Of a stretch of 64,000 nt of DNA, positions 1 through 64,000 are shown piece after piece. Every line of letters begins with the position of its first letter. Position 1 is the first letter of the stretch. A program made the translations under genes and the position numbers. This DNA is from an uncultured Cryomorphaceae bacterium (GTDB lineage: Bacteria; Bacteroidota; Bacteroidia; Flavobacteriales; Schleiferiaceae): NCBI GenBank assembly GCA_913009655.1, contig CAJVWI010000010.1, forward strand, positions 1-64,000. The letters run 5' to 3'. The notes under the pieces were generated by a model. The model saw only the letters and a list, made by a program, of their open reading frames with translations. It did not search any database and was not told the DNA's origin.

Positions 1-1239
1 AAAATGCTCACCAGGCTCCAAGCTTTTTGGAGATCCACCACTTAAGATATTTAATCCAGAATTACTAGTACTCATATTGGAAAAGAGTAAAGGAACATTA
101 CCACTATTCGCAATGATAAATCTTCTCATTGCCTGCCCCCCTCCAACACGATGGACCAAATTAATAGTATCCTCTGAAATGATGAAGTCGGGCTCGGGTA
201 AAGGTGCAGTAGCACCAACTAAACTTGTTATACGGTCAAGAAACTGAGGATAATCAATAAAAGGGTTTCTATTATTCTGGAGTAAAGAAATACCATCGTT
301 TCTATATAAATCCAAGCTATCTGGAAGGTGATTAAAATGCCAATCTCTAAGAATTGATTCTTGGGGAGCATAGAAATTTGAATAATCACCATATCTCAGA
401 ACGAAATAAAGCATAGCCCTGGCGCAATCTCCCTTGTGATCATCTCGCGGTTCAAAAAGGCTTCCCTGACGTTTGCTTCCACCAACACTCCAATTAGGAG
501 TTCCCGAAACTACTCCGAACGGATGGTTACTTCTTGAGCTGTTTGCAGATTGATCCGAAGGGAAAAGATGGTGAATATCATTTTTCATGGGCGATGCAGA
601 ATTGAACTTGCTTTGGGGGAAAGTATGCTCACAATTGATATTATTCGCAACAGCACCCGCTCTTGTATTAAAACTTGCCGACCTTCCAGTATAAACACAT
701 TCAACCATACCGCCGTGATTATCCAAAGTGGCGTACATATTATCTCGCGCTACGCTGTAAGACAAAACGCTATGATTCGTTGAAATGATATTATTTAAGG
801 TAGAACGCAAAGTGCCCTCAGTTAGGTTTTGACTACTCGAATAATATGTTTTAGAATATTGAACCTGAGCCTCAAATTCTAATGCGAATGCCCCTTCATC
901 ATGAGATGTACACAATATCAATGGCAGAATATGCTCAATATTATGACGAGGTGAAAACATGACGGAGATAAACGATGAATCCCCAATAGAAATAATGCTA
1001 TCCGTCAAATGAATTGATAGTACGGTATCACCATAAACTGGAGCTGTTAAAATGGAATATATTTCCAAATCTTCATTTGAAATATTATAAATCCAAAACC
1101 CAGAACTATCAATTTGAAGTTCATTTACTACTCCACGATTAATAGTTTGAGTTTTTAATACCTGGGAATTGCTTGAATATCCTGAGCATATCATCATGCA
1201 GATTAATGAAAGATTGAGGAAATTATTTTTAGTCTGCAT
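1..1239 (-). CDS. Secreted endonuclease I family nuclease (5' part, truncated by window edge)
   Basis: The ORF track misses this gene because it runs off the window edge. I translated 413 in-frame residues from the ATG at 1239. Residues 1-26 form a signal peptide ending near SNSQ. Residues 30-130 look like an immunoglobulin-like (ASH/choice-of-anchor type) domain. Residues 140-345 match endonuclease I (EndA/NucM/BsnI family): CEHTFPQSKF (203-212), DIHHLFPSDQSANSSRSNHPFG region (221-242), GDCARAMLYF (270-279) and QNNRNPFIDYP (321-331). The His in HTFPQ and the HHL pair fit the metal-dependent active site of this family. Residues 370-413 begin a second ASH-like domain. The likely role is non-specific degradation of extracellular DNA/RNA for phosphate or nutrients. 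The C-terminus, which might carry a T9SS sorting tail, is outside the window. Confidence 0.88.
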   Translation of the reverse strand, partial: MQTKNNFLNLSLICMMICSGYSSNSQVLKTQTINRGVVNELQIDSSGFWIYNISNEDLEIYSILTAPVYGDTVLSIHLTDSIISIGDSSFISVMFSPRHNIEHILPLILCTSHDEGAFALEFEAQVQYSKTYYSSSQNLTEGTLRSTLNNIISTNHSVLSYSVARDNMYATLDNHGGMVECVYTGRSASFNTRAGAVANNINCEHTFPQSKFNSASPMKNDIHHLFPSDQSANSSRSNHPFGVVSGTPNWSVGGSKRQGSLFEPRDDHKGDCARAMLYFVLRYGDYSNFYAPQESILRDWHFNHLPDSLDLYRNDGISLLQNNRNPFIDYPQFLDRITSLVGATAPLPEPDFIISEDTINLVHRVGGGQAMRRFIIANSGNVPLLFSNMSTSNSGLNILSGGSPKSLEPGEHF

Positions 1240-1257
1240 ATTTTTTATTTTAATTCT

Positions 1258-1287
1258 AATTGTGCAACAAAGGTCGGCTATCTTTGC
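1258..1287 (+). promoter_or_regulatory. Promoter of the SRP RNA gene
   Basis: A perfect Bacteroidota -7 element TATCTTTG lies at 1279-1286, with a TTG at 1260-1262 in the -33 position. The predicted start, about six bases after the -7 box, coincides with the first base of the SRP RNA helix (about 1292). That agreement supports both calls. Confidence 0.75.
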
Positions 1288-1291
1288 AATT

Positions 1292-1390
1292 GGGCAAGGA
1301 TCTTACAACCAGCTCCTGATTAATCCCCCAGGGCGGAAACGCAGCAAGGGTAGTCGGTCGTAGCGGTGTGATAAGACTCCTTGCCTTTTT
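1292..1390 (+). ncRNA. ffs: Signal recognition particle RNA, small bacterial type (4.5S)
   Basis: This is the RNA component of the signal recognition particle, which binds Ffh and targets nascent membrane and secreted proteins. The conserved domain IV is visible as CAGGGCGGAAACGCAGCA, with the GGAA tetraloop and the asymmetric AGCA side. The outer helix closes between GGGCAAGGA at 1292-1300 and CTCCTTGCC at 1378-1385. A T-run at 1386-1391 follows immediately, so the closing helix doubles as an intrinsic terminator. The gene has its own TAnnTTTG promoter. Its 3' end abuts the convergent E1 dehydrogenase gene. The ORF at 1169..1363 in the track is spurious. Confidence 0.93.
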
Positions 1391-3717
1391 TATTTCTTCA
1401 CCAACTCCAGTCCTACTTCAATAATATCTTCAATACTAGGTTTTGAGAAATAGTCACCATCACTTCCATAAGCAGGACGATGAGATTTTGAAGTTAAGGT
1501 AACAGGAGCTGCATCAAGAAATTTATAGCCTCCTTGATCCTCAAGTATGTTTTTTAATATAAAGGCAGAAGCTCCACCCTCTATATCTTCATCAACTATT
1601 AAAAGGCGGTTTGTTTTCATTAAGGATTTTGAAATATCCTTATTAAGGTCAAATGGTAATAAAGTTTGGCAGTCTATTATTTCAACCTCAATGTCGTAAT
1701 CTGACAAGAACGATGACGCTTGTTTGGCAAGTCTGCACATTGATCCATATGTAACCATGGTAATATCAGTACCACTTCGTATTGTTTCAACTTTACCAAG
1801 CTCAATATTAAATTCACCAATATTTATTGGCAACCTTTCTTTCAATCGATAACCATTTAAGCATTCAATTACTAACGCTGGCTCATCTGCCCTTAAAAGA
1901 GTATTGTACATACCTGCAGCTTTAGTCATATTTCTAGGAACACAGACATACATTCCCCTTAAAGATCCTAATATCATACCCATAGGTGAGCCTGAATGCC
2001 AAACTCCCTCAAGTCGATGTCCTCTAGTCCTAATTATCAATGGTGCTTTTTGTCGACCCTTACTTCTCCAATGGACAGTGGCGCAATCATCGCTGAGGAT
2101 TTGAAGGGCATATAATAAGTAGTCTAGATATTGAATCTCAGCTATTGGACGCAGCCCGCGCATTGCCATACCTATTCCTTGACCTGCAATAGTGGCTTCT
2201 CTTATACCGGTATCAAAAATACGTGTTTCACCATACGCTTCTTGCATCCCTTCAAGTCCTTGATTAACATCCCCAATTGACCCAACATCCTCACCAAAAA
2301 TTATTAATTCAGGGTGATTCTTGAGAAGGGAATTAAAATTATCTCGCAATACAATTCGTCCATCTACCTCTTCTATCTTTTCATCATAAATTGGGTCAAT
2401 AATTTTTACATGTAAGGCCTTGTTAGAATATAAATATTGGCTGTAAGCCTCTTCGCCTTTTTCAAATTGAAAATTAATCCAATTATTCACAGCAGAAGTA
2501 TCTTTTCCTAACAATTTGGCTCGAACTGCTAACAAACGAACCTCCGATAGAGAGTCTCTCCACATTGCATTTCGATTGCTTTTTAAATTGCTAGCTTCTT
2601 TTGTGAAACCTAATTCGTTTATCCATTCAGAGGCCTGATCTCTAATATTTTGTAGTGGCTTCAAATAATTCTCAAATGCCTCTTTCATGGCGCTTTTCGC
2701 ATTATTTTTAGCTTGAACTTCAATTTCATTTAATTCTTCAGCAGTTATTAAGGAATATTTTTCAATAAAAACTCGAAACTGACGCAAACAATCATATTCC
2801 TTCTCCCAAATTAATCGATCTTTTGATTTATACCTTTCATGTGAACCACTAGTTGAATGACCCTGCGGCTGGGTCATTTCAGTGACATGAAGCAATACAG
2901 GAACATGCTCATTCCTTGCGATTTTTTCGGCTTTTTCGAAAGAAGAGACTAATTCAGTATAATCCCATCCTTTAGCAGTTATTATTTCAAACCCAAATTC
3001 AAGTGTTTTCCCATTTTTTGTCTTCTTTCTCTGAAAACCAGATAAAGCCTTTGAAATGTTTTGCTTTATTGTTTGATGTTTTGCGTGAACTGAGATTCCA
3101 TAATCATCATCCCAAACACATACAACCATCGGTACTTGCATTACCCCTGCAGCATTCATAGCTTCCCAAAAATGTCCTTCAGAGGATGCTGCATTTCCTA
3201 TTGTACCCCAAGCGATTTCATCTCCATTATCAGTAAACTGATTTCTCAAACCTAATTCTTTGTAGATTTTTGATGCCTGAGCCAATCCCAATAAGCGAGG
3301 CATCTGTGCCCCCGTAGGAGAAATATCAGATGATGAATTCTTTTGACTTATCAACTCTAACCAATTTCCCTGTTCATCAAGAGAATGGGTGGAGAAATGC
3401 CCATTCATTTGCCTTCCGCCACTTGAGGGCTCATTATCAATATTTGTATCGGCATAAAGGGAAGCAAAAAAAGAAGTGGGATTCAATTGATCGACTGCCA
3501 TCATGAATGTTTGATCCCGATAATAACCACTTCGGAAGTCCCCATTTCGGAAAACTTTTGCCCATGCAATTTGAGCTAGTTCCTTACCATCACCGAATAT
3601 TCCAAACTTAGCTTTACCCGTTAAAACTTCTTTTCTCCCCAGCAAACTGCATTCGCGGCTCAAAACAGCAAGTTGATAATCATTTTTTATGGAAAGTATA
3701 AAATCAGGGTTATGCAT
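1390..3717 (-). CDS. 2-oxoacid dehydrogenase E1, fused alpha and beta subunits
   Basis: This thiamine-diphosphate enzyme decarboxylates branched-chain or other 2-oxoacids and reductively acylates the E2 lipoyl domain. Residues about 60-330 are the E1-alpha half, with the ThDP/Mg motif around GDEIAWGTIGNAASSEG and DDDYGISV. Residues about 455-775 are the E1-beta half (EDVGSIGDVNQG, FDTGIREATIAG, and the transketolase C-domain ending in VEIIDCQTLLPFD). At 775 aa it equals the sum of two separate subunits, a fusion common in Bacteroidota. The exact substrate (branched-chain, pyruvate or acetoin type) cannot be read from sequence. No E2 lies in the window; an E3 (lpdA) lies at 15477. The start ATG is supported by a -7 box just upstream. 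Confidence 0.88.
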   Translation of the reverse strand: MHNPDFILSIKNDYQLAVLSRECSLLGRKEVLTGKAKFGIFGDGKELAQIAWAKVFRNGDFRSGYYRDQTFMMAVDQLNPTSFFASLYADTNIDNEPSSGGRQMNGHFSTHSLDEQGNWLELISQKNSSSDISPTGAQMPRLLGLAQASKIYKELGLRNQFTDNGDEIAWGTIGNAASSEGHFWEAMNAAGVMQVPMVVCVWDDDYGISVHAKHQTIKQNISKALSGFQRKKTKNGKTLEFGFEIITAKGWDYTELVSSFEKAEKIARNEHVPVLLHVTEMTQPQGHSTSGSHERYKSKDRLIWEKEYDCLRQFRVFIEKYSLITAEELNEIEVQAKNNAKSAMKEAFENYLKPLQNIRDQASEWINELGFTKEASNLKSNRNAMWRDSLSEVRLLAVRAKLLGKDTSAVNNWINFQFEKGEEAYSQYLYSNKALHVKIIDPIYDEKIEEVDGRIVLRDNFNSLLKNHPELIIFGEDVGSIGDVNQGLEGMQEAYGETRIFDTGIREATIAGQGIGMAMRGLRPIAEIQYLDYLLYALQILSDDCATVHWRSKGRQKAPLIIRTRGHRLEGVWHSGSPMGMILGSLRGMYVCVPRNMTKAAGMYNTLLRADEPALVIECLNGYRLKERLPINIGEFNIELGKVETIRSGTDITMVTYGSMCRLAKQASSFLSDYDIEVEIIDCQTLLPFDLNKDISKSLMKTNRLLIVDEDIEGGASAFILKNILEDQGGYKFLDAAPVTLTSKSHRPAYGSDGDYFSKPSIEDIIEVGLELVKK

Positions 3718-3721
3718 AATG

Positions 3722-3729
3722 CAAAAATA
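3722..3729 (-). promoter_or_regulatory. -7 element directly before the E1 start codon
   Basis: TATTTTTG on the minus strand (3729 to 3722) is a perfect TAnnTTTG match. It is followed by only four bases (CATT) and then the ATG at 3717. A start about 5-7 bases downstream of the box would fall on or next to the ATG, implying a leaderless mRNA. Confidence 0.55.
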
Positions 3730-3781
3730 AGGCGACCTTTGCTATTGAATAATGAAACCTTCCTAAAAATACAATCTATTC

Positions 3782-4438
3782 ATGAAATTCTTTATCGACA
3801 CAGCTAACCTTTCAGAGATACAGCAAGCATACGACATGGGTGTCCTAGACGGAGTAACTACAAATCCATCCTTAATGGCTAAGGAAGGTATTTCAGGTAC
3901 TGAAAACATTAAATCCCACTACAGGGCCATTTGCTCAATAGTAGATGGTGATGTTAGTGCTGAAGTTATTTCGACTAATTATGAAGGAATGATTAGCGAA
4001 GGCATGGAACTTGTAAAAATTGATCCAAAAATTGTAGTAAAAGTTCCAATGATTGCTGACGGCGTAAAGGCTATTCGTTATTTCACTGATAATGGAATTC
4101 GCACAAATTGCACTTTGGTTTTTAGCTCTGGACAAGCTCTAATTGCCGCAAAAGCTGGAGCAACATATGTTTCACCATTTATCGGGAGGTTAGATGATAT
4201 CTCAACTAACGGAATAGATTTAATAGAATCGATTCGAGTGATTTATGACAATTATGGATATGAAACAGAAATTTTAGCTGCTTCTGTTCGACACCCAATG
4301 CATATAATTCAATGTGCACAACTTGGTGCTGATGTTATAACTGGTCCATTAAGTGCTATTTCTGCTCTAATTAAACATCCTTTAACTGACATTGGTTTAG
4401 CGAAATTTCTTGCAGACCACGCTAAATCGAATAAATAA
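3782..4438 (+). CDS. fsa: Transaldolase-like / fructose-6-phosphate aldolase family
   Basis: At 218 aa this has the length of the short transaldolase/FSA group, not the roughly 320-aa classical transaldolases. The family signatures [13 protein letters not shown] and [14 protein letters not shown] are at the N-terminus. The Schiff-base lysine sits in KIVVKVPM (about residue 87), and the later strands include [26 protein letters not shown]. The cytosolic role is either transaldolase in the pentose phosphate pathway or aldol cleavage of fructose 6-phosphate; the two cannot be told apart without biochemistry. It lies 64 bp from the divergent E1 gene and is convergent with menE, with only 2 bp between the stops. 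Confidence 0.87.
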
Positions 4439-4440
4439 AT

Positions 4441-5421
4441 TTATCGACGTTTATATTTTCCTGACTTTGTTAAAGGCAAATTTGGTAATTGAATTATTTG
4501 TTTAGGTCTTTTCCATTTGGGGAGAGAACGAAAAGCATTGTTAATTTTTTCCAACTCTGCTTTACTCAGTGGAATACTAAACCATACCATTGCTTCATTC
4601 CAATGATCATCAGGTTTTACTCCAACAAACCCTTCTGGGTGGTCCGGATAAACTATTGACACCTGGTTCTCAACCTGTTCCGGATGAATTTTTTTTCCTG
4701 CACTTATTATTGCTCCATCCAATCTACCTTTCCAGTAAAATGATTTTCGATCACTTGATAATTTTATCCGATCTGTAGTTTTTAACTCAAAAATTCCTCG
4801 GTCTTTTATGCTTACTACCATCGCTCCATTATCAGATGTGATTTCTACTCCTTTCAAGCAATGGTAATTAACTTGTTTTTTTGGATTTATTTCACGGATG
4901 GCAAAATGTGTTATTGTTTCGGTCATACCGAAGGCATGAAATATTTGCGAAGGCACATCTGACAAATAGTTCTCTTGAGTTTTAAGTAACGGAGATCCGC
5001 CTATCAATACAGTTTTTAGATTTTTATAATTATCAGGTGATATTAGAATGGCTTGCTGAGGGACAAGTGCTAAAAAATCTAAGTTTCCTAGCCATTGAAT
5101 TTGCCGTCGCACAGGCAAAACCTGAAAATCCATTTCCCATTCAATTGCCCGAAAAACCATTAATGCTCCACCAATACTTCTAGTACTTAAAGCAAGAGCA
5201 GACCTCATGCCTTTAAAAAAACTAAATTTTTCTGAAGTTGATTTAATACTTGAAATAATCTGATCTCTTGAAAACTCTATCCGTTTCGGCTTACCAGAAC
5301 TTCCACTGGTCTCAAACTCAAAAAATGAATCTGATGATTTCCATTTCGAAATACATTGCTCCACATCATTTATCTCTGATAAAGAACAATCATTGTGAAA
5401 AAAGAAATTCACCTTACTCAA
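4441..5421 (-). CDS. menE: o-Succinylbenzoate-CoA ligase (MenE)
   Basis: This AMP-forming acyl-CoA synthetase activates o-succinylbenzoate to its CoA thioester in menaquinone synthesis. The P-loop-like motif FETSGSSGKPKRIEFS is at about residues 36-51 and the adenylate motif HAFGMTETITHF is at about 160. The C-terminal hinge and lid end with LPLTKSGKYKRR, carrying the conserved catalytic lysine. At 326 aa it is shorter than Bacillus MenE (about 480 aa), lacking much of the N-terminal subdomain, as in other Bacteroidota. It is last in the men operon and overlaps menC by 4 bp. Confidence 0.9.
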   Translation of the reverse strand: MSKVNFFFHNDCSLSEINDVEQCISKWKSSDSFFEFETSGSSGKPKRIEFSRDQIISSIKSTSEKFSFFKGMRSALALSTRSIGGALMVFRAIEWEMDFQVLPVRRQIQWLGNLDFLALVPQQAILISPDNYKNLKTVLIGGSPLLKTQENYLSDVPSQIFHAFGMTETITHFAIREINPKKQVNYHCLKGVEITSDNGAMVVSIKDRGIFELKTTDRIKLSSDRKSFYWKGRLDGAIISAGKKIHPEQVENQVSIVYPDHPEGFVGVKPDDHWNEAMVWFSIPLSKAELEKINNAFRSLPKWKRPKQIIQLPNLPLTKSGKYKRR

Positions 5422-6476
5422 AGCATCCAGATATCCCCGTCTATAACCACTGTTTTAGGCGGAGTGTTATTGCTATAAAGACTGCCCGTACCGAAGCCCT
5501 GAAACCCCTCTAAGTCTGGGATAGAACTTGCCCATTGGGCGATTCCTGTTAGTCCTTCATTCCCCTCTAGAGCTGAGGTAATCCACCACTTTATTCCACG
5601 GATTTTGGCACGACTTATCCAATCTTCACAACTCTTGAATCCTCCTAATAGAGATGGTTTCAAAACGATAAAATCCGGTTTGATTCTATCAAGAAGAATA
5701 TCTCTTTGTTTTTTTTCATAAACTCCAATCAAACTTTCATCAAGAGCTATTGGAATTATTCCTTCGCGGGAGACTTTTGCTAGAGCATCAATATCATCTG
5801 TTGCACATGGTTGCTCAATACTATGAATATTAAATTTTTCCATATGTGCCATATTAACCAAGGCTGTTTCGGCATTATAACCACCGTTTGCATCAACCCT
5901 AATCTGAATGTTTGGTTTTTCGTTTCTTATTTTTTGTAAAATACCCAACTCCTGTTCAATCTCTATCGCCCCAACTTTCATTTTTATACATCGATAACCT
6001 TCTATCAAACGCAAATCTAGTTGATCATTTAGAAAACTTTTATCGCCCATCCAAATCAAGCCATTAATAGGTAGACCTATTTCTTTTCTCGTAAAAGGAG
6101 TATCAAATAGATTCCATAATAAATTTGAGTTTTTTAAAGATTTCCATTGCAGCAAAGCCAATTCAATTGCAAAAATAATACTTGGCCATAGTTCATACTT
6201 ATCATACCAATCCTGATCCAGACAATTCTTCTCCGCCCATTCCTCCCATTTTATTGGATCTAAAACTGTTAGCTCTAAACATACAGTCTCAAGTTTCTCT
6301 TCATATTTAGGAAAATCCTCAATACTTAATCCTGGTAATATTCCACATTCTCCACGCCCAGTAACTCCATCATATGTAACTTCAATGAAGTAACATGGCT
6401 TTTTTGTCATTATTCCTCGCGAAGTTCCAGCAGGACGTTTGAATTCATAATTATATCCCCAATATTTTGCATTCAT
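5418..6476 (-). CDS. menC: o-Succinylbenzoate synthase (MenC)
   Basis: This enolase-superfamily enzyme dehydrates SHCHC to o-succinylbenzoate. The catalytic pattern is intact: the lysine motif IKMKVGAIE (about 164-172), metal-binding Asp in IRVDANGGY, Glu in SIEQPCATDD, Asp in IALDESLIGV, and the second catalytic Lys in FIVLKPSLLGG. At 352 aa it has the expected length. It overlaps both menE and menA by 4 bp (ATGA-type junctions), so translational coupling is likely. Confidence 0.92.
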   Translation of the reverse strand: MNAKYWGYNYEFKRPAGTSRGIMTKKPCYFIEVTYDGVTGRGECGILPGLSIEDFPKYEEKLETVCLELTVLDPIKWEEWAEKNCLDQDWYDKYELWPSIIFAIELALLQWKSLKNSNLLWNLFDTPFTRKEIGLPINGLIWMGDKSFLNDQLDLRLIEGYRCIKMKVGAIEIEQELGILQKIRNEKPNIQIRVDANGGYNAETALVNMAHMEKFNIHSIEQPCATDDIDALAKVSREGIIPIALDESLIGVYEKKQRDILLDRIKPDFIVLKPSLLGGFKSCEDWISRAKIRGIKWWITSALEGNEGLTGIAQWASSIPDLEGFQGFGTGSLYSNNTPPKTVVIDGDIWML

Positions 6477-7417
6477 ATTAGTTGAACTAAGGAGTCATTA
6501 TTTAATGAGTCAAAAAGTAATCCTAGTCCCAAAGAAATAGCGAACAAAACGCATGTTATTGCAGCTGGCTTGAGTAAAACATCAAATTCCTTTGGCGATA
6601 CAGCTTTCCACATTTGATATAATCTATAAACTAATGAGGGCGTAAAAAATAAAAAGAGGAAATTAATATTCGACGTTGTCTCATTGTAAAACATAAATAA
6701 TAAAGCTGAAGTAATAGAACTAAAAACCAATAAAGTTTGATAAATACGAGCATTAAAAATTCCTATTTTCATTGCGAATGTAATCTTTCCAGCTTTTTGG
6801 TCCGATTCGTAATCTCTCATATTATTCAAGTTTAAAACTCCTGCAGCCAGAAAACCTATTGAAAAGCTGGGGAGGAAAATTATCATACTTAGACCTTTTG
6901 ATTGAAGTATATAACTACCAACAACTCCAACTGGTCCAAAAAATATTATGACAAATAAATCACCCAAAGCCTTATATCCATATGAAGAACCAAGAGTATA
7001 GCTCCTTGAAGACCATGTTGCCAACAGCCCGATAAGTAAAAAAATAATAAAAATCAATGTGGGTTGTAAAAAACCTCTAGAACCAATATAAGCAGTAATC
7101 GTTGTTAAAATAATTGAAGCCCAAGTAAAAATACTAACCATATATTTCATTTTTGAGATTGAGATTGAACCAGATGCAACTGCTCGAGATTCTGCACCCA
7201 CTGGCCTATGGTCATCTACTCCGCTTAGTCCGTCTCCATAGTCATTGGCTAAATTTGATAGCAATTGATAAGTCGTTGCCGTAAAAAGCATTAACACAAA
7301 CAAAATAAAGTTGAAAGAGCCTTCGTCTGCTGATAATAGTGAACCCAAAACAATACACGAAAATGCCAGCGGCAAAGTCCTCAACCGCAATGCAGAAATC
7401 CAAATTTTAAACTTCAA
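6473..7417 (-). CDS. menA: 1,4-Dihydroxy-2-naphthoate polyprenyltransferase (MenA)
   Basis: This UbiA-family integral membrane enzyme prenylates and decarboxylates DHNA to demethylmenaquinone. The first Asp-rich motif is in [20 protein letters not shown] (about 57-76) and the second in [16 protein letters not shown] (about 196-211). About eight hydrophobic segments are visible, starting with [15 protein letters not shown]. The length of 314 aa is normal. It overlaps menC and menB by 4 bp on each side. This is the membrane-anchored step of the men operon. Confidence 0.92.
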
Positions 7418-8229
7418 GGAAAAGTTGGAAATTTATCAAAATCTGGATCTCTTTTCTCAAGAAATGCATTTTTACCCTCTTGAGCTTCATCCATCAAATA
7501 ATACATCAAAGTTGCATCACCGGCAAATTCCATTAAGCCTCGCTGTCCATCTAATTCAGCATTCAGTCCACGTTTAATCATTCGCAGAGCCATAGGAGAT
7601 CGCATCATTATCATTTCGCACCACTCCATTGTCTTTTCTTCAAGTTCGGACTGGGGAACAACTAGATTAACCATACCCATGTCTTGAGCTTCTTTTGCAG
7701 TGTATTGCTTACATAAAAACCAAATTTCGCGAGCTTTTTTTTGTCCAACATGTCGAGCTAGATAAGAACTACCAAAACCGGCATCGAAGCTACCAACTTT
7801 AGGACCTGTTTGACCAAAACGAGCATTTTCTGAGGCAGTAGTTAAATCACAAACTACATGCAAGACATGACCGCCTCCTATTGCATAACCATTAACCATT
7901 GCTATCACCGGTTTAGGAATTTCTCGAATCCGCTTATGCAAATCCAAAACATTTAGTCTTGGCACACCATCTTCTCCTACATAACCACCAACTCCTTTTA
8001 CATTTTGATCACCTCCTGAGCAAAAAGCTTTATCCCCTTGCCCTGTAAGAAGAATGACTCTTATATCCGATCTTTCTCTACAAATATCAAATGCTTCAAT
8101 CATTTGAACATTTGTTTCCGGACGAAAAGCATTGTAAACATCCGGGCGATTAATTGTGATTTTTGCTACGCCTTGATTGAATTCAAATTTTATATCTGAG
8201 TATTCTTTTATTGATATCCACGTTCTCAT
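7414..8229 (-). CDS. menB: 1,4-Dihydroxy-2-naphthoyl-CoA synthase (MenB)
   Basis: This crotonase-fold enzyme catalyses the Dieckmann-type ring closure of o-succinylbenzoyl-CoA. Diagnostic segments are [11 protein letters not shown] (oxyanion hole and CoA site, about 70), [25 protein letters not shown]-like around 107-128, [30 protein letters not shown] (about 140-168), and the C-terminal [10 protein letters not shown] tail typical of MenB. The 271-aa length is standard. It follows menD by 19 bp on the minus strand and overlaps menA by 4 bp. Confidence 0.94.
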
Positions 8230-8248
8230 TTTAATAAATAATTTTTAA

Positions 8249-9847
8249 TTATTGCTGAAATCTATCATTCCACATTCTGTCATTGATATTAGAATCTGTA
8301 AAAACTTCTAGCACACTCGATTTCCTTGATTCTATGAAGTCTAGCCATACATTTTCCCAGTCATCAATACTTGCAGCATAAAAATATTCCAATCCTGCAT
8401 AGGAAACCAATTTTTTTACACTGTGATTATGTTTCCATAAATAATGGGTATCATATAATTCGGAATCACCAGCCATTGGTAATCGTCTAAAAATATCTCC
8501 TCCACGATTATTTATAACCACCACCTTAAAACCTTCAGGTACCTCTCTATTTAAAAAGGCATTGCTATCATAGAAAAAAGCTAAGTCACCAGTAATAAGA
8601 ATTGTGCGTTTATTTGATATCCATGCAGATCCTACAGCAGTGGATGTACATCCATCTATTCCACTCGTCCCTCGGTTCGAATAATGTTTCTCATTATTAG
8701 CCCAACCTCCAGCAGCCCATGTGTGGATTCCATATCTCACAGATGAAGAATTTGCCCAATGAATATCCCAATTGTTAAGTCCAAAATTAGAAATGGCCTC
8801 ATGAACCCATAAATCAGACCATTTTTCTGTTTTGCTAACATTTTTTGAAACCCATTTATTTGTCCATGTTTTATCAATTACTGGTGTGTGTTTAATTAAT
8901 GACTCGAGACCGTCTTTATAACTAGATTCCAGAACATACTTAAGATTTCCAAACATATCCGGATGAGGAGAACTAGGTCCGATATGCATATGTCTAACAC
9001 CCTTTAATCTAAATTTAGATTTTTTTGAAACCCAAGCCCCTCCAATAGTTACAACAGCATCCAAAACTATATCGTCCAGAGATCTCCATCCATTATCCAG
9101 ATTAATTACAGCAGTACTTGACAATTGACTCAGATGCTCTCCCGTGACGAGCCAACCTTTAGATTTTATTTTTTCAACGAGATGATTTATCTCTCCCCAC
9201 AGAGGGTTCCATTGGCCAATAATTAGCAATGGATATTTCGCGGCACCAAGCCAGTCGGGGAAAAAAAAGTTATCATTAGAACCAGGTTCTAGTATTTTAT
9301 CCAATTTTATAGAAATATTTTCATTAAAAATAGGCTTACCATAAAGCGGTTCTTTTATTGGGACATTAATATGAACTGGCCCATTTTTCAAATGATATAA
9401 AGCTTGAGTTACTCTATCTATATTTTCCTGAATAGAAATTTCTGGGTCTAAAAGAGCAGAGGCCCGAATATGACCCTCATAAATTTTCTCTTGTCTTACC
9501 GATTGACCATGTCCATTATCGATGAGTTTCTTAGGGCGATCTGCTGTAATAACCAACAACGGAATTCTTTGATAAAAAGCCTCAGCAACTGCTGGAGCAT
9601 AATTTAAAGCTGCAGTTCCGCTTGTAGAGACTAATGCGACTGGCATCTGTGATTTTATTGAGACACCTAAGGCGAAATAGCCCGCACTCCTCTCATCTAA
9701 TATAACCGCGTTAGGACACTCAAGAGATGAAAAAGCTTCCATCAAAGGAGCATTCCTACTGCCAGGCGACCCAACCCATGCTGATAAATTCAGTTCCTCA
9801 AGAATCTTACTTAAAACTGCTGAAATGGGTTGGAAATCTTTTGTCAT
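8249..9847 (-). CDS. menD: SEPHCHC synthase (MenD)
   Basis: This ThDP-dependent enzyme adds the succinyl semialdehyde unit from 2-oxoglutarate to isochorismate, the first committed step of menaquinone synthesis. The N-terminal pyrimidine-binding domain contains WVGSPGSRNAPLMEAF and DERSAGYFALG, with the catalytic Glu region STSGTAALNYAPAVAEA. The C-terminal ThDP domain has TSGIDGCTSTAVGSAW and ITGDLAFFYDSNAF, and INNRGGDIFRRLP follows. The 532-aa length is close to the family norm of about 550. It overlaps menF by 1 bp. Confidence 0.93.
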   Translation of the reverse strand: MTKDFQPISAVLSKILEELNLSAWVGSPGSRNAPLMEAFSSLECPNAVILDERSAGYFALGVSIKSQMPVALVSTSGTAALNYAPAVAEAFYQRIPLLVITADRPKKLIDNGHGQSVRQEKIYEGHIRASALLDPEISIQENIDRVTQALYHLKNGPVHINVPIKEPLYGKPIFNENISIKLDKILEPGSNDNFFFPDWLGAAKYPLLIIGQWNPLWGEINHLVEKIKSKGWLVTGEHLSQLSSTAVINLDNGWRSLDDIVLDAVVTIGGAWVSKKSKFRLKGVRHMHIGPSSPHPDMFGNLKYVLESSYKDGLESLIKHTPVIDKTWTNKWVSKNVSKTEKWSDLWVHEAISNFGLNNWDIHWANSSSVRYGIHTWAAGGWANNEKHYSNRGTSGIDGCTSTAVGSAWISNKRTILITGDLAFFYDSNAFLNREVPEGFKVVVINNRGGDIFRRLPMAGDSELYDTHYLWKHNHSVKKLVSYAGLEYFYAASIDDWENVWLDFIESRKSSVLEVFTDSNINDRMWNDRFQQ

Positions 9848-10818
9848 TACCCTACGATAACACGCTCAAGTGTTTTTAGTTTTTCTTCAGTCTCAACCCA
9901 TTCATCTTTTGCATTAGATTTACTTGTTATACCAGCTCCCGCATAGCAAATAAGACCATCTCTTCCAATCTCCATGCACCTGAGGTTAACATAAAATATG
10001 GAGCGCTCGTCATTATTCCACCCAAAATAGCCTGAATAAAAGGATCGATTATAATTTTCATGCTGAAGGATAAAGGCCATGGACTGAGCACGAGGAAGGC
10101 CACCAACTGCTGGAGTTGGATGCAGTGATTTTATCATCGTAATTGCCGCACCCATTGGACGTACAGCTTCAATTGAGGAGCATAAATGCTCAACAGGCCC
10201 AGCAGTAAGAATTTTTGGACCATCAACACTTATTTTTTTGCAACCTAAAGCATCAAGCATGTGAACAATATCCCTCGTAACGAGGTGCTGTTCTTCTCGT
10301 TCCTTGATGCCCCATCTACCTTCTGAATTCACTGGTCTTGTTGCAGCAAGACTCATTGTTTTAAGATGTTTACCATTAAGCTCTAAAAGACACTCAGGAG
10401 TTGCACCCATCCAAAGAGAATTTCCATCTATTGATATAAGATAAATTGTTGCTAAAGGATATTCTCGACATAATCTTTCGAAAACATTTGTTGGAGATAC
10501 CGAAGTTAATTTATGGGCCTTGGTTCGAGAAAGAACAACCTTTTCGAGGACTCCATTGGAGCAAACTTCAGAAGCTTGAGAAACAACTTGCAAAAAATCA
10601 TCGTAATTGTGAGAGTCTTTCGGATAAATATTTGGCAAGGCGTTTGAAATTAATTTTTCACTGACCCATTTTGAGCAATTTTTTAAAATGATATCCGTAA
10701 TCAAAAGCTGAATTAAGCGGCCATCAAATTGCGAAAAATAAAAATCCCCTACAGGGCTTTCAAAAAGTGAAAACACTCTTGATTCTTTTCCAGGTTCACG
10801 GATCCAGGCAAATGACAT
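9847..10818 (-). CDS. menF: Isochorismate synthase (MenF)
   Basis: This chorismate-binding enzyme isomerises chorismate to isochorismate. The catalytic core is clear: EKVVLSRTKAHKL, LWMGATPECLLELNG, SLAATRPVNSEG, KEREEQHLVTRDIVHML (Mg-binding Glu region), HPTPAVGGLPR and FYSGYFGW. At 323 aa it is shorter than the 430-aa E. coli enzyme because the N-terminal beta region is reduced, as is usual in Bacteroidota. A salicylate or anthranilate synthase is less likely given its place immediately before menD. Confidence 0.92.
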   Translation of the reverse strand: MSFAWIREPGKESRVFSLFESPVGDFYFSQFDGRLIQLLITDIILKNCSKWVSEKLISNALPNIYPKDSHNYDDFLQVVSQASEVCSNGVLEKVVLSRTKAHKLTSVSPTNVFERLCREYPLATIYLISIDGNSLWMGATPECLLELNGKHLKTMSLAATRPVNSEGRWGIKEREEQHLVTRDIVHMLDALGCKKISVDGPKILTAGPVEHLCSSIEAVRPMGAAITMIKSLHPTPAVGGLPRAQSMAFILQHENYNRSFYSGYFGWNNDERSIFYVNLRCMEIGRDGLICYAGAGITSKSNAKDEWVETEEKLKTLERVIVG

Positions 10819-10835
10819 TTTATAATCTCTTATTA

Positions 10836-11255
10836 TTATTTTTTAGGTATTATGACATTTGTCATTTTGACGAATGAAATAAGTTTATTATCATCATTCG
10901 TTATTCGTATTTCTAACACATGACTTGTTCTTCCTTTATGAAGGAATTTCGCTTCTGCATAGACATACCCACCGGTAGCACTTTTAACATGATTAGCAGC
11001 TATCTCTTGACCCACTGCTATAAAGCCGTCTGGGTCATCTAAAAATATGTTCGATGCGGCACTGCCTATCGTCTCGGCAAGGGCAAGTGTTGCTCCTCCA
11101 TGGAGAATTCCAGCTGGTTGAAGATGATTTGATGTAACGGGCATTTTACCTCGCAAGACCTGGTTATCCTTGCTAGTGTATTCAATGCTTAACGTTTCCA
11201 TAAGAGTACCAGAGCATCTCTCATTCATTATGTGAATTATTTCCTCATCAGTCAT
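10836..11255 (-). CDS. menI: Hotdog-fold acyl-CoA thioesterase, probable DHNA-CoA thioesterase (MenI-like)
   Basis: This is a PaaI/YbdB-type hotdog thioesterase of 139 aa. The active-site block is [21 protein letters not shown] (about 47-67), with the catalytic acidic residue in LAET and the HGG motif. It heads the men operon, 17 bp before menF. By position and family the best assignment is hydrolysis of DHNA-CoA to DHNA, the step between MenB and MenA. That specificity is inferred from context; a generic phenylacetyl-CoA-type thioesterase is the alternative. The start ATG lies four bases after a perfect -7 box, so the transcript may be leaderless. Confidence 0.82.
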
Positions 11256-11259
11256 CTTG

Positions 11260-11286
11260 CAAAGATACGCGAAGGCATTACCTTTG
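11260..11286. promoter_or_regulatory. Divergent promoters for the men operon and thrS
   Basis: Two perfect -7 elements face away from each other. TATCTTTG on the minus strand (11267-11260) ends four bases before the menI ATG at 11255. TACCTTTG on the plus strand (11279-11286) precedes thrS (ATG 11315) by 28 bases. The boxes are 11 bp apart, so the -33 region of each promoter lies in the other transcription unit. Confidence 0.7.
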
Positions 11287-11314
11287 TAATTCGAACTTCA
11301 TTTGTATCGAAGCA

Positions 11315-13249
11315 ATGATAAATATTACTTTACCTGACGGATCCGTCCGAAACTATTCTAAAGGGTCGACAGCAAAAAATGTTGCGGAATCAATTTCGCA
11401 GGGATTAGCCAGAAATGCCCTTACCGCAAAATGGAACGATCAAACAGTTGAACTCAATGCTCCTCTTCTTGATTCTGGAACTTTAGAATTTTTTACTTGG
11501 GATCACCCCGAAGGAAAAGATTGTTTCTGGCATTCCAGTGCTCATGTATTGGCTCAAACAATTTTACACTTTTATCCTGATGCATTGCTAACCATAGGCC
11601 CATCAATAGAAAATGGGTTCTATTATGATGTGGACTTTGGTGAATCGATTTTTGGAGAGAATGACTTTAAAAAGATAGAGGATAAAATGATAGAATTTGC
11701 TCGTCAAAAGTCCGAGTTTAAAATGCGATCCGTTTCGAAAAAAGATGCTCTACATCTATTTAAAAATAATCCTTACAAGACAGAGCTCATAGAGAACTTG
11801 GAAGATGGCACAATTACTTTTTGCGATCACTCGGACTTCACAGACTTATGCCGAGGAGGTCACATTCCAAATACAAGGATAATTAAAACATTCAAAGTAA
11901 TGAGTGTTGCTGGGGCATATTGGAGAGGCGATGAAAACAAACCTCAACTCTCAAGAGTTTATGGGATTTCTTTTCCAAAGCAATCCATGTTAGTTGAATA
12001 TTTAGAACTTTTAGAAGAAGCAAAAAAAAGAGACCATCGAAAACTAGGAAAGGAATTAGAGCTTTTCACATTTTCAAAAAGAGTAGGACAAGGACTTCCA
12101 CTTTGGTTGCCCAAAGGAGCATCCTTAAGGGAACGCCTTGAGCAATTTTTAAAAAAAGTTCAGTCTAAAGCGGGCTACCAAGGTGTAATAACGCCGCACA
12201 TAGGTAACAAGGAATTATATATTTGCTCAGGACACTATGATAAATATGGCAAAGACAGCTTTCAGCCAATAACTACTCCTGCTGAGGGTGAAGAGTATCT
12301 TCTAAAGCCTATGAATTGTCCACATCATTGTGAAATTTACAAGTCTTCACCTCGATCTTACAGAGATTTACCAATAAGATTCTCAGAATTTGGAACAGTT
12401 TATCGATATGAACAAAGCGGAGAACTTCATGGCTTAACTCGTGTTCGGGGATTTACTCAAGACGACGCGCACATTTTTTGTACCCCTAATCAACTAAAAG
12501 AAGAGTTTGAAAAAGTTATTGACCTCGTTCTTTATATATTTAAAACCCTTGATTTCCATGATTTCCAAGCCCAAATAAGTTTAAGAGATCCGGAAAAGCC
12601 GGAAAAATATATTGGTTCTGTGGTTAATTGGGACAAAGCTGAAACTGCCATAATAGAGTCAGCAGAAAGAAAAGGATTGAAAACAGAAGTTGTATCTGGT
12701 GAAGCCGCATTTTATGGCCCCAAATTAGATTTTATGGTCAAAGATGCTTTAGGTCGGTCATGGCAGCTAGGAACAATCCAAGTGGATTATAACTTACCTG
12801 AACGATTTGATCTTGAATATAAGGGGTCAGACAATAACCAACATCGCCCTGTGATGATTCACAGAGCGCCTTTTGGATCGATGGAACGCTTTGTGGCTGT
12901 GCTTCTAGAGCATTGCGCAGGAAACTTCCCATTATGGCTAACCCCAGATCAAGTTATAATACTTCCAATTTCAGAGAAGTTTCATGAGTATGCAGAAGAG
13001 GTTGTCAGTCTGTTAGAAATGTCCGATATTCGCGCCCTCATTGACGACAGGAATGAAAAAATTGGAAGAAAGATTCGCGATGCGGAAATTAAGAAAATTC
13101 CTTTCATGATAATCATCGGTGAGAAAGAAGTCAATGAAAAAACCTTGTCAATTCGTAGACATGGTCGTGGCGATCTGGGAGAATTCAATGTAGCAAAATT
13201 TTGTGCATTAATTCAAAAGGAGGTTCAAGAAACTTTGGCTACTTTTTAA
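11315..13249 (+). CDS. thrS: Threonyl-tRNA synthetase
   Basis: This class II synthetase charges tRNA-Thr. Domains in order: TGS (residues 1-62), editing domain with the HSSAHVLAQ motif at about 73-81 and a second Zn-like site near CRGGHIPNT, the catalytic core with Zn ligand Cys in [14 protein letters not shown], motif 2 [32 protein letters not shown], motif 3 [18 protein letters not shown], and the anticodon-binding domain from about residue 545. The 644-aa length is typical. It is first in the thrS-infC-rpmI-rplT operon and starts from a TACCTTTG promoter. Confidence 0.97.
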
Positions 13250-13257
13250 AAATTAGA

Positions 13258-13296
13258 ATGAAATTAATAACTAAAAAACAAAATAACTCTGAATAA
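13258..13296 (+). other. Short upstream ORF overlapping the infC start
   Basis: An ATG at 13258 opens a 12-codon frame (MKLITKKQNNSE) that ends with TAA at 13294-13296, a few bases inside the infC reading frame. It starts 9 bp after the thrS stop. It could act as a leader peptide that hands ribosomes to infC by termination-reinitiation, or it may be chance. No homology is claimed. Confidence 0.3.
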
Positions 13297-13846
13297 GCCC
13301 TACCGAGGACGCGGCGGAAGTCGCCACGTCAAACCTGAAAACCCGCATAAGATCAATGAATTAATTCGTGTAACGAATGTTAGATTGATTTTAGAAGGTA
13401 AAGAACCCATTGTAGTCACTACAGCAAAAGCCTTATCAATGGCTCAAGACGAGGGTTTAGACCTAGTACTGATAGCTGAAAAAGCGGACCCACCGGTCTG
13501 CAAGATAATTGACTATAAAAAGTTTCTTTACGACCAAAAGAAAAAACAAAAAGAAATTGCCTCGAAAGCAATGAAAGTTGTAATAAAAGAAATTCGTTTT
13601 GGGCCGCAAACAGATGATCATGATTATGAATTTAAATTAAAGCACGCAAGAAAATTTCTAGAAGATGGAGCTAAGCTTAAATCTTTTGTTTTCTTTCGAG
13701 GTAGATCCATAATTTATAAAGAGCAAGGTGAACTACTTTTGCTGCGTCTTGCGCAAGATGTAGCAGATCTCGGAAAGGTTGAGGCACTTCCTCACCTTGA
13801 AGGGAAAAGAATGTTCATATTGATTGCACCGATAAAAAAGAAATAA
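13283..13846 (+). CDS. infC: Translation initiation factor IF-3, non-canonical start codon
   Basis: IF-3 binds the 30S subunit and enforces start-codon fidelity. The track's start at 13385 (a TTG) cuts into the conserved N-domain. The same frame is open upstream and encodes LNKPYRGRGGSRHVKPENPH then KINELIRVTNVRL, which is clearly IF-3. No ATG, GTG or TTG occurs between the frame's upstream TAA (13268-13270) and 13385, so the real start is probably ATA at 13283 or CTG at 13289. I annotate 13283 (187 aa). The C-domain has KEIRFGPQTDDHDYEFKLKHARKFLEDG and FRGRSIIYKEQG. A rare start codon would fit IF-3 autoregulation as known for E. coli AUU. Third base choice of the start is uncertain. Confidence 0.88.
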   Translation: MTLNKPYRGRGGSRHVKPENPHKINELIRVTNVRLILEGKEPIVVTTAKALSMAQDEGLDLVLIAEKADPPVCKIIDYKKFLYDQKKKQKEIASKAMKVVIKEIRFGPQTDDHDYEFKLKHARKFLEDGAKLKSFVFFRGRSIIYKEQGELLLLRLAQDVADLGKVEALPHLEGKRMFILIAPIKKK

Positions 13847-13873
13847 TAAGCAACTAAAAAAATCTTAGGAAAC

Positions 13874-14068
13874 ATGCCAAAGATGAAAACCAAGTCCAGC
13901 GCTAAAAAGCGTTTTAAGCTCACAGGAACTGGGCAAATTAAGCGAAAGCATGCTTTTAAAAGTCATATTTTGACCAAAAAGGCAACTGATCGTAAGCGTC
14001 GATTGACGCAATCAACATTGGTACACCCCGCTGATGTCAAGTCTATTAAGGAACAGTTGGTTCTGTAA
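13874..14068 (+). CDS. rpmI: Ribosomal protein L35
   Basis: This small, very basic 50S protein has 64 aa and matches L35 throughout: [20 protein letters not shown] at the start, then [19 protein letters not shown], with the [12 protein letters not shown] tail. It lies 27 bp after infC and 86 bp before rplT, in the classic infC-rpmI-rplT order. The start is unambiguous because the mature protein begins PKMKTK. Confidence 0.97.
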
Positions 14069-14098
14069 TCCTTTACGTAATATTTAATAACCATGTGT

Positions 14099-14136
14099 AA
14101 ACGCTTTTAAAGTGAGATTATATAATTCTCCGCGTT
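14099..14136 (+). promoter_or_regulatory. Imperfect stem-loop in the rpmI-rplT spacer
   Basis: AACGC at 14100-14104 can pair with GCGTT at 14132-14136, and an inner GAGA/TCTC pairing (14114-14117 with 14127-14130) extends the fold over an AT-rich loop. It lies just before rplT, where L20 (and L20-binding leaders) control expression in other bacteria. The fold is weak and the regulatory role is only suggested by position. Confidence 0.3.
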
Positions 14137-14154
14137 ACCAAAAAATAAAACAAA

Positions 14155-14499
14155 ATGCCACGTTCAGTAAATAATGTCGCTTCACGAGCTCGCCGAAAAA
14201 AGGTAATGCAAATGGCGAAAGGCTATTTCGGCCGTAGAAAAAATGTTTGGACAGTCGCGAAGAACGCTGTTGAAAAAGGTCTTCAATATGCTTATCGAGA
14301 TCGACGTACTAAAAAACGTAATTTCCGTGCCTTGTGGATTACAAGAATAAATGCAGGCGCCCGATTACATGATTTATCATATAGCCAATTTATGGGCAAG
14401 CTCCATACAAATGGGATCGAATTAAATCGCAAAGTATTAGCTGACCTGGCAATGAACCACCCAGAAGCTTTTAAAGCTGTTGTAGATAAAGTTAAATAA
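14155..14499 (+). CDS. rplT: Ribosomal protein L20
   Basis: This 50S assembly protein and primary 23S rRNA binder is known in several bacteria as the autorepressor of the infC-rpmI-rplT operon. The 114-aa sequence is standard: [56 protein letters not shown] and [13 protein letters not shown]. It is the last gene of the operon and is followed by a strong intrinsic terminator. Confidence 0.97.
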
Positions 14500-14524
14500 A
14501 TTAAGTAAGGTTTTCAAAATCAAA

Positions 14525-14549
14525 AGCCAGCTTTCAGCTGGCTTTTTTT
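14525..14549 (+). terminator. Intrinsic terminator after rplT
   Basis: AGCCAGCT (14525-14532), a three-base loop, AGCTGGCT (14536-14543) and a T-run to 14549 form a perfect 8-bp hairpin with U-tail. It sits 25 bp after rplT. The A-run on its left side lets it act also for the convergent ABC ATPase gene that ends at 14548. Confidence 0.92.
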
Positions 14550-15471
14550 ATGCGCGTATATACCAAACTGAATTATCTGGGGATTGCCAAATTTCGGTGC
14601 TTATATTTCCGTTAAACTCCGATTCTATAAATTTTGAATTCAAAGGCAAATCTTTTTTCCTTAAATACTCAGGCCTTAGAAACCAATTTTTACCGATTGT
14701 AAAAGACTGACTATGAAATTTTAAAGAATCATTAACTTCATTAATGGGGAAATTATTCACACGACCAAAAGCATGAGCCATTGGTAAAGTTTGCGGAGTC
14801 TGATAAATTTGCTGCGGAGTTCCTGATTCAACAATGCTTCCATCTTGCATAACATCAATGCGATCTGCCCATTCCATGGCATCTCTTACATCATGGACTA
14901 CCATAACAACTGATGCTCCAGATTTCGATTGCCAAATTTTTAGAATATCCTGCATGCGACGCTTGTGTGCTGGATCTAGATGACTAAAAGGCTCATCTAA
15001 AAGCAATGCTCCCGGTCGAGAGATCAAAGCTTGACCCAATGCTAGTCGCTGTAATTCACCTCCTGATAAACCGCGGGCTTTTTCATTTAATGAAGGAGCC
15101 AGATTTAAATCTTTAATCCATTTTTTAACTACCCGATCTTCAGACATTTCAGAACGAATCCCAGCGAATTCTAATAGGTTATCCCGAACTGTTTTATATG
15201 GCATTTGTCCAAAATCCTGTCTCACCATTCTAATCCTGTAGTGACCAGGAACTAATGGAACTTTTGCATGCAGCTTGTTACCATACCAAACTTTTCCCTC
15301 TTCAGGGACAACTCTACCCCCGAGAATATTTAAAAATGTTGATTTTCCAGAACCTGAAGGACCGAGTAGCGCTACTATTTCTCCACTATTACAAGACCAA
15401 TTCGGAATGGAAAGTAAAAATCTTTCAAAACCATGTATTAGATTAACGGAGCGAAGTCTTACAGGCATCAA
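14548..15471 (-). CDS. ABC transporter ATP-binding protein without a visible permease
   Basis: This 307-aa nucleotide-binding subunit resembles the sulfate/iron/polyamine (CysA/FbpC/PotA) group. Walker A is GPSGSGKST (about 37-45), the signature is LSGGELQRLALGQAL, and Walker B is ALLLDEPFSHLDP with the switch His in VVMVVHDV. A regulatory C-terminal stretch from about residue 230 resembles a reduced TOBE-like domain. Such subunits normally sit beside a permease and binding protein, but here the upstream neighbour is lpdA (5 bp away) and downstream is rplT. The substrate is unknown. Confidence 0.8.
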   Translation of the reverse strand: MMPVRLRSVNLIHGFERFLLSIPNWSCNSGEIVALLGPSGSGKSTFLNILGGRVVPEEGKVWYGNKLHAKVPLVPGHYRIRMVRQDFGQMPYKTVRDNLLEFAGIRSEMSEDRVVKKWIKDLNLAPSLNEKARGLSGGELQRLALGQALISRPGALLLDEPFSHLDPAHKRRMQDILKIWQSKSGASVVMVVHDVRDAMEWADRIDVMQDGSIVESGTPQQIYQTPQTLPMAHAFGRVNNFPINEVNDSLKFHSQSFTIGKNWFLRPEYLRKKDLPLNSKFIESEFNGNISTEIWQSPDNSVWYIRA

Positions 15472-15476
15472 TATAT

Positions 15477-16862
15477 CTACAAGTGAATAACTTCTCCATA
15501 AGCAACAGCAGTTGCCTCCATGACTGCTTCTGACATTGTAGGATGAGGATGAACAGTCTTTAAAAGCTCCATTCCTGTAGTTTCTAGTTTACGAACTGCG
15601 ACGATCTCGGCTATCATTTCTGTAACGTTCGATCCAATCATATGAGCACCTAAAAGTTCACCATACTTAGCATCATAAATCATTTTCACAAATCCTTCTT
15701 TAGTTCCTGCAGCTGAAGCTTTTCCTGAAGCGCTAAATGGAAATTTACCAACTTTAATTTCATGACCAGCGTCTCTGGCTTGCTTTTCAGACATGCCAAC
15801 AGAAGCTACTTCCGGAGAGCAATATGTGCAGCCAGGAATGTTATTATAATCTAAAGGTTCTGGATTATGGCCAGCAATGCCCTCGACACAAATTATACCC
15901 TCTGCAGAAGCTACGTGAGCCAAAGCAGGGCCATGAACAATATCTCCAATCGCAAAATATCCAGAGGCGGTTGTTTTGTATAAACTATCAACAACAACTC
16001 GCCCATTTTCAGCCTTTATACCTAAGGCCTCTAATCCCAAATTATCTAAATTAGTGGATACACCTACTGCACTTAGAACGATATCACAATCCATATTTTG
16101 ATCACCTTTTGAATTTTTATATGATACAACACAGGCTTTTCCTGAAGTATCAACATTCGTTACTTCAGTTGAAGTTTGAATCTCTATGCCCTTCTTTTTA
16201 AATGTGCTTTCTAAAGCCTTGGAGACATCAATATCTTCATTTGGAAGAATATTTGGCAAGTATTCCATGATTGTTACTTTTGAACCCATTGCATTATAAA
16301 AATATGCAAATTCAACTCCTATTGCCCCCGAGCCAACAATTACAATTGATTTGGGTTGCTTGGGGAGATTCATTGCTTCCCGATAACCAATAATCTTCTT
16401 ACCATCCTGTTTTAGAGATGGCAACTCCCGAGAACGCGATCCTGTGGCAAGAATGATATTTTTCGCTGACAAGATTTTTGTTGAATCATCACTTTTGACT
16501 TCAACTTTCTTACCAGACAATACTTTACCATAGCCCATTATTACATCAATCTTATTTTTTTTCATCAAAAAATCAATACCCTTGCTCATTCCTTGAGCCA
16601 CGTCACGACTTCGTTTGATGACTTTATTAAAATCGTGCTTAGCATCATTTACAGTTATACCATAATCTTCAGCATGCTGAATATACTCAAAAACTTGAGC
16701 ACTTTTAATTAATGCTTTTGTAGGGATACAACCCCAATTCAAGCATACACCTCCAAGACTTTCCTTCTCTACTATTGCAGTTTTTAATCCTAGCTGACTC
16801 GCACGAATAGCAGCAACATATCCACCTGGGCCTGACCCTATAACAATAACATCGTATTCCAT
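15477..16862 (-). CDS. lpdA: Dihydrolipoyl dehydrogenase (E3)
   Basis: This flavoprotein re-oxidises dihydrolipoamide of 2-oxoacid dehydrogenase and glycine cleavage complexes with NAD. FAD motif VIGSGPGGYVAAIRA is at residues 7-21 and the redox disulfide is GGVCLNWGCIPTKALI (about 37-52). The NAD motif is IVIVGSGAIGVEFAYFYNAMG, and the dimer-interface His-Glu is in HPHPTMSEAVMEA. The 461-aa length is typical. It is plausibly the E3 partner of the E1 at 1390. It lies 20 bp downstream of ridA on the same strand. Confidence 0.95.
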   Translation of the reverse strand: MEYDVIVIGSGPGGYVAAIRASQLGLKTAIVEKESLGGVCLNWGCIPTKALIKSAQVFEYIQHAEDYGITVNDAKHDFNKVIKRSRDVAQGMSKGIDFLMKKNKIDVIMGYGKVLSGKKVEVKSDDSTKILSAKNIILATGSRSRELPSLKQDGKKIIGYREAMNLPKQPKSIVIVGSGAIGVEFAYFYNAMGSKVTIMEYLPNILPNEDIDVSKALESTFKKKGIEIQTSTEVTNVDTSGKACVVSYKNSKGDQNMDCDIVLSAVGVSTNLDNLGLEALGIKAENGRVVVDSLYKTTASGYFAIGDIVHGPALAHVASAEGIICVEGIAGHNPEPLDYNNIPGCTYCSPEVASVGMSEKQARDAGHEIKVGKFPFSASGKASAAGTKEGFVKMIYDAKYGELLGAHMIGSNVTEMIAEIVAVRKLETTGMELLKTVHPHPTMSEAVMEATAVAYGEVIHL

Positions 16863-16882
16863 CGTATTCTATCTATTTTTTA

Positions 16883-17269
16883 TTAGTTCAAAGGTAGGTA
16901 TGCAATAGCAGATATCTCTACTCGAACCCCTTTTGGCAAACCAGATACTGCAACTGTCTCCCTAGCCGGAGATAAGTCTTCAAAGACTTGAGCATAATAG
17001 GTATTAAATTGAGCAAATAAAGACATGTCTGCTAGGAAAACACTACATTTTATAACATCTTTAGGTAATGCACCACCAGCTTTTAGAACAGCACACAAAT
17101 TCTTCAAAACACACTCAACTTCTTCGGCTATCGTATTCATTTTTAATTCACCAGTAACATGATCTAATGCTATTTGGCCTGAAACATAAAGGAAATCACC
17201 TGCTCGAATAGCTTGACTATATGGACCAATGGCTTCAGGAGATTCTTGACTAGTTATTATTTTTTTCAT
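16883..17269 (-). CDS. ridA: RidA family enamine/imine deaminase
   Basis: RidA hydrolyses reactive 2-aminoacrylate and related enamines released by PLP enzymes. I move the start from the track's 17314 to the ATG at 17269, giving 128 aa beginning MKKIITSQESPEAIGPYSQAI, the usual RidA N-terminus. Other signatures are GDFLYVSGQIALD and VLKNLCAVLKAGG, and the C-terminal signature ARETVAVSGLPKGVRVEISAIA contains the substrate-carboxylate Arg. It probably leads the ridA-lpdA-ABC unit. Confidence 0.93.
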   Translation of the reverse strand: MKKIITSQESPEAIGPYSQAIRAGDFLYVSGQIALDHVTGELKMNTIAEEVECVLKNLCAVLKAGGALPKDVIKCSVFLADMSLFAQFNTYYAQVFEDLSPARETVAVSGLPKGVRVEISAIAYLPLN

Positions 17270-17379
17270 ATCTAAATATTTTTTTTGCAAATTGGTTAAT
17301 CTTATTGGATTCAAAACATAAAGTTCAGATAAATATCAAATATGAATTGTTCATATTTAATATAACCGAACACATAAAT

Positions 17380-17387
17380 TACATTTG
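17380..17387 (+). promoter_or_regulatory. -7 element directly before trpG/pabA
   Basis: TACATTTG (17380-17387) matches TAnnTTTG exactly and is followed by six bases and ATG at 17394. The track's start at 17385 is a TTG inside this box and is therefore unlikely to be translated. The transcript is predicted to be leaderless or nearly so. Confidence 0.6.
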
Positions 17388-17393
17388 CAAATC

Positions 17394-17960
17394 ATGCGGA
17401 TAGCAATACTTGATAACTTAGACTCATTCACCTATAATCTCTATCATAAAATAGAGCCTTTTGTCGATTCTATTGATGTTATTCGAAATGATGATTACAA
17501 AGCTCTTGATAAATTGTCAAATTATGATGCATGGGTTCTCTCTCCAGGTCCAGGACTCCCAAAAGATTCAGGATGCCTTATGAAAGCCTTAAAATTAGGC
17601 TTTGGCAAAATCCCAATCTTGGGAGTATGTCTTGGAATGCAGGCAATAGCTATTCATCAAGGGGGTAAACTATTTCACTTAACACATCCCCAACATGGGA
17701 AAGAGCATGTTATAAAACATATAGAGTCAGACTCAAAGCTTTTTAGATCTATTAATCCTCCTTTCCAAGTGGGACTTTATCATTCATGGGCTGTAGATGA
17801 ACGGTCTATCAAGGCTAGTGGCTTGGTTCATTCCGAATCAAATATCCTAATGGCAGCTGAATGGATAGACAAAAAAGCATTTGGATTACAGTTTCATCCT
17901 GAAAGTATCATGACACCCGGTGGCGGCAGGATTTTAGAAAATTGGATTAATCTTATGTGA
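17394..17960 (+). CDS. pabA/trpG: Anthranilate/aminodeoxychorismate synthase glutaminase subunit
   Basis: This class I glutamine amidotransferase (188 aa) supplies ammonia to a TrpE or PabB partner. MRIAILDNLDSFTYNLY begins at the ATG I chose. The oxyanion strand VLSPGPGLP, the nucleophile Cys in GVCLGMQAIA, and the His/Glu of FGLQFHPESIMTPGG are all present. No trpE/pabB partner lies adjacent, so the pathway (tryptophan or folate, or both) cannot be assigned. It is convergent with the lptD-like gene, 5 bp between stops. Confidence 0.88.
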   Translation: MRIAILDNLDSFTYNLYHKIEPFVDSIDVIRNDDYKALDKLSNYDAWVLSPGPGLPKDSGCLMKALKLGFGKIPILGVCLGMQAIAIHQGGKLFHLTHPQHGKEHVIKHIESDSKLFRSINPPFQVGLYHSWAVDERSIKASGLVHSESNILMAAEWIDKKAFGLQFHPESIMTPGGGRILENWINLM

Positions 17961-17965
17961 CTCGC

Positions 17966-20458
17966 TTAATAATCTCCCAATCCTCTTCTTCTATCAAGCT
18001 TTAAAGCGCTCATTAAAGGCGCTTTTACTCCGATCCCAATATTATAACTTCTCGCATAACCAAATGGAACCCACCTTATACGCATTTCCCAGCAGTGCAA
18101 TTGTCTTAATACATCTATTGTCGTATATGTAAAATCTTTTTCTTGAATATCGTATCCACTGGTAATACCAAGACGCCAATTTGCAGTTGGCTCCCAAGAA
18201 CCATCAAAACGTAAACTTTGAATAGTTTTCATTTCCATAGATCCAGATTTATTTGATTTCCGTAATGAATAACCAACATTAAAAGTCCATGGCGCCGCCC
18301 AATCCATATAGTCCATTGGACCATAATAATCTGGGTACAAATCTTGCTCAAGCCCAAATTCATTTATTGGCACTACCGGACGTCCTGCGGAACTCCCCCC
18401 CCTGAACCTAAAATCTAAAGAAAGCTGATGCAACGCTGGACGCAAAGGACCTTGACCATCCGCCCAAGCAAAAGACTCAGTTCTAACACCACTGCTGTCT
18501 ATTGAATACCAATCGTAATTACCTTGATAGGAAACTCTCACTTTATTTTTTAAAAATGATGTACTCGCTCTAATATTAATTGGAGACAAGGGATTTGATA
18601 TCAAAATAGGATTATAATTGGTTTGAAGCGTAAAATCTTCTAAAAGATTGAATTTTCTGACATCATTTGAATCTGAAAAGCCTAACCACTTGCCATCAAA
18701 AGTATTTCTTAACCGAACATTTAATCCACCTTGATTTCCAACACCAGGAGCGCCATAAATAAAACCTTGATATTTGCTAAAGGTTTGAGAATTTCCAATA
18801 CTATCAATTTGAACCGTTTGAAAAGAATTCCAAATTGGGTCAGTAAAGTCAGGTGCATATCTCCAACTCAAAGAAGGGTACATGACATGGCGGAGAGCTT
18901 TTACAGGTCCTTTTTTAAAAGAGAATATTCCATAAATGGTTGTTGAGGCACCGGCACTGAGCATAAAATCTCGAGCCGAATGAAATCCATTTAAAGTATC
19001 TGTCACGACTGATTTGGTTATCGTATCATACTCTCTATTCAAAGCATAAGGATACCATCTTTCTTGATAGGTGGCATTAGGATTTAAGGTTATAAATCGC
19101 AGTAATTTTACATTAGTTCCCATATTGGCTTTATGATTGACACCCGCACGTAACCGATCAGAATTAAAAAAAACTGAAGGTGTTGTCATTTCAGAAAGCA
19201 AGCCTTGTGTTTCATTTTTTGCTGCCATAGAATACGTTAATCCTATTTTTTCATACCAGCGAGTTGCACCTATTGGACTCCTTCTCGCAAATGGCTGAAT
19301 CCTGCTCATTCCGATGTTCACTTCGGGTAAGCTTAATGTAAGTGTTCCATTTTGATTGTTTTGTCTGTGCCGAGCTGCTGCAGTTAAATTAAAAGGACTG
19401 CCCCTCCATCGCTTCGAATAACTAATCGATGATGACATATCATTTTTTTGAAAATCTGCAGGATTAGTAGTTGTATTTCTAAAAAAAGAGCCAGTTGCCA
19501 ATTCGACGCGCGCATTAAATTGCTGAGTAGGATGGGCTTTTCGATCTTGAGAATGACTCCATGAGATTCTAAAATCTCTAGAATCCATGAACTGACTTGA
19601 ATTTTGATTTCTGGGATCTCCAAAAGTTGTTCTATTAATCTGAACTCCTAAGTTTCCCGAATAACGATACCGATACTTATAATTACTTGATGCCCTGATA
19701 CCCCACGAACCTCTTGAATAAATATCCCCGGTAACTCTTAAATCATAATGATCATTAAAAGCCCAATAGTAGCCACCACCAATTAGGCCCAAACCCCATT
19801 CTCGTTTATCTGAAAATTTTGGAATTATATATCCAGATGCTCGCTTCTCCATTATTGGAAAAAAGGCAAAAGGAAGAAATAGTGGAGTTGGAATATCAAG
19901 AATTTGTAAAAAAGCTGGCCCCGTGACAATCTGCTTCCCTATATCAAGTCGAGCTTTACCTGTAATAATAGCAAAATGTGGATGCTCATGATTACAGGAT
20001 GTAAAAGAAGCACCTCCAAGGAAATAACTACTATCACTGATCATCTTGATCTTTTTACCATGTAAAAAACCTTCGCTCTCAGTCGTGTTACCCTTAAAAA
20101 TCCAACCTTTTTTAGTTTTGTAATTATAACGCAAAGTATCAGCACCAAATTGTCTATCACCTTGAATTATTCTTGGCTTGCCCGATATTTCTCCATTTTT
20201 TTTCTCAATACCATATGCTGTTAACATGTTTTTATCCCAATCAATTCTGATCAAGTCAGCATATAGCTCCATACCTTCCATTATTACTTGAGCTTTATTT
20301 CTTAGAATCACAGCGTTATCTTCAGGGATATACTCACCTTCAGATTCAGAAAGAAATTGAATAGCACCATCATTTCCTGAACTCTGAGCAAATAACCCGA
20401 ATCCGAAATTAAAAGATAAGATTAACGCGAAAGCGCGTAATTTTGAAACCGTCATCAT
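17966..20458 (-). CDS. lptD: LptD-like outer-membrane LPS assembly protein
   Basis: This protein inserts LPS into the outer leaflet. The track start at 20473 is a TTG inside a -7 box (TACTTTTG, 20478-20471); the ATGs at 20458/20455 give an 830-aa protein with a signal peptide ending GFGLFAQ. Residues about 35-200 form the LptA/OstA-like jellyroll (PRIIQGDRQFGADTLRYNYKTKKGW). The remainder is a large beta-barrel with many alternating aromatic strands (LRVTGDIYSRGSWGIRASSNYKYRYRYSG region). Its length matches Bacteroidota LptD homologues. It shares its upstream region with the divergent amidase. Confidence 0.85.
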   Translation of the reverse strand: MMTVSKLRAFALILSFNFGFGLFAQSSGNDGAIQFLSESEGEYIPEDNAVILRNKAQVIMEGMELYADLIRIDWDKNMLTAYGIEKKNGEISGKPRIIQGDRQFGADTLRYNYKTKKGWIFKGNTTESEGFLHGKKIKMISDSSYFLGGASFTSCNHEHPHFAIITGKARLDIGKQIVTGPAFLQILDIPTPLFLPFAFFPIMEKRASGYIIPKFSDKREWGLGLIGGGYYWAFNDHYDLRVTGDIYSRGSWGIRASSNYKYRYRYSGNLGVQINRTTFGDPRNQNSSQFMDSRDFRISWSHSQDRKAHPTQQFNARVELATGSFFRNTTTNPADFQKNDMSSSISYSKRWRGSPFNLTAAARHRQNNQNGTLTLSLPEVNIGMSRIQPFARRSPIGATRWYEKIGLTYSMAAKNETQGLLSEMTTPSVFFNSDRLRAGVNHKANMGTNVKLLRFITLNPNATYQERWYPYALNREYDTITKSVVTDTLNGFHSARDFMLSAGASTTIYGIFSFKKGPVKALRHVMYPSLSWRYAPDFTDPIWNSFQTVQIDSIGNSQTFSKYQGFIYGAPGVGNQGGLNVRLRNTFDGKWLGFSDSNDVRKFNLLEDFTLQTNYNPILISNPLSPINIRASTSFLKNKVRVSYQGNYDWYSIDSSGVRTESFAWADGQGPLRPALHQLSLDFRFRGGSSAGRPVVPINEFGLEQDLYPDYYGPMDYMDWAAPWTFNVGYSLRKSNKSGSMEMKTIQSLRFDGSWEPTANWRLGITSGYDIQEKDFTYTTIDVLRQLHCWEMRIRWVPFGYARSYNIGIGVKAPLMSALKLDRRRGLGDY

Positions 20459-20470
20459 TATTATTAAGTT

Positions 20471-20478
20471 CAAAAGTA
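20471..20478 (-). promoter_or_regulatory. -7 element upstream of lptD
   Basis: TACTTTTG on the minus strand (20478-20471), 12 bases before the ATG at 20458, fits TAnnTTTG. It lies immediately before the divergent amidase start at 20484, so the two start regions nearly overlap. Confidence 0.5.
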
Positions 20479-20483
20479 CTCAA

Positions 20484-21599
20484 ATGCAACGCCTGACATG
20501 GTTTCTTATTGTCACTTTAGTCCTTCCATATTTTGGATTTACTAATTCACCTGCTACATCTGATCATGTTCGGAAGGTCATTATCGATGCCGGACATGGC
20601 GGTAAAGACCCTGGTAATCTAGGTACTAGGCGTTACAAAACATACGAAAAAGACATTGCTTTATCCGTCGCTCTTGAGACAGCAAAAGAAATTGAAAAAG
20701 AATTTCCAGACGTTGAAGTCATTCTAACAAGAGATTCTGATAGATTTTTAGAGTTGTATGAAAGAACTGCTTTAGCAAATAGAGAAAAGGGCGATCTATT
20801 CATATCAATTCATTGCGATGCCGTTGACAACAATTCAGCAGCTTACGGCACAACAACTTATGTGATGGGTAAAAATCATGATGATGAAAATCAAGTTGCG
20901 CTAAGAGAAAATTCTGTAATTCTCTTGGAAGACAATTATAAAGAAAAGTATGAAGGTTATGACCCTCGAAAGCCTGAAAGCTATATTGCCTTAACCCTTT
21001 ACCAATATGCATTTCAAAATCAGAGTATTGAGCTTGCACAAATAATACAAAATTCATTCAAGAATGATGTAGGAAGAAGAGACAGAGGGGTTAAGCAACA
21101 GCCACTTTATGTGACAAGTAGATGTTCAATGCCATCAGTCTTAGTTGAATTAGGGTTTTTGACAAATAGTAAGGAAGAAGATTTTTTACTGAGCCTTTTA
21201 GGTCAGAAGAAAATGGCAAAATCAATAGCAACATCTTTCGGATTGTACAAGTCCCGCAGGGAATTAAATTCTCTAGAAGGGAATACTACATTAGACACTA
21301 AAAGAATCAAAGAGAATAAATCAAAAAAACAAAATTCCAAAGCAATTTTTTGTGTTCAACTTTCAGTATCAGGATTGAAAAAACCTGTAAATGAAAAACC
21401 TTTTAGCGCTTTGCGTAATGTTTCCGTAAAAAAAGAGGGACGACTCTACAGGTATCTGCAAGGTGAGTATAATGCAAAACCTAAGTGTGATTCTGCTTTG
21501 ACATTTGCAAAAAAAAATGGTTTTACAGATGCATTTATCGTTGCATATAAAAACGATAAAAAAATTAGTCTCGAAGAAGCCAAACGCCTTAATCAATAA
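20484..21599 (+). CDS. amiC: N-acetylmuramoyl-L-alanine amidase with SPOR-like tail
   Basis: This Amidase_3 Zn hydrolase cleaves the peptide from N-acetylmuramic acid. A signal segment (residues 1-24, LVLPYFGFTNSPA) is followed by VRKVIIDAGHGGKDPGNLG with the first Zn His, LFISIHCDAVD with the third, and SVLVELGFLTNSKEEDFLL with the catalytic Glu. After a KR-rich linker, residues about 295-371 (AIFCVQLSVSG to YKNDKKISLEEAKRLNQ) resemble a SPOR peptidoglycan-binding domain, placing the enzyme at septa. It lies 17 bp before the mlaD-like gene. Confidence 0.9.
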   Translation: MQRLTWFLIVTLVLPYFGFTNSPATSDHVRKVIIDAGHGGKDPGNLGTRRYKTYEKDIALSVALETAKEIEKEFPDVEVILTRDSDRFLELYERTALANREKGDLFISIHCDAVDNNSAAYGTTTYVMGKNHDDENQVALRENSVILLEDNYKEKYEGYDPRKPESYIALTLYQYAFQNQSIELAQIIQNSFKNDVGRRDRGVKQQPLYVTSRCSMPSVLVELGFLTNSKEEDFLLSLLGQKKMAKSIATSFGLYKSRRELNSLEGNTTLDTKRIKENKSKKQNSKAIFCVQLSVSGLKKPVNEKPFSALRNVSVKKEGRLYRYLQGEYNAKPKCDSALTFAKKNGFTDAFIVAYKNDKKISLEEAKRLNQ

Positions 21600-21616
21600 T
21601 CGTATCTTACAGTCCT

Positions 21617-22591
21617 ATGATTTCACGTGAATTTAAAACTGGAACCGTAATTCTAGTAGCTGCCTTAATTTTATATTACGGAACCAATTTCCTCAAAGGA
21701 GATGACTTTTTCAAAAAAGGAATTGAGGTGCATTCAGTTTATATGAAGACTGGAGGAATAACAAAATCTCAAAAAGTAACAATAAATGGATTTTCCGTGG
21801 GTAAAGTCATTGATGTGAGTCTGCATCCTGATAATTCTGGGAAAATAATCGTAAAATTCAATATTGATACGGAATATCCAATTGCATCGAATACCGTTGC
21901 TGAAATAAGGTCTTCTGATCTTCTCGGGGCAAAGGAAATTGCCCTGGTTTTAGGAAATGGAAGCGCTTTAGTGGAAAATGGGGATACTCTAAAATCAAGT
22001 TTAGAAGAATCAATATCTGAGACCATAAACAAAGAAGTTTTACCGGTAAAACTAAAAGCTGAAGAGCTCCTTGCAAGTATAGATACTGCAATTTCAATTT
22101 TCACTGGCTTTTTAGGAGGCAATATTGAGAGTGACTTTAAGGAATCATTCAGTAACGTAAATAAGAGTCTTACAAATCTTGGTGAAATCACAGAAAAAAT
22201 AAATATTTATCTAGAGGACAACAAAGAAGCAATTGGTTCGGCTACGAAAAATATTGAAAAAATGACAAGTACATTAGATGAGAATAGAGATGAGCTAAAT
22301 CGTGTCTTCAACAATATTGCAAATATTTCTGACACCATTGCTCAAACAAATGCAGGAAATGCTATTCGGTCTCTTTCCAGCACATCGATACGCTTAGATC
22401 AAATTGTCAAATCATTGGAAACCGGCAACGGTACTCTTGGTAAACTAGTATCTTCCGACTCCCTTTATTTTGATATCGACCGAACAGTAAATTCTTTGGA
22501 CAAATTATTACTTGATATTCGTGAGCATCCCAAGCGTTATGTGAAATTATCAATATTTGGCGGTCGCAGGTCTATTGAAGAGGAGAAATAA
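21617..22591 (+). CDS. mlaD: MlaD-like MCE domain phospholipid transport protein
   Basis: This is an inner-membrane-anchored MCE protein of a retrograde or anterograde phospholipid transport system. One N-terminal transmembrane helix (about 7-23, GTVILVAALILYYGTNFL) is followed by an MCE domain (about 36-115, KTGGITKSQKVTINGFSVGKVIDV) and a long helical region (about 130-290) rich in coiled-coil heptads. The length of 324 aa is typical of Bacteroidota homologues. No mlaE or mlaF is nearby. It is 3 bp before the Fe-S gene, suggesting one transcript from the amidase on. Confidence 0.88.
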   Translation: MISREFKTGTVILVAALILYYGTNFLKGDDFFKKGIEVHSVYMKTGGITKSQKVTINGFSVGKVIDVSLHPDNSGKIIVKFNIDTEYPIASNTVAEIRSSDLLGAKEIALVLGNGSALVENGDTLKSSLEESISETINKEVLPVKLKAEELLASIDTAISIFTGFLGGNIESDFKESFSNVNKSLTNLGEITEKINIYLEDNKEAIGSATKNIEKMTSTLDENRDELNRVFNNIANISDTIAQTNAGNAIRSLSSTSIRLDQIVKSLETGNGTLGKLVSSDSLYFDIDRTVNSLDKLLLDIREHPKRYVKLSIFGGRRSIEEEK

Positions 22592-22594
22592 TTC

Positions 22595-23857
22595 ATGATC
22601 GAACAAGTTACATTTGCAGTACTTCTTTTTATCGGAGGAACAATATTTACTCTAAAAATATTGCGACTGAGAAAGGGGCTTTCTTTAGCTAGACCGAGCG
22701 AAAGGAATGATCAAAAAGCTGAAAGATGGAAAACCATGACCAGAATTGCCCTAGGTCAGCGAAAAATGGGTACGAAACCCTTAGCCGCTTTTTTCCATTT
22801 AATAGTATATGTGGGGTTCGTGATAATTAATATCGAAGTTATTGAAATACTTCTTGATGGTTTACTTGGCACTCATCGGATTCTGAAATACCCATTGGGC
22901 TCTTTATACAATCCCATTATGTCCATATTTGAATGGTTAGGAGTTGCGGTAATAATTGCCTGTATAGCTTTTTTATTTAGAAGATGGTTTGGTAGAATTC
23001 CAAGGCTTAAACACAAGGAACTTGATGGTTGGCCGCAACGAGACGCACATATAATCCTCTACACGGAAATTGTTTTGATGATTGCTTTATTGACTATGAA
23101 TGCTGCCGAGGAAGCTTCACTAAAAAACTCTGCGCCATTCTTCTTTTCTAACATTATAGCCCAAGGATTGGCAGGAATATCATCAGAAAATCTATTTTTT
23201 ATTCAAAAATCAGCTTGGTGGGTTCACTTCGTAGGCATTCTTGCTTTCTTGAACTATTTACCTCACTCTAAGCACTTTCACATAATCCTAGCATTTCCAA
23301 ATACTTGGTATTCTAACCTTGCAAAACGAGGTGCAATAACCCCTATGACAGCTGTTACAAATGAAATAAAAGCTATGATGGACCCAAGTTTTGTCCCAGA
23401 TATTTCGAATAACCCAAAACATTTTGGAGCTAAAGATATTAGTGACCTTCATTTTGCAAACTTACTCAACGCATACACATGCACAGAATGCGGAAGGTGC
23501 ACTGATGAATGTCCGGCAAATCAAACCGGAAAACTTCTTTCTCCAAGAAAAATAATGATATCAACTCGCAAGCGCGTTGAAGAGCTGATTGAAAATCCTG
23601 GAAGCGAGCTTAATTTACTAGATAATTATATTACCAGAGAAGAACTTTGGGCATGTACAACATGTAATGCATGTGTTGAAGCTTGTCCATTAAATATTGA
23701 TCCGTTAGATATAATCGTTCAAATGAGACAGTACCTGGTGATGGAAGAGTCATCTGCCCCACAGAGTATAAATGCAATGAACACGAATATAGAAAATAAC
23801 GGAGCCCCTTGGGCTTATTCTCAGGCAGATAGAGGTATGTGGATAAAAGAGAATTAA
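22595..23857 (+). CDS. Membrane-bound [4Fe-4S] dicluster protein (HdrC/GlpC-like)
   Basis: The protein has 420 aa. The N-terminal half carries about five transmembrane helices (for example VTFAVLLFIGGTIFTLKIL and LGVAVIIACIAFLF), with conserved His residues that could bind haem. The C-terminal half has two ferredoxin-type cluster motifs: CTECGRCTDECP (about 295-306) and CTTCNACVEACP (about 352-363). Such proteins pass electrons between the quinone pool and a soluble partner. The CCG-domain protein at 24292, one gene away, is the natural HdrB/GlpC-type partner. The substrate is unknown. Confidence 0.85.
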   Translation: MIEQVTFAVLLFIGGTIFTLKILRLRKGLSLARPSERNDQKAERWKTMTRIALGQRKMGTKPLAAFFHLIVYVGFVIINIEVIEILLDGLLGTHRILKYPLGSLYNPIMSIFEWLGVAVIIACIAFLFRRWFGRIPRLKHKELDGWPQRDAHIILYTEIVLMIALLTMNAAEEASLKNSAPFFFSNIIAQGLAGISSENLFFIQKSAWWVHFVGILAFLNYLPHSKHFHIILAFPNTWYSNLAKRGAITPMTAVTNEIKAMMDPSFVPDISNNPKHFGAKDISDLHFANLLNAYTCTECGRCTDECPANQTGKLLSPRKIMISTRKRVEELIENPGSELNLLDNYITREELWACTTCNACVEACPLNIDPLDIIVQMRQYLVMEESSAPQSINAMNTNIENNGAPWAYSQADRGMWIKEN

Positions 23858-23859
23858 AA

Positions 23860-24288
23860 ATGAGTAAAAAAGAGAAACTTCAAGACATTATTGTGAATGG
23901 GATAAAAATTAGCCCAGTATTGCCGGAGGAAGTTAAAAATTATTTGATCGATATTGACGGCACTATTTGTGATGACATTCCAAATGAAGAGCCCGAAAGA
24001 ATGAAAAGTGCAAAAGTCTATCCAGAAGCTCAACAGACTATTAAGAAATGGTATGCAGAGGGACATATCATAACTTTTTTCACTTCAAGAACGGAAGAGC
24101 ATAGAGCAGTCACTGAAGATTGGTTAAGGATTAATGATTTTCGATTTCATGGCATAGTAATGGGTAAACCTAGAGGAGGTAATTATCATTGGATAGATAA
24201 TCATATCGTAAGAGCAACAAGATATTCAGGAACATTTAGTGATCTTGTAAAGAAAGAGGCAAGTATCGAAGTTTTTGAAAATTCATAA
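23860..24288 (+). CDS. HAD-like phosphatase of unknown substrate
   Basis: I take ATG 23860 as the start (142 aa); the track begins at an upstream GTG overlapping the Fe-S gene. The nucleophile motif YLIDIDGTICDD (about 22-33) is the HAD DxDGT motif. ITFFTSRTEEHRAVTEDWL provides the motif II Ser/Thr, and KPRGGNYHWIDNHI provides a Lys and acidic C-terminal motif. Bacteroidota orthologues are often labelled phosphoheptose isomerase without good support. It sits 2 bp after one Fe-S gene and 3 bp before another, so its job may relate to that complex. Confidence 0.72.
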   Translation: MSKKEKLQDIIVNGIKISPVLPEEVKNYLIDIDGTICDDIPNEEPERMKSAKVYPEAQQTIKKWYAEGHIITFFTSRTEEHRAVTEDWLRINDFRFHGIVMGKPRGGNYHWIDNHIVRATRYSGTFSDLVKKEASIEVFENS

Positions 24289-24291
24289 ATA

Positions 24292-25083
24292 ATGAGCGAG
24301 TTAATTAGCATCCCCACACTGGCAGAAATGACTGCAAAAAATGAAACTCCCGATGTTTTGTTTTGGGTTGGTTGTGCCGGAAGCTTTGATGATCGGGCAA
24401 AAAAAATAACTAAAGCATTTGCCCGCCTTCTAATGCGAGCTGAAATTAAATTTGCTGTTTTAGGTGCTGAAGAAAGTTGTTCTGGAGACCCCGCAAGAAG
24501 AGCGGGAAATGAATTTCTATATCAAATGCAAGCACTTACAAATATCGAAACTTTGAATTCTTACAAGGTTCAGCGCATTGTAACTACCTGCCCACACTGT
24601 TTTAATACCTTAAAAAATGAATATCCAGAACTTGGGGGACAGTATGAAGTCTTCCATCACACCCAATTTCTAAAAACACTTTTAGAAGAAGGTAAACTTA
24701 AAGTAGAAGGTGGAGCATTTAAAGGAAAGCGCATTGTCTTCCATGACCCCTGCTACCTAGGCCGGATAAATGGAGAATATGAAGCTCCAAGAAAAGTACT
24801 TTCAGCACTGGAATCTGAATTGATAGAAATGAAACGCTGCAAGCAAAAAGGGCTTTGTTGCGGAGCGGGAGGATCTCAGATGTTTAAAGAATCGGAAAAA
24901 GGAGCAATAGATATAAACCTTGAGCGTTCAAAAGAGGCATTAGCTTCAGATCCTCAAATTATAGCCACAGGATGCCCTTTTTGCAATACGATGATCTCTG
25001 ATGGAGTAAAACACTTTAACCAAGAAGGAAAAGTTCAGGTTCTTGATATAGCTGAAGCCATTTCTCAAGCTGATGATATTTAA
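24292..25083 (+). CDS. CCG-domain Fe-S protein (HdrB/LutA/GlcF-like)
   Basis: This 263-aa protein contains two cysteine-rich CCG repeats that bind a non-cubane or [4Fe-4S] cluster. The first is around SCSGDPARRAGNEFLY with TTCPHCFNTLKNEYP. The second is around HDPCYLGRINGEYEAPRKVL with GLCCGAGGSQMF and GCPFCNTMISDG. The family includes heterodisulfide reductase B, GlpC/GlcF and LutA. With the membrane dicluster protein at 22595 it forms a predicted two-part membrane oxidoreductase. It overlaps the next gene by 11 bp. Confidence 0.88.
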   Translation: MSELISIPTLAEMTAKNETPDVLFWVGCAGSFDDRAKKITKAFARLLMRAEIKFAVLGAEESCSGDPARRAGNEFLYQMQALTNIETLNSYKVQRIVTTCPHCFNTLKNEYPELGGQYEVFHHTQFLKTLLEEGKLKVEGGAFKGKRIVFHDPCYLGRINGEYEAPRKVLSALESELIEMKRCKQKGLCCGAGGSQMFKESEKGAIDINLERSKEALASDPQIIATGCPFCNTMISDGVKHFNQEGKVQVLDIAEAISQADDI

Positions 25084-25543
25084 GGGTAATAACTGGGATG
25101 ATATTCCATCAGAATCGAGATTTTGGTGCTTCTCTGCTCAAAGGCCATGGACAAAAGACGAAAAAAAATATCTCGATAGTGCATTAAGTGAATTATGTAC
25201 AAACTGGAAAGCTCATGGCCACCCTATAAAAGCAGGATTTAAAACTGTTGAAAGTAGACTTATCGGTTTATGCGTAGATGAATCATCAAAAGAAGCCAGC
25301 GGTTGCTCAATTGATAGCAGAATACATTTTTTAAATAATATTAGTGTTAGGCTTGGCATAAACCTTTTCAATCGAATGCACATCTATGTTCGTGATGACG
25401 GCACTACTGAATGGTTAAATGTTCCTTTAAAAGAAGCAAAAAAAATGAAATCTGGAGAATTTTTAAATAGTATAGCTCCATTTAAAGGAGACTGGAAACC
25501 GATTTCTAAAATTGAAGGGTCTTGGATTTCTCCATCTAAATAA
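25073..25543 (+). CDS. Conserved Bacteroidota protein of unknown function
   Basis: The protein has 156 aa, with no signal peptide or transmembrane helix. It begins MIFKGNNWDDIPSESRFWCFSAQRPW and ends GDWKPISKIEGSWISPSK. I recognise it as the family often labelled ABC transporter ATPase in Bacteroidota, but it has no Walker motifs, so that label is not supported. The 11-bp overlap with the CCG-domain gene and constant neighbourhood suggest a role with the Fe-S complex. It is convergent with the Nudix gene. Confidence 0.6.
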   Translation: MIFKGNNWDDIPSESRFWCFSAQRPWTKDEKKYLDSALSELCTNWKAHGHPIKAGFKTVESRLIGLCVDESSKEASGCSIDSRIHFLNNISVRLGINLFNRMHIYVRDDGTTEWLNVPLKEAKKMKSGEFLNSIAPFKGDWKPISKIEGSWISPSK

Positions 25544-25552
25544 TTAAAATCT

Positions 25553-25993
25553 TCAAGACTTTTTATATTTTTTGAACGCTATTGCCGCTTTTTTTTCTAT
25601 TAGGAAAGTGAACATATCATCATCAAGTTCCTCGATATTGCACCATACAAATCGCTCTACATCCTTTTCGGGAAATTCTATTGATGAATATGTATTGAAG
25701 TTTAAAGGTCCTTGAGGCTCAACAATGTAGAAAAAAGATTGAACCTGGAATTTAGAATCAATAGCAGATTCTTGCGCAAAATCATTAAAATAAATATTTT
25801 TCTTAACTTTTATAGTAAGGTCTAACTCCTCTTTAAATTCCCGGATAAGAGCATCCTTATGACCCTCTCCCCAATCAACTCCTCCTCCAGGGAATTTGAC
25901 CATTGGAATACCTTTATACCTTTCAACTGCAATTAGAACTTGGCCAGAATCATTCATCAGGAATCCGTAAACTCTCAGTGTTCTCTGTTCCAT
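25553..25993 (-). CDS. Nudix hydrolase
   Basis: At 146 aa, the Nudix box is GGVDWGEGHKDALIREFKEELDL (about 38-60), matching GX5EX7REUXEEXGU closely except for the final Gly-aliphatic position. It would hydrolyse a nucleoside diphosphate linked to another moiety; the substrate is not predictable. It is 11 bp after the small haem-motif lipoprotein gene on the same strand. Confidence 0.85.
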   Translation of the reverse strand: MEQRTLRVYGFLMNDSGQVLIAVERYKGIPMVKFPGGGVDWGEGHKDALIREFKEELDLTIKVKKNIYFNDFAQESAIDSKFQVQSFFYIVEPQGPLNFNTYSSIEFPEKDVERFVWCNIEELDDDMFTFLIEKKAAIAFKKYKKS

Positions 25994-26004
25994 TTAATAA
26001 TGAG

Positions 26005-26481
26005 TCAGATCTTTATTTTTTCAATTCTGGATATAGGCCCAGGACAATGCTCTCTGTGGCAAGACACACATGTAGTCAAAGCTGAATTAAATAATAAAAT
26101 TTGTTCCCGAATTTCTCCTTGCTTGAGTATAATTGTTTTTAACTCCTCAAGTTGTTCAATATAAATATTACTGAATAATTGGAATGACGGCTGAATTTCT
26201 TTTCTATCAGTGGGCTCATCAGTAGACATAGTCGAATGCGAACTAATCAATTTATCTATGTCAATAATAGTAAGACCCCCGGAATTTACCTTAAATCGAA
26301 GCGACTCCATATCTAAAGCCATATCCCTCATTGTATTGGCTAAATCACTGGGCTCATATAAGTCTAGGTGCTTTTTTTCCGTTGAATTAGACTCAAAAGT
26401 ATTGCTGCTACAAGAAACCAAACAGGCCCAAAAACTAAAATAAACGAAATAAAAAATATTTTTATTTAGACTTGTGCCCAT
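26005..26481 (-). CDS. Small lipoprotein with a CxxCH motif
   Basis: This 158-aa protein has a lipoprotein signal: FVYFSFWACLVSCSSN, where the lipobox Cys is about residue 24. Near the C-terminus TTCVSCHREHC (about 136-146) contains a CxxCH haem c motif. The middle is helical (SDLANTMRDMALDMESLRF), like four-helix cytochrome c'-type proteins that end with CxxCH. The likely role is periplasmic electron transfer or sensing, unproven. It is 1 bp from the DUF4920 lipoprotein gene upstream and probably co-transcribed. Confidence 0.68.
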   Translation of the reverse strand: MGTSLNKNIFYFVYFSFWACLVSCSSNTFESNSTEKKHLDLYEPSDLANTMRDMALDMESLRFKVNSGGLTIIDIDKLISSHSTMSTDEPTDRKEIQPSFQLFSNIYIEQLEELKTIILKQGEIREQILLFNSALTTCVSCHREHCPGPISRIEKIKI

Positions 26482-26482
26482 C

Positions 26483-27001
26483 TTATTCCTCTAAAATCCT
26501 TGAATCTTTATTCTCATCTTTTCGCTCTAAGGCAACACCTGAGGCTAAGATTGAATAAGAGACCTCATAATCAGTTATTGATGCAATCAATGAGTCAGAC
26601 TTTCCTGCATCTGAAGCCTGATGTTTAAGCCAGTCTACACTGAGCGTATCGATGGTCATAGCTCCTTTTAAAATAGCAAGTTCACCAACAGCATTCATAG
26701 GAACAAAGAACCCATAGTCTTCAAAACGAACAAGGGCATTTTCTCCATTCCCCAAGTCTAGTTCCATCCAGCAACCTTTTTTCTGACAAATAGAAGTAAT
26801 TTGCGCTGAAAAAGTTGAAAAAACTGAATCTTCACCTGATTCCATTTCAAACAAAAGATCACTCAATTTTGTAGTATTTGTAATATCAATTGTGTCTCCA
26901 AAATAATCATATTTTGCCGATACTTGCTCGGTTACTCCCACTGATGAACATGAGATAAAAATAAGGGAAATGGCTAAAGAGATTAGGTAGCGATAATTCA
27001 T
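26483..27001 (-). CDS. DUF4920 domain lipoprotein
   Basis: A 172-aa lipoprotein (signal and lipobox SLAISLIFISCSS, Cys about 18). The DUF4920 core includes SAQITSICQKKGCWMELDLG and VRFEDYGFFVPMNAVGELAILKG. The Cys pair with Met in CQKKGCWM suggests a metal site, perhaps copper, but this is inference. A perfect -7 box TATCTTTG at 27025-27018 precedes the ATG by 16 bases and faces away from the ilvE promoter. It heads the DUF4920-CxxCH lipoprotein-Nudix unit. Confidence 0.78.
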   Translation of the reverse strand: MNYRYLISLAISLIFISCSSVGVTEQVSAKYDYFGDTIDITNTTKLSDLLFEMESGEDSVFSTFSAQITSICQKKGCWMELDLGNGENALVRFEDYGFFVPMNAVGELAILKGAMTIDTLSVDWLKHQASDAGKSDSLIASITDYEVSYSILASGVALERKDENKDSRILEE

Positions 27002-27017
27002 AATTTCTTACTTTATC

Positions 27018-27047
27018 CAAAGATACACCCTTTCCTTTGTACATTTG
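27018..27047. promoter_or_regulatory. Divergent promoters, DUF4920 lipoprotein and ilvE
   Basis: TATCTTTG on the minus strand (27025-27018) and TACATTTG on the plus strand (27040-27047) are both perfect TAnnTTTG boxes, 14 bp apart. ilvE starts 41 bases after its box. Confidence 0.65.
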
Positions 27048-27088
27048 CCGCTTGAATTTTATCTCCAAAAACCATTCTAAACACGAGT

Positions 27089-28132
27089 ATGAACATTAGA
27101 ATTACAGAAAAATCAAATCTCTCGAAAATTGATTTTAACAACCTAGGCTTTGGAGCTGGTCTTTCTGATCATGTTTTCATTTGTGAATATAAAAATGGTT
27201 CTTGGGGAGAAGGTAGCATTGAACCATATCGTAGCCTGAGTCAAGGATTAGGCCTCCATGCACTCCATTATGGCCAAGCAGTTTTTGAAGGTCAAAAGGC
27301 ATACAGACAAAAAGATAACAGCATTGCAATATTCCGACCGGAAAGAAACCTAAAAAGATTAAATGTTAGTGCACAAAGAATGCTAATTCCAGAGGTGCCA
27401 AAAAATATTTTCATGGAGGGTTTAATTGAATTGATAAAAGTAGACTCTGAGTGGGTTCCAAAAGGAGAAAACCAAAGTTTATACTTGAGACCATTCCTAT
27501 TTAGTAGTTCTGAATTTGTGGCAGCGCGACCTTCAGAAGAATATACCTTTGCCATTGTAACGAGCCCTGTAGGGGAGTTGTACTCCAAACCTGTTAAAGT
27601 AAAAATCGAACAGTCATTCACAAGAGCGGCTTCAGGAGGAGTTGGATATGCAAAAGCTGCAGGTAATTATGGAGGATCGTTTCTTGCTACCCACAATGCT
27701 GTCAAAGAGGGTTTTAATCAAGTATTGTGGACAGATCATGCTGAGCATAATTACCTAGAAGAAGCAGGGACTATGAATGTTGCATTTGTATTGAACAACA
27801 AATTAATTACACCAATATTGTCAGATAGGATATTAGCTGGGATTACGAGAGACTCTATTTTAACGCTGGCTAAAGAATGGAATATCCCTATCGAGGAAAG
27901 ACGGATTAAAGTAGATGAACTAATTGCTGCGCTCAAAGATGGATCCTTGAATGAAGCTTTTGGCATGGGAACTGCTGCTGTTGTAAGTCAAATAAATGGA
28001 ATTGGATTTAATGATTTAATATTTCCCGTTCCTGTTCCAGAAAATGGAATTGCTATGCGCATGAAAAAAGCATTATCATCAATCCGATATGGAGAATCTG
28101 AAGATAAATATAACTGGATGTATCACATTTGA
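27089..28132 (+). CDS. ilvE: Branched-chain amino acid aminotransferase
   Basis: A fold-type IV PLP enzyme of 347 aa that interconverts Leu/Ile/Val and their 2-oxoacids. It has LHYGQAVFEGQKAYRQ (about 60-75), the PLP lysine in GGVGYAKAAGNYGGSF (about 190-200), QVLWTDHAEHNYLEEAGTMNVAFV and GITRDSILTLAKEW, with the phosphate-binding AFGMGTAAVVS. The length is that of the eukaryote-like BCAT II group common in Bacteroidota. It connects to the fused E1 if that enzyme uses branched-chain 2-oxoacids. Confidence 0.94.
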   Translation: MNIRITEKSNLSKIDFNNLGFGAGLSDHVFICEYKNGSWGEGSIEPYRSLSQGLGLHALHYGQAVFEGQKAYRQKDNSIAIFRPERNLKRLNVSAQRMLIPEVPKNIFMEGLIELIKVDSEWVPKGENQSLYLRPFLFSSSEFVAARPSEEYTFAIVTSPVGELYSKPVKVKIEQSFTRAASGGVGYAKAAGNYGGSFLATHNAVKEGFNQVLWTDHAEHNYLEEAGTMNVAFVLNNKLITPILSDRILAGITRDSILTLAKEWNIPIEERRIKVDELIAALKDGSLNEAFGMGTAAVVSQINGIGFNDLIFPVPVPENGIAMRMKKALSSIRYGESEDKYNWMYHI

Positions 28133-28171
28133 AATTCTTAATTTGAATATAGGATCAGCAAATTTTCAGAG

Positions 28172-28741
28172 TTATTTAATTGCTAAAGAAACACCATAGT
28201 CGATATTCTGACACAGGGCGAGTGGATCTTGAGCCCTCCATGAGGATAATATAAATCGTTTTCCAAACCACAAATAATTACTCAATCTAGTATTGATTAA
28301 TTCTTGCTCAATTTGTTCTCTTACATTCAGAAAAACTATCCAGCCATTCGATATTTCTTGAAACCACTCTTCATAATAATAATCTTCGGCACCATGAAAG
28401 TTGAGAAGATTATCACATATCAAGAGAAACTTGTCAATGCCCTGTTCGATTAAAGAATCAACCAATCGTCTTTTAAACTCCATTATGTCATTGTGAATTG
28501 TGTCATTCCATTCACCTAAAAGTTCAATCACCCCAAAACCTTGCTGGTAATCGACAAAAATTAATTTCACAAATAAAGTCTCACAGCCAACATGGTCCCA
28601 TTCGGGATGAATGATAAAGTCATACATTCGATGATAATTCCCATTATCCGGAGCTCCCTGGTTGTCATAAAAAGGGCTATTCACATCTGTATCCGCTATA
28701 TAATGTGTTCGCCATCCGCTATGTGGTATTAATTCATGCAT
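28172..28741 (-). CDS. Conserved hypothetical protein
   Basis: The protein has 189 aa, with no signal peptide or membrane segment. It begins MHELIPHSGWRTHYIADTDV, is strikingly rich in Trp/Tyr/Asp, and has a core KFLLICDNLLNFHGAEDYYYEEWFQEI and a C-terminal YLWFGKRFILSSWRAQDPLAL. I recognise it only as a Bacteroidota hypothetical. It is divergent from the epimerase gene with a 38-bp gap between starts. No function is proposed. Confidence 0.6.
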   Translation of the reverse strand: MHELIPHSGWRTHYIADTDVNSPFYDNQGAPDNGNYHRMYDFIIHPEWDHVGCETLFVKLIFVDYQQGFGVIELLGEWNDTIHNDIMEFKRRLVDSLIEQGIDKFLLICDNLLNFHGAEDYYYEEWFQEISNGWIVFLNVREQIEQELINTRLSNYLWFGKRFILSSWRAQDPLALCQNIDYGVSLAIK

Positions 28742-28779
28742 ATTGTAAACTAAGAATCAAAAATCCTGTTCTTTTAATA

Positions 28780-29691
28780 ATGAAAACAAACTTTTTAATA
28801 ACCGGAGGTACTGGAATGGTGGGCTCTGAAATAATGCGCAAATTAACTCTTAAAGGATATAAAGTCAAAAATTTAAGTACAAAACTCTCTACTGACCCAA
28901 AAACTTATCTCTGGGATCCATCTGAGCGTAAAATAGACTTAGAAGCCTTCAAAAATATTGAAACTATAATTCATTTAGCAGGAGCCTCTATCACTAAACG
29001 CTGGACAACAAAAAATAAAAAAGAAATTTTAGATAGCCGTATTCAAAGTACGAGATTTTTATTTGAAATAATCGCATCTATTCCTAAAAACAAAAGACCT
29101 AAACAAATAATATGTGCCTCTGCAATTGGTATCTATCCGAGTCATCCAGATAAAATTTATTCAGAACATGATGATTCTAATGATGATTCTAATGATGACT
29201 TTTTAGCCCATGTAGTTTTAAAATGGGAGAAAGAAATTTTTAAATTTATTGATCAAAACATAAGAGTGTGTTGCGTAAGAATTGGATTAGTTCTTGGTAA
29301 GAATGGAGGAGTTTTATCCACACTAATGCCATTCTTTAAATTAGGAATAGGAAGTCCCCTTGGGAATGGAAATCAATGGATGCCATGGATACATGTTTCA
29401 GATTTAGCCAGACAATTTATATTTCTAGCAGAAAATGAAAACTATCAAGGAGTATTCTTAGGTGTTGGCAAAGAGAGTATTACTAATCGAAAATTCAGTA
29501 GAGCACTAGCATATAAAATAAAACGCCCCTATTTTCTTCCTCCATTACCAGGGTTTCTTTTATATTTCATTCTTGGATCAAAGGCAAAACTTGCATTAAT
29601 GAGTACACGTTGCTCGTCCAACTTTTGGCAAAAAGAGGGTTTTAAATATGAATATCCAGAATTAGAAAATGCTCTTAATGATTTGCTTTAG
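28780..29691 (+). CDS. TIGR01777 family NAD(P)-dependent epimerase
   Basis: An extended short-chain dehydrogenase of 303 aa from the ATG at 28780; the track's 28705 start would overlap the divergent gene's 5' end. The cofactor motif is FLITGGTGMVGSEIMRKL, followed by TIIHLAGASITKRWTTKNK, ICASAIGIYPSHPDKIYSE and the C-terminal DUF1731 segment. A tandem DDSN repeat at about 130-139 sits where homologues have the GD..E loop. YfcH-like proteins lack a known substrate. Confidence 0.82.
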   Translation: MKTNFLITGGTGMVGSEIMRKLTLKGYKVKNLSTKLSTDPKTYLWDPSERKIDLEAFKNIETIIHLAGASITKRWTTKNKKEILDSRIQSTRFLFEIIASIPKNKRPKQIICASAIGIYPSHPDKIYSEHDDSNDDSNDDFLAHVVLKWEKEIFKFIDQNIRVCCVRIGLVLGKNGGVLSTLMPFFKLGIGSPLGNGNQWMPWIHVSDLARQFIFLAENENYQGVFLGVGKESITNRKFSRALAYKIKRPYFLPPLPGFLLYFILGSKAKLALMSTRCSSNFWQKEGFKYEYPELENALNDLL

Positions 29692-29738
29692 TATTCTAAA
29701 AATGAGAACCTAAATACTTACAACGATTAATTTAAAAT

Positions 29739-29769
29739 TCAGGAATATTATCAATAACATTATTCCTGA
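29739..29769. repeat. Inverted repeat downstream of the TIGR01777 epimerase
   Basis: TCAGGAATA (29739-29747) and TATTCCTGA (29761-29769) form a perfect 9-bp stem over a 13-base loop between convergent genes. It is a candidate transcription-end hairpin, although no clear T-run follows on either strand. Confidence 0.4.
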
Positions 29770-29813
29770 GGAGGAATTATTAGAACCAAAAAATTTATTA
29801 CCAAAGAATTAGC

Positions 29814-31607
29814 CTAAGAATTATTCTCTCTTCCAAAAAATTGTTTTTCGAATAAATTACTATAATACCCACCAGCTTTTAACAAGTCTTTATGGACTCC
29901 AACTTCCACAATCTTGCCCTTGTCGAGAACAATAATTTGATCCGCATTTAGCACTGTTGCTAGACGGTGAGCCACCACAATTGAAGTTCGACCCTTTGTT
30001 AAGATTTCTGCTGCTTTTTGAATCCATTTTTCAGCTTGTGAATCAATACTAGAAGTAGCCTCATCAAGAATTAATAGTGATGGATCTCTTAAATAGGCCC
30101 TTAAAAAAGCTAATAATTGACGCTGACCAGTACTTAACATCCCTCCCCTTTCCTTTACATCATAGTCTAAACCTCCGGGTAAAGAAGTTAAAAAGTCTTT
30201 TATTCCCATATTCTCAGCAGCCTGCCAGATATCGTCATCTTTAATATCGCGGTATACCGCAACATTATTTCGAACAGTATCCGAAAAGAGAAATACATCT
30301 TGCTGAACAAGAGAAACATTTGATCTCAAAGATTTCAATGACCACTTACTTAAATCGATTCCATCAAGTTTTATATACCCCTGTTCAATTGGATAATAAC
30401 CTAAAAGGAGATGAACCAAAGTACTCTTCCCACTCCCCGTTGCTCCTACCAAAGCACATGTCTGCCCTTCACGAATTTTAAAATTTATATCACGTAAAAT
30501 CCATTCTTTTTTAGAGTATGCAAATGAAAGCCCTCTAACATCAACCTTACCTACAACTCTCTGCTGGGTGTAGTCTCCTGTAAATTCCCGCTGCTCTTCA
30601 TTGTTAACTAATTTCAGAACCCGCTCGCTTGCCACCATACCCATTTGCAAAGTGTTAAATCTATCTGCAAGCTGCCTCAAAGGCCGATACAACAAGTTAA
30701 TAAAAACAATTAAGGCTGTCAAGTCCCCAATACTAACATTTCCAACTGCTGAGGCCTTGAGTCCACCATACCAAATTGCTAATCCTATACTAACAGCTGA
30801 AAGCATTTCTATAATTGGGAAAAACAGTGAAAAATACCAGATGCCTCGAATATTTGCATCCCTATGTCTTTTGTTTATCCTGTCAAACCTATCTGCCTCT
30901 ATTTTCTCACGTGTGAAAAGCTGAACAATAGACATTCCTGTTAATCTCTCTTGAACAAATGAATTTAAAGCAGCTACTTGATTTCTTACATCTGTAAATA
31001 CAACCTTTATATTTCTTTGAAACCAGCGCGTAGCTATAAACAATAAAGGAATAACACTGAGTGAAATAGCTACTAAAGCTGGATCAAATAGAAAAAACAT
31101 AACGCTTATCATGATTACTATTTTAAATAGATCTCCGAAAATTACTAGTATTCCATTTGAAAAAATCTCTGCCATAGTTTCTACATCACTAACTGTACGG
31201 GTAACTAAAGTTCCTATTGGAGTTTTATCAAAAAACGGAATATTGAAATGAAGCAGATGTCCAAATAATTTAATACGAATATCTTTTATCACTCGAGCTC
31301 CTAAATCATTTGTTCCATATATAAAAACAAACTGACCTATCGCTTCAATTACAAGTGCACTCAATAGCAGAGCCATTGCAAACCATAACGCCTCTAGATC
31401 TCCACCCTCTACAACTGCATTATCGACTCCATCACGAATTAAAACTGGACGGACTGTTGCTAATAATCCAAGACCAACAGAAAGAATTAAAGACAAAATA
31501 GTTTGCCATTTGTATGGCCTCGCATATCCCATAACCAGGGAAAGCACTTTCCAGTCGAATGCTTTTCCGGAAATAGAACTTTTAGTAGTTTGAGACTTCT
31601 CGCTCAT
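29814..31607 (-). CDS. MsbA-like ABC exporter (fused membrane and ATPase)
   Basis: This half-transporter of 597 aa from the ATG at 31607 (the track's 31634 lies deeper inside truA). Six transmembrane helices span about residues 25-310 (for example TILSLILSVGLGLLATVRPVLI). The ATPase has Walker A VGATGSGKSTLVHLLLG (about 375), a slightly divergent signature LSTGQRQLLAFLRA, and Walker B LLILDEATSSID. It could export lipid A precursors or drugs; the true MsbA role is not demonstrable here. Its 5' end overlaps truA by 26 bp. Confidence 0.87.
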   Translation of the reverse strand: MSEKSQTTKSSISGKAFDWKVLSLVMGYARPYKWQTILSLILSVGLGLLATVRPVLIRDGVDNAVVEGGDLEALWFAMALLLSALVIEAIGQFVFIYGTNDLGARVIKDIRIKLFGHLLHFNIPFFDKTPIGTLVTRTVSDVETMAEIFSNGILVIFGDLFKIVIMISVMFFLFDPALVAISLSVIPLLFIATRWFQRNIKVVFTDVRNQVAALNSFVQERLTGMSIVQLFTREKIEADRFDRINKRHRDANIRGIWYFSLFFPIIEMLSAVSIGLAIWYGGLKASAVGNVSIGDLTALIVFINLLYRPLRQLADRFNTLQMGMVASERVLKLVNNEEQREFTGDYTQQRVVGKVDVRGLSFAYSKKEWILRDINFKIREGQTCALVGATGSGKSTLVHLLLGYYPIEQGYIKLDGIDLSKWSLKSLRSNVSLVQQDVFLFSDTVRNNVAVYRDIKDDDIWQAAENMGIKDFLTSLPGGLDYDVKERGGMLSTGQRQLLAFLRAYLRDPSLLILDEATSSIDSQAEKWIQKAAEILTKGRTSIVVAHRLATVLNADQIIVLDKGKIVEVGVHKDLLKAGGYYSNLFEKQFFGRENNS

Positions 31608-32364
31608 AAAAGGGAGTTTTAGGGTACGTAACACCCATGAATATTAAGCCTTGAGATGGAGCAGAATTACCAGAATCAGATCGATTTCCCCCTAAAAGAA
31701 GAGCATTCCAATCATGAACACTTCTCTTTCCATTGGCAGTTTCCACCATTGTTCCAACTATAGATCGTACCATATTTCTTAAAAACCGATTCGCTTTTAT
31801 CTGAAAAATGACTGATCCATTTTCTTTAACCCACGACGCATGCAATATTTCACATATCGAATTGGTATTGTCACTCCCTGAGCGCTCAAATGCTGAAAAA
31901 TTTTTAGTGCTCTTTAAAGACAGAGCACATTCATCCAGAATTTTATAATCTATGTCTCGGTTGTAATTCCACACCATATCATTTTGAAAAGCATATTTTT
32001 CACGCCTGATTGTGTACGAATATGATCTTGAAGTTGCACTAAACCTGGCATGAAAGTCGGTGTTAACCTTTTTTATTTCAAAAATAGAAATTCTTTCAGG
32101 GAGAAATCTATTCAAACGAGAAACTATTTCTTCCGGTTCAATTACTTTTTGAGTGTCAAAATGAGCAACATAGTTTAATGCATGAACTCCAGTGTCTGTT
32201 CTTCCCGCTCCAATTATCTTTACATCTTCTTTTAAAAGAGAATTTAAGGAAACCGTCAATTCTCCTTGAACGGTTTTTTGTTCAAGTTGAATCTGCCACC
32301 CGCTAAATGAGGCACCATGAAAAGCCAACCGAATGGCGTATCGATGTGTTTCGGATTTTTGCAT
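31582..32364 (-). CDS. truA: tRNA pseudouridine(38-40) synthase
   Basis: This 260-aa enzyme converts U38-40 of the anticodon arm to pseudouridine. The catalytic Asp is in GAGRTDTGVHAL (about 52-63); RFLPERISIFEIK, FHARFSATSRSYSY and NRFLRNMVRSIVGTMVE are the other family blocks. Its -7 box TACCTTTG (32382-32375) lies inside the divergent yfcE coding region, ten bases before the ATG. It is followed by the overlapping ABC exporter gene. Confidence 0.93.
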   Translation of the reverse strand: MQKSETHRYAIRLAFHGASFSGWQIQLEQKTVQGELTVSLNSLLKEDVKIIGAGRTDTGVHALNYVAHFDTQKVIEPEEIVSRLNRFLPERISIFEIKKVNTDFHARFSATSRSYSYTIRREKYAFQNDMVWNYNRDIDYKILDECALSLKSTKNFSAFERSGSDNTNSICEILHASWVKENGSVIFQIKANRFLRNMVRSIVGTMVETANGKRSVHDWNALLLGGNRSDSGNSAPSQGLIFMGVTYPKTPFYEREVSNY

Positions 32365-32382
32365 CTATGAAAGACAAAGGTA
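32354..32382. promoter_or_regulatory. Overlapping divergent promoters of truA and yfcE
   Basis: On the minus strand TACCTTTG (32382-32375) is a perfect -7 box for truA (ATG 32364). On the plus strand GATTTTTG (32354-32361), one mismatch from TAnnTTTG, ends five bases before the yfcE ATG at 32367. The two start codons are separated by only 2 bp, so each promoter lies within the other gene's coding sequence. Confidence 0.55.
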
Positions 32383-32888
32383 CATCGATAAGTATTCTCT
32401 TACTCTCCGACACGCACGGATTTATGGATAAAAACATATTATTACATGCTCAAGAAGTAGATGAGGTTTGGCACGCAGGAGACATAGGTAATGTAAATGT
32501 CATTGACGAATTGAAAAGTATAAAACCGATTTTTATGGTTCATGGCAATATTGACGACGACAAAGTAAGAAGAGAAGTTCCAGCCGAGCAATATTTTGAA
32601 AGAGCAGGGTTGAATTTCTTCATGATTCATATTGGCGGGTATGCCAGACGCATACCTACAAAAATTCGAGAAAAAATTAACTCTAGGCCCACTGATGTCT
32701 TAATTTGTGGACACTCCCACATTCTTCGAGCAGGTTACGATTCAAATAGTTTACTTTGTTTGAATCCTGGAGCTGCAGGACATCATGGATTTCACCGAAC
32801 TCGTACAATGATGAAATTTGATGTGTTTAAAGGGGAAATTAAAAATCTTTCCGTTATCGAACTTGGAAAAAGGGGATCACTTATTTAG
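32367..32888 (+). CDS. yfcE: YfcE/MJ0936-type metallophosphoesterase
   Basis: A 173-aa calcineurin-like phosphodiesterase starting at ATG 32367; the track's 32307 start lies inside truA. All metal motifs are present: LLSDTHGFMD, VWHAGDIGN, MVHGNIDDDK, MIHIGG, and CGHSHI, with LNPGAAGHHG near the end. It acts on phosphodiesters in vitro; the physiological substrate is unknown. Its 3' end overlaps the convergent DUF4293 gene by 8 bp. Confidence 0.88.
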   Translation: MKDKGTSISILLLSDTHGFMDKNILLHAQEVDEVWHAGDIGNVNVIDELKSIKPIFMVHGNIDDDKVRREVPAEQYFERAGLNFFMIHIGGYARRIPTKIREKINSRPTDVLICGHSHILRAGYDSNSLLCLNPGAAGHHGFHRTRTMMKFDVFKGEIKNLSVIELGKRGSLI

Positions 32889-33255
32889 ATCGAAAGCGTG
32901 CTGAAGAATTTACTTTTTCTTCATCTCTTTGTATAGCCCGGTTAGCTAAAGCAATAAATATAACAGCAATTAGTGGTGCTGCTAATTTTAATAAATCCGT
33001 TCTAACCAGGTGGCCATCAAAAATCTGAAGTACGGGATAAATAACTAATGCCTCCAGTATGAAAGCTGCCAAAATTGCCAATCGGTTAACAATAAATTGT
33101 CTTTTACGAAATCGGAAATAGGTAATATTTGCTAATAAGAGTGCTACTCCTAATCCGGCAATTAATGCTTCGATATTATTTGAGAGATCTTTTCCAACAC
33201 AAAAAAAAGCGATTGCTCCTAGGAACATGTATAAGGTTTGAATTCTTTGCCACAT
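32881..33255 (-). CDS. DUF4293 small membrane protein
   Basis: I set the start at ATG 33255 (124 aa, beginning MWQRIQTLYMFLGAIAFFC), the usual N-terminus of the family; the track's 33342 adds non-conserved residues. Four transmembrane helices are evident, including ALIAGLGVALLLANITYFRF and LKLAAPLIAVIFIALANRAI. It is a Bacteroidota-restricted family with no known function, typically next to rho and truA as here. Confidence 0.75.
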   Translation of the reverse strand: MWQRIQTLYMFLGAIAFFCVGKDLSNNIEALIAGLGVALLLANITYFRFRKRQFIVNRLAILAAFILEALVIYPVLQIFDGHLVRTDLLKLAAPLIAVIFIALANRAIQRDEEKVNSSARFRSK

Positions 33256-33375
33256 AATAGAGCGCAATTTCGGATTTTTTTGTACTATTGCAACACTACT
33301 TGTGCAAAAAACTATGCGCATCACCAAATTTATTAGGATCAAAATTTTCTCTGTTTACAGTACTCTACACTTTTT

Positions 33376-34968
33376 ATGGCTACAAATCCAAATATAGAGG
33401 GGCTTAAGCTTCCCGAACTCAAACAAATGGGCGAGACCCTTGGGATCCTCAAAGTCGGTTCCATGCGCAAACAAGAACTAGTTAGCGCAATTAAATCCTT
33501 TACAAAAAAAGACGATGTTATAATCTCTGAGCCAGAAATATCTGCGATAAATAAAACATCCTCAAAACAATCTGAAATTAAAGAAACTCCAAAAAAGAAG
33601 GATTCTCAATCAGGAGATATTTTAAATACAGACACCTCTGATAGCAATGACTCTGGAAAGAATCATAGAGATGACTCTAATGCTAGGCCAGAAGAGTTCC
33701 GAAATAATAATACGAATAGAAAGCAAGTTCATATTCAGAGGCCTGAGCGAAATGACAGAGGACCGAGACCAGAGCGAAATGATAGAGGTCCGAAGCCAGA
33801 GCGAAATGATAGATCGCCAAGAACAGAAAGACCTGAGAGAAGAGAATATCAATTTGAAGGAATAATTCCTACGGAAGGTGTAGTCGAGATGATGCCTGAC
33901 AATTTTGCCTTTCTGAGATCTTCAGATTATAATTACCTTAATTCTCCAGATGACGTCTATATTTCAGTTCAACAGGTTAAGCAGTTTGGGCTAAAAACAG
34001 GCGATACCGTTAGAGGCCAAGTTCGTCCTCCGAGAGAAGGAGAAAAATTTTTTCCTTTGACAAAAGTCCTATCGATAAATGGTCGTGAACCTGATTTCAT
34101 AAGAGACAGAGTTTCATTTGAACATCTTACACCTCTTTTTCCTGAAGAGAAATTTACTCTTACCGGAAGAAAAAGCACCTTATCTACAAGGGTTATTGAT
34201 CTTTTTTCCCCAATCGGAAAGGGTCAAAGAGGACTTATTGTTGCTCAGCCTAAAACAGGCAAGACTGTTCTTTTAAAGGAAGTGGCCAATGCAATCGCTG
34301 CAAATCACCCCGAGGCTTATATGATAATTCTACTTATCGACGAGAGACCAGAAGAGGTTACCGATATGGCTCGAAATGTTAATGCTGAAGTTGTAGCTTC
34401 CACGTTTGATGAACCGGCGGAACGGCATGTAAGAGTGGCTAATATTGTCCTAGAAAAAGCGAAAAGATTAGTTGAATGCGGGCATGATGTAATTATCTTA
34501 TTAGACTCTATAACAAGACTAGCCAGAGCATATAATACTGTTAGCCCAGCATCAGGAAAGGTTCTCTCAGGGGGAGTAGATGCCAATGCATTGCATCGCC
34601 CCAAGAGATTTTTTGGAGCCGCAAGAAATATAGAAGATGGAGGATCTTTAACAATTCTTGCTACTGCTCTTATTGAAACTGGGTCCAAAATGGATGAAGT
34701 AATTTATGAAGAGTTCAAAGGAACAGGAAATATGGAAATGCAATTGGATAGAAAAATTTCAAATCGAAGAATCTATCCGGCAATTGATCTAATCGCATCA
34801 GGAACTCGAAAAGAAGATTTATTACTTTCAAGCGATGTTCTTTCAAGAATGTATATTCTCAGGCGACACCTTGCTGATATGACACCAGTTGAAGCGATGC
34901 AATTTCTTCATGACAGAATGAGCAAAACTTTAAATAACGAAGAATTTTTGATATCCATGAATTCTTAA
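33376..34968 (+). CDS. rho: Transcription termination factor Rho
   Basis: This hexameric RNA helicase terminates untranslated transcripts. It begins with a Rho_N domain (about 5-48). A disordered insert of about 110 residues follows, rich in Arg/Asn/Asp and carrying three copies of an RPERNDRG-type repeat. Then come the S1-like RNA-binding domain (about 160-230), Walker [15 protein letters not shown], Walker [17 protein letters not shown], and the Q/R loops near [21 protein letters not shown]. At 530 aa it is over 100 aa longer than E. coli Rho because of the insert. Confidence 0.95.
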
Positions 34969-35079
34969 AACTTGATGATATAATTGAGTTTATCAAAAAA
35001 TTGAAGTGTTATTTTGAGTAAGATTAATACTATTCTTCTTATCTAATAACTTTAGTGTAAAACATTACTATCAAAATTT

Positions 35080-35087
35080 TATCTTTA
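35080..35087 (+). promoter_or_regulatory. -7-like element before pyrR
   Basis: TATCTTTA (35080-35087) differs from TAnnTTTG only in the last base and ends seven bases before the pyrR ATG at 35095. It is another near-leaderless start. No anti-terminator structure of the Bacillus PyrR type can fit in such a short leader. Confidence 0.45.
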
Positions 35088-35094
35088 CACCTAG

Positions 35095-35649
35095 ATGGCA
35101 CAGAAAATTTTCTTGAATTCCAGGGAGAGTGATTTTACACTGAATAGAATTTGTTGTCAACTAAATGAGACCCATTTTCCTTGGAATAATAGCGTCATTG
35201 TTGGACTCCAGCCGCGTGGGTCACAACTAGCAAGTGCCATAATATACAGATTAGAACGAGATTTTAACATCAATAAAGTCCCAAGTGGGTTGTTAGATAG
35301 TACATTTCATCGTGATGATTTTAGAAGACGCAATGAACCTATCAGCGCCAAACCTAACGATATGTCTGTACTTATTGAAGGGAAACAGGTAATATTAATT
35401 GATGACGTTTTATATACCGGAAGATCTGCTCGCGCTGCTTTAGATGCCCTAGGTGACTATGGGAGGCCATTAAAAGTTGAGCTTTGTGTGCTAATTGATC
35501 GCAGGTTTTCTCGGGAACTTCCGATTCAACCCGATTATTCCGGGCACCGCGTGGATGCTATAGCAGATGAACGAGTCACATTAGACTGGTCTGATGATTT
35601 TTCCCCTAAAGTATTGATTGAAAATTCTTCCCATGCTGAAAAGCACTGA
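35095..35649 (+). CDS. pyrR: PyrR bifunctional regulator / uracil phosphoribosyltransferase
   Basis: This 184-aa PRTase-fold protein has the PRPP loop VILIDDVLYTGRSARAALDAL (about 98-118) and IVGLQPRGSQLASAI. In Firmicutes PyrR binds pyr mRNA; in Bacteroidota an RNA role is less certain and it may act mainly as a phosphoribosyltransferase. It overlaps pyrB by 17 bp, so the two are translationally coupled. Confidence 0.9.
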   Translation: MAQKIFLNSRESDFTLNRICCQLNETHFPWNNSVIVGLQPRGSQLASAIIYRLERDFNINKVPSGLLDSTFHRDDFRRRNEPISAKPNDMSVLIEGKQVILIDDVLYTGRSARAALDALGDYGRPLKVELCVLIDRRFSRELPIQPDYSGHRVDAIADERVTLDWSDDFSPKVLIENSSHAEKH

Positions 35650-36577
35650 ACTAAGCACCAATAACCTGCTAGGCATAAAGGATTTAACTCCTGATGATAT
35701 CCATTTAATTTTTTATTGGACAAAACAATTTAAGGAGATCATCAACCGACCAATAAAAAAGGTTCCATCTCTTAGAGATATTACAATAGCAAATCTATTC
35801 TTTGAAAACTCCACAAGAACGCGACTCAGTTTCGAACTTGCGGAAAAGCGTCTATCTGCTGATGTCATAAACTTTGCGGCCTCAAGTTCCTCTTTAAGTA
35901 AAGGAGAATCACTTGTGGATACAATCAAAAATATTCTTGCAATGAAAGTAGATCTAGTTGTTTTAAGACATCCAGAGCCAGGTTCAGCTAAATTTTTAAG
36001 CAAACATATTGATGCCCAAATAATTAATGCGGGAGATGGCACTCATGAACACCCAACTCAGGCGCTTTTAGACGCTTTTTCCATTCAAGAGAAGCTAAAT
36101 GACCTAAAGAATAAAAAAATTGTGATTATTGGCGATATTTCACATTCAAGAGTTGCGATTAGCAATATTTATTGTTTACAAAAACTTGGAGCAAAAGTTG
36201 CTGTCTGCGGCCCTCAGAGCTTGATGCCCAGAAATATATATTCTCTTAATGTGGAGGTTTTTGATGATGTTATTAAAGCATTGGAATGGGCAGATGTAGC
36301 AAATATTCTTCGAGTCCAACATGAAAGAATGGATAGATCTTACTTCCCTTCAATTCGAGAATATCATATGAGATATGGTATAACAATGGAGAAGATGCTA
36401 TCATTAAATGAAATACCTCTAATTATGCATCCTGGACCTATCAACAGGGGGGTAGAGTTATCATCTGAAGTTGCAGATTCCAAATATTCTATTATTCTTG
36501 ATCAAGTTCAAAATGGTGTTGCCGTAAGAATGTCCGTACTTTATTTACTCGCTTCTAAATCAAAAAATGTTCAATAA
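35633..36577 (+). CDS. pyrB: Aspartate carbamoyltransferase catalytic subunit
   Basis: This enzyme makes carbamoyl aspartate from carbamoyl phosphate and aspartate. I use ATG 35633 (314 aa); the track starts at a TTG five codons earlier. The carbamoyl-phosphate loop is FFENSTRTRLSFELAEKRL, followed by GDGTHEHPTQALLDAFSI, RVQHERMD and the aspartate loop MHPGPINRGVEL. No pyrI follows, as usual when PyrR is present. It is 2 bp from the STAS-like gene. Confidence 0.95.
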   Translation: MLKSTELSTNNLLGIKDLTPDDIHLIFYWTKQFKEIINRPIKKVPSLRDITIANLFFENSTRTRLSFELAEKRLSADVINFAASSSSLSKGESLVDTIKNILAMKVDLVVLRHPEPGSAKFLSKHIDAQIINAGDGTHEHPTQALLDAFSIQEKLNDLKNKKIVIIGDISHSRVAISNIYCLQKLGAKVAVCGPQSLMPRNIYSLNVEVFDDVIKALEWADVANILRVQHERMDRSYFPSIREYHMRYGITMEKMLSLNEIPLIMHPGPINRGVELSSEVADSKYSIILDQVQNGVAVRMSVLYLLASKSKNVQ

Positions 36578-36579
36578 CA

Positions 36580-36918
36580 ATGTCATATAAAGTTGAGCTA
36601 AAATCAAGCTACGTACATATCAAATTCGGTGAAGACTTTTTTAGCCCTGAGGATTTTCATGAGCTAACAAAACTTATTTCAAAACATAAAAACTCACACA
36701 TAATTCTAAACCTTTTAATGGTTGAAGAATTTGAGAATACAGGATTATTAACAGGCTATCAATCCAGAGTGATAGATGATAATTTAAGCTTCATAATTAT
36801 TGTAAGGGAAAGCCTGATGATACTATTTGGCGAGGATCTCCCGATTGTCCCTACTTATGGAGAAAGTATAGACTTTTTTGAAATGGATGAAATCCAGAGA
36901 AAGCTCTTAGAAGAATGA
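36580..36918 (+). CDS. STAS-like small protein
   Basis: A 112-aa protein without signal or membrane segment. The pattern of alternating strands and helices with SHIILNLLMVEEFENTGLLTGYQSRV resembles the STAS (anti-anti-sigma) fold, but the phosphorylatable Ser is not obvious. In other Flavobacteriales a similar small ORF lies between pyrB and ribonuclease Z; here ribonuclease Z is absent. Starts 2 bp after pyrB and overlaps the next gene by 4 bp. Confidence 0.55.
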   Translation: MSYKVELKSSYVHIKFGEDFFSPEDFHELTKLISKHKNSHIILNLLMVEEFENTGLLTGYQSRVIDDNLSFIIIVRESLMILFGEDLPIVPTYGESIDFFEMDEIQRKLLEE

Positions 36919-37613
36919 AACTAATATTTTTTCTATTATTTTTTCCTTACGTAATCTTTGCTCAGAATTTTAAAACAGAAGGCTTAAGACGAAATAATGA
37001 ACAAAAATTAGATTGTCAGCAGACCAGGAATTCATTTTTCCAAAATAGAAAAGTGAAAATTGGGTTTGGAGTAGGAAAATACAATGTCAACTCCATAAAT
37101 ATGGTCATAAGAGATCAAAACAATGGAAATATATTTTATACCTCTTTGAGTACACCTATAAATAATCACTTTTCAGCTGGGTACATATTTCAGTTCATGA
37201 GACAAGTTTCAAAAAGTGAAATGGAATCTGATTTTGTTTCAGATGTTGTGTATTCCAATCTATTGAATATCGAGTGCTCTTTATTTGGATCTCAGCATAA
37301 TTTTGATCTAGGAGCCTCTGCAGCATATGGCTTTAGTTTTGGCAGCTATGTCCATCCATTATCAAATCAAATAGTAAGCTTGAGAGAGTTTATGCCATTG
37401 TTTAAAATATTTGGAGTGGTGAGGTTAAATAAAAAAATACAAGTCACTGACTTTATGCATAATAAGAATAAAGACTTAAACAGATTTTGGAAATTCACAA
37501 AATATTTTAAATCAACCGAAATATCTTTAGGACCTCAAATTGCAACTCAGAATAGTAACGGAAGAACAAGAAACATTTGGACCATAAGCTTAAATACTAA
37601 CCTGGATTTTTAA
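36915..37613 (+). CDS. Secreted or outer-membrane protein of unknown function
   Basis: A 232-aa protein with an N-terminal signal peptide MKLIFFLLFFPYVIFAQ, cleaved after FAQ. The mature part has alternating hydrophobic strands (VKIGFGVGKYNVNSINMVI, FDLGASAAYGFSFGSYVH, WTISLNTNLDF with a terminal Phe), as in small outer-membrane beta-barrels. I do not recognise the family. The ATGA overlap with the STAS-like gene suggests expression from the pyr transcript. Confidence 0.55.
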   Translation: MKLIFFLLFFPYVIFAQNFKTEGLRRNNEQKLDCQQTRNSFFQNRKVKIGFGVGKYNVNSINMVIRDQNNGNIFYTSLSTPINNHFSAGYIFQFMRQVSKSEMESDFVSDVVYSNLLNIECSLFGSQHNFDLGASAAYGFSFGSYVHPLSNQIVSLREFMPLFKIFGVVRLNKKIQVTDFMHNKNKDLNRFWKFTKYFKSTEISLGPQIATQNSNGRTRNIWTISLNTNLDF

Positions 37614-37622
37614 AATCTCGTT

Positions 37623-38978
37623 CTAAGAGACCCATTTTTTTGAATACGCCCGAATATCAAATCCTCCAAGATTACCGGATGACATTACCAAAAGGTTGCA
37701 TGAATTTGGAAGATTGTCAAACATAATTCGCAATTCATCAATATCTGTCAAAACTTTGATGCCTTTTCCAAATGAAGTTTCCACAGTACTCTTCTCCAAC
37801 TTCGGGAGATTTTTATGCGCAACAGCTTGTGGATCATAAAAAACTATCGATTGATCCATACCACTCATAATATTATGATAACCTGAAATAAAATCAGGAT
37901 TTAAACTACTGAAAGTATGAAGTTCAAGAAGTCCAATTTTTATTGTCTTTGGAAATGTTTCAACATAAGCCTCAACTGTTGCTCTTACCTTGCTTGGGGC
38001 ATGAGCGAAATCTAAATGAACAGATCGACGCCTTCCCTTACCTAAGGTCTCTAAACGTCTGTCTGCGCCTCTAAAACTAGATATTGCATCATAAAACTCT
38101 TCTGCCTGAATTCCCATTTCTTGAGCTAACCATCTCGCCCCCTCAGCATTACTTAGATTGTGCTTACCAATAAAATTAAGATTCAAATCGCCTTGTGGAG
38201 TGCACCACACCCATTTAATACCATCAATCCGATATTCAGGTATACTGTATGGTATTTTTCTAATGGGGCTATTATCTGCAAGGACTAATTCCTTTAACTC
38301 AATATCATCAGAATTATATATTAAGGTTCCTCCTGGCTCCATACTTTTTAAAAAATCAATAAAAGCAATTTTATACTTCTCAAATGTTGGAAAAACATTA
38401 ATATGGTCCCAAGCCATTCCCGTAAGAATAGCGACATTAGCCCTGTAGAGATGGAATTTAGGTCTTAGATCTATTGGTGACGATAAGTACTCATCCCCCT
38501 CAAAAACGGCCCATTCTGAATCACTAGAAAGCCTTACCATAGTGTCATAGCCTTCAAGCTGCGCGCCAACCATATAATCGACATTTGAATTTGATTGTTT
38601 CAAACTATGAAGTAACATGGACGTAGTAGATGTTTTCCCATGACTTCCACCAATAACTACTCTAGTTTTATTTTTCGTAGACTCAAATAAGAATTCGGGA
38701 TAAGAAAATATTTTCAATCCCATTTTTTTTGCCTTTATTAATTCAGGATTATCTTGCTTGGCATGCATGCCTATGATTACAGCATCTAGGCCATTATGAA
38801 TTTTCTCTTCATACCACCCCTCGAGTTCCGGTAAAATTCCCGCCCTTGATAATCTGGATTTTGACGGTTCAAAAATAGCATCATCACTACCTGTAATTGA
38901 TGAATCACCTCTCTCATGAAGAGCTAATGCAAGGTTATGCATTGCGCTACCTCCGATAGCAATGAAATGAACATTCAT
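37623..38978 (-). CDS. mpl: UDP-MurNAc:L-Ala-gamma-D-Glu-mDAP ligase (Mpl, peptidoglycan recycling)
   Basis: A Mur ligase of 451 aa that re-attaches recycled tripeptide to UDP-MurNAc. The Rossmann start VHFIAIGGSAMHNLALALHERG with GSDDAIFEPSKSRL is Mpl/MurC-like. The ATP loop is VIGGSHGKTSTTSMLLHS, and the central block is GKHNLSNAEGARWLAQEMGI. MurC is the alternative, but ALHERGDSSITGSDD and the shorter domain 3 fit Mpl better. Downstream of the MbnP-like lipoprotein gene by 13 bp. Confidence 0.82.
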   Translation of the reverse strand: MNVHFIAIGGSAMHNLALALHERGDSSITGSDDAIFEPSKSRLSRAGILPELEGWYEEKIHNGLDAVIIGMHAKQDNPELIKAKKMGLKIFSYPEFLFESTKNKTRVVIGGSHGKTSTTSMLLHSLKQSNSNVDYMVGAQLEGYDTMVRLSSDSEWAVFEGDEYLSSPIDLRPKFHLYRANVAILTGMAWDHINVFPTFEKYKIAFIDFLKSMEPGGTLIYNSDDIELKELVLADNSPIRKIPYSIPEYRIDGIKWVWCTPQGDLNLNFIGKHNLSNAEGARWLAQEMGIQAEEFYDAISSFRGADRRLETLGKGRRRSVHLDFAHAPSKVRATVEAYVETFPKTIKIGLLELHTFSSLNPDFISGYHNIMSGMDQSIVFYDPQAVAHKNLPKLEKSTVETSFGKGIKVLTDIDELRIMFDNLPNSCNLLVMSSGNLGGFDIRAYSKKWVS

Positions 38979-38991
38979 ATTCGAACTATAC

Positions 38992-39768
38992 TTAAAGTTG
39001 TATCTGGTAAGAAGGTAAAATATTTGCGACTAATGACTCTGCTAATAATAGATCTATCGGATCCCCTTCGTTACATTCAATATTATCAATAATTGTGGGA
39101 TCTAGACCTTGAAGTAATCTATCTATATTCCATACGATATTAATATTCACATCCATACTTGCAACAACATTAAAAGAAGTTGGCTTACTCCACCAAACAT
39201 CTAAAACCTCATCTGAGACTCTATATGTAAAAGGTAGATTTGGTTCTTCACTTAAAGTATCTCCTATTTCTTTGTAAAGTCCATTAATGTATAAGGAATT
39301 ATACCCTTGACCTTTTCCCCTGTATAGCCCAGGATTGGTCATGGGGTGACCCACAGGCCATTCGTTATAATCACCAGTAATTGATGAATCAATACCCATT
39401 TTAAAATGATGAACACCCTGATATACGCCTTTGTCTAGTTTAAAAAGTCTAGATGCAGTGCCAAATTTCAAAGAAGCTACATTTGGATTAAAATCGTATC
39501 CAATTGTATCCATGCCAGAAGGTGTTACGGTGTCCATTAAATGATCAGAAAAATAATATCCTCCAAATGCAATTGAAACATCCTTCAATACAATTCTGGA
39601 ATTACCAAGCGTAAATATTTTAGAAGTATCAATTACTTCGTCATTAAAATAGAAAAAGTGGTTTAAAACCAGGTTACGTGTATCAAAAGTTGTATCCTCC
39701 GATAAAATACCATCAGAACAACTTAGAGATGCCCCAGCAATTAAAAGAAAAAATATAATCCGTTTCAT
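38992..39768 (-). CDS. MbnP-like lipoprotein
   Basis: A 258-aa lipoprotein (MKRIIFFLLIAGASLSCSD, lipobox Cys 17). The arrangement VLKDVSIAFGGYYFSD, VYQGVHHFKMGIDSSITGDY and HPMTNPGLYRGKGQGYNSLYINGLYK matches the copper-associated MbnP-like family found in Bacteroidota as cell-surface lipoproteins. Family assignment is from pattern recognition only. It overlaps plsC by 4 bp, so the two are coupled, and precedes mpl. Confidence 0.6.
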   Translation of the reverse strand: MKRIIFFLLIAGASLSCSDGILSEDTTFDTRNLVLNHFFYFNDEVIDTSKIFTLGNSRIVLKDVSIAFGGYYFSDHLMDTVTPSGMDTIGYDFNPNVASLKFGTASRLFKLDKGVYQGVHHFKMGIDSSITGDYNEWPVGHPMTNPGLYRGKGQGYNSLYINGLYKEIGDTLSEEPNLPFTYRVSDEVLDVWWSKPTSFNVVASMDVNINIVWNIDRLLQGLDPTIIDNIECNEGDPIDLLLAESLVANILPSYQIQL

Positions 39769-40550
39769 TCTTTAAGTGTTTTATTCAGCACGGTAAATTT
39801 ACGAAAAGCTTTATACTTTGGTGCTTGTTCAATTTTATCCATGATTTCATCTAAAATATTTCTAACGCTGTCTTCAGCTTTAAATTGAAGAGGTTTTTTG
39901 AATTCAATTCTTAACTCCGTTCCCGTCTTTTTTATTCGTAGCCCTTTTTTATCAAAGGCACGACGAAAACCATCTATTACTACAGGAACAACTATCGGGT
40001 TCACTTCTTTTACAATATGGGCGGTACCGCGCCTACCCTCAATAAATGGTTTCGTGGATCCCTGAGGGAAGGTAATTACCCAACCAGAAGAAATAGCATC
40101 TCTGATTTTATCTAAATCCTTTGGATCAGCACTCCGATTAACAGCTTTACCGGATTCTCTCCAAGTCCTTTTTATAGAAACTGAACCGGCTAAGGCTAAC
40201 AATCTTGGCAGAATACCAGACTTCATGGTCTCCTTTGCGGCAATAAAAAAAACATTAACCTTGGGAACAGCTAAAGGCCAAAATCTATCAGATCGATCAA
40301 AAATTTTATTCTTAACGTGGCTAAAAATTAAAATAAGCGCCGCAGCATCCATAAAGTATGTCTGATGGTTACTTACGAATAAAACATTTTTTGATGGCAA
40401 ATCTTTTAAAAAATCACCCCCTTTAATCTTTGTTTTATTTATGTAATTGCATCTATACCAAGCAATTAATCCAAAAAAAAAGATGACAACGCGCTTTGCC
40501 AAAATAGGATGACCAAAAGGATCTCGGTAAGGTAATATTTTTTTCTTCAC
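39765..40550 (-). CDS. plsC: 1-Acyl-sn-glycerol-3-phosphate acyltransferase (PlsC family)
   Basis: This enzyme makes phosphatidate in the inner membrane. The NHQTYFMD box is the acyltransferase HxxxxD motif, and FPQGSTKPFIEGRRG replaces the usual FPEGTRS motif. A hydrophobic segment RVVIFFFGLIAWY lies at the N-terminus. I favour a GTG start at 40550 (261 aa) because upstream residues read through the promoter region; the track's 40634 start overlaps the divergent gene. Overlaps the MbnP-like gene by 4 bp. Confidence 0.82.
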   Translation of the reverse strand: MKKKILPYRDPFGHPILAKRVVIFFFGLIAWYRCNYINKTKIKGGDFLKDLPSKNVLFVSNHQTYFMDAAALILIFSHVKNKIFDRSDRFWPLAVPKVNVFFIAAKETMKSGILPRLLALAGSVSIKRTWRESGKAVNRSADPKDLDKIRDAISSGWVITFPQGSTKPFIEGRRGTAHIVKEVNPIVVPVVIDGFRRAFDKKGLRIKKTGTELRIEFKKPLQFKAEDSVRNILDEIMDKIEQAPKYKAFRKFTVLNKTLKE

Positions 40551-40561
40551 AATAATCTCGG

Positions 40562-40579
40562 TAAAAGTACATAACCTTG
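40562..40579. promoter_or_regulatory. Divergent -7-like boxes, plsC and HsdR-N-like gene
   Basis: On the plus strand TAACCTTG (40572-40579), one mismatch from consensus, ends four bases before the ATG at 40584. On the minus strand TACTTTTA (40569-40562), also one mismatch, lies 11 bases before the proposed plsC GTG at 40550. Confidence 0.4.
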
Positions 40580-40583
40580 CATC

Positions 40584-41021
40584 ATGATTAAACGTAAATG
40601 GCTTCATGCAACAATGTCGATGATGGATCCCCACTCTGAAGATTTATGGGATGCATTCAGAAAGAAGAATGTAAAGGCGACTCCCGAAGAGTGGGTTAGG
40701 CAGGATGCACTTAGAAGATTAATAATAGATGGTAAATACCCCAAAGAATCTATTTCAGTTGAAAAAGGAATTCAGGTTAACGGAATGTTGAGACGATACG
40801 ATATTGCGATTTATTCTGATAGTAAACTTTGGATGCTCATTGAATGCAAAGCAGATAAAATCCCACTAGACGACAAAGTCTGTGATCAGTGGATGATATA
40901 TAATACTACTCTAAACGCACCTTGGGGAGCATTAACAAACGGAAAACAATGGCGAGTTTTTCGCTCTAACGGTGAGGAAGTAGATGCTAAACTACCAGCA
41001 TTTGGTACCTTTGAGCTTTAA
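40584..41021 (+). CDS. Type I restriction HsdR N-terminal-like protein (stand-alone)
   Basis: A 145-aa protein with the PD-(D/E)xK-type core MLRRYDIAIYSDSKLWMLIECKADK (about 72-93), where Asp-77-like and ECK residues fit the nuclease motif. The N-terminal ATPEEWVRQDALRRLI is typical of the Bacteroidota HSDR_N_2 family. There is no hsdM/S or helicase nearby, so it is not a restriction system here; a housekeeping nuclease or DNA-binding role is possible. It lies 8 bp before purB. Confidence 0.75.
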   Translation: MIKRKWLHATMSMMDPHSEDLWDAFRKKNVKATPEEWVRQDALRRLIIDGKYPKESISVEKGIQVNGMLRRYDIAIYSDSKLWMLIECKADKIPLDDKVCDQWMIYNTTLNAPWGALTNGKQWRVFRSNGEEVDAKLPAFGTFEL

Positions 41022-41029
41022 ATACGAAA

Positions 41030-42367
41030 ATGGATTTTACACTCAAAGCTTTATCTCCCCTGGATGGGCGATATAAAAGACATACTGATGTTCTCTCGGC
41101 TTATTTCTCTGAATTTGGACTAATATCATATAGAGTCAATATTGAGGTAGAATATTTCATAGCTCTATCAGAAACAGGGATCACGAACTTAACGGGCATT
41201 GGGACAAAGGAAAAAAAAATGATTCGAGAAATCGTTCAAAATTTCTCTGAACATGACGCATTGCGAATCAAGAAAATCGAGAAGACAACAAATCACGATG
41301 TGAAAGCCGTAGAATATTTTTTAAAAGAAAAATTTTCAAGTTTAGGACTTAAATCCCAATCCGAATTTATCCACTTTGGTTTAACGTCTCAGGATATTAA
41401 CAATACTGCCATCCCTCTTTCTTTGAGAGAATTTCACTTCGAACAGTTTATACCAAATATTTCAAATCTGATTGACACCTTAAAAAATCAATCCCAAGAG
41501 TGGTGTGGAATAACTATTTTAGCAAGGACTCATGGTCAAGCTGCGTCCCCAACGCGTTTAGGAAAAGAATGGGAAGTATTTATAGCTCGATTAGAAGCTC
41601 AAATAAATTTAATGAAAACTATTCCTTTTTCATCGAAATTCGGGGGTGCAACAGGAAATTTTAATGCTCATTTTGCAGCATACCCTGATACTGATTGGCA
41701 TGATTTTGCAGAAAAATTTTGCTCAAATTTTGGGCTAAGTCGGTCATATCCTACAACTCAAATTGAGCATTATGACAATCTTGCTGCATACTTTGACAGT
41801 GTCAAGCGAATTAATACGATTCTAATTGATCTTTCTCGGGATATATGGACTTACATCAGCATGGATTATTTTAAACAACAAATTGTTGATGGAGAAGTTG
41901 GTTCCTCCGCAATGCCTCATAAAGTTAATCCGATAGATTTTGAAAATGCTGAGGGCAACCTGGGTATTGCTAATAGTTTTCTTCAGCACTTATCTCTGAA
42001 ACTCCCAATATCCAGACTTCAACGAGACCTTACAGATTCAACAGTACTAAGAAACATTGGAGTACCGTTTGGACATGGATTAATTGCAGTGAACAATCTC
42101 CAAAAAGGATTAAATAAACTTATTGTTAATAAACAGAAAATCAATCAAGACTTAGATAATAATTGGGCAGTTGTAGCAGAAGCAATTCAGACCATCCTCA
42201 GAAGAGAAGGTTACCCAAAACCTTATGAGGCATTAAAAGACTTGACAAGAACAAATAAAGGAATCTCGAAGGAGACTATTTTTAATTTTATTGAGACTCT
42301 TAATGTTCCACAATTAGTAAAAGATGAATTAAACTTACTCTCCCCACATAATTTTGTTGGACGCTAA
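41030..42367 (+). CDS. purB: Adenylosuccinate lyase
   Basis: This 445-aa fumarase-superfamily enzyme acts twice in purine synthesis, cleaving SAICAR and adenylosuccinate to release fumarate. The signature GSSAMPHKVNPIDFENAEGNLG carries the catalytic Ser loop. Near the N-terminus LSPLDGRYKRHTDVLSAYFSEFG and KTTNHDVKAVEYFL are the family blocks, with the catalytic His in ARTHGQAASPTRLGKE. Length and order match the E. coli-type PurB. Confidence 0.96.
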   Translation: MDFTLKALSPLDGRYKRHTDVLSAYFSEFGLISYRVNIEVEYFIALSETGITNLTGIGTKEKKMIREIVQNFSEHDALRIKKIEKTTNHDVKAVEYFLKEKFSSLGLKSQSEFIHFGLTSQDINNTAIPLSLREFHFEQFIPNISNLIDTLKNQSQEWCGITILARTHGQAASPTRLGKEWEVFIARLEAQINLMKTIPFSSKFGGATGNFNAHFAAYPDTDWHDFAEKFCSNFGLSRSYPTTQIEHYDNLAAYFDSVKRINTILIDLSRDIWTYISMDYFKQQIVDGEVGSSAMPHKVNPIDFENAEGNLGIANSFLQHLSLKLPISRLQRDLTDSTVLRNIGVPFGHGLIAVNNLQKGLNKLIVNKQKINQDLDNNWAVVAEAIQTILRREGYPKPYEALKDLTRTNKGISKETIFNFIETLNVPQLVKDELNLLSPHNFVGR

Positions 42368-42384
42368 TTCAATCTAGAATTTAC

Positions 42385-43581
42385 TCATAAATGAGTAATG
42401 ATTTCATCAGCAATAGCCAATGAAGCAGTAGCCGCTGGAGATGGAGCATTTAAAACATGAATACCTATTTTACCTTTTTTTATAACGAAATCGTCAACAA
42501 GGTTGCCCTTTTTATCCACTGCCTGAGCTCTTATACCAGACCTACCTCGAACCAAATCGGAAGCCTGTAGATCTGGCATTATTTTACGAAGCTCAGCCAA
42601 ATATTTATATTTTAAAAATGCCAACTTATACTCCTTGAGCCCAAAACGCCAATTTGAAGTAAATAACTTTCTTGTTCCTTCAAAGCTCAAAGAGCTCAAA
42701 GAATCTCTCAGATTAAATGAGGTTCTATCATAACCCTCGCGAGCAAAAGAAAAAACTGCGTTAGGACCGCACTCCACAGTTCCATCAATCATTCTGGTGA
42801 AATGAACACCTAAAAAAGGAAAATCAGGATTAGGGACGGGGTAAATAAGATTTTTAACCTTAAATCTAGATTTATTTTTCAATTCATAATAATCTCCTCT
42901 GAACGGTACTATCTGTATATCGTCCGAAAGGCCATCCAATTTAGCTAAACGATCACTTTGCAGTCCCGCACAAAAAATTATTTTTTCCGAAAAAATAATC
43001 TCATCATTTAATAACCTAATAAATGATTTATTTGAAGTAATTCCCATGTCGACAACCTTAGCATTTGTTCTAAAGGAGCCTTTATCTGCGACTGCCCTAG
43101 AAATAAGCCTTTTTGTCATTCCAATATAATCTACTATTCCTGTCTGAGGAACATGGAGCGCTTCTGTAGAATAAATGTATGGCTCCATTTTCTTAACTTC
43201 TTTTCTATCAACAAAACGAATACCATCTAGACCATTTTCTGAACCTCTTTTTGCTATTAACTCTAATTGTTTTAATTCTAGTTTATTCTTTGGAACAACT
43301 AATTTTCCACAAATTTCGTGATTAATATTCTCTTCAAAACAAAATTTCAAAAGCTGGTGATATCCGTTTATGCAAGTTTTTGCCTTTAGTGATCCTGGAG
43401 TATAGTATAGTCCTGAATGAATAACACCAGAATTCCTTCCTGTTTGATGAGTTGATGATTGAATTTCTTTTTCAATCACCAATATTTTAGACCTAGGAAA
43501 ATTTAGCTTCAATTTATAAGCGGTTGATGCTCCAATAATGCCGCCGCCAACTATCGTGAAATCGTAATTATTATTTCTCAT
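42385..43581 (-). CDS. lhgO: L-2-hydroxyglutarate oxidase
   Basis: A membrane-associated FAD enzyme of the DAO family (398 aa) that oxidises L-2-hydroxyglutarate to 2-oxoglutarate and passes electrons to quinone. The FAD motif FTIVGGGIIGASTAYKL is at residues 8-24, TGRNSGVIHSGLYY at about 47-60, and VPFRGDYYELK and GIRAQAVDKKGNLVDDF mark the family. It helps to clear a by-product of malate and lactate dehydrogenases, in keeping with the menaquinone gene set. Confidence 0.85.
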   Translation of the reverse strand: MRNNNYDFTIVGGGIIGASTAYKLKLNFPRSKILVIEKEIQSSTHQTGRNSGVIHSGLYYTPGSLKAKTCINGYHQLLKFCFEENINHEICGKLVVPKNKLELKQLELIAKRGSENGLDGIRFVDRKEVKKMEPYIYSTEALHVPQTGIVDYIGMTKRLISRAVADKGSFRTNAKVVDMGITSNKSFIRLLNDEIIFSEKIIFCAGLQSDRLAKLDGLSDDIQIVPFRGDYYELKNKSRFKVKNLIYPVPNPDFPFLGVHFTRMIDGTVECGPNAVFSFAREGYDRTSFNLRDSLSSLSFEGTRKLFTSNWRFGLKEYKLAFLKYKYLAELRKIMPDLQASDLVRGRSGIRAQAVDKKGNLVDDFVIKKGKIGIHVLNAPSPAATASLAIADEIITHL

Positions 43582-43623
43582 TTATAACGAATATGATTAA
43601 AATAATAATGAAAGTATACAGAC

Positions 43624-44502
43624 TCAATGAGTAAAGACTCGACTTATATTAAATCCCAAGAATATATCACCTTTGGCCCAACTTCCAGGGTTCTGAGTTA
43701 TCCACTCATTATCTGCCATATAACGGCTGTTGGTCAAATGAAACTGAAAAACATGACCACCTGTCTCGATATCAATACCTATACTTAAAGCATTAAATGT
43801 ATTGGATGGCTGTTCCTGCCTTAGCATAATCTCTGAAGTTAATGCCATTCGGTTCGTGAGTTTATATCTTGCCCCTATACCAAGTGCAAACAGATCATTA
43901 TTATCAAGAGCTGTGGGCACTATGTTGTAGTGAACTAGAGTTGGCACAAGTTGCATAGAAATATTCTTGTTAAATTTTCTAGCAATGATTATTTGATTAG
44001 TGTAAGCTACTCGGTCTAAAAAGTCATGAGGTATATTATCAGAATATGGCGTCGTAAAGATTGTCGCTGAACCGTAATATGCGATTGAGATAGGGAAGTC
44101 TATACATTCTGAACATTTTGATCCCTTTGATTGACGTAACAGTCTGATTTTCGTAAAAAAATCATAAGTCTTTGCCCCTGATGATCGACCAGCTCCTAAA
44201 TTTATCCATGATTTTGGAGAGTAACTGTATTCAAAACGAATTTGAGCCATGTCCATGCCGAAAAGATTATACAAGGGTTTATCATTTAAAGCTCCAAATC
44301 TATGTCCAACAATAAATTGACCTATACCTTCACCAGGCAATTCTATTGATTGCATATTTATAACCCTCGTGCCCTTAAACGTAGCAAAAACATATGATTT
44401 TGAAGGATTTCGATCCATAGCATTTAACTCCGCTAAAAGAGCCTCTTGAGCATTTACATAAAGGGATAAAAAAACAGAGATAAGGATATAAAACTTACGC
44501 AT
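43624..44502 (-). CDS. DUF5777 family beta-barrel protein
   Basis: A 292-aa protein from ATG 44502 (the track begins at an upstream TTG), with signal peptide MRKFYILISVFLSLYVNAQ. The mature sequence has strand patterns (IGQFIVGHRFGAL, IRFEYSYSPKSWINLGAGRSSGAKTYDFFTKIRLL) and ends in a C-terminal Phe-rich strand. I recognise it as DUF5777. It is co-directional with YceI (10 bp) and a haem-motif protein; that combination recurs in Bacteroidota, so the barrel may belong to an electron-transfer or solute export cluster. Confidence 0.7.
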   Translation of the reverse strand: MRKFYILISVFLSLYVNAQEALLAELNAMDRNPSKSYVFATFKGTRVINMQSIELPGEGIGQFIVGHRFGALNDKPLYNLFGMDMAQIRFEYSYSPKSWINLGAGRSSGAKTYDFFTKIRLLRQSKGSKCSECIDFPISIAYYGSATIFTTPYSDNIPHDFLDRVAYTNQIIIARKFNKNISMQLVPTLVHYNIVPTALDNNDLFALGIGARYKLTNRMALTSEIMLRQEQPSNTFNALSIGIDIETGGHVFQFHLTNSRYMADNEWITQNPGSWAKGDIFLGFNISRVFTH

Positions 44503-44512
44503 TATGAACAAG

Positions 44513-45055
44513 CTATGGATTTAAAAATTTCGATTCGACGGACACTTTAATTTCTTGCGCAATCTTTGTGAACATTAATTTTGGTATTTTGATTCCAAAA
44601 TCTTCACATTTAACAAAAAAATCTGTTTTGAGTATTACAGAAAGATCCTTTTGTATAGTAATATCAATTGGTATTGATACTACCTTCTCTACACCATGCA
44701 TTTTTAATTTTCCTTTTATTGTAACCATATTTTTTCCTGGTATTGAAAAATCAATATCACCGGAAAGACTTCCATTCAAAGTGGCTTTTGGGAATTTTTC
44801 AGACTCCATATAATTCTCATTGAAATGCTCTTGCATTAAGGCATTTTTAAAAGTCAATGATTGAATATTCAAAACATAAGCTATCTCTTTTGTGTCAATG
44901 TTTAAAATAGAGATACCATCATTTAGAGTAGCCTCTATATCTTCAATTGGTGTATATGAATAAATACGTACGTAACTATTTTTACTCAATATCTTCTGAG
45001 CAAACAAACCAGAAAATGATAAAATAAATAGAATTAAAGAAAATGTTTTTTTCAT
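44513..45055 (-). CDS. YceI family periplasmic protein
   Basis: A 180-aa lipocalin-like protein with signal peptide ending GLFAQ. YceI-type features are SYTPIEDIEATLNDG, EHFNENYMESEKFPKATLNG (about 83-102), and KMHGVEKVVSIPIDI. YceI proteins bind isoprenoid quinones or amphiphiles in the periplasm. It lies 6 bp after the haem-motif gene and 10 bp before the DUF5777 gene, forming one unit. Confidence 0.85.
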   Translation of the reverse strand: MKKTFSLILFILSFSGLFAQKILSKNSYVRIYSYTPIEDIEATLNDGISILNIDTKEIAYVLNIQSLTFKNALMQEHFNENYMESEKFPKATLNGSLSGDIDFSIPGKNMVTIKGKLKMHGVEKVVSIPIDITIQKDLSVILKTDFFVKCEDFGIKIPKLMFTKIAQEIKVSVESKFLNP

Positions 45056-45061
45056 ATTGCT

Positions 45062-45457
45062 TTAGTTTTCTGGAGCTCCATTAGCAATCCAAATATTAAT
45101 TTGTTCAATTATACAAGAATCCAGTACAGCATTGGGCGGCATTTTCAAAGGATTACTCCTTGCCATATTTACTCGTATTGAAAATGTCTCTTGATCTACT
45201 GATGATTTAACCCCAGAATAAGAACTTAAGTCTAATCCAGCAGAAGGGGATGAGCCTTGGTGGCAACCAACACAAAAATTATTAATAATAGGCGATACAT
45301 CATCGTTCCATGATACATTACTGAGCTCACAAGAATCTCTATTGTACTTTTCTTCGATATTGTCATAACTACATCCAGTATTTGAGACAATTAAAAAAAT
45401 TAAAATGCGGAAAATGTTTTTGTTTGTTAAACGTTTCATATTTGTCAAACGTTTCAT
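45062..45457 (-). CDS. Cytochrome-c-like lipoprotein with a CxxCH motif
   Basis: A 131-aa protein, lipobox at TGCSYD (Cys about 29). It has WNDDVSPIINNFCVGCHQGSSPSAGLDLSSY, with CVGCH at about 58-62, typical of the planctomycete-type cytochrome c (PSCyt1) group, and the distal-ligand region PLKMPPNAVLDSCIIEQINIWIANGAP with a Met. The first 12 residues are a duplicated MKRLTN, so the start could be either Met 1 or Met 7. One haem per chain is expected. Follows the MFS gene by 1 bp. Confidence 0.78.
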   Translation of the reverse strand: MKRLTNMKRLTNKNIFRILIFLIVSNTGCSYDNIEEKYNRDSCELSNVSWNDDVSPIINNFCVGCHQGSSPSAGLDLSSYSGVKSSVDQETFSIRVNMARSNPLKMPPNAVLDSCIIEQINIWIANGAPEN

Positions 45458-45458
45458 T

Positions 45459-46757
45459 CTACGCTAAGTTCTTGCTTGAATAATAAAATTTGTTTACACC
45501 GAACCATAAAGACATTGCAATTAAAAAAAAGATGGAAAGAACTAATGGTGATAATCTAAGGTCTCCCGTTACCGTTTCTACCCAGCCAACGGCAACCATC
45601 CCAAGAACAGTAGCAAGTTTTTCAGCAATATCAAAGAAACTAAAATAAGTTACATGCTCACCCTCCAGTGGCAACATCTTTGAAAATGTTGACCGACCCA
45701 AAGATTGTAACCCTCCCATGACTAGTCCTACTGAAGCTCCGAGAAGATAAAATTGGAGTTCTGAATTTACGAAAAACGCAACTATACAAATGACTACCCA
45801 CAAGGCCGAAGCCAATATTAAACTTCGAATATTTCCAAATTTATAAGAGAGCTTGGCAAAAATCCATGAGCCCAAAATAGCAACAAATTGAATTAGTAAA
45901 ATAGTTAATATCAAAGAACTTGAATCTAGTCCAAGAACTTTAGTTCCAAATAAAGAAGCAATAAGAATAACGGTTTGAACTCCTGCAGAAGCAAAGAAAA
46001 AACCTAGTAAAAATCTATTAAGTCCATGGATTTTATTAAATTCTTTTAAAACCAAAAACAAGCGCAGATAACTCTCCCGTATGTATCCTTTATTTTTTTC
46101 CATCAAAACTGAAACACCAGATGGCAAACGAGATAATGCAAATTCACCCCAAAATAGCCACCATATTCCTACAAAAACAAAACTCAACCTTGTGATCACG
46201 GCAACTTCAATTCCTAACCAATCTGGATTTTGAATAAGTGCTAAAGATGCTATCAAAACTAGAGAGCTACCCAAATATCCCAAAGCAAAACCCCGCGCAC
46301 TTAAAGAATCTTGATCCTCTATTTTTGCTATTTCGGGTAAGTAAGAATTATAAAAAACCAAACTCCCACTAAAACATAGTGAGGCTAAATAGGGTGATAA
46401 AAGACCCCACCACAAAGTGCTTTCAGTAAAAAAAAACATCCCTGCACATGCCATTGAACCACAATAAATAAAAGCACGCATAAATGATTTTTTCTTACCT
46501 GAGACTTCAGACAAAGCACTTAGGTAAGGAGTTATTATACTAATTGTCAAAAATGCTGCAGCAACCACAAATGTGTATGCCGCAGTAGTAGAAATATTAC
46601 CGCTAAAAAAAGGAAAACTTATCTTTCCGGCGCCATCCATAACTGCAGTGTAATAAATTGGAAAAATTGCAGTACTAATTACAAGGCTGTAAGAAGAATT
46701 TGCCCAGTCATACATTGCCCAACCCCATTGGGTTTTGGAATCACTCGATGTTGCCAT
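45459..46757 (-). CDS. MFS transporter, UMF1 (Atg22-like) family
   Basis: A 12-helix major facilitator of about 432 aa from the ATG at 46757; the track's 46790 adds a non-conserved tail. It begins WGWAMYDWANSSYSLVISTAIFPIYY, the UMF1 signature, and has QSLGRSTFSKMLPLEGEHVTYFSFFDIAEKLATVLG near the C-terminus. Substrate is unknown (peptide or amino-acid efflux is speculated for the family). Same strand and 1 bp from the haem protein gene. Confidence 0.85.
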   Translation of the reverse strand: MATSSDSKTQWGWAMYDWANSSYSLVISTAIFPIYYTAVMDGAGKISFPFFSGNISTTAAYTFVVAAAFLTISIITPYLSALSEVSGKKKSFMRAFIYCGSMACAGMFFFTESTLWWGLLSPYLASLCFSGSLVFYNSYLPEIAKIEDQDSLSARGFALGYLGSSLVLIASLALIQNPDWLGIEVAVITRLSFVFVGIWWLFWGEFALSRLPSGVSVLMEKNKGYIRESYLRLFLVLKEFNKIHGLNRFLLGFFFASAGVQTVILIASLFGTKVLGLDSSSLILTILLIQFVAILGSWIFAKLSYKFGNIRSLILASALWVVICIVAFFVNSELQFYLLGASVGLVMGGLQSLGRSTFSKMLPLEGEHVTYFSFFDIAEKLATVLGMVAVGWVETVTGDLRLSPLVLSIFFLIAMSLWFGVNKFYYSSKNLA

Positions 46758-46815
46758 TAACGGAATTTTGACCAAGGTATAAAAAAGCAAATGACTAAAA
46801 CATCAAATATTGGAC

Positions 46816-46857
46816 TTTGTATTTCTTTTTAATCATGAAAAGAACAAGAAATACAAA
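46816..46857. terminator. Long inverted repeat after acnB
   Basis: TTTGTATTTCTT (46816-46827) and AAGAAATACAAA (46846-46857) form a perfect 12-bp stem with an 18-base loop, 64 bp beyond the acnB stop. On the minus strand it is a candidate terminator or mRNA 3' stabilising hairpin for acnB. Confidence 0.5.
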
Positions 46858-46920
46858 AATTATGACACTACAAATTAGATCAAAGAATACATGATCAAGT
46901 CAAATAATAAAAAAGCTATT

Positions 46921-49695
46921 TTAGGAACACATTCTCTTACTCGGAGGTGAAAATTTAGTCAAATTAATGCCATCAACAGCATGATGATACTCTTTCAAGG
47001 TTGGTATTCTTCCTAGAATTGCCGAAAGCACAGTTACTGGAGTTGACCCAAGTAATGACTCTCCTTTTTTTCGTTCCGAATCAGCAACTACGCGTCCTTT
47101 AAACAAACGCGTCGACGTGGCCATAACAGTATCCCCTTTTTCAGCTTTTTCCTGATTTCCCATACAAAGATTGCATCCCGGTCTCTCTAGATACATCATA
47201 TTTTTATATTCGGTACGAGCAGTATTTTTCGGTGCATCATCATTGAACTCAAAACCTGAGTATTTAGAGAGAATATCCCAATCCCCTTCCTCTTTGAGTT
47301 CATCAATAATATTATATGTTGGAGCAGCAACTACTAAAGGGGCATTAAATTGAACTAATCCCTTCTGAGCTTCTATATTTTTAAGCATTTGAGAAACTAT
47401 TTTTAAATCACCTTTGTGAACCATACAGGACCCAACAAAGCCAAGATCGATTCGTTTACTTCCCTTATAATAAGATAGAGGTCGTATCGCATCATGAGTA
47501 TATCTTTTGGAAACATCCTCATTATGAACATCTGGGTCAGCAATCATGGGTTGCCCTATAATATTCAAATCTACTTCAAACTCGGCATAATACTTGGCAT
47601 TAATATCAGGAGTTAGAGCGGGTTTTACGCCTGTTCTAATCTCTTTGATTCTTTTATCTGCTAAATCTATAAGCCCTTGAAGAACTTGAGATTCATTATC
47701 CATTCCCTTCTTTATCATGATCTCGATTCTTGACTTAGAAATCTCCAGAGATTTAATAAGTGTATCATCTTGAGAAATACAGATAGATGCCTTTGCTTTC
47801 ATTTCAGCAGTCCAATCTGTAAATGTGAATGCTTGATCAGCAAGCAAAGTTCCAATATGGACCTCGATAATTCTCCCTTGGAAAACATTTTCATCAAAAT
47901 TATCAAGCATTTGAGATTGAGTAGCATGCACAACATCTCTAAAGTCCATATGACTCTGCATTTCCCCTTTAAAAGTAACCTTTACAGATTCAGGAATCGG
48001 CATACTTGCTTCACCAGTTGCAAGGGCAAGAGCAACAGTTCCTGAGTCCGCACCAAATGCGACACCTTTTGACATTCTTGTATGAGAATCTCCACCGATA
48101 ATTATAGCCCAATCATCAATTGTAATATCATTCAAAACTTTATGAATAACATCCGTCATAGGGGAATATATGTTTTTAGGATCACGAGCAGTAATCAAAC
48201 CAAAATCGTGCATAAACTTCATTAATCTTGGAATATTTTCTTGAGCCTTACTATCCCAAACTGAAGCTGTATGACATCCAGATTGATATGCACCGTCAAC
48301 AATTGGTGAAATTTTAGTGGCTGCCATCATTTCAAGTTCCTGAGAGGTCATTAAGCCTGTTGTGTCCTGAGAACCCACTATATTTACTTCTAACCGGACA
48401 TCAGAACCAGCATGTAAAACTCTACTTGAGCTCAATCCAACTGCATTTTTATTAAATATTTTTTCCACAGCAGTCAAACCTTGTCCTTGATTAGAAACCT
48501 CTTTAGACAAGGCAAATACTTTTGGAGTTTCAATACCAAGAGTTTTTGAGGCAAATGTTTGAAGCTTCTTACCAAAAACAATTGCATATGAACCTCCCGC
48601 TCTCATAAATTCTAATTTCTGAGGCGTGAACGAAGCAGATATATCACAGAGCTCGGTATCCCCATGATACAGCTTCTTATCTTTTGTATTTATGATAAGT
48701 TCAGTACCCGTTTTAATCGAATAAACCTCTTCTAGTATTGCTTCTCCATCTTTATCTAGTACTGTAGCACCATTGGGATATTTTTTCTTGACCCAATTCT
48801 TTAGATCAATACCAATCCCACCCGTTACATCTACAGTTGTTAAAAAAATTGGAGAAATACCATTTGTCCCGGCCACTATTGGTGCATAATTTATAAAAGG
48901 TACATAAGGGCTTGCCTGCTTGCCAATCCAGAGTGCCACATTATTGACTCCGGACATTCTTGAAGAACCGACACCCATAGTACCCTTTTCAGCAATTAAC
49001 ATTATCCGACTGTTAGGATATTTTTTTTGGAGACGTGTAAGTTCGTTTTGTTTTTCTAGGTTATGCTCAAACATACATTTACCATGCAACTCTCTATCTG
49101 ATCTCGAATGCGCATCACTACCTGGGGATAATAAATCCGTTGATATATCGCCCACTCCAGCAACATAAGTAACAACTTTTATTTTCTCATCTACATCTGG
49201 AAGCTTAGTGAAAAACTCAGCATTAGCATAACTTTCTAAAACTTCTTTCGCAATATTATTACCACTCTGATATGCTTTCTTTAGACGATTCATATCTTCA
49301 TCATAAAGGAAAAATTGAGTTTTCAGGATAGCAGCAGCTTTTTTCTGAATCTCTCTATCTTTCTCAAGAGAAAGATCAATTAAAACCTCAACTGAAGCCC
49401 CCCCCTTCATATGAGATAATAACTTAAAAGCAAATGTGATAGTAATCTCTTCAATAAGATATTTACCAAGAATAATCTCCTTTAAAAAATCAGCTTTTAT
49501 CCTAGCTGCACTGGTTGTTCCTGGTAAAACATTATATATAAAAAAATCTATAGATTTTTTCCGCAGAGAACTATTTAAATCTTTTATATATGTTATGATA
49601 TCAAATAATAAGTCCGCACTATCAATTGGCTTAGGTTTAAGCCCTTGGAGACTTCTATCTTCTATATCTTTGCAATAATCTTTATATAAACTCAT
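46921..49695 (-). CDS. acnB: Bifunctional aconitate hydratase B / 2-methylisocitrate dehydratase
   Basis: This 924-aa TCA-cycle enzyme has AcnB domain order. First come a HEAT-like N-terminal domain (about 1-155) and a swivel domain with VVTYVAGVGDISTDLLSPG. The catalytic domains follow (QDTTGLMTSQELEMMAATKISP, GGDSHTRMSKGVAFGADSG). The cluster cysteines are in GFVGSCMVHKGD and ERPGCNLCMGNQ. A promoter box TATTTTTG lies at 49774-49767. With icd at 56809 it shows a working oxidative TCA branch. AcnB in E. coli also binds RNA when it loses its cluster. Confidence 0.95.
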   Translation of the reverse strand: MSLYKDYCKDIEDRSLQGLKPKPIDSADLLFDIITYIKDLNSSLRKKSIDFFIYNVLPGTTSAARIKADFLKEIILGKYLIEEITITFAFKLLSHMKGGASVEVLIDLSLEKDREIQKKAAAILKTQFFLYDEDMNRLKKAYQSGNNIAKEVLESYANAEFFTKLPDVDEKIKVVTYVAGVGDISTDLLSPGSDAHSRSDRELHGKCMFEHNLEKQNELTRLQKKYPNSRIMLIAEKGTMGVGSSRMSGVNNVALWIGKQASPYVPFINYAPIVAGTNGISPIFLTTVDVTGGIGIDLKNWVKKKYPNGATVLDKDGEAILEEVYSIKTGTELIINTKDKKLYHGDTELCDISASFTPQKLEFMRAGGSYAIVFGKKLQTFASKTLGIETPKVFALSKEVSNQGQGLTAVEKIFNKNAVGLSSSRVLHAGSDVRLEVNIVGSQDTTGLMTSQELEMMAATKISPIVDGAYQSGCHTASVWDSKAQENIPRLMKFMHDFGLITARDPKNIYSPMTDVIHKVLNDITIDDWAIIIGGDSHTRMSKGVAFGADSGTVALALATGEASMPIPESVKVTFKGEMQSHMDFRDVVHATQSQMLDNFDENVFQGRIIEVHIGTLLADQAFTFTDWTAEMKAKASICISQDDTLIKSLEISKSRIEIMIKKGMDNESQVLQGLIDLADKRIKEIRTGVKPALTPDINAKYYAEFEVDLNIIGQPMIADPDVHNEDVSKRYTHDAIRPLSYYKGSKRIDLGFVGSCMVHKGDLKIVSQMLKNIEAQKGLVQFNAPLVVAAPTYNIIDELKEEGDWDILSKYSGFEFNDDAPKNTARTEYKNMMYLERPGCNLCMGNQEKAEKGDTVMATSTRLFKGRVVADSERKKGESLLGSTPVTVLSAILGRIPTLKEYHHAVDGINLTKFSPPSKRMCS

Positions 49696-49766
49696 AAATA
49701 GTAATGATATTTAAGAAAACCACATCATTTATTGATAGAAATTATACGGTTTGTTCTTTATTTTAA

Positions 49767-49774
49767 CAAAAATA
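49767..49774 (-). promoter_or_regulatory. -7 element upstream of acnB
   Basis: TATTTTTG on the minus strand (49774-49767) fits TAnnTTTG and would start a message with a leader of about 65 bases before the ATG at 49695. The 162-bp gap between acnB and the next gene is otherwise AT-rich, apart from a TTACTTT/AAAGTAA hairpin at about 49783-49801. Confidence 0.45.
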
Positions 49775-49857
49775 CAAAACATTACTTTATTTCAAAGTAA
49801 GTTTAAATCAAAAACACCTCAAACTGACTATTAAAAAGTAGAGTTAAACATTTGAAT

Positions 49858-50679
49858 TTAGTGAATTACGGCTATCCTTTCTAGCCATACTCCATCGATT
49901 GATTCCGAAATAATGGTTATCAAACCACAATCAAAAAGATGAATTGGTAATGACCATTTTTCATCTATCCAGTTACCAGAAACAACCAACTCACCTACTG
50001 AATTGTATATTGATATGCCTGCTGACGACTTATTTTCAGGGCGAGTAAGAATTAATTTATTTTGAGAAATGAAAGCTTTGTAACCTGATAAATGTTTCTC
50101 TTGCATAGAAATCCATAAATGCCCAGCATCAATAGCACTATCAAGCTCGGATTGATACGCAAAATCCTTTATTATTAGCTTTTCTCCGTTCTCTATCTTA
50201 ATTCTCACCCAACCATAAAGCAGCGAATCATTTTTAGCCAATCTCAACCCAATAAAACCTTCAGTATCCTCTTGCCACTGAGAGTAGGGATCTGAAATAC
50301 TATCAAACCGGTATTCAATTGTCCCATAATAATCTGTTGATGAAATACCCTGCCAAGGATTTGATGAGTAAGAGATACTATCTCCAACATTTAATTTGTC
50401 CGCGTAAAAAAAGAATCCTCTTTGCCTCCCATAAACTCTTGAATTAGATGAGTCAAGTGGGATAATTACTGAATGGTCAATTAATCCTGTCGTTCCAGTA
50501 TCACGATACTGAATAAACCTAAAGTCTAATATTGTATCATTATTTAGATCAAGATCAAAATAATCACCATTAAATTCAAGAGTGGTATCAGGAATATCGA
50601 TATAAACATATTGAGCCTGAACTGAAGTCAGTGTCAATAGCGTAACTAACGTAGTAAAATAATTTTTTTTTATTTTCAT
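49858..50679 (-). CDS. Secreted protein with T9SS-like C-terminal sorting domain
   Basis: 273 aa from the ATG at 50679; the longer track ORF starts inside the divergent permease region. Signal peptide MKIKKNYFTTLVTLLTLTSVQAQ. The middle (DFDLDLNNDTILDFRFIQY-type strands, GTIEYRFDSISDPYSQW, YGWVRIKIENGEKLIIKDFAYQ) resembles secreted adhesin-like modules in this phylum. The last 70 residues (AGISIYNSVGELVVSGNW, LPIHLFDCGLITII) look like a type A T9SS tail, although the terminal KxxIxH-like ending is degenerate. Function unknown. Confidence 0.6.
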   Translation of the reverse strand: MKIKKNYFTTLVTLLTLTSVQAQYVYIDIPDTTLEFNGDYFDLDLNNDTILDFRFIQYRDTGTTGLIDHSVIIPLDSSNSRVYGRQRGFFFYADKLNVGDSISYSSNPWQGISSTDYYGTIEYRFDSISDPYSQWQEDTEGFIGLRLAKNDSLLYGWVRIKIENGEKLIIKDFAYQSELDSAIDAGHLWISMQEKHLSGYKAFISQNKLILTRPENKSSAGISIYNSVGELVVSGNWIDEKWSLPIHLFDCGLITIISESIDGVWLERIAVIH

Positions 50680-50717
50680 AGTAATGCAAATTTGCAAAAG
50701 TCCTCGCAACCGAGCAC

Positions 50718-50725
50718 TACCTTTA
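50718..50725 (+). promoter_or_regulatory. -7-like element before the permease gene
   Basis: TACCTTTA (50718-50725), one mismatch from consensus, ends seven bases before ATG 50733. Another near-leaderless arrangement, at the head of the glycan export locus. Confidence 0.45.
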
Positions 50726-50732
50726 CCAATAT

Positions 50733-51986
50733 ATGATAAAAATACGTCAAACATGGATCTTAGAAGCTGTTAATATGGCAGCTCAATCTCTACGCTCACA
50801 GATGCTTAGAGCATCTTTGACTGCATTAATTATAGCCACTGGAATAACAGCTTTAGTGGGAATGCTCACTGCAACATCCGTTATGGAAAGTAGTATCTCT
50901 AACCAATTCACCACAATGGGAGCGAATACCTTTAGTATTCAAAGCGGTGGACAAATGATTAGAATTGGACGCAATGGCAAAAGAGAAAAACGACAAGAGC
51001 AAATTCCAATTAGAACTGCAAAAATCCTAAAAGAAAATCTTTTACTCAAAGGTCTTGATGCCAGCTTAAGCGATGACCTTCTTTCTACAGCAATTATTCG
51101 ACACCGTGAAAAAGAAACAAATCCAAATGTAAGAGTCCAAGGCGTAGATTTAAACTTCATGTCCGTTAATGGCTTAGAAATAAAAGATGGTCGGTATTTT
51201 TCAGGATTAGAAGAAAAAGAAGCAAGGTCTGTTGCCATAATAGCTCCAGACATTGTAAATAAATTGTTTCAAAACACCTCTGCTATTGGAAAAATGATCA
51301 GAATAAATGGTAAACCTTTTCGAGTCATTGGAATTACAAAAGAAAAAGGCAATAGCTCTTTTATGGCAAGTGACAATTTGGTTTATTTACCTTTAATGAC
51401 CGGGTTAAAAGATTTCGGATCGTCGTCGTCTTCGATAGTAACTAGTATTCTTGCACCAGGTCCCGAAAAAATAGATGCTGCAATTAATGAAGCAATCGCA
51501 ACCATGCGGTCAGTCAGAAAACTGAGTCCTGGAGAGGGAAATGACTTTAATATTAGACGGTCCGATAACCTTTCTTCAATACTTATTGAATCATTAAGTT
51601 CGGTCAGTATAGGAGCTGCACTGATAGGCTTTATTACTCTTCTTGGCGCTTCAATCTCTCTAATGAACATAATGCTAGTATCAGTTACTGAAAGGACAAG
51701 TGAAATAGGAATACGAAAGGCTCTTGGGGCAAGTGAGAATTTCATAATTACTCAATTTTTATCCGAAGCAATTTTAGTTAGTCTAATTGGAGGAATATTT
51801 GGAATATGCTTGGGCTTAATCGTAGGGAATGGATTGGCATTCGCTCTTGACACATCAGTCGTTTTGCCATTTAAATGGATTCTACTGGCATTTATTGTCT
51901 CCTTCCTTGTTGGCATAATATCTGGTTGGTACCCTGCTCGCACAGCGGCAAAACTAGACCCAATAGAAGCTCTCCGATATGAATAA
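50733..51986 (+). CDS. MacB/FtsX-type ABC permease without ATPase
   Basis: 417 aa. One N-terminal transmembrane helix (about 28-55, LTALIIATGITALVGMLT) is followed by a periplasmic MacB_PCD domain (about 60-275). Three C-terminal helices follow (for example ALIGFITLLGASISLMNIMLVS and AILVSLIGGIFGICLGLIVG), with the conserved TERTSEIGIRKALGAS coupling loop. Such permeases need a LolD/MacB-type ATPase, which is not adjacent. It overlaps the Wzm-like gene by 8 bp, so it is tied to that locus. Confidence 0.87.
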   Translation: MIKIRQTWILEAVNMAAQSLRSQMLRASLTALIIATGITALVGMLTATSVMESSISNQFTTMGANTFSIQSGGQMIRIGRNGKREKRQEQIPIRTAKILKENLLLKGLDASLSDDLLSTAIIRHREKETNPNVRVQGVDLNFMSVNGLEIKDGRYFSGLEEKEARSVAIIAPDIVNKLFQNTSAIGKMIRINGKPFRVIGITKEKGNSSFMASDNLVYLPLMTGLKDFGSSSSSIVTSILAPGPEKIDAAINEAIATMRSVRKLSPGEGNDFNIRRSDNLSSILIESLSSVSIGAALIGFITLLGASISLMNIMLVSVTERTSEIGIRKALGASENFIITQFLSEAILVSLIGGIFGICLGLIVGNGLAFALDTSVVLPFKWILLAFIVSFLVGIISGWYPARTAAKLDPIEALRYE

Positions 51987-52812
51987 AAAAATCCACACTG
52001 TATCTTCATCCGATTCTATTTGGAAATTCACCAAAGAAGACTTCAGACGCACAAGGCAAGTAACTTGGGCCTTTGCTCGAAGAGATCTACAATTGCGGTA
52101 TATTCAAACAAGACTAGGATGGTTTTGGTCAATTGGACAACCTCTAATGGCTGCAATTTTGGTGCTAGTTGTTTTTTCATGGATTGTTCAAATTAAGGCT
52201 CCCGACGGATTCGATTATTCAATTTATGCTTTTGCCAGCCTACCTGCTTGGTTGATGTCCCAGCATATCATAATGCAAGGCTCCCCAAGTCTAGTGCACA
52301 ATCAACATATTATATCTAAAGTAGCATTCCCACGGCAGTCACTCCCACTAAGTAAGGCATTAGTTGCACTAGTCGATTATCTAGTGGCAACAATACTATA
52401 CTTTTTATTTAGGGGGATTCAATCAGGAATATGGGACTTTTATCTATTTAGTTTTTTATTTTATTCTTTTATGACAATTCTAGCGTCTTTGGGAATAGCA
52501 TATTTTATAGCGGCAATATCAATTCGCTTCCGTGATTGGCTGGCAATACTCCCATTACTAATTCAAGGATTATTTCTACTTAGCCCCATAGTGTACCCAA
52601 CGGAAAAATATAGCAATGCTCTTGGAGAATATGAATGGATCTTATATTTAAATCCGTTTGTTGCAATTTCTGACGGATTTAGGTGGACATGGATGGGTAT
52701 AAATAATTGGAGCGAGTTGCATTACATCTCTTTTTTAATGATTATTGTAATATACTTTAGTGGTTTTACAGCAATTAAATACGCTGAGAACAAAATGGTT
52801 GATACTTTATGA
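51979..52812 (+). CDS. wzm: ABC-2 type polysaccharide export permease (Wzm-like)
   Basis: 277 aa with six transmembrane helices (for example WFWSIGQPLMAAILVLVVFSWIVQ and FLFYSFMTILASLGIAYFIAAIS). FARRDLQLRYIQTRLGWFWSIGQPLM is the usual N-terminus of this family, and FRDWLAILPLLIQGLFLLSPIVYP is the C-terminal block. It exports undecaprenyl-linked O-antigen or capsule glycans with the Wzt partner, whose start overlaps its stop by 4 bp. Confidence 0.92.
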   Translation: MNKKIHTVSSSDSIWKFTKEDFRRTRQVTWAFARRDLQLRYIQTRLGWFWSIGQPLMAAILVLVVFSWIVQIKAPDGFDYSIYAFASLPAWLMSQHIIMQGSPSLVHNQHIISKVAFPRQSLPLSKALVALVDYLVATILYFLFRGIQSGIWDFYLFSFLFYSFMTILASLGIAYFIAAISIRFRDWLAILPLLIQGLFLLSPIVYPTEKYSNALGEYEWILYLNPFVAISDGFRWTWMGINNWSELHYISFLMIIVIYFSGFTAIKYAENKMVDTL

Positions 52813-53960
52813 CACTCTCTTCAAATCTTGCTATTCAAACAGAAAACTTAGGAAAAAAGTATAAACTAAAAAGTTCAGAATCTTGGGCATTAAAAAATAT
52901 AAATTTAAATATTGAAACAGGAAGCGCTCTAGGCATTATAGGCCCAAACGGAGCAGGAAAGTCAACCTTATTAAAAATATTATCAGGCTTAACCAAGCCA
53001 ACTTCGGGAAGCTATAAATATCGAGGCTCGTTAACAAGTCTCCTAGAGGTTGGGACAGGATTCCACCCCGATCTATCAGGCATAGAAAACATATATCTAA
53101 GTGCCGCTCTTAATGGCATGACGAGAAAAAAAATAAGAGAAAGAGTCGACCAAATTATTGATTTTTCAGGTATCTCTTCAGACTATATCAACCAACCCAT
53201 TAAACACTACTCAAGTGGCATGAAAGTCCGTTTAGGTTTTGCTGTTGCTGCTCACGTAAATGCTGATATACTTGTTGTCGATGAGGTACTTGCCGTAGGT
53301 GACTTTAGTTTTCAAGAAAAATGTATGAGAAGCATGGAGTTCCAAATGCATGAAGAGGGAAGAACAGTTTTATTTGTATCCCATAATTTGTATACTCTCC
53401 AAAAGCTTTGTCCACAAGCTATATTTCTTGATAAGAGTGAATTGATTCAAATTGGTAATAGTAAAGATGTTTGTGAAAGTTATATCGGTCAAACACTAGA
53501 CCGAAGTAATTATGTAGAACTTGAAAAAAGAGAAGACAGAGGAGGCTCAGGAAAAATACGAATCAACAAATTGGAATGGACTCCTAAATTATTACAAACA
53601 GGTAAAAAAGCAGTTCTAACAATTGGATATCAAGCCAAAGAAAAATTGGAGGACATGAACATTAAAATCAGCATCAATGGATCCGATGGCCGTTTTTTAA
53701 CTCCCTTATCCATGCACAGTAGTAATTTCAGACCTGAATCCATGCCTAATAATGGAGAGCTGACAGTAAATATTGAGAATATACCATGGATGAAGGGGAA
53801 CTACTTTATTGATGTCAGAGTTATTGAAAAAGGAATAGTTTGCGACGACCTACGAATAGCCAGCAAATTTCAAGTTCATGGCGGAACTTTTATTGAAGGT
53901 GGAGATGAATTCAATTCAACAAAAAATGGAGTCTTTATTCCACATGTCTGGAGTATTTAA
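52809..53960 (+). CDS. wzt: ABC polysaccharide export ATPase with C-terminal glycan-binding domain (Wzt-like)
   Basis: 383 aa. Walker A is GPNGAGKSTLLKILSG, the signature YSSGMKVRLGFAVA, and Walker B ADILVVDEVLAVGD with switch His SHNL. Residues about 255-383 form a Wzt_C-like beta-sandwich that in known systems recognises the modified non-reducing end of the chain before export. It therefore predicts a chain-terminating modification, and a sulfotransferase lies next to it. Overlaps the convergent sulfotransferase gene by 26 bp. Confidence 0.92.
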   Translation: MTLSSNLAIQTENLGKKYKLKSSESWALKNINLNIETGSALGIIGPNGAGKSTLLKILSGLTKPTSGSYKYRGSLTSLLEVGTGFHPDLSGIENIYLSAALNGMTRKKIRERVDQIIDFSGISSDYINQPIKHYSSGMKVRLGFAVAAHVNADILVVDEVLAVGDFSFQEKCMRSMEFQMHEEGRTVLFVSHNLYTLQKLCPQAIFLDKSELIQIGNSKDVCESYIGQTLDRSNYVELEKREDRGGSGKIRINKLEWTPKLLQTGKKAVLTIGYQAKEKLEDMNIKISINGSDGRFLTPLSMHSSNFRPESMPNNGELTVNIENIPWMKGNYFIDVRVIEKGIVCDDLRIASKFQVHGGTFIEGGDEFNSTKNGVFIPHVWSI

Positions 53961-54840
53961 AAATCAACTTTTTTATTTTTCCCAAAATTGAGATAGTTTC
54001 AATATTTGGCCCCTTAGAATGATAAAAAAGTCTTTTCATATATTCTGAACCTTCAGCACTTGACAGGGAATTGGTATTTTCTAAATTCCAATCCTTAGAA
54101 TCATATTCCTGATCTGCTAAAAAATCATTGAAAATGGGTGAAAAAAAACCTACATCTTCAGACGTGAACCACCGTCGCCAATTACCATAGCTTTTTGTTC
54201 GACTTACATGCATAAAACTCGGACGAATACCATGTTTACTCTCTAGAGTAAAGCCAAGATAATTTTCTAGCCCCATCAATTTTTCATCTACAATATCTTC
54301 ATAACTAATTACAAACCAACCTTTTACGCGTAAAATATTTATGAAATCACTTAATATTTTCAAATTTTTTCGATAATCATTCGCCCATCTCTTTAAAAAG
54401 ATAGAATCTGAACTTAGTAAGTTATAAAATGGGATACTCGCAGGGTTATTTTCCTTACTTTTTGCAAGTTCATAAGCTCTAATATAATCCTCAGGGTTTG
54501 GATTGTGACGATGAAACCATCTGTAAAAGAAAGCTGAAATCCATCTATCGCGAGGATCTCTAATTATAAATATTTTTTTATCATAAGAATTAAACGCTGT
54601 CAAAGCCTTTTCGCCTTCCCACCCAGATTTCTTATTAGCGTCTGCATATAAAATCTTGACAAGCATATTATCAGATTCATCCCAAAATTTACCATCGTTA
54701 CGATGCAATCTATTATTCTGATCTATAAACCTAGGCTCAAAAGACTCAACTAAATTTTTATTCCGTCCCATTGCTTCTGCAAGAAGAGAAAATAGATAAG
54801 TTGTACCGCTTTTTGGCAATCCATAAATTACTGTTCGCAT
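53935..54840 (-). CDS. Sulfotransferase family protein
   Basis: 301 aa, soluble. The PAPS-binding motif VIYGLPKSGTTYLFSLLAEA lies at residues 4-23 (5'-phosphosulfate loop) and KIFIIRDPRDRWISAFFYRWFH (about 89-110) is the 3'-phosphate loop; GFTLESKHGIRPSFMHVSR is distal. It would transfer sulfate from PAPS to a sugar hydroxyl or amine. Its place between Wzt and two glycosyltransferases suggests the exported glycan is sulfated. It is convergent with wzt and divergent from the GT2 gene. Confidence 0.8.
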   Translation of the reverse strand: MRTVIYGLPKSGTTYLFSLLAEAMGRNKNLVESFEPRFIDQNNRLHRNDGKFWDESDNMLVKILYADANKKSGWEGEKALTAFNSYDKKIFIIRDPRDRWISAFFYRWFHRHNPNPEDYIRAYELAKSKENNPASIPFYNLLSSDSIFLKRWANDYRKNLKILSDFINILRVKGWFVISYEDIVDEKLMGLENYLGFTLESKHGIRPSFMHVSRTKSYGNWRRWFTSEDVGFFSPIFNDFLADQEYDSKDWNLENTNSLSSAEGSEYMKRLFYHSKGPNIETISILGKIKKLIFKYSRHVE

Positions 54841-54869
54841 GGGGGCTGAAGGTAATGTAAATTCGGGGT

Positions 54870-55928
54870 ATGCGAAAAGGCAAACCGAAAGTCAGTGTTA
54901 TTGTACCAAACTATATGCATTCAGCATTTTTAAATAAGCGATTGCAAAGCATTGACCAACAGTCTTTTCAAAATTTTGAAGTTATCCTTTTAGATGATGC
55001 ATCAATTGACAAATCTGAAGAAATATTAATTTCATGGACCAAAAAAAATTCAAAATTTAAATATTTTCCAAATAAAAAAAATAGTGGAAGCACATTCTCT
55101 CAATGGAATAAAGGAGCTGAAATTGCTGAAGGGGAATATCTATGGATCGCTGAGAGCGATGACTGGGCAGATCCATTTTTACTAGAAAAGTTAGTGCTTC
55201 AACTAGATAATAATCCAAATGCTTCGATTGCATTTGGGCAGAGTATGCTCATAAATAAAGTAGGTGATGAGTTGCACAATTTTAATATTCATTATAATTA
55301 TATTTTTAAAAATGATCGTTGGCAAAGGGCCTATATAAATAACGGAATCCATGAAATTGAAAATTATATGATTCTTCATAATGTCATTCCCAACGCGTCA
55401 GCAGCTTTGTTTCGGAAAAGTACTTATGAGAAAGTTGGAGGTGCATCAAAAAAATGGAAATTAAATGGTGACTGGATGTTTTACATTAAAATGCTCGAGC
55501 ATGGAGAAATATGTTATATCCCTGATACCATTAATTATTTTAGAGTACATAACGATACTCAAAGAGTCTTAGCAAATAAAAATGGTTATGTATATTATGA
55601 ACTATTAACTATAATTGATTACATCGGATCGCGGCATAATCCAAGTAATAGATTAAAAAAAAGAGCCTATTCAAATATTGCTTCGTGGTGGGTGCACTCT
55701 ATTTACAGACAATCCTGGGCTAAAGAAAAAAGAAATGAGAACATCAAGGTGAATTTCAAGTTATTTAAAAGATTTATTTTTATCAGACCAATAACTTTAG
55801 TTCATATTCCATACGAGGGTGCCGTTCGTCTGGCTGTGTTAATTCTGACTTTTTTTAAATTAAAAGAACCCATTCGTAGAATCTTACATAAGATATTTCC
55901 AAATCATTTTATTCCTCACTCAACATGA
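54870..55928 (+). CDS. Family 2 glycosyltransferase
   Basis: 352 aa GT-A fold enzyme. It begins KVSVIVPNYMHSAFLNKRLQSI and has the nucleotide-binding EVILLDDASIDKSEEIL, then WIAESDDWADPFLL with the DxD-like metal motif, then NASAALFRKSTYEKVGG and the catalytic base region KLNGDWMFYIKML. The donor and acceptor are unknown; a surface polysaccharide is implied by context. It overlaps the next GT by 4 bp. Confidence 0.88.
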   Translation: MRKGKPKVSVIVPNYMHSAFLNKRLQSIDQQSFQNFEVILLDDASIDKSEEILISWTKKNSKFKYFPNKKNSGSTFSQWNKGAEIAEGEYLWIAESDDWADPFLLEKLVLQLDNNPNASIAFGQSMLINKVGDELHNFNIHYNYIFKNDRWQRAYINNGIHEIENYMILHNVIPNASAALFRKSTYEKVGGASKKWKLNGDWMFYIKMLEHGEICYIPDTINYFRVHNDTQRVLANKNGYVYYELLTIIDYIGSRHNPSNRLKKRAYSNIASWWVHSIYRQSWAKEKRNENIKVNFKLFKRFIFIRPITLVHIPYEGAVRLAVLILTFFKLKEPIRRILHKIFPNHFIPHST

Positions 55929-56800
55929 ATGGTTTAAAAAATTTAACCGTTATCATACCCTGCTATCAATGCAAAGAAACTATTCTGGAGACTCTGAATT
56001 GCCTTGAGGATAAAATCAATATAATTTGCATTGATGACTGCTCTAATGACGGAACCTTGGAAGTTTTAACAAATTGGGAAAATAAAATTCCAGATCGAAG
56101 AAAAGTTATAAGGCATAATCAAAATAGAGGATTGGGGGCATCAAGAAATACAGGTGTTTCAGAGTCTAAAACAGAATGGGTTATGTTTCTTGACTCTGAT
56201 GACATAATATCTTCCGATTGCTTTAATGATATTAACAAAAAATGGATGTCAATAAAAACTAGTTATGGATGGTGTTATCATCCATATCTAGAATGGAATG
56301 ATTTCGACAGAAAGGAAAGGTTGAGAAAAACTGACACTATAAAAGAGAATCATCATTTAGTTACGAAACGCATGCCTTTTTCAGCTTCAGGTGCAATATT
56401 CCGTAAAGATCTACTTGAAACCATAGGAGGATTTGATACCGATAGAAACCTTGAGGGGACAGAAGATTTAGACCTTTACATGAGACTACTTAACTCTGGA
56501 ATCAAACCTTTTCAATGGTCAAAAACCCCTCATACTAAATACCGCATCAATAAGGGAATGACAAAAGATGTTAGGCAACATGGAAGCAAGGTGTTACTTC
56601 GAACAAAAAAATTTCAAGAATCTGGCTGGATATCAAGCGATGAGTTTGATTTAGCTAAAAAAGAAATTTGGCGACAAATAGCAAGAACCGAACACAAAAG
56701 AGGAGACTTCAAAGAGGCAAGGGAGTCTTACAAAAAATCAGGAAATCGATTTAACTCTAGAATACTAAACCTAATTGCCTTTTTTCAAGTAAAACTCTAA
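55925..56800 (+). CDS. Family 2 glycosyltransferase
   Basis: 291 aa GT2 enzyme: NLTVIIPCYQCKETILETL, IICIDDCSNDGTLEVL, RGLGASRNTGVSESKTEWVMFLDSDDII with DxD, and ASGAIFRKDLLETIGGFD followed by LEGTEDLDLYMRLL with the ED base. It is translationally coupled to the upstream GT2, so the two likely build consecutive linkages of one glycan. Convergent with icd (8 bp between stops). Confidence 0.88.
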   Translation: MNGLKNLTVIIPCYQCKETILETLNCLEDKINIICIDDCSNDGTLEVLTNWENKIPDRRKVIRHNQNRGLGASRNTGVSESKTEWVMFLDSDDIISSDCFNDINKKWMSIKTSYGWCYHPYLEWNDFDRKERLRKTDTIKENHHLVTKRMPFSASGAIFRKDLLETIGGFDTDRNLEGTEDLDLYMRLLNSGIKPFQWSKTPHTKYRINKGMTKDVRQHGSKVLLRTKKFQESGWISSDEFDLAKKEIWRQIARTEHKRGDFKEARESYKKSGNRFNSRILNLIAFFQVKL

Positions 56801-56808
56801 GAATTTTA

Positions 56809-58041
56809 TTAGATTGATTCTAATCTATTCTTTAGTTCTGCATCAATAGATTCCAAAAACTCTTCGGTATTCAGGTAATGGTCACCATGGCGAACATCAT
56901 TACCATGAATGCAAATTGCCAAGTCTTTAGTCATTTTTCCACTCTCAACAACATCAACACATACAGTTTCCAAAGTTTTTGAAAAATTAATGAGAGAATC
57001 ATTTTTATCTAATTTACCACGATGAGCCAAACCTCTGGTCCATGCAAAAATTGATGCGATTGGGTTAGTGCTTGTAGCTTTTCCATCCTTGTGCTGACGA
57101 TAATGTCTGGTAACTGTACCATGAGCTGCTTCAGCTTCAAGAGTCTTTCCATCTGGTGTAACCAATACCGAAGTCATTAAACCAAGAGAACCAAAACCTT
57201 GAGCAACAGTGTCAGACTGAACATCACCATCATAATTCTTACATGCCCAAACAAACCCACCTTCCCATTTGAGCGCTGATGCAACCATATCATCGATTAA
57301 ACGATGCTCATAAGAGATTCCTGCTTCATTATATTTCAATTTAAACTCCGAATCGAAAACCTCTTGGAATATATCTTTAAATCGGCCATCATATTTTTTT
57401 AAGATGGTATTCTTTGTACTCAAATATAAAGGCCAACCTTTTTCTAGGGCTAAGTTCATGCATGACCTAGCGAATCCATAAATAGATTCATCTGTGTTAT
57501 ACATGCTCATTGCTACGCCACCTCCCTGAAAGCTAAAAATATCAAAGTTTTGCGGTTCACCATTCTCAGGTGTGAAAGTCATAGTCAACTTACCAGGTCC
57601 CTCAATGACGGTATCAGTAGCTCTGTATTGATCGCCAAATGCGTGACGACCGATAACTATTGGCTTGTTCCACGTGCTAACCAACCTTGGGACGTTTGAG
57701 CATATAATAGGCTCCCGAAAAACAGTGCCACCGAGGATATTTCTGATCGTTCCATTTGGTGATCTCCACATATTTTTTAGATCAAATTCAATTACTCTAT
57801 CCTCATCAGGAGTTATGGTAGCGCATTTTATACCAACATTATATTCTTTAATAGCATTCGCTGCATCAACTGTTACTTGATCGTTAGACTTATCTCGACT
57901 CTCCATACCCAAGTCAAAATATTTAATGTCTAAGTCAACATATGGAAGAATAAGTTTGTTCTTAATAAAAGACCAAATAATTCGTGTCATTTCATCGCCA
58001 TCTAATTCAACAACAGGGTTATTTACTTTTATTTTTTTCAT
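56809..58041 (-). CDS. icd: NADP-dependent isocitrate dehydrogenase, eukaryotic-like dimeric type
   Basis: 410 aa. [12 protein letters not shown] (about 12-23), [16 protein letters not shown], the substrate site [21 protein letters not shown], and [41 protein letters not shown] place it in the NADP-dependent dimeric (IDH type II) group rather than the E. coli enzyme. It makes 2-oxoglutarate and NADPH. It lies 41 bp downstream of dnaX on the same strand. Confidence 0.95.
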
Positions 58042-58081
58042 ATTTTTTATACTTTATTGTGTGTGTTTTTGGAATACAAAC

Positions 58082-59839
58082 TTAATCTATATCAAGCTGA
58101 AATTCCTTTCTAAATTCATCCAATTGCGGATTCTTCTCGAGCAAAAACTGATAACGCTCTTCTGCTGTGTATACAACCTTAGCATTGCTTGCAGAATCTT
58201 CAACGTGAATATTAATACCCAATGAGTCGTTTTTCAATTCTTTCCGCAAAGAGCTGACAAGTTCATCTCGGACTTCCTCCAAATATCTCGATTGTACTCT
58301 AGTTCCCACCGAGATGCGAATATTGAAATCTTCTTCTAGTATTGGATTAATCTGGTTTAATAAAGCATAAACGACATTGCTATTAACCATAGATTCTGCA
58401 ACTCTATCCCAGCACACCAATAAACTTTTCTGATCAAAGGGACTCAAGTTTTTTACATCTTGATCTAATTGTGAAATATTTTTTTCCATTTCAGTAGGAC
58501 TTTTAATTCCTCCCGACCTCAGTGAAAAAGCAGATTTCTTTTTAAAAGGAACCTGTTCTTCAATAACTCTAGTTTTATCTATATCTCGATCCACCTCAAT
58601 CAGAGAAATATTCTCATTGACCAACTTGATTTCAGCTTTCTGAGATTTAATTGGGACTTCTTTTATTTCTAAATCACTTTTTTCGTCCTCCTTATTTTTA
58701 GTAGGTGACTCAGTTATTTCTTCATTTTCAATCTTGTCTTGTTTGGAAACTTCATTTTTTTTTTTTTCTCCCACAGCCTCTGAATCTGTTAAACCTGCAA
58801 TTTCCAGCAAAGTGACTTCAACTAATAATCTGGGGCTCGAACTATCACGGTATTGAATATCACATTTTGAAAGTAATCTTAGAGCTCGACCCAAGAATTT
58901 CAAATCCATTGCACCAGATTCATGACGATATCTATCCTTAATTGAATCTGGAAGTTCCATAATATTTATAGTTTCCGAATGTTTTGCCATCAAAACATCG
59001 CGAACATGAGAAGCTAAGCCACTTACGAACAAGTTTAGGTCAAAACCAAGCTCTAAAACTGAGTTAACTTGGAGAAATATCGCTGATGCATCTGCATTCT
59101 TGAGATCATTTAAGGTCTGAAAGAAAATATCTCTATCGAGGATCTGTAAATTCTCTCTAACTAACTGATAAGTAATTTCTTCACCTTGAGAAAAAGCATT
59201 GATTCTGTCGAAGATAGAGAGTGAATCTCTTAAGGCTCCGTCTGCCTTTTCAGCAATTAAATGTAAGGCCTCTGATTCTGCCACTACTCCTTCTCTTAAA
59301 GCCACAAATTCAAGATGACTCACGATATCTTGGATGCCAATTCTTTTAAAATCAAATACTTGACACCGTGATAAGATCGTAGGCAATACTTTATGTTTTT
59401 CAGTAGTAGCTAAAATAAATATAGCATGAGCAGGAGGCTCTTCTAATGTTTTCAAAAAAGCGTTAAACGCTGCCGTCGATAACATATGAACTTCATCGAT
59501 TATGTATACCTTAAACCGTCCAATTTGGGGAGCAAATCTTACTTGATCAATAAGCTGACGGATATCATCAACTTTATTATTCGAGGCAGCATCTAGTTCA
59601 AAAATATTTAATTCGTAATTCTCTTCAGCAGCAGAATGAAGCTCATTTATCCTTTTTGCCAAAATTCTAGCACAAGAGGTTTTACCAACACCCTTAGGGC
59701 CACAAAAAAGCAGAGCCTGAGCTAAATTACCAGAAGTGACCTCATGCTCAAGAGTATCTGTCACATGAGATTGACCCACAACTGTATCAAAAGAAGATGG
59801 TCGATATTTTCGAGCAGATACTATGTAAGGTTTATCCAT
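58082..59839 (-). CDS. dnaX: DNA polymerase III subunits gamma/tau with candidate slippage site
   Basis: 585 aa clamp loader. Walker A LFCGPKGVGKTSCARIL is at 44-60, ELDAASNNKVDDIRQL at 81-96, Walker B VYIIDEVHML at 111-120, and domain III ends near LLVEVTLLEIAGL (338-350). Between residues 60 and 80 the usual four-cysteine zinc module is absent. The stretch 358-361 (EKKK) is encoded by 13 consecutive A; one extra A gives an immediate TGA and a 362-aa product. The tau-specific part (about 365-585) would bind polymerase and helicase. It starts 23 bp after the carotenoid-pathway gene on the same strand. Confidence 0.95.
   Translation of the reverse strand: MDKPYIVSARKYRPSSFDTVVGQSHVTDTLEHEVTSGNLAQALLFCGPKGVGKTSCARILAKRINELHSAAEENYELNIFELDAASNNKVDDIRQLIDQVRFAPQIGRFKVYIIDEVHMLSTAAFNAFLKTLEEPPAHAIFILATTEKHKVLPTILSRCQVFDFKRIGIQDIVSHLEFVALREGVVAESEALHLIAEKADGALRDSLSIFDRINAFSQGEEITYQLVRENLQILDRDIFFQTLNDLKNADASAIFLQVNSVLELGFDLNLFVSGLASHVRDVLMAKHSETINIMELPDSIKDRYRHESGAMDLKFLGRALRLLSKCDIQYRDSSSPRLLVEVTLLEIAGLTDSEAVGEKKKNEVSKQDKIENEEITESPTKNKEDEKSDLEIKEVPIKSQKAEIKLVNENISLIEVDRDIDKTRVIEEQVPFKKKSAFSLRSGGIKSPTEMEKNISQLDQDVKNLSPFDQKSLLVCWDRVAESMVNSNVVYALLNQINPILEEDFNIRISVGTRVQSRYLEEVRDELVSSLRKELKNDSLGINIHVEDSASNAKVVYTAEERYQFLLEKNPQLDEFRKEFQLDID
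58755..58767 (-). promoter_or_regulatory. A13 homopolymer run, candidate transcriptional slippage site in dnaX
   Basis: Thirteen T on the given strand (58755-58767) are 13 A on the dnaX coding strand, second base of codon 358 to second base of codon 362. Inserting one A turns the next codon into TGA. Deleting one A opens a 13-residue tail ending in TAA. Both give gamma-length proteins ending at the domain III boundary. Confidence 0.6.
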
Positions 59840-59862
59840 GAATCAAATCTAAGGCAGAGAGA

Positions 59863-60489
59863 TCAGTTAAGAGGCCAAACTTGAAAACTAGAAAAGAAAA
59901 TTATTTGTAACAAAATAATTGCCAACGCGGTATGATTTTTATGATTATCAACTTCTCTAACCAACAATATCTGAATGACAGCAGAGGTTAGAGCCCAGCC
60001 CAAATAATTCATTAATCCTGGGCCAGAACCAGCAAAAATCCACATTCTAAGATCTGGAGCTACTGGTTCCATAACCAAGTCAATGATTAACATGATGACT
60101 ATGGATATAGCCCATTTATATAATTTACTTTGAGTTGAAAAGTAAGATGCGCTTTGAACTGCTGCCCATGATACAACTACCCAATTTAGGCCCATAACCC
60201 ATGGTGTATCCATGATTTTAGGGCCTAAGCCCTCTAAATAAACATAAGTCCCAAATGGAATCCCAGTATTGATACCTATTACTTCTACAGCAAGACCTAT
60301 AAAATAGGTCAACAACAAAATAGCTTTTAGCTTCTCAGATTTCTTGGACGTCACATACAATACCCAGAAAGAAAGCATCATGTTTAATGGCGTCAGAATT
60401 GAAAACAGATAAAAAAAATCAGAATGAAACCCAATGATCCCGACTAAATGCCATATTGCGAGGACTGCAATAATTATTTTCTCTTTCAT
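59863..60489 (-). CDS. Carotenoid biosynthesis protein (CruF-like, DUF422)
   Basis: 208 aa with six or seven transmembrane helices (for example IIIAVLAIWHLVGIIGF and AISIVIMLIIDLVMEPVAPDL). The motif VEVIGINTGIPFGTYVYLEGLGP and the DLVMEPVAPDLRMW segment are characteristic of the CruF 1,2-hydratase family. No other carotenoid genes lie nearby, so the reaction is inferred from the family alone. Its promoter box TACATTTG is at 60530-60523. Confidence 0.78.
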   Translation of the reverse strand: MKEKIIIAVLAIWHLVGIIGFHSDFFYLFSILTPLNMMLSFWVLYVTSKKSEKLKAILLLTYFIGLAVEVIGINTGIPFGTYVYLEGLGPKIMDTPWVMGLNWVVVSWAAVQSASYFSTQSKLYKWAISIVIMLIIDLVMEPVAPDLRMWIFAGSGPGLMNYLGWALTSAVIQILLVREVDNHKNHTALAIILLQIIFFSSFQVWPLN

Positions 60490-60517
60490 CGTAGTTTATT
60501 TAACCCAGTTTTAAGAC

Positions 60518-60583
60518 AATTGCAAATGTAATTATTCCCATTCTGTTAAATACATAATTACTCGGAAAATGACATTTGCAATT
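60518..60583. repeat. Inverted repeat around divergent promoters (carotenoid gene / rpsF)
   Basis: AATTGCAAATGT (60518-60529) recurs as its reverse complement ACATTTGCAATT at 60572-60583, 42 bp apart. The left arm carries the perfect minus-strand -7 box TACATTTG (60530-60523) of the carotenoid gene. The right arm carries GACATTTG on the plus strand, one mismatch from a -7 box. The rest of the 237-bp intergenic region is AT-rich, with the rpsF promoter at 60699. Confidence 0.5.
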
Positions 60584-60698
60584 ATTTCAAAACAGGTAAA
60601 AGCCGATAAACATCAGTTATTTTTTAAACAAATTCACACATTGTAAGTATTTCACAGTAAAATTCAATCCATGATAGTAAATAGCAATAAACTTTTCC

Positions 60699-60706
60699 TA
60701 CCTTTG
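60699..60706 (+). promoter_or_regulatory. -7 element of the rpsF-rpsR-rplI operon
   Basis: TACCTTTG (60699-60706) matches the consensus exactly, predicting a start near 60712 and a leader of about 15 bases before ATG 60727. A leader that short leaves no room for the S6:S18-binding leader motif known from other phyla. Confidence 0.65.
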
Positions 60707-60726
60707 CGGCCCTAATTTCATTACCA

Positions 60727-61062
60727 ATGAACCAGTACGAAACCGTTTTCATTTTAAATCCCGTCTTGTCTGAAGATCAGATAAGGGAAGCGGTTGATAA
60801 GTTTACAGGCTTCTTGAAATCCAACGGAGCAGAAATTATCAACGTTGAAAAATGGGGGTTGCGAAAGCTTGCATACCTCATTGACAAGAAAAAGAGTGGG
60901 TTTTACAACCTCCTTGAATTCAAAGCACCTACCAGTATCATTTCAAATTTAGAAATTGAAATGAAACGCGATGAGAAAGTCTTAAGATTCCTCACCGTGG
61001 TTATGGATAAAAATGGAGCTGAATACGCTGCCAAAAGAAGGGACAAAGTTAAAAACTCTTAA
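60727..61062 (+). CDS. rpsF: Ribosomal protein S6
   Basis: 111 aa. [49 protein letters not shown] and [27 protein letters not shown] are the S6 blocks. S6 pairs with S18 on the 30S platform. The 335-base gene lies 14 bp before rpsR in the usual rpsF-rpsR-rplI order. Confidence 0.97.
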
Positions 61063-61076
61063 TTCCTATAAATTTT

Positions 61077-61367
61077 ATGAGCACTTTGGAATCAACAGCA
61101 GGAAATCAATCAGAGATTCGCTATTTACAGCCAATCGCTATTGATGCAACAAATAACAAAAAATACTGCCGTTTCAAAAAATATGGCATTAAACATATTG
61201 ATCACAAGGACCCAACATATTTAATGCGCTTTGTGAATGAGCAGGGTAAAATATTACCCCGCAGATTGACTGGGACTTCGTTAAAATATCAACGAAAACT
61301 TGCTGTAGCAATCAAGCGAGCACGTCACCTAGGTCTCATGCCTTACGTAGCAGATAACCTTAAATAA
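61077..61367 (+). CDS. rpsR: Ribosomal protein S18
   Basis: 96 aa, with an N-terminal extension of about 17 residues before the conserved part, as in many Bacteroidota. [64 protein letters not shown] spans the S18 core. The start at 61077 places the first codon 14 bp after rpsF. It is 12 bp before rplI. Confidence 0.96.
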
Positions 61368-61379
61368 AATTTCTTCGAT

Positions 61380-61832
61380 ATGGATGTAATTCTTAAAGCA
61401 GACGTTGATAACTTAGGTTATAAAGACGATTTGGTTACCGTAAAAAATGGATATGGTCGAAATTTCCTAATTCCGCAAGGGAAGGCTGTTTTTGCTACTC
61501 CTTCAGCAAAAAAAATGCTAGCTGAGGACCTAAGGCAAAAGGCCCACAAGGAAGAAAAAATCATAAAAAGCGCAACCTCCACAGCCGAAGGTCTATCTCG
61601 AATTGAACTTAAAATTTCTGCGAAATCTGGCAAAACCGGAAAATTATTTGGTGCAGTCACCAATGCTGACATTTCAGAGAAGCTAGGGGAAATGGGGCAC
61701 TCTATAGAGAAGAAATATATTCAAATTTTGGGAGGAACCATCAAAACCGCAGGTAAATATTCTGCAAAAATTCGCTTGCATCGCGAAGTCATTACAGAAT
61801 TTAATTTCGAAGTGATTGGTAAAATAAAGTAA
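61380..61832 (+). CDS. rplI: Ribosomal protein L9
   Basis: 150 aa. MDVILKADVDNLGYKDDLVTVKNGYGRNFLIPQGKAVFAT is the L9 N-terminal domain, followed by a long connecting helix and the C-terminal domain with GKLFGAVTNADISEKL. It bridges to neighbouring ribosomes and limits frameshifting. It is followed by an intrinsic terminator. Confidence 0.97.
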   Translation: MDVILKADVDNLGYKDDLVTVKNGYGRNFLIPQGKAVFATPSAKKMLAEDLRQKAHKEEKIIKSATSTAEGLSRIELKISAKSGKTGKLFGAVTNADISEKLGEMGHSIEKKYIQILGGTIKTAGKYSAKIRLHREVITEFNFEVIGKIK

Positions 61833-61854
61833 ATCTATCTCATTTAAACGATAA

Positions 61855-61883
61855 AAAACCCTGCTAACGAAGCGGGGTTTTTT
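61855..61883 (+). terminator. Intrinsic terminator after rplI
   Basis: AAAACCCTGCT (61855-61865), a five-base loop, AGCGGGGTTTT (61871-61881) with one G-U pair, and a following T-run form an 11-bp hairpin with U-tail. It separates the ribosomal operon from the O-antigen-ligase-like gene. Confidence 0.9.
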
Positions 61884-61894
61884 AATTTAGAGAC

Positions 61895-63814
61895 ATGAAT
61901 GAACTCACCGCAAAAGAACAGCACTGGCCTGGCTTAATCGTTGGGGGTGTTATGGCGCTTATACCAAGCTTTGACAGATTCTCAGAACTGGGAGATCCCA
62001 GTCATTGGCCTCTTCAACTTGGATGGAGCTTATTTGCTTTAACCTTAATTGTTTATTCATTTGTCAAGTTCAAGCAAAAAATAGTCATACCAAATCTTTT
62101 ACTAGTTTGGATCGCTCTTGCTTTGTGGTCTTTTTTTGGATATTTCTTAACTGATATTCATGCCATTTCAGAGTGGAAACTAGCATCTTTTAGATATTTA
62201 GGATATGCTGCATTTCTTTTTTTAGGATCCAATTTTAAAGAACAAAAGGGAATTGTTCATCCTTTTATTGCTAATACTATTGTTGGATTCGGTGCGATAA
62301 TTTCCATCTATTACCTAATAGACTTCTCAACTACAAATAATGCTCTTACTGAACCTTATGGAGTTACCGGACTCATGGGGCACAAAAATTTCAATGCATC
62401 TGCAATTGCTATTACCATACCAATTACGGTGTTAATGGTTTATAAAAGTCAAAAAAATAAAAGTTTATACTTATTCATATTGTTTCTCGGGGTAATTTCA
62501 ATAATACTAACTCAAACAAGAAGCATTGTCCTAGCAGGCTTGATTTCTGTAATAATCACAACCTTCTCTGGCTGGAGACCTAGTAAAAAAGTATGGATAG
62601 CATTTGCTAGTATTGTATTTATAGCTACAGCCATTTTGAGCCAACCCAAGATTCAAGAACGTTTATTGGATCCCACAAATTTGAAAATACGCGGTATTTT
62701 CTGGGGCCATTCTTTGGATATGCTGGAGTCATCTCCGGTTCATGGAATTGGTTCTGGACAATGGCGGATAGTTTTTCCAAAATACGGGTTAGAAGGAACC
62801 AATCCTAGTGTTGCGGAAGGAATAACTTCAGAAGTTCGACCACACAATGATTTTTTATGGATTCTATCTGAAAACGGAATAATTGGATTTGGTCTTTTTA
62901 CCTTTTTCTTTATTTTTCTCTGGATTTCTTGGCTTAAAAAAATTAGAGAAAATAAATCAATTGATCAATATGCCTCAGGAGCTGTTCTGGTGATTGTCAC
63001 AACATATTCTTTTTTTGAGTTTCCCATTGAGCGAATGGCCATATATGGGCCATTTATGCTTATTGCTGGCTCTATAATAAATAAAGAGATCAAGTCAATA
63101 AATTTTGTGACAAAAAAATTTATTTATCCTGTCATTATAATGTTCCTTTTATCTCTTTCTTATGCTAGTTTCAAAGCCATTGAAGCAGATAGACAAAATC
63201 AAATTGTCTTAGAAAAAAACTCGAATCGTGACGCCAAAAATATTGGAAAAAGTGTAGATAATGCAATCAATTCGTGGAACGAACTTGATAGATATGGAAA
63301 CCCATTAATCTATTTTTCTGGTATGGGAAGCATGTTTGGCGAAGCCCAAAAATCAAATACGGGTAAGTTTGGACCTAGAAACTTCATAAAAGCTGAAAAG
63401 TTTTTCATGGAGGCTTTAAAAATTCACCCAAATCATGTTGTTACCCTTTTCCAATTGGGTAGCCTTTACAGCTATAGAGGTGAATTCAATAAAGCTGAAA
63501 AGACATATCAGACATTGCTAAAAATATCCCCAAGACACCCAGGTGGGCAAATAGCTTATGCGAAAAACCTTCTTGAATTAGATAAGCCAGAAGAATCTGC
63601 GCGGGTACTTATATCCGCATTCTTGAATCCCGCTCAATATAAAACTGAAAATTATGTAAAAACTGTTATCAGAGCATTAAGGAGATGTCCAAAAAATACC
63701 TCACATAACGGATTAAAAAAGATAATTAAAAATCGCGATAACCTAAACGACCAAGATCTCTTTAACCAATTTCAAGCGTTTAAAGCTAATAAGAAAAAAG
63801 AGAGAAACAGCTAA
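61895..63814 (+). CDS. O-antigen ligase-like (Wzy/WaaL) membrane protein with C-terminal TPRs
   Basis: 639 aa. About 11-12 transmembrane helices lie in the first 420 residues (for example GLIVGGVMALIPSF and LSVIITTFSG-type segments). The Wzy_C signature HNDFLWILSENGIIGFGLFTFFF is at about 307-330, preceded by SPVHGIGSGQWRIVFPKYG. Residues about 480-580 form TPR repeats (FQLGSLYSYRGEFNKAEKTYQTLLKISPRHPGGQIAYAKNLLELDKPEES). It may ligate glycan to lipid A or to proteins. Starts 63 bp after rplI and overlaps the xth gene by 4 bp. Confidence 0.84.
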   Translation: MNELTAKEQHWPGLIVGGVMALIPSFDRFSELGDPSHWPLQLGWSLFALTLIVYSFVKFKQKIVIPNLLLVWIALALWSFFGYFLTDIHAISEWKLASFRYLGYAAFLFLGSNFKEQKGIVHPFIANTIVGFGAIISIYYLIDFSTTNNALTEPYGVTGLMGHKNFNASAIAITIPITVLMVYKSQKNKSLYLFILFLGVISIILTQTRSIVLAGLISVIITTFSGWRPSKKVWIAFASIVFIATAILSQPKIQERLLDPTNLKIRGIFWGHSLDMLESSPVHGIGSGQWRIVFPKYGLEGTNPSVAEGITSEVRPHNDFLWILSENGIIGFGLFTFFFIFLWISWLKKIRENKSIDQYASGAVLVIVTTYSFFEFPIERMAIYGPFMLIAGSIINKEIKSINFVTKKFIYPVIIMFLLSLSYASFKAIEADRQNQIVLEKNSNRDAKNIGKSVDNAINSWNELDRYGNPLIYFSGMGSMFGEAQKSNTGKFGPRNFIKAEKFFMEALKIHPNHVVTLFQLGSLYSYRGEFNKAEKTYQTLLKISPRHPGGQIAYAKNLLELDKPEESARVLISAFLNPAQYKTENYVKTVIRALRRCPKNTSHNGLKKIIKNRDNLNDQDLFNQFQAFKANKKKERNS

Positions 63815-64000
63815 TTGATTTCCAAATAAACTGGGCAGTGATCACTCCCATACTCATCGTTTAAAATATCAGTCATAACAACTCTTGACATTAAGCGCTC
63901 TGAAACTAAATAATAATCTAGTCTCCAGCCAATGTTTCTAGATCGTGCTCCAGAGCGCATACTCCACCATGAATATTTTACTTCTTCTGGATGACGATTA
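63811..64000 (-). CDS. xthA: Exodeoxyribonuclease III (3' end only, runs off window)
   Basis: The last 62 residues are readable from the minus strand. YSWWSMRSGARSRNIGWRLDYYLVSERL and DEYGSDHCPVYLEIN are the C-terminal blocks of the EEP-family AP endonuclease/exonuclease III, with the catalytic Asp-His pair in SDHCP. It repairs abasic sites. The stop TAG (63813-63811) lies inside the O-antigen-ligase-like 3' end. Confidence 0.9.
   Translation of the reverse strand, partial: NRHPEEVKYSWWSMRSGARSRNIGWRLDYYLVSERLMSRVVMTDILNDEYGSDHCPVYLEIN

Follow-up and report, generated by a model that had tools for sequence, protein, structure and literature searches.

In Escherichia coli, expression of dnaX involves a −1 programmed ribosomal frameshift that operates via an A_AAA_AAG heptamer, an SD-like element and a stem-loop, and the need of cells for a separate gamma subunit is a long-standing argument. 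To our knowledge, production of gamma by transcriptional slippage has been proven only in Thermus. In the accounts of PMC1088944 and PMC5009743, slippage on an A9 run in dnaX of Thermus thermophilus was demonstrated experimentally (Larsen et al. 2000), in agreement with an earlier note on the DNA studied here, which had named Thermus as a precedent. A GeneTack survey (Antonov et al. 2013, PMC3711429) found two-ORF dnaX genes in 12 genera, Chlorobium and Chloroherpeton being among those named; these 17 genes carry A7–A10 runs (A10 in nine of them), and slippage was inferred for them. The same study uses a mixed direction of the shift as a criterion for slippage over ribosomal frameshifting.

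We analyzed a 64,000-nt stretch from an uncultured Cryomorphaceae bacterium (hereafter the window), which carries a dnaX gene with the following features.

58082–59839, minus strand: dnaX (DNA polymerase III gamma/tau); the templated frame encodes 585 aa (tau), with a TIGR02397 match above cut-off and PRK14971 covering the full length
58784–59167, minus strand: clamp-loader domain III (PF12169), residues 225–352, the last domain of the predicted gamma
58755–58767, minus strand: candidate A13 slippage run (T13 on the plus strand), codons 358–362, GAA AAA AAA AAA AAT
58454–58778, minus strand: tau linker, residues 354–462, predicted to be disordered (AlphaFold2 model m7bd622c6dc82, pLDDT <50)
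58085–58432, minus strand: C-terminal tau domain, residues 470–585, missing from the predicted gamma; folded in the AlphaFold2 model and conserved in relatives
58752–58754, minus strand: TGA met with one extra A (or 3n+1) in simulated transcripts, giving a 362-aa gamma
58714–58716, minus strand: TAA met with one A fewer (or two more) in simulated transcripts, giving a 374/375-aa gamma-like product

The 13 consecutive A residues form the longest homopolymer of the window, as the earlier note had stated: they are the sole A/T run longer than 9, the next longest being five runs of 9. Across the whole 1.72-Mb assembly, fewer than 30 A/T runs reach 10 or more and just two reach 13; the assembly is a draft of 33 contigs with 90% completeness, and the length of the A13 run in it may be off by one. 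The note's placement of the run just after domain III was also borne out, the first A being the middle base of codon 358, 5–6 residues past the PF12169 match that ends at residue 352, and with helix 336–348 closing domain III in the AlphaFold2 model. The predicted low order across residues 354–462 (pLDDT below 50) would put the A13 run at the very start of the disordered tau linker. With the lysines encoded at this place and the codon usage of the gene itself, such a run has a probability of ~0.25, and the window alone therefore proves little; the case rests on conservation.

Elsewhere in the same assembly (G000), A10–A11 runs were found at C1:10971, C7:27142, C8:17734 and C9:32815 (L124, L141, L142 and L145), in each case inside a long sense-strand open frame of 398–497 codons. 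A second dnaX of the assembly, with an A11 run at 16306–16316 of contig C4, was considered as a paralogue with a run of its own and rejected. It lies in a low-GC stretch (positions 1 to ~24000; L284, L154; GC ~0.29, changing to 0.37 near 24 kb) that also holds second copies of rplI and def, and the contig is probably a chimera with the sequence of another flavobacterium. Because this sequence was probably foreign and joined in assembly, we did not use the C4 gene as within-genome evidence. Distant DnaX homologues are encoded on viral contigs.

Simulated transcripts of the window gene gave products of 585 aa with A13, 362 aa with A14, 374 aa with A12, 361 aa with A11 and 586 aa with A16, reproducing both short products read from the letters in the earlier note, namely a stop immediately after the run and 362 aa with one added A, and a TAA and 374 aa with one lost A. 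The two off-frame stops lie 0 codons (one A more) and 12.7 codons (one A fewer) past the run; the second is farther than in most relatives (median ~4 codons), which counts against slippage. We propose that the A13 tract would act as a programmed transcriptional-slippage site, on which RNA polymerase would generate dnaX mRNAs with varying numbers of A. Messages with 13 A plus or minus a multiple of three would encode full-length tau, and the remaining ones would hit a stop within 0–13 codons and yield a gamma-like clamp-loader subunit of 361–375 aa, which would retain domains I–III but have neither the linker nor the C-terminal domain of tau. From sequence we infer slippage of RNA polymerase at this site in the cell, production and use of gamma, and the ratio in which the two forms occur.

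For comparison, we gathered dnaX genes from named GTDB contigs, from genomes related to that of the window, from a phylum-wide draw and from the window's family, and scored a run where A9–A13 lay between −12 and +115 nt relative to the end of domain III. Such a run was present in 208 of 250 distinct Bacteroidota dnaX genes, a strongly positive answer to the proposal of the earlier note that relatives be inspected for a run of A10 or longer where domain III ends. The lengths were A10 in 155 genes, A9 in 30, A11 in 20, A12 in 2 and A13 in 1, with the reservation that many of the surveyed genes come from MAGs, in which homopolymer lengths are uncertain. Runs of 7–8 were nearly absent from the site in the 250-gene survey, the modal length being 10, and within the window's own family the run was kept at the domain III end in 63 genes. 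Away from the site, 311 kb of sequence from the 177 genes that had a run before the family extension contained four A runs of 9 or more and no T9. Thirty-six of these 177 loci, e.g. Hymenobacter and several classes outside Bacteroidia, have a GC content of 0.5–0.65, where the amino acids and the gene's own codon use predict a run with a probability of 0.1 on average and as low as 0.01; significance is overstated because the surveyed genes are related, although the set still spans a phylum. Among all surveyed genes, the window has the longest run; its clade carries A13, A12, A11 and A11 (L094–L097), other members of the genus have A10, and the closest relative (L095; protein 86% identical) carries A12, in frame. 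The near-identical run at the same place in most surveyed relatives thus pointed to a widespread device rather than a chance repeat.

The reading frame of the tau part downstream of the run varied among the relatives. Of 207 genes, 151 template tau in frame, 52 require an additional A and 4 require one A fewer, and on a tree of the DnaX N-terminal domains (177 genes) this state changes at least 28 times, a number that tree error may inflate. Flips were observed even inside genera: in one pair, G037 (A11) needs an extra A and G052 (A10) one A fewer; in another, G194 (A10) is in frame and G193 (A11) needs one A fewer. One-contig genomes occur among the genes needing an extra A, so that these are not merely errors of draft assembly. 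Such flips point to RNA polymerase slippage in both directions and, because slippage goes both ways, a genome may template tau in any frame.

Past the run, one frame continues for ~150–300 codons into tau and the two others stop fast. Of 207 genes, 166 (80%) have a stop in both off-frames within 6 codons and 194 within 10 codons, compared with 12% and 26%, respectively, when the downstream codons were shuffled (116 genes) and with 20% within 6 codons when synonymous codons were resampled (177 genes); these statistics treat the genes as independent, and kinship lowers the effective number. Taken separately, the frame reached with one extra A stops within 6 codons in 90% of genes (52% in the synonymous null) and the frame reached with one A fewer in 88% (40% in the synonymous null).

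The most serious alternative is that the short form is made by −1 ribosomal frameshifting of the E. coli type on the A-run, rather than by transcriptional slippage. The window run holds A_AAA_AAA in the −1 phase, and a −1 shift would reach the same TGA at 58752–58754; ribosomal slippage on this embedded heptamer could therefore contribute at A13. The A_AAA_AAG heptamer is absent, A_AAA_AAA being the only one since a T comes next after the run, and across the survey A_AAA_AAG lies in phase at the end of just 59 of 177 runs. SD-like words precede 26% of the runs compared with 10% in the control, but Bacteroidia ribosomes do not recognize SD sequences (PMC9976891). In the window, GGGAG directly adjoins the run upstream, compared with a spacing of ~10 nt for the SD-like element of the E. 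coli type. The 60 nt downstream of the window run contain no stem (MFE −0.2 kcal/mol), in contrast to −19.7 kcal/mol in the 53 nt after the heptamer of the E. coli K-12 dnaX control. Furthermore, run length is held at 9–13 though 7 would suffice, and early stops are enriched in the +1 frame too, the one reached with one A fewer, for which −1 ribosomal frameshifting has no use. Finally, the changes of tau frame go both ways; by the criterion of PMC3711429, ribosomal frameshifting would hold to a single direction. On this evidence, we regard ribosomal frameshifting as an improbable source of the short form.

Two members of the window's family, from two genera, do combine a heptamer with a hairpin. 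Both genes (L169 in G034:C1 and L171 in G022:C36) have lost the A-run; an A8 match in L169 was rejected as a run, as it is not at the site. In both, A_AAA_AAG lies in the −1 phase 17 nt past the domain III end, a zero-frame TAG follows immediately and tau is in the −1 frame. A hairpin lies a few bases farther on, at −26.5 kcal/mol in G034 (z −5) and −20.8 kcal/mol in G022 (z −1.2). The shuffle z-score is insensitive for such hairpins, the E. coli dnaX control scoring just −0.84, and we therefore relied on absolute energies and on the contrast with G022 and G034. In these two genomes, ribosomal frameshifting has apparently taken over, and gamma would be the product of the zero frame. They form a natural control, with the ribosomal signal present where the run is absent and missing from the window, where the run is present. 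The earlier note's remark that the window shows no E. coli-like A AAA AAG site with a stem is in line with this contrast, as the window has neither element and the two run-less genes have both.

It is far less probable that the run is incidental to a lysine-rich linker in an AT-rich genome and yields no programmed product. The window run taken by itself is not improbable from its amino acids and codon use; against this stand its phylum-wide position, held at GC 0.5–0.65 as well, the stops placed in both off-frames, and the split genes, which need slippage to make tau at all. Least credible of all is that the run owes its length to faulty assembly, or is a phase-variable repeat of the DNA, instead of being an RNA-level device. 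In its favor, long homopolymers are prone to instability and difficult to assemble, and the incomplete draft includes a mixed contig. Against it, A11–A13 occurs throughout the closest clade of four members, A9–A11 occurs in one-contig genomes, dnaX is a replication gene with a conserved tau part and not a surface antigen, and the slippage reading does not depend on the exact length.

An A9 or longer run was absent from the site in 42 of the 250 genes, some of which lie on truncated contigs. The run-less genes include those of gut Bacteroidales (Bacteroides sp. L026) and of several GC-rich lineages outside Bacteroidia, and in a few genes (L053, L173) the run is located deeper in the linker. Tau alone is expected in Bacteroides sp. 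L026, because its linker is open only in frame, and a replacement heptamer with a stop was not found in the Bacteroides-like lineages that have lost the run (L026, L023, L063 and other gut Bacteroidales), which may make only tau. In a 0.3-Mb AT-rich genome of the same order (G051), DnaX (L179) stops around residue 346, lacks a tau part beyond it and is apparently gamma only.

Taken together, the comparison among relatives strongly supports the slippage mechanism suggested in the earlier note, and we are confident that the A13 run of the window is a programmed slippage site giving tau and gamma and that this device, mostly as A10, is kept in most surveyed Bacteroidota. With somewhat less assurance, we consider it likely that slippage on A9–A13 is the prevailing, and probably ancient, gamma/tau route of Bacteroidota, including Chlorobia-like classes, with tau templated in any frame through ~28 flips without loss of the route, and that at least two genera within a single family have exchanged it for hairpin-stimulated ribosomal frameshifting. 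Conservation of the run across the phylum and enrichment of stops in both off-frames would place gamma under selection in Bacteroidota, and many dnaX genes of this phylum that are seemingly split or frameshifted would be intact. Chryseobacterium, Pedobacter, Hymenobacter and flavobacteria are culturable and suited to testing, and lineages without the run, such as Bacteroides-like gut genomes, offer natural controls. In the open-access papers searched, we found no report of the run as a general Bacteroidota feature, nor of the one-ORF form there.

Among known systems, the window most closely resembles Thermus dnaX as described in the sources cited above, with an A homopolymer, tau in the templated frame and nearby stops in both other frames. 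With this layout, any slip that is not a multiple of three would give gamma, owing to the stops in both off-frames. The window has each of these features (A13, i.e. at least 9; tau templated; stops in both off-frames), and its run is conserved in relatives. It differs in that the run is A13 (usually A10 in relatives), lies directly past domain III and belongs to a distant phylum, and in that tau is frequently templated out of frame among its relatives. The two-ORF genes of Antonov et al. share the A10 motif and the inference of slippage and match the 52 genes that need one more A here, whereas the window represents a one-ORF form undetectable by that screen. Beyond that work, the present analysis appears to add the one-ORF majority, the genes needing one A fewer, the stop enrichment in both off-frames and the distribution of the run, and likewise how far the run extends across the phylum, the varying frame of tau and the switch to ribosomal frameshifting inside one family. 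Compared with E. coli, the outcome would be the same, gamma and tau from one gene, but the window has no hairpin, its run consists of 13 A where E. coli has 6 A followed by G, and its relatives stop in both off-frames. The G022 and G034 genes carry a heptamer and hairpin similar to those of E. coli with the roles reversed, gamma apparently being encoded in the zero frame.
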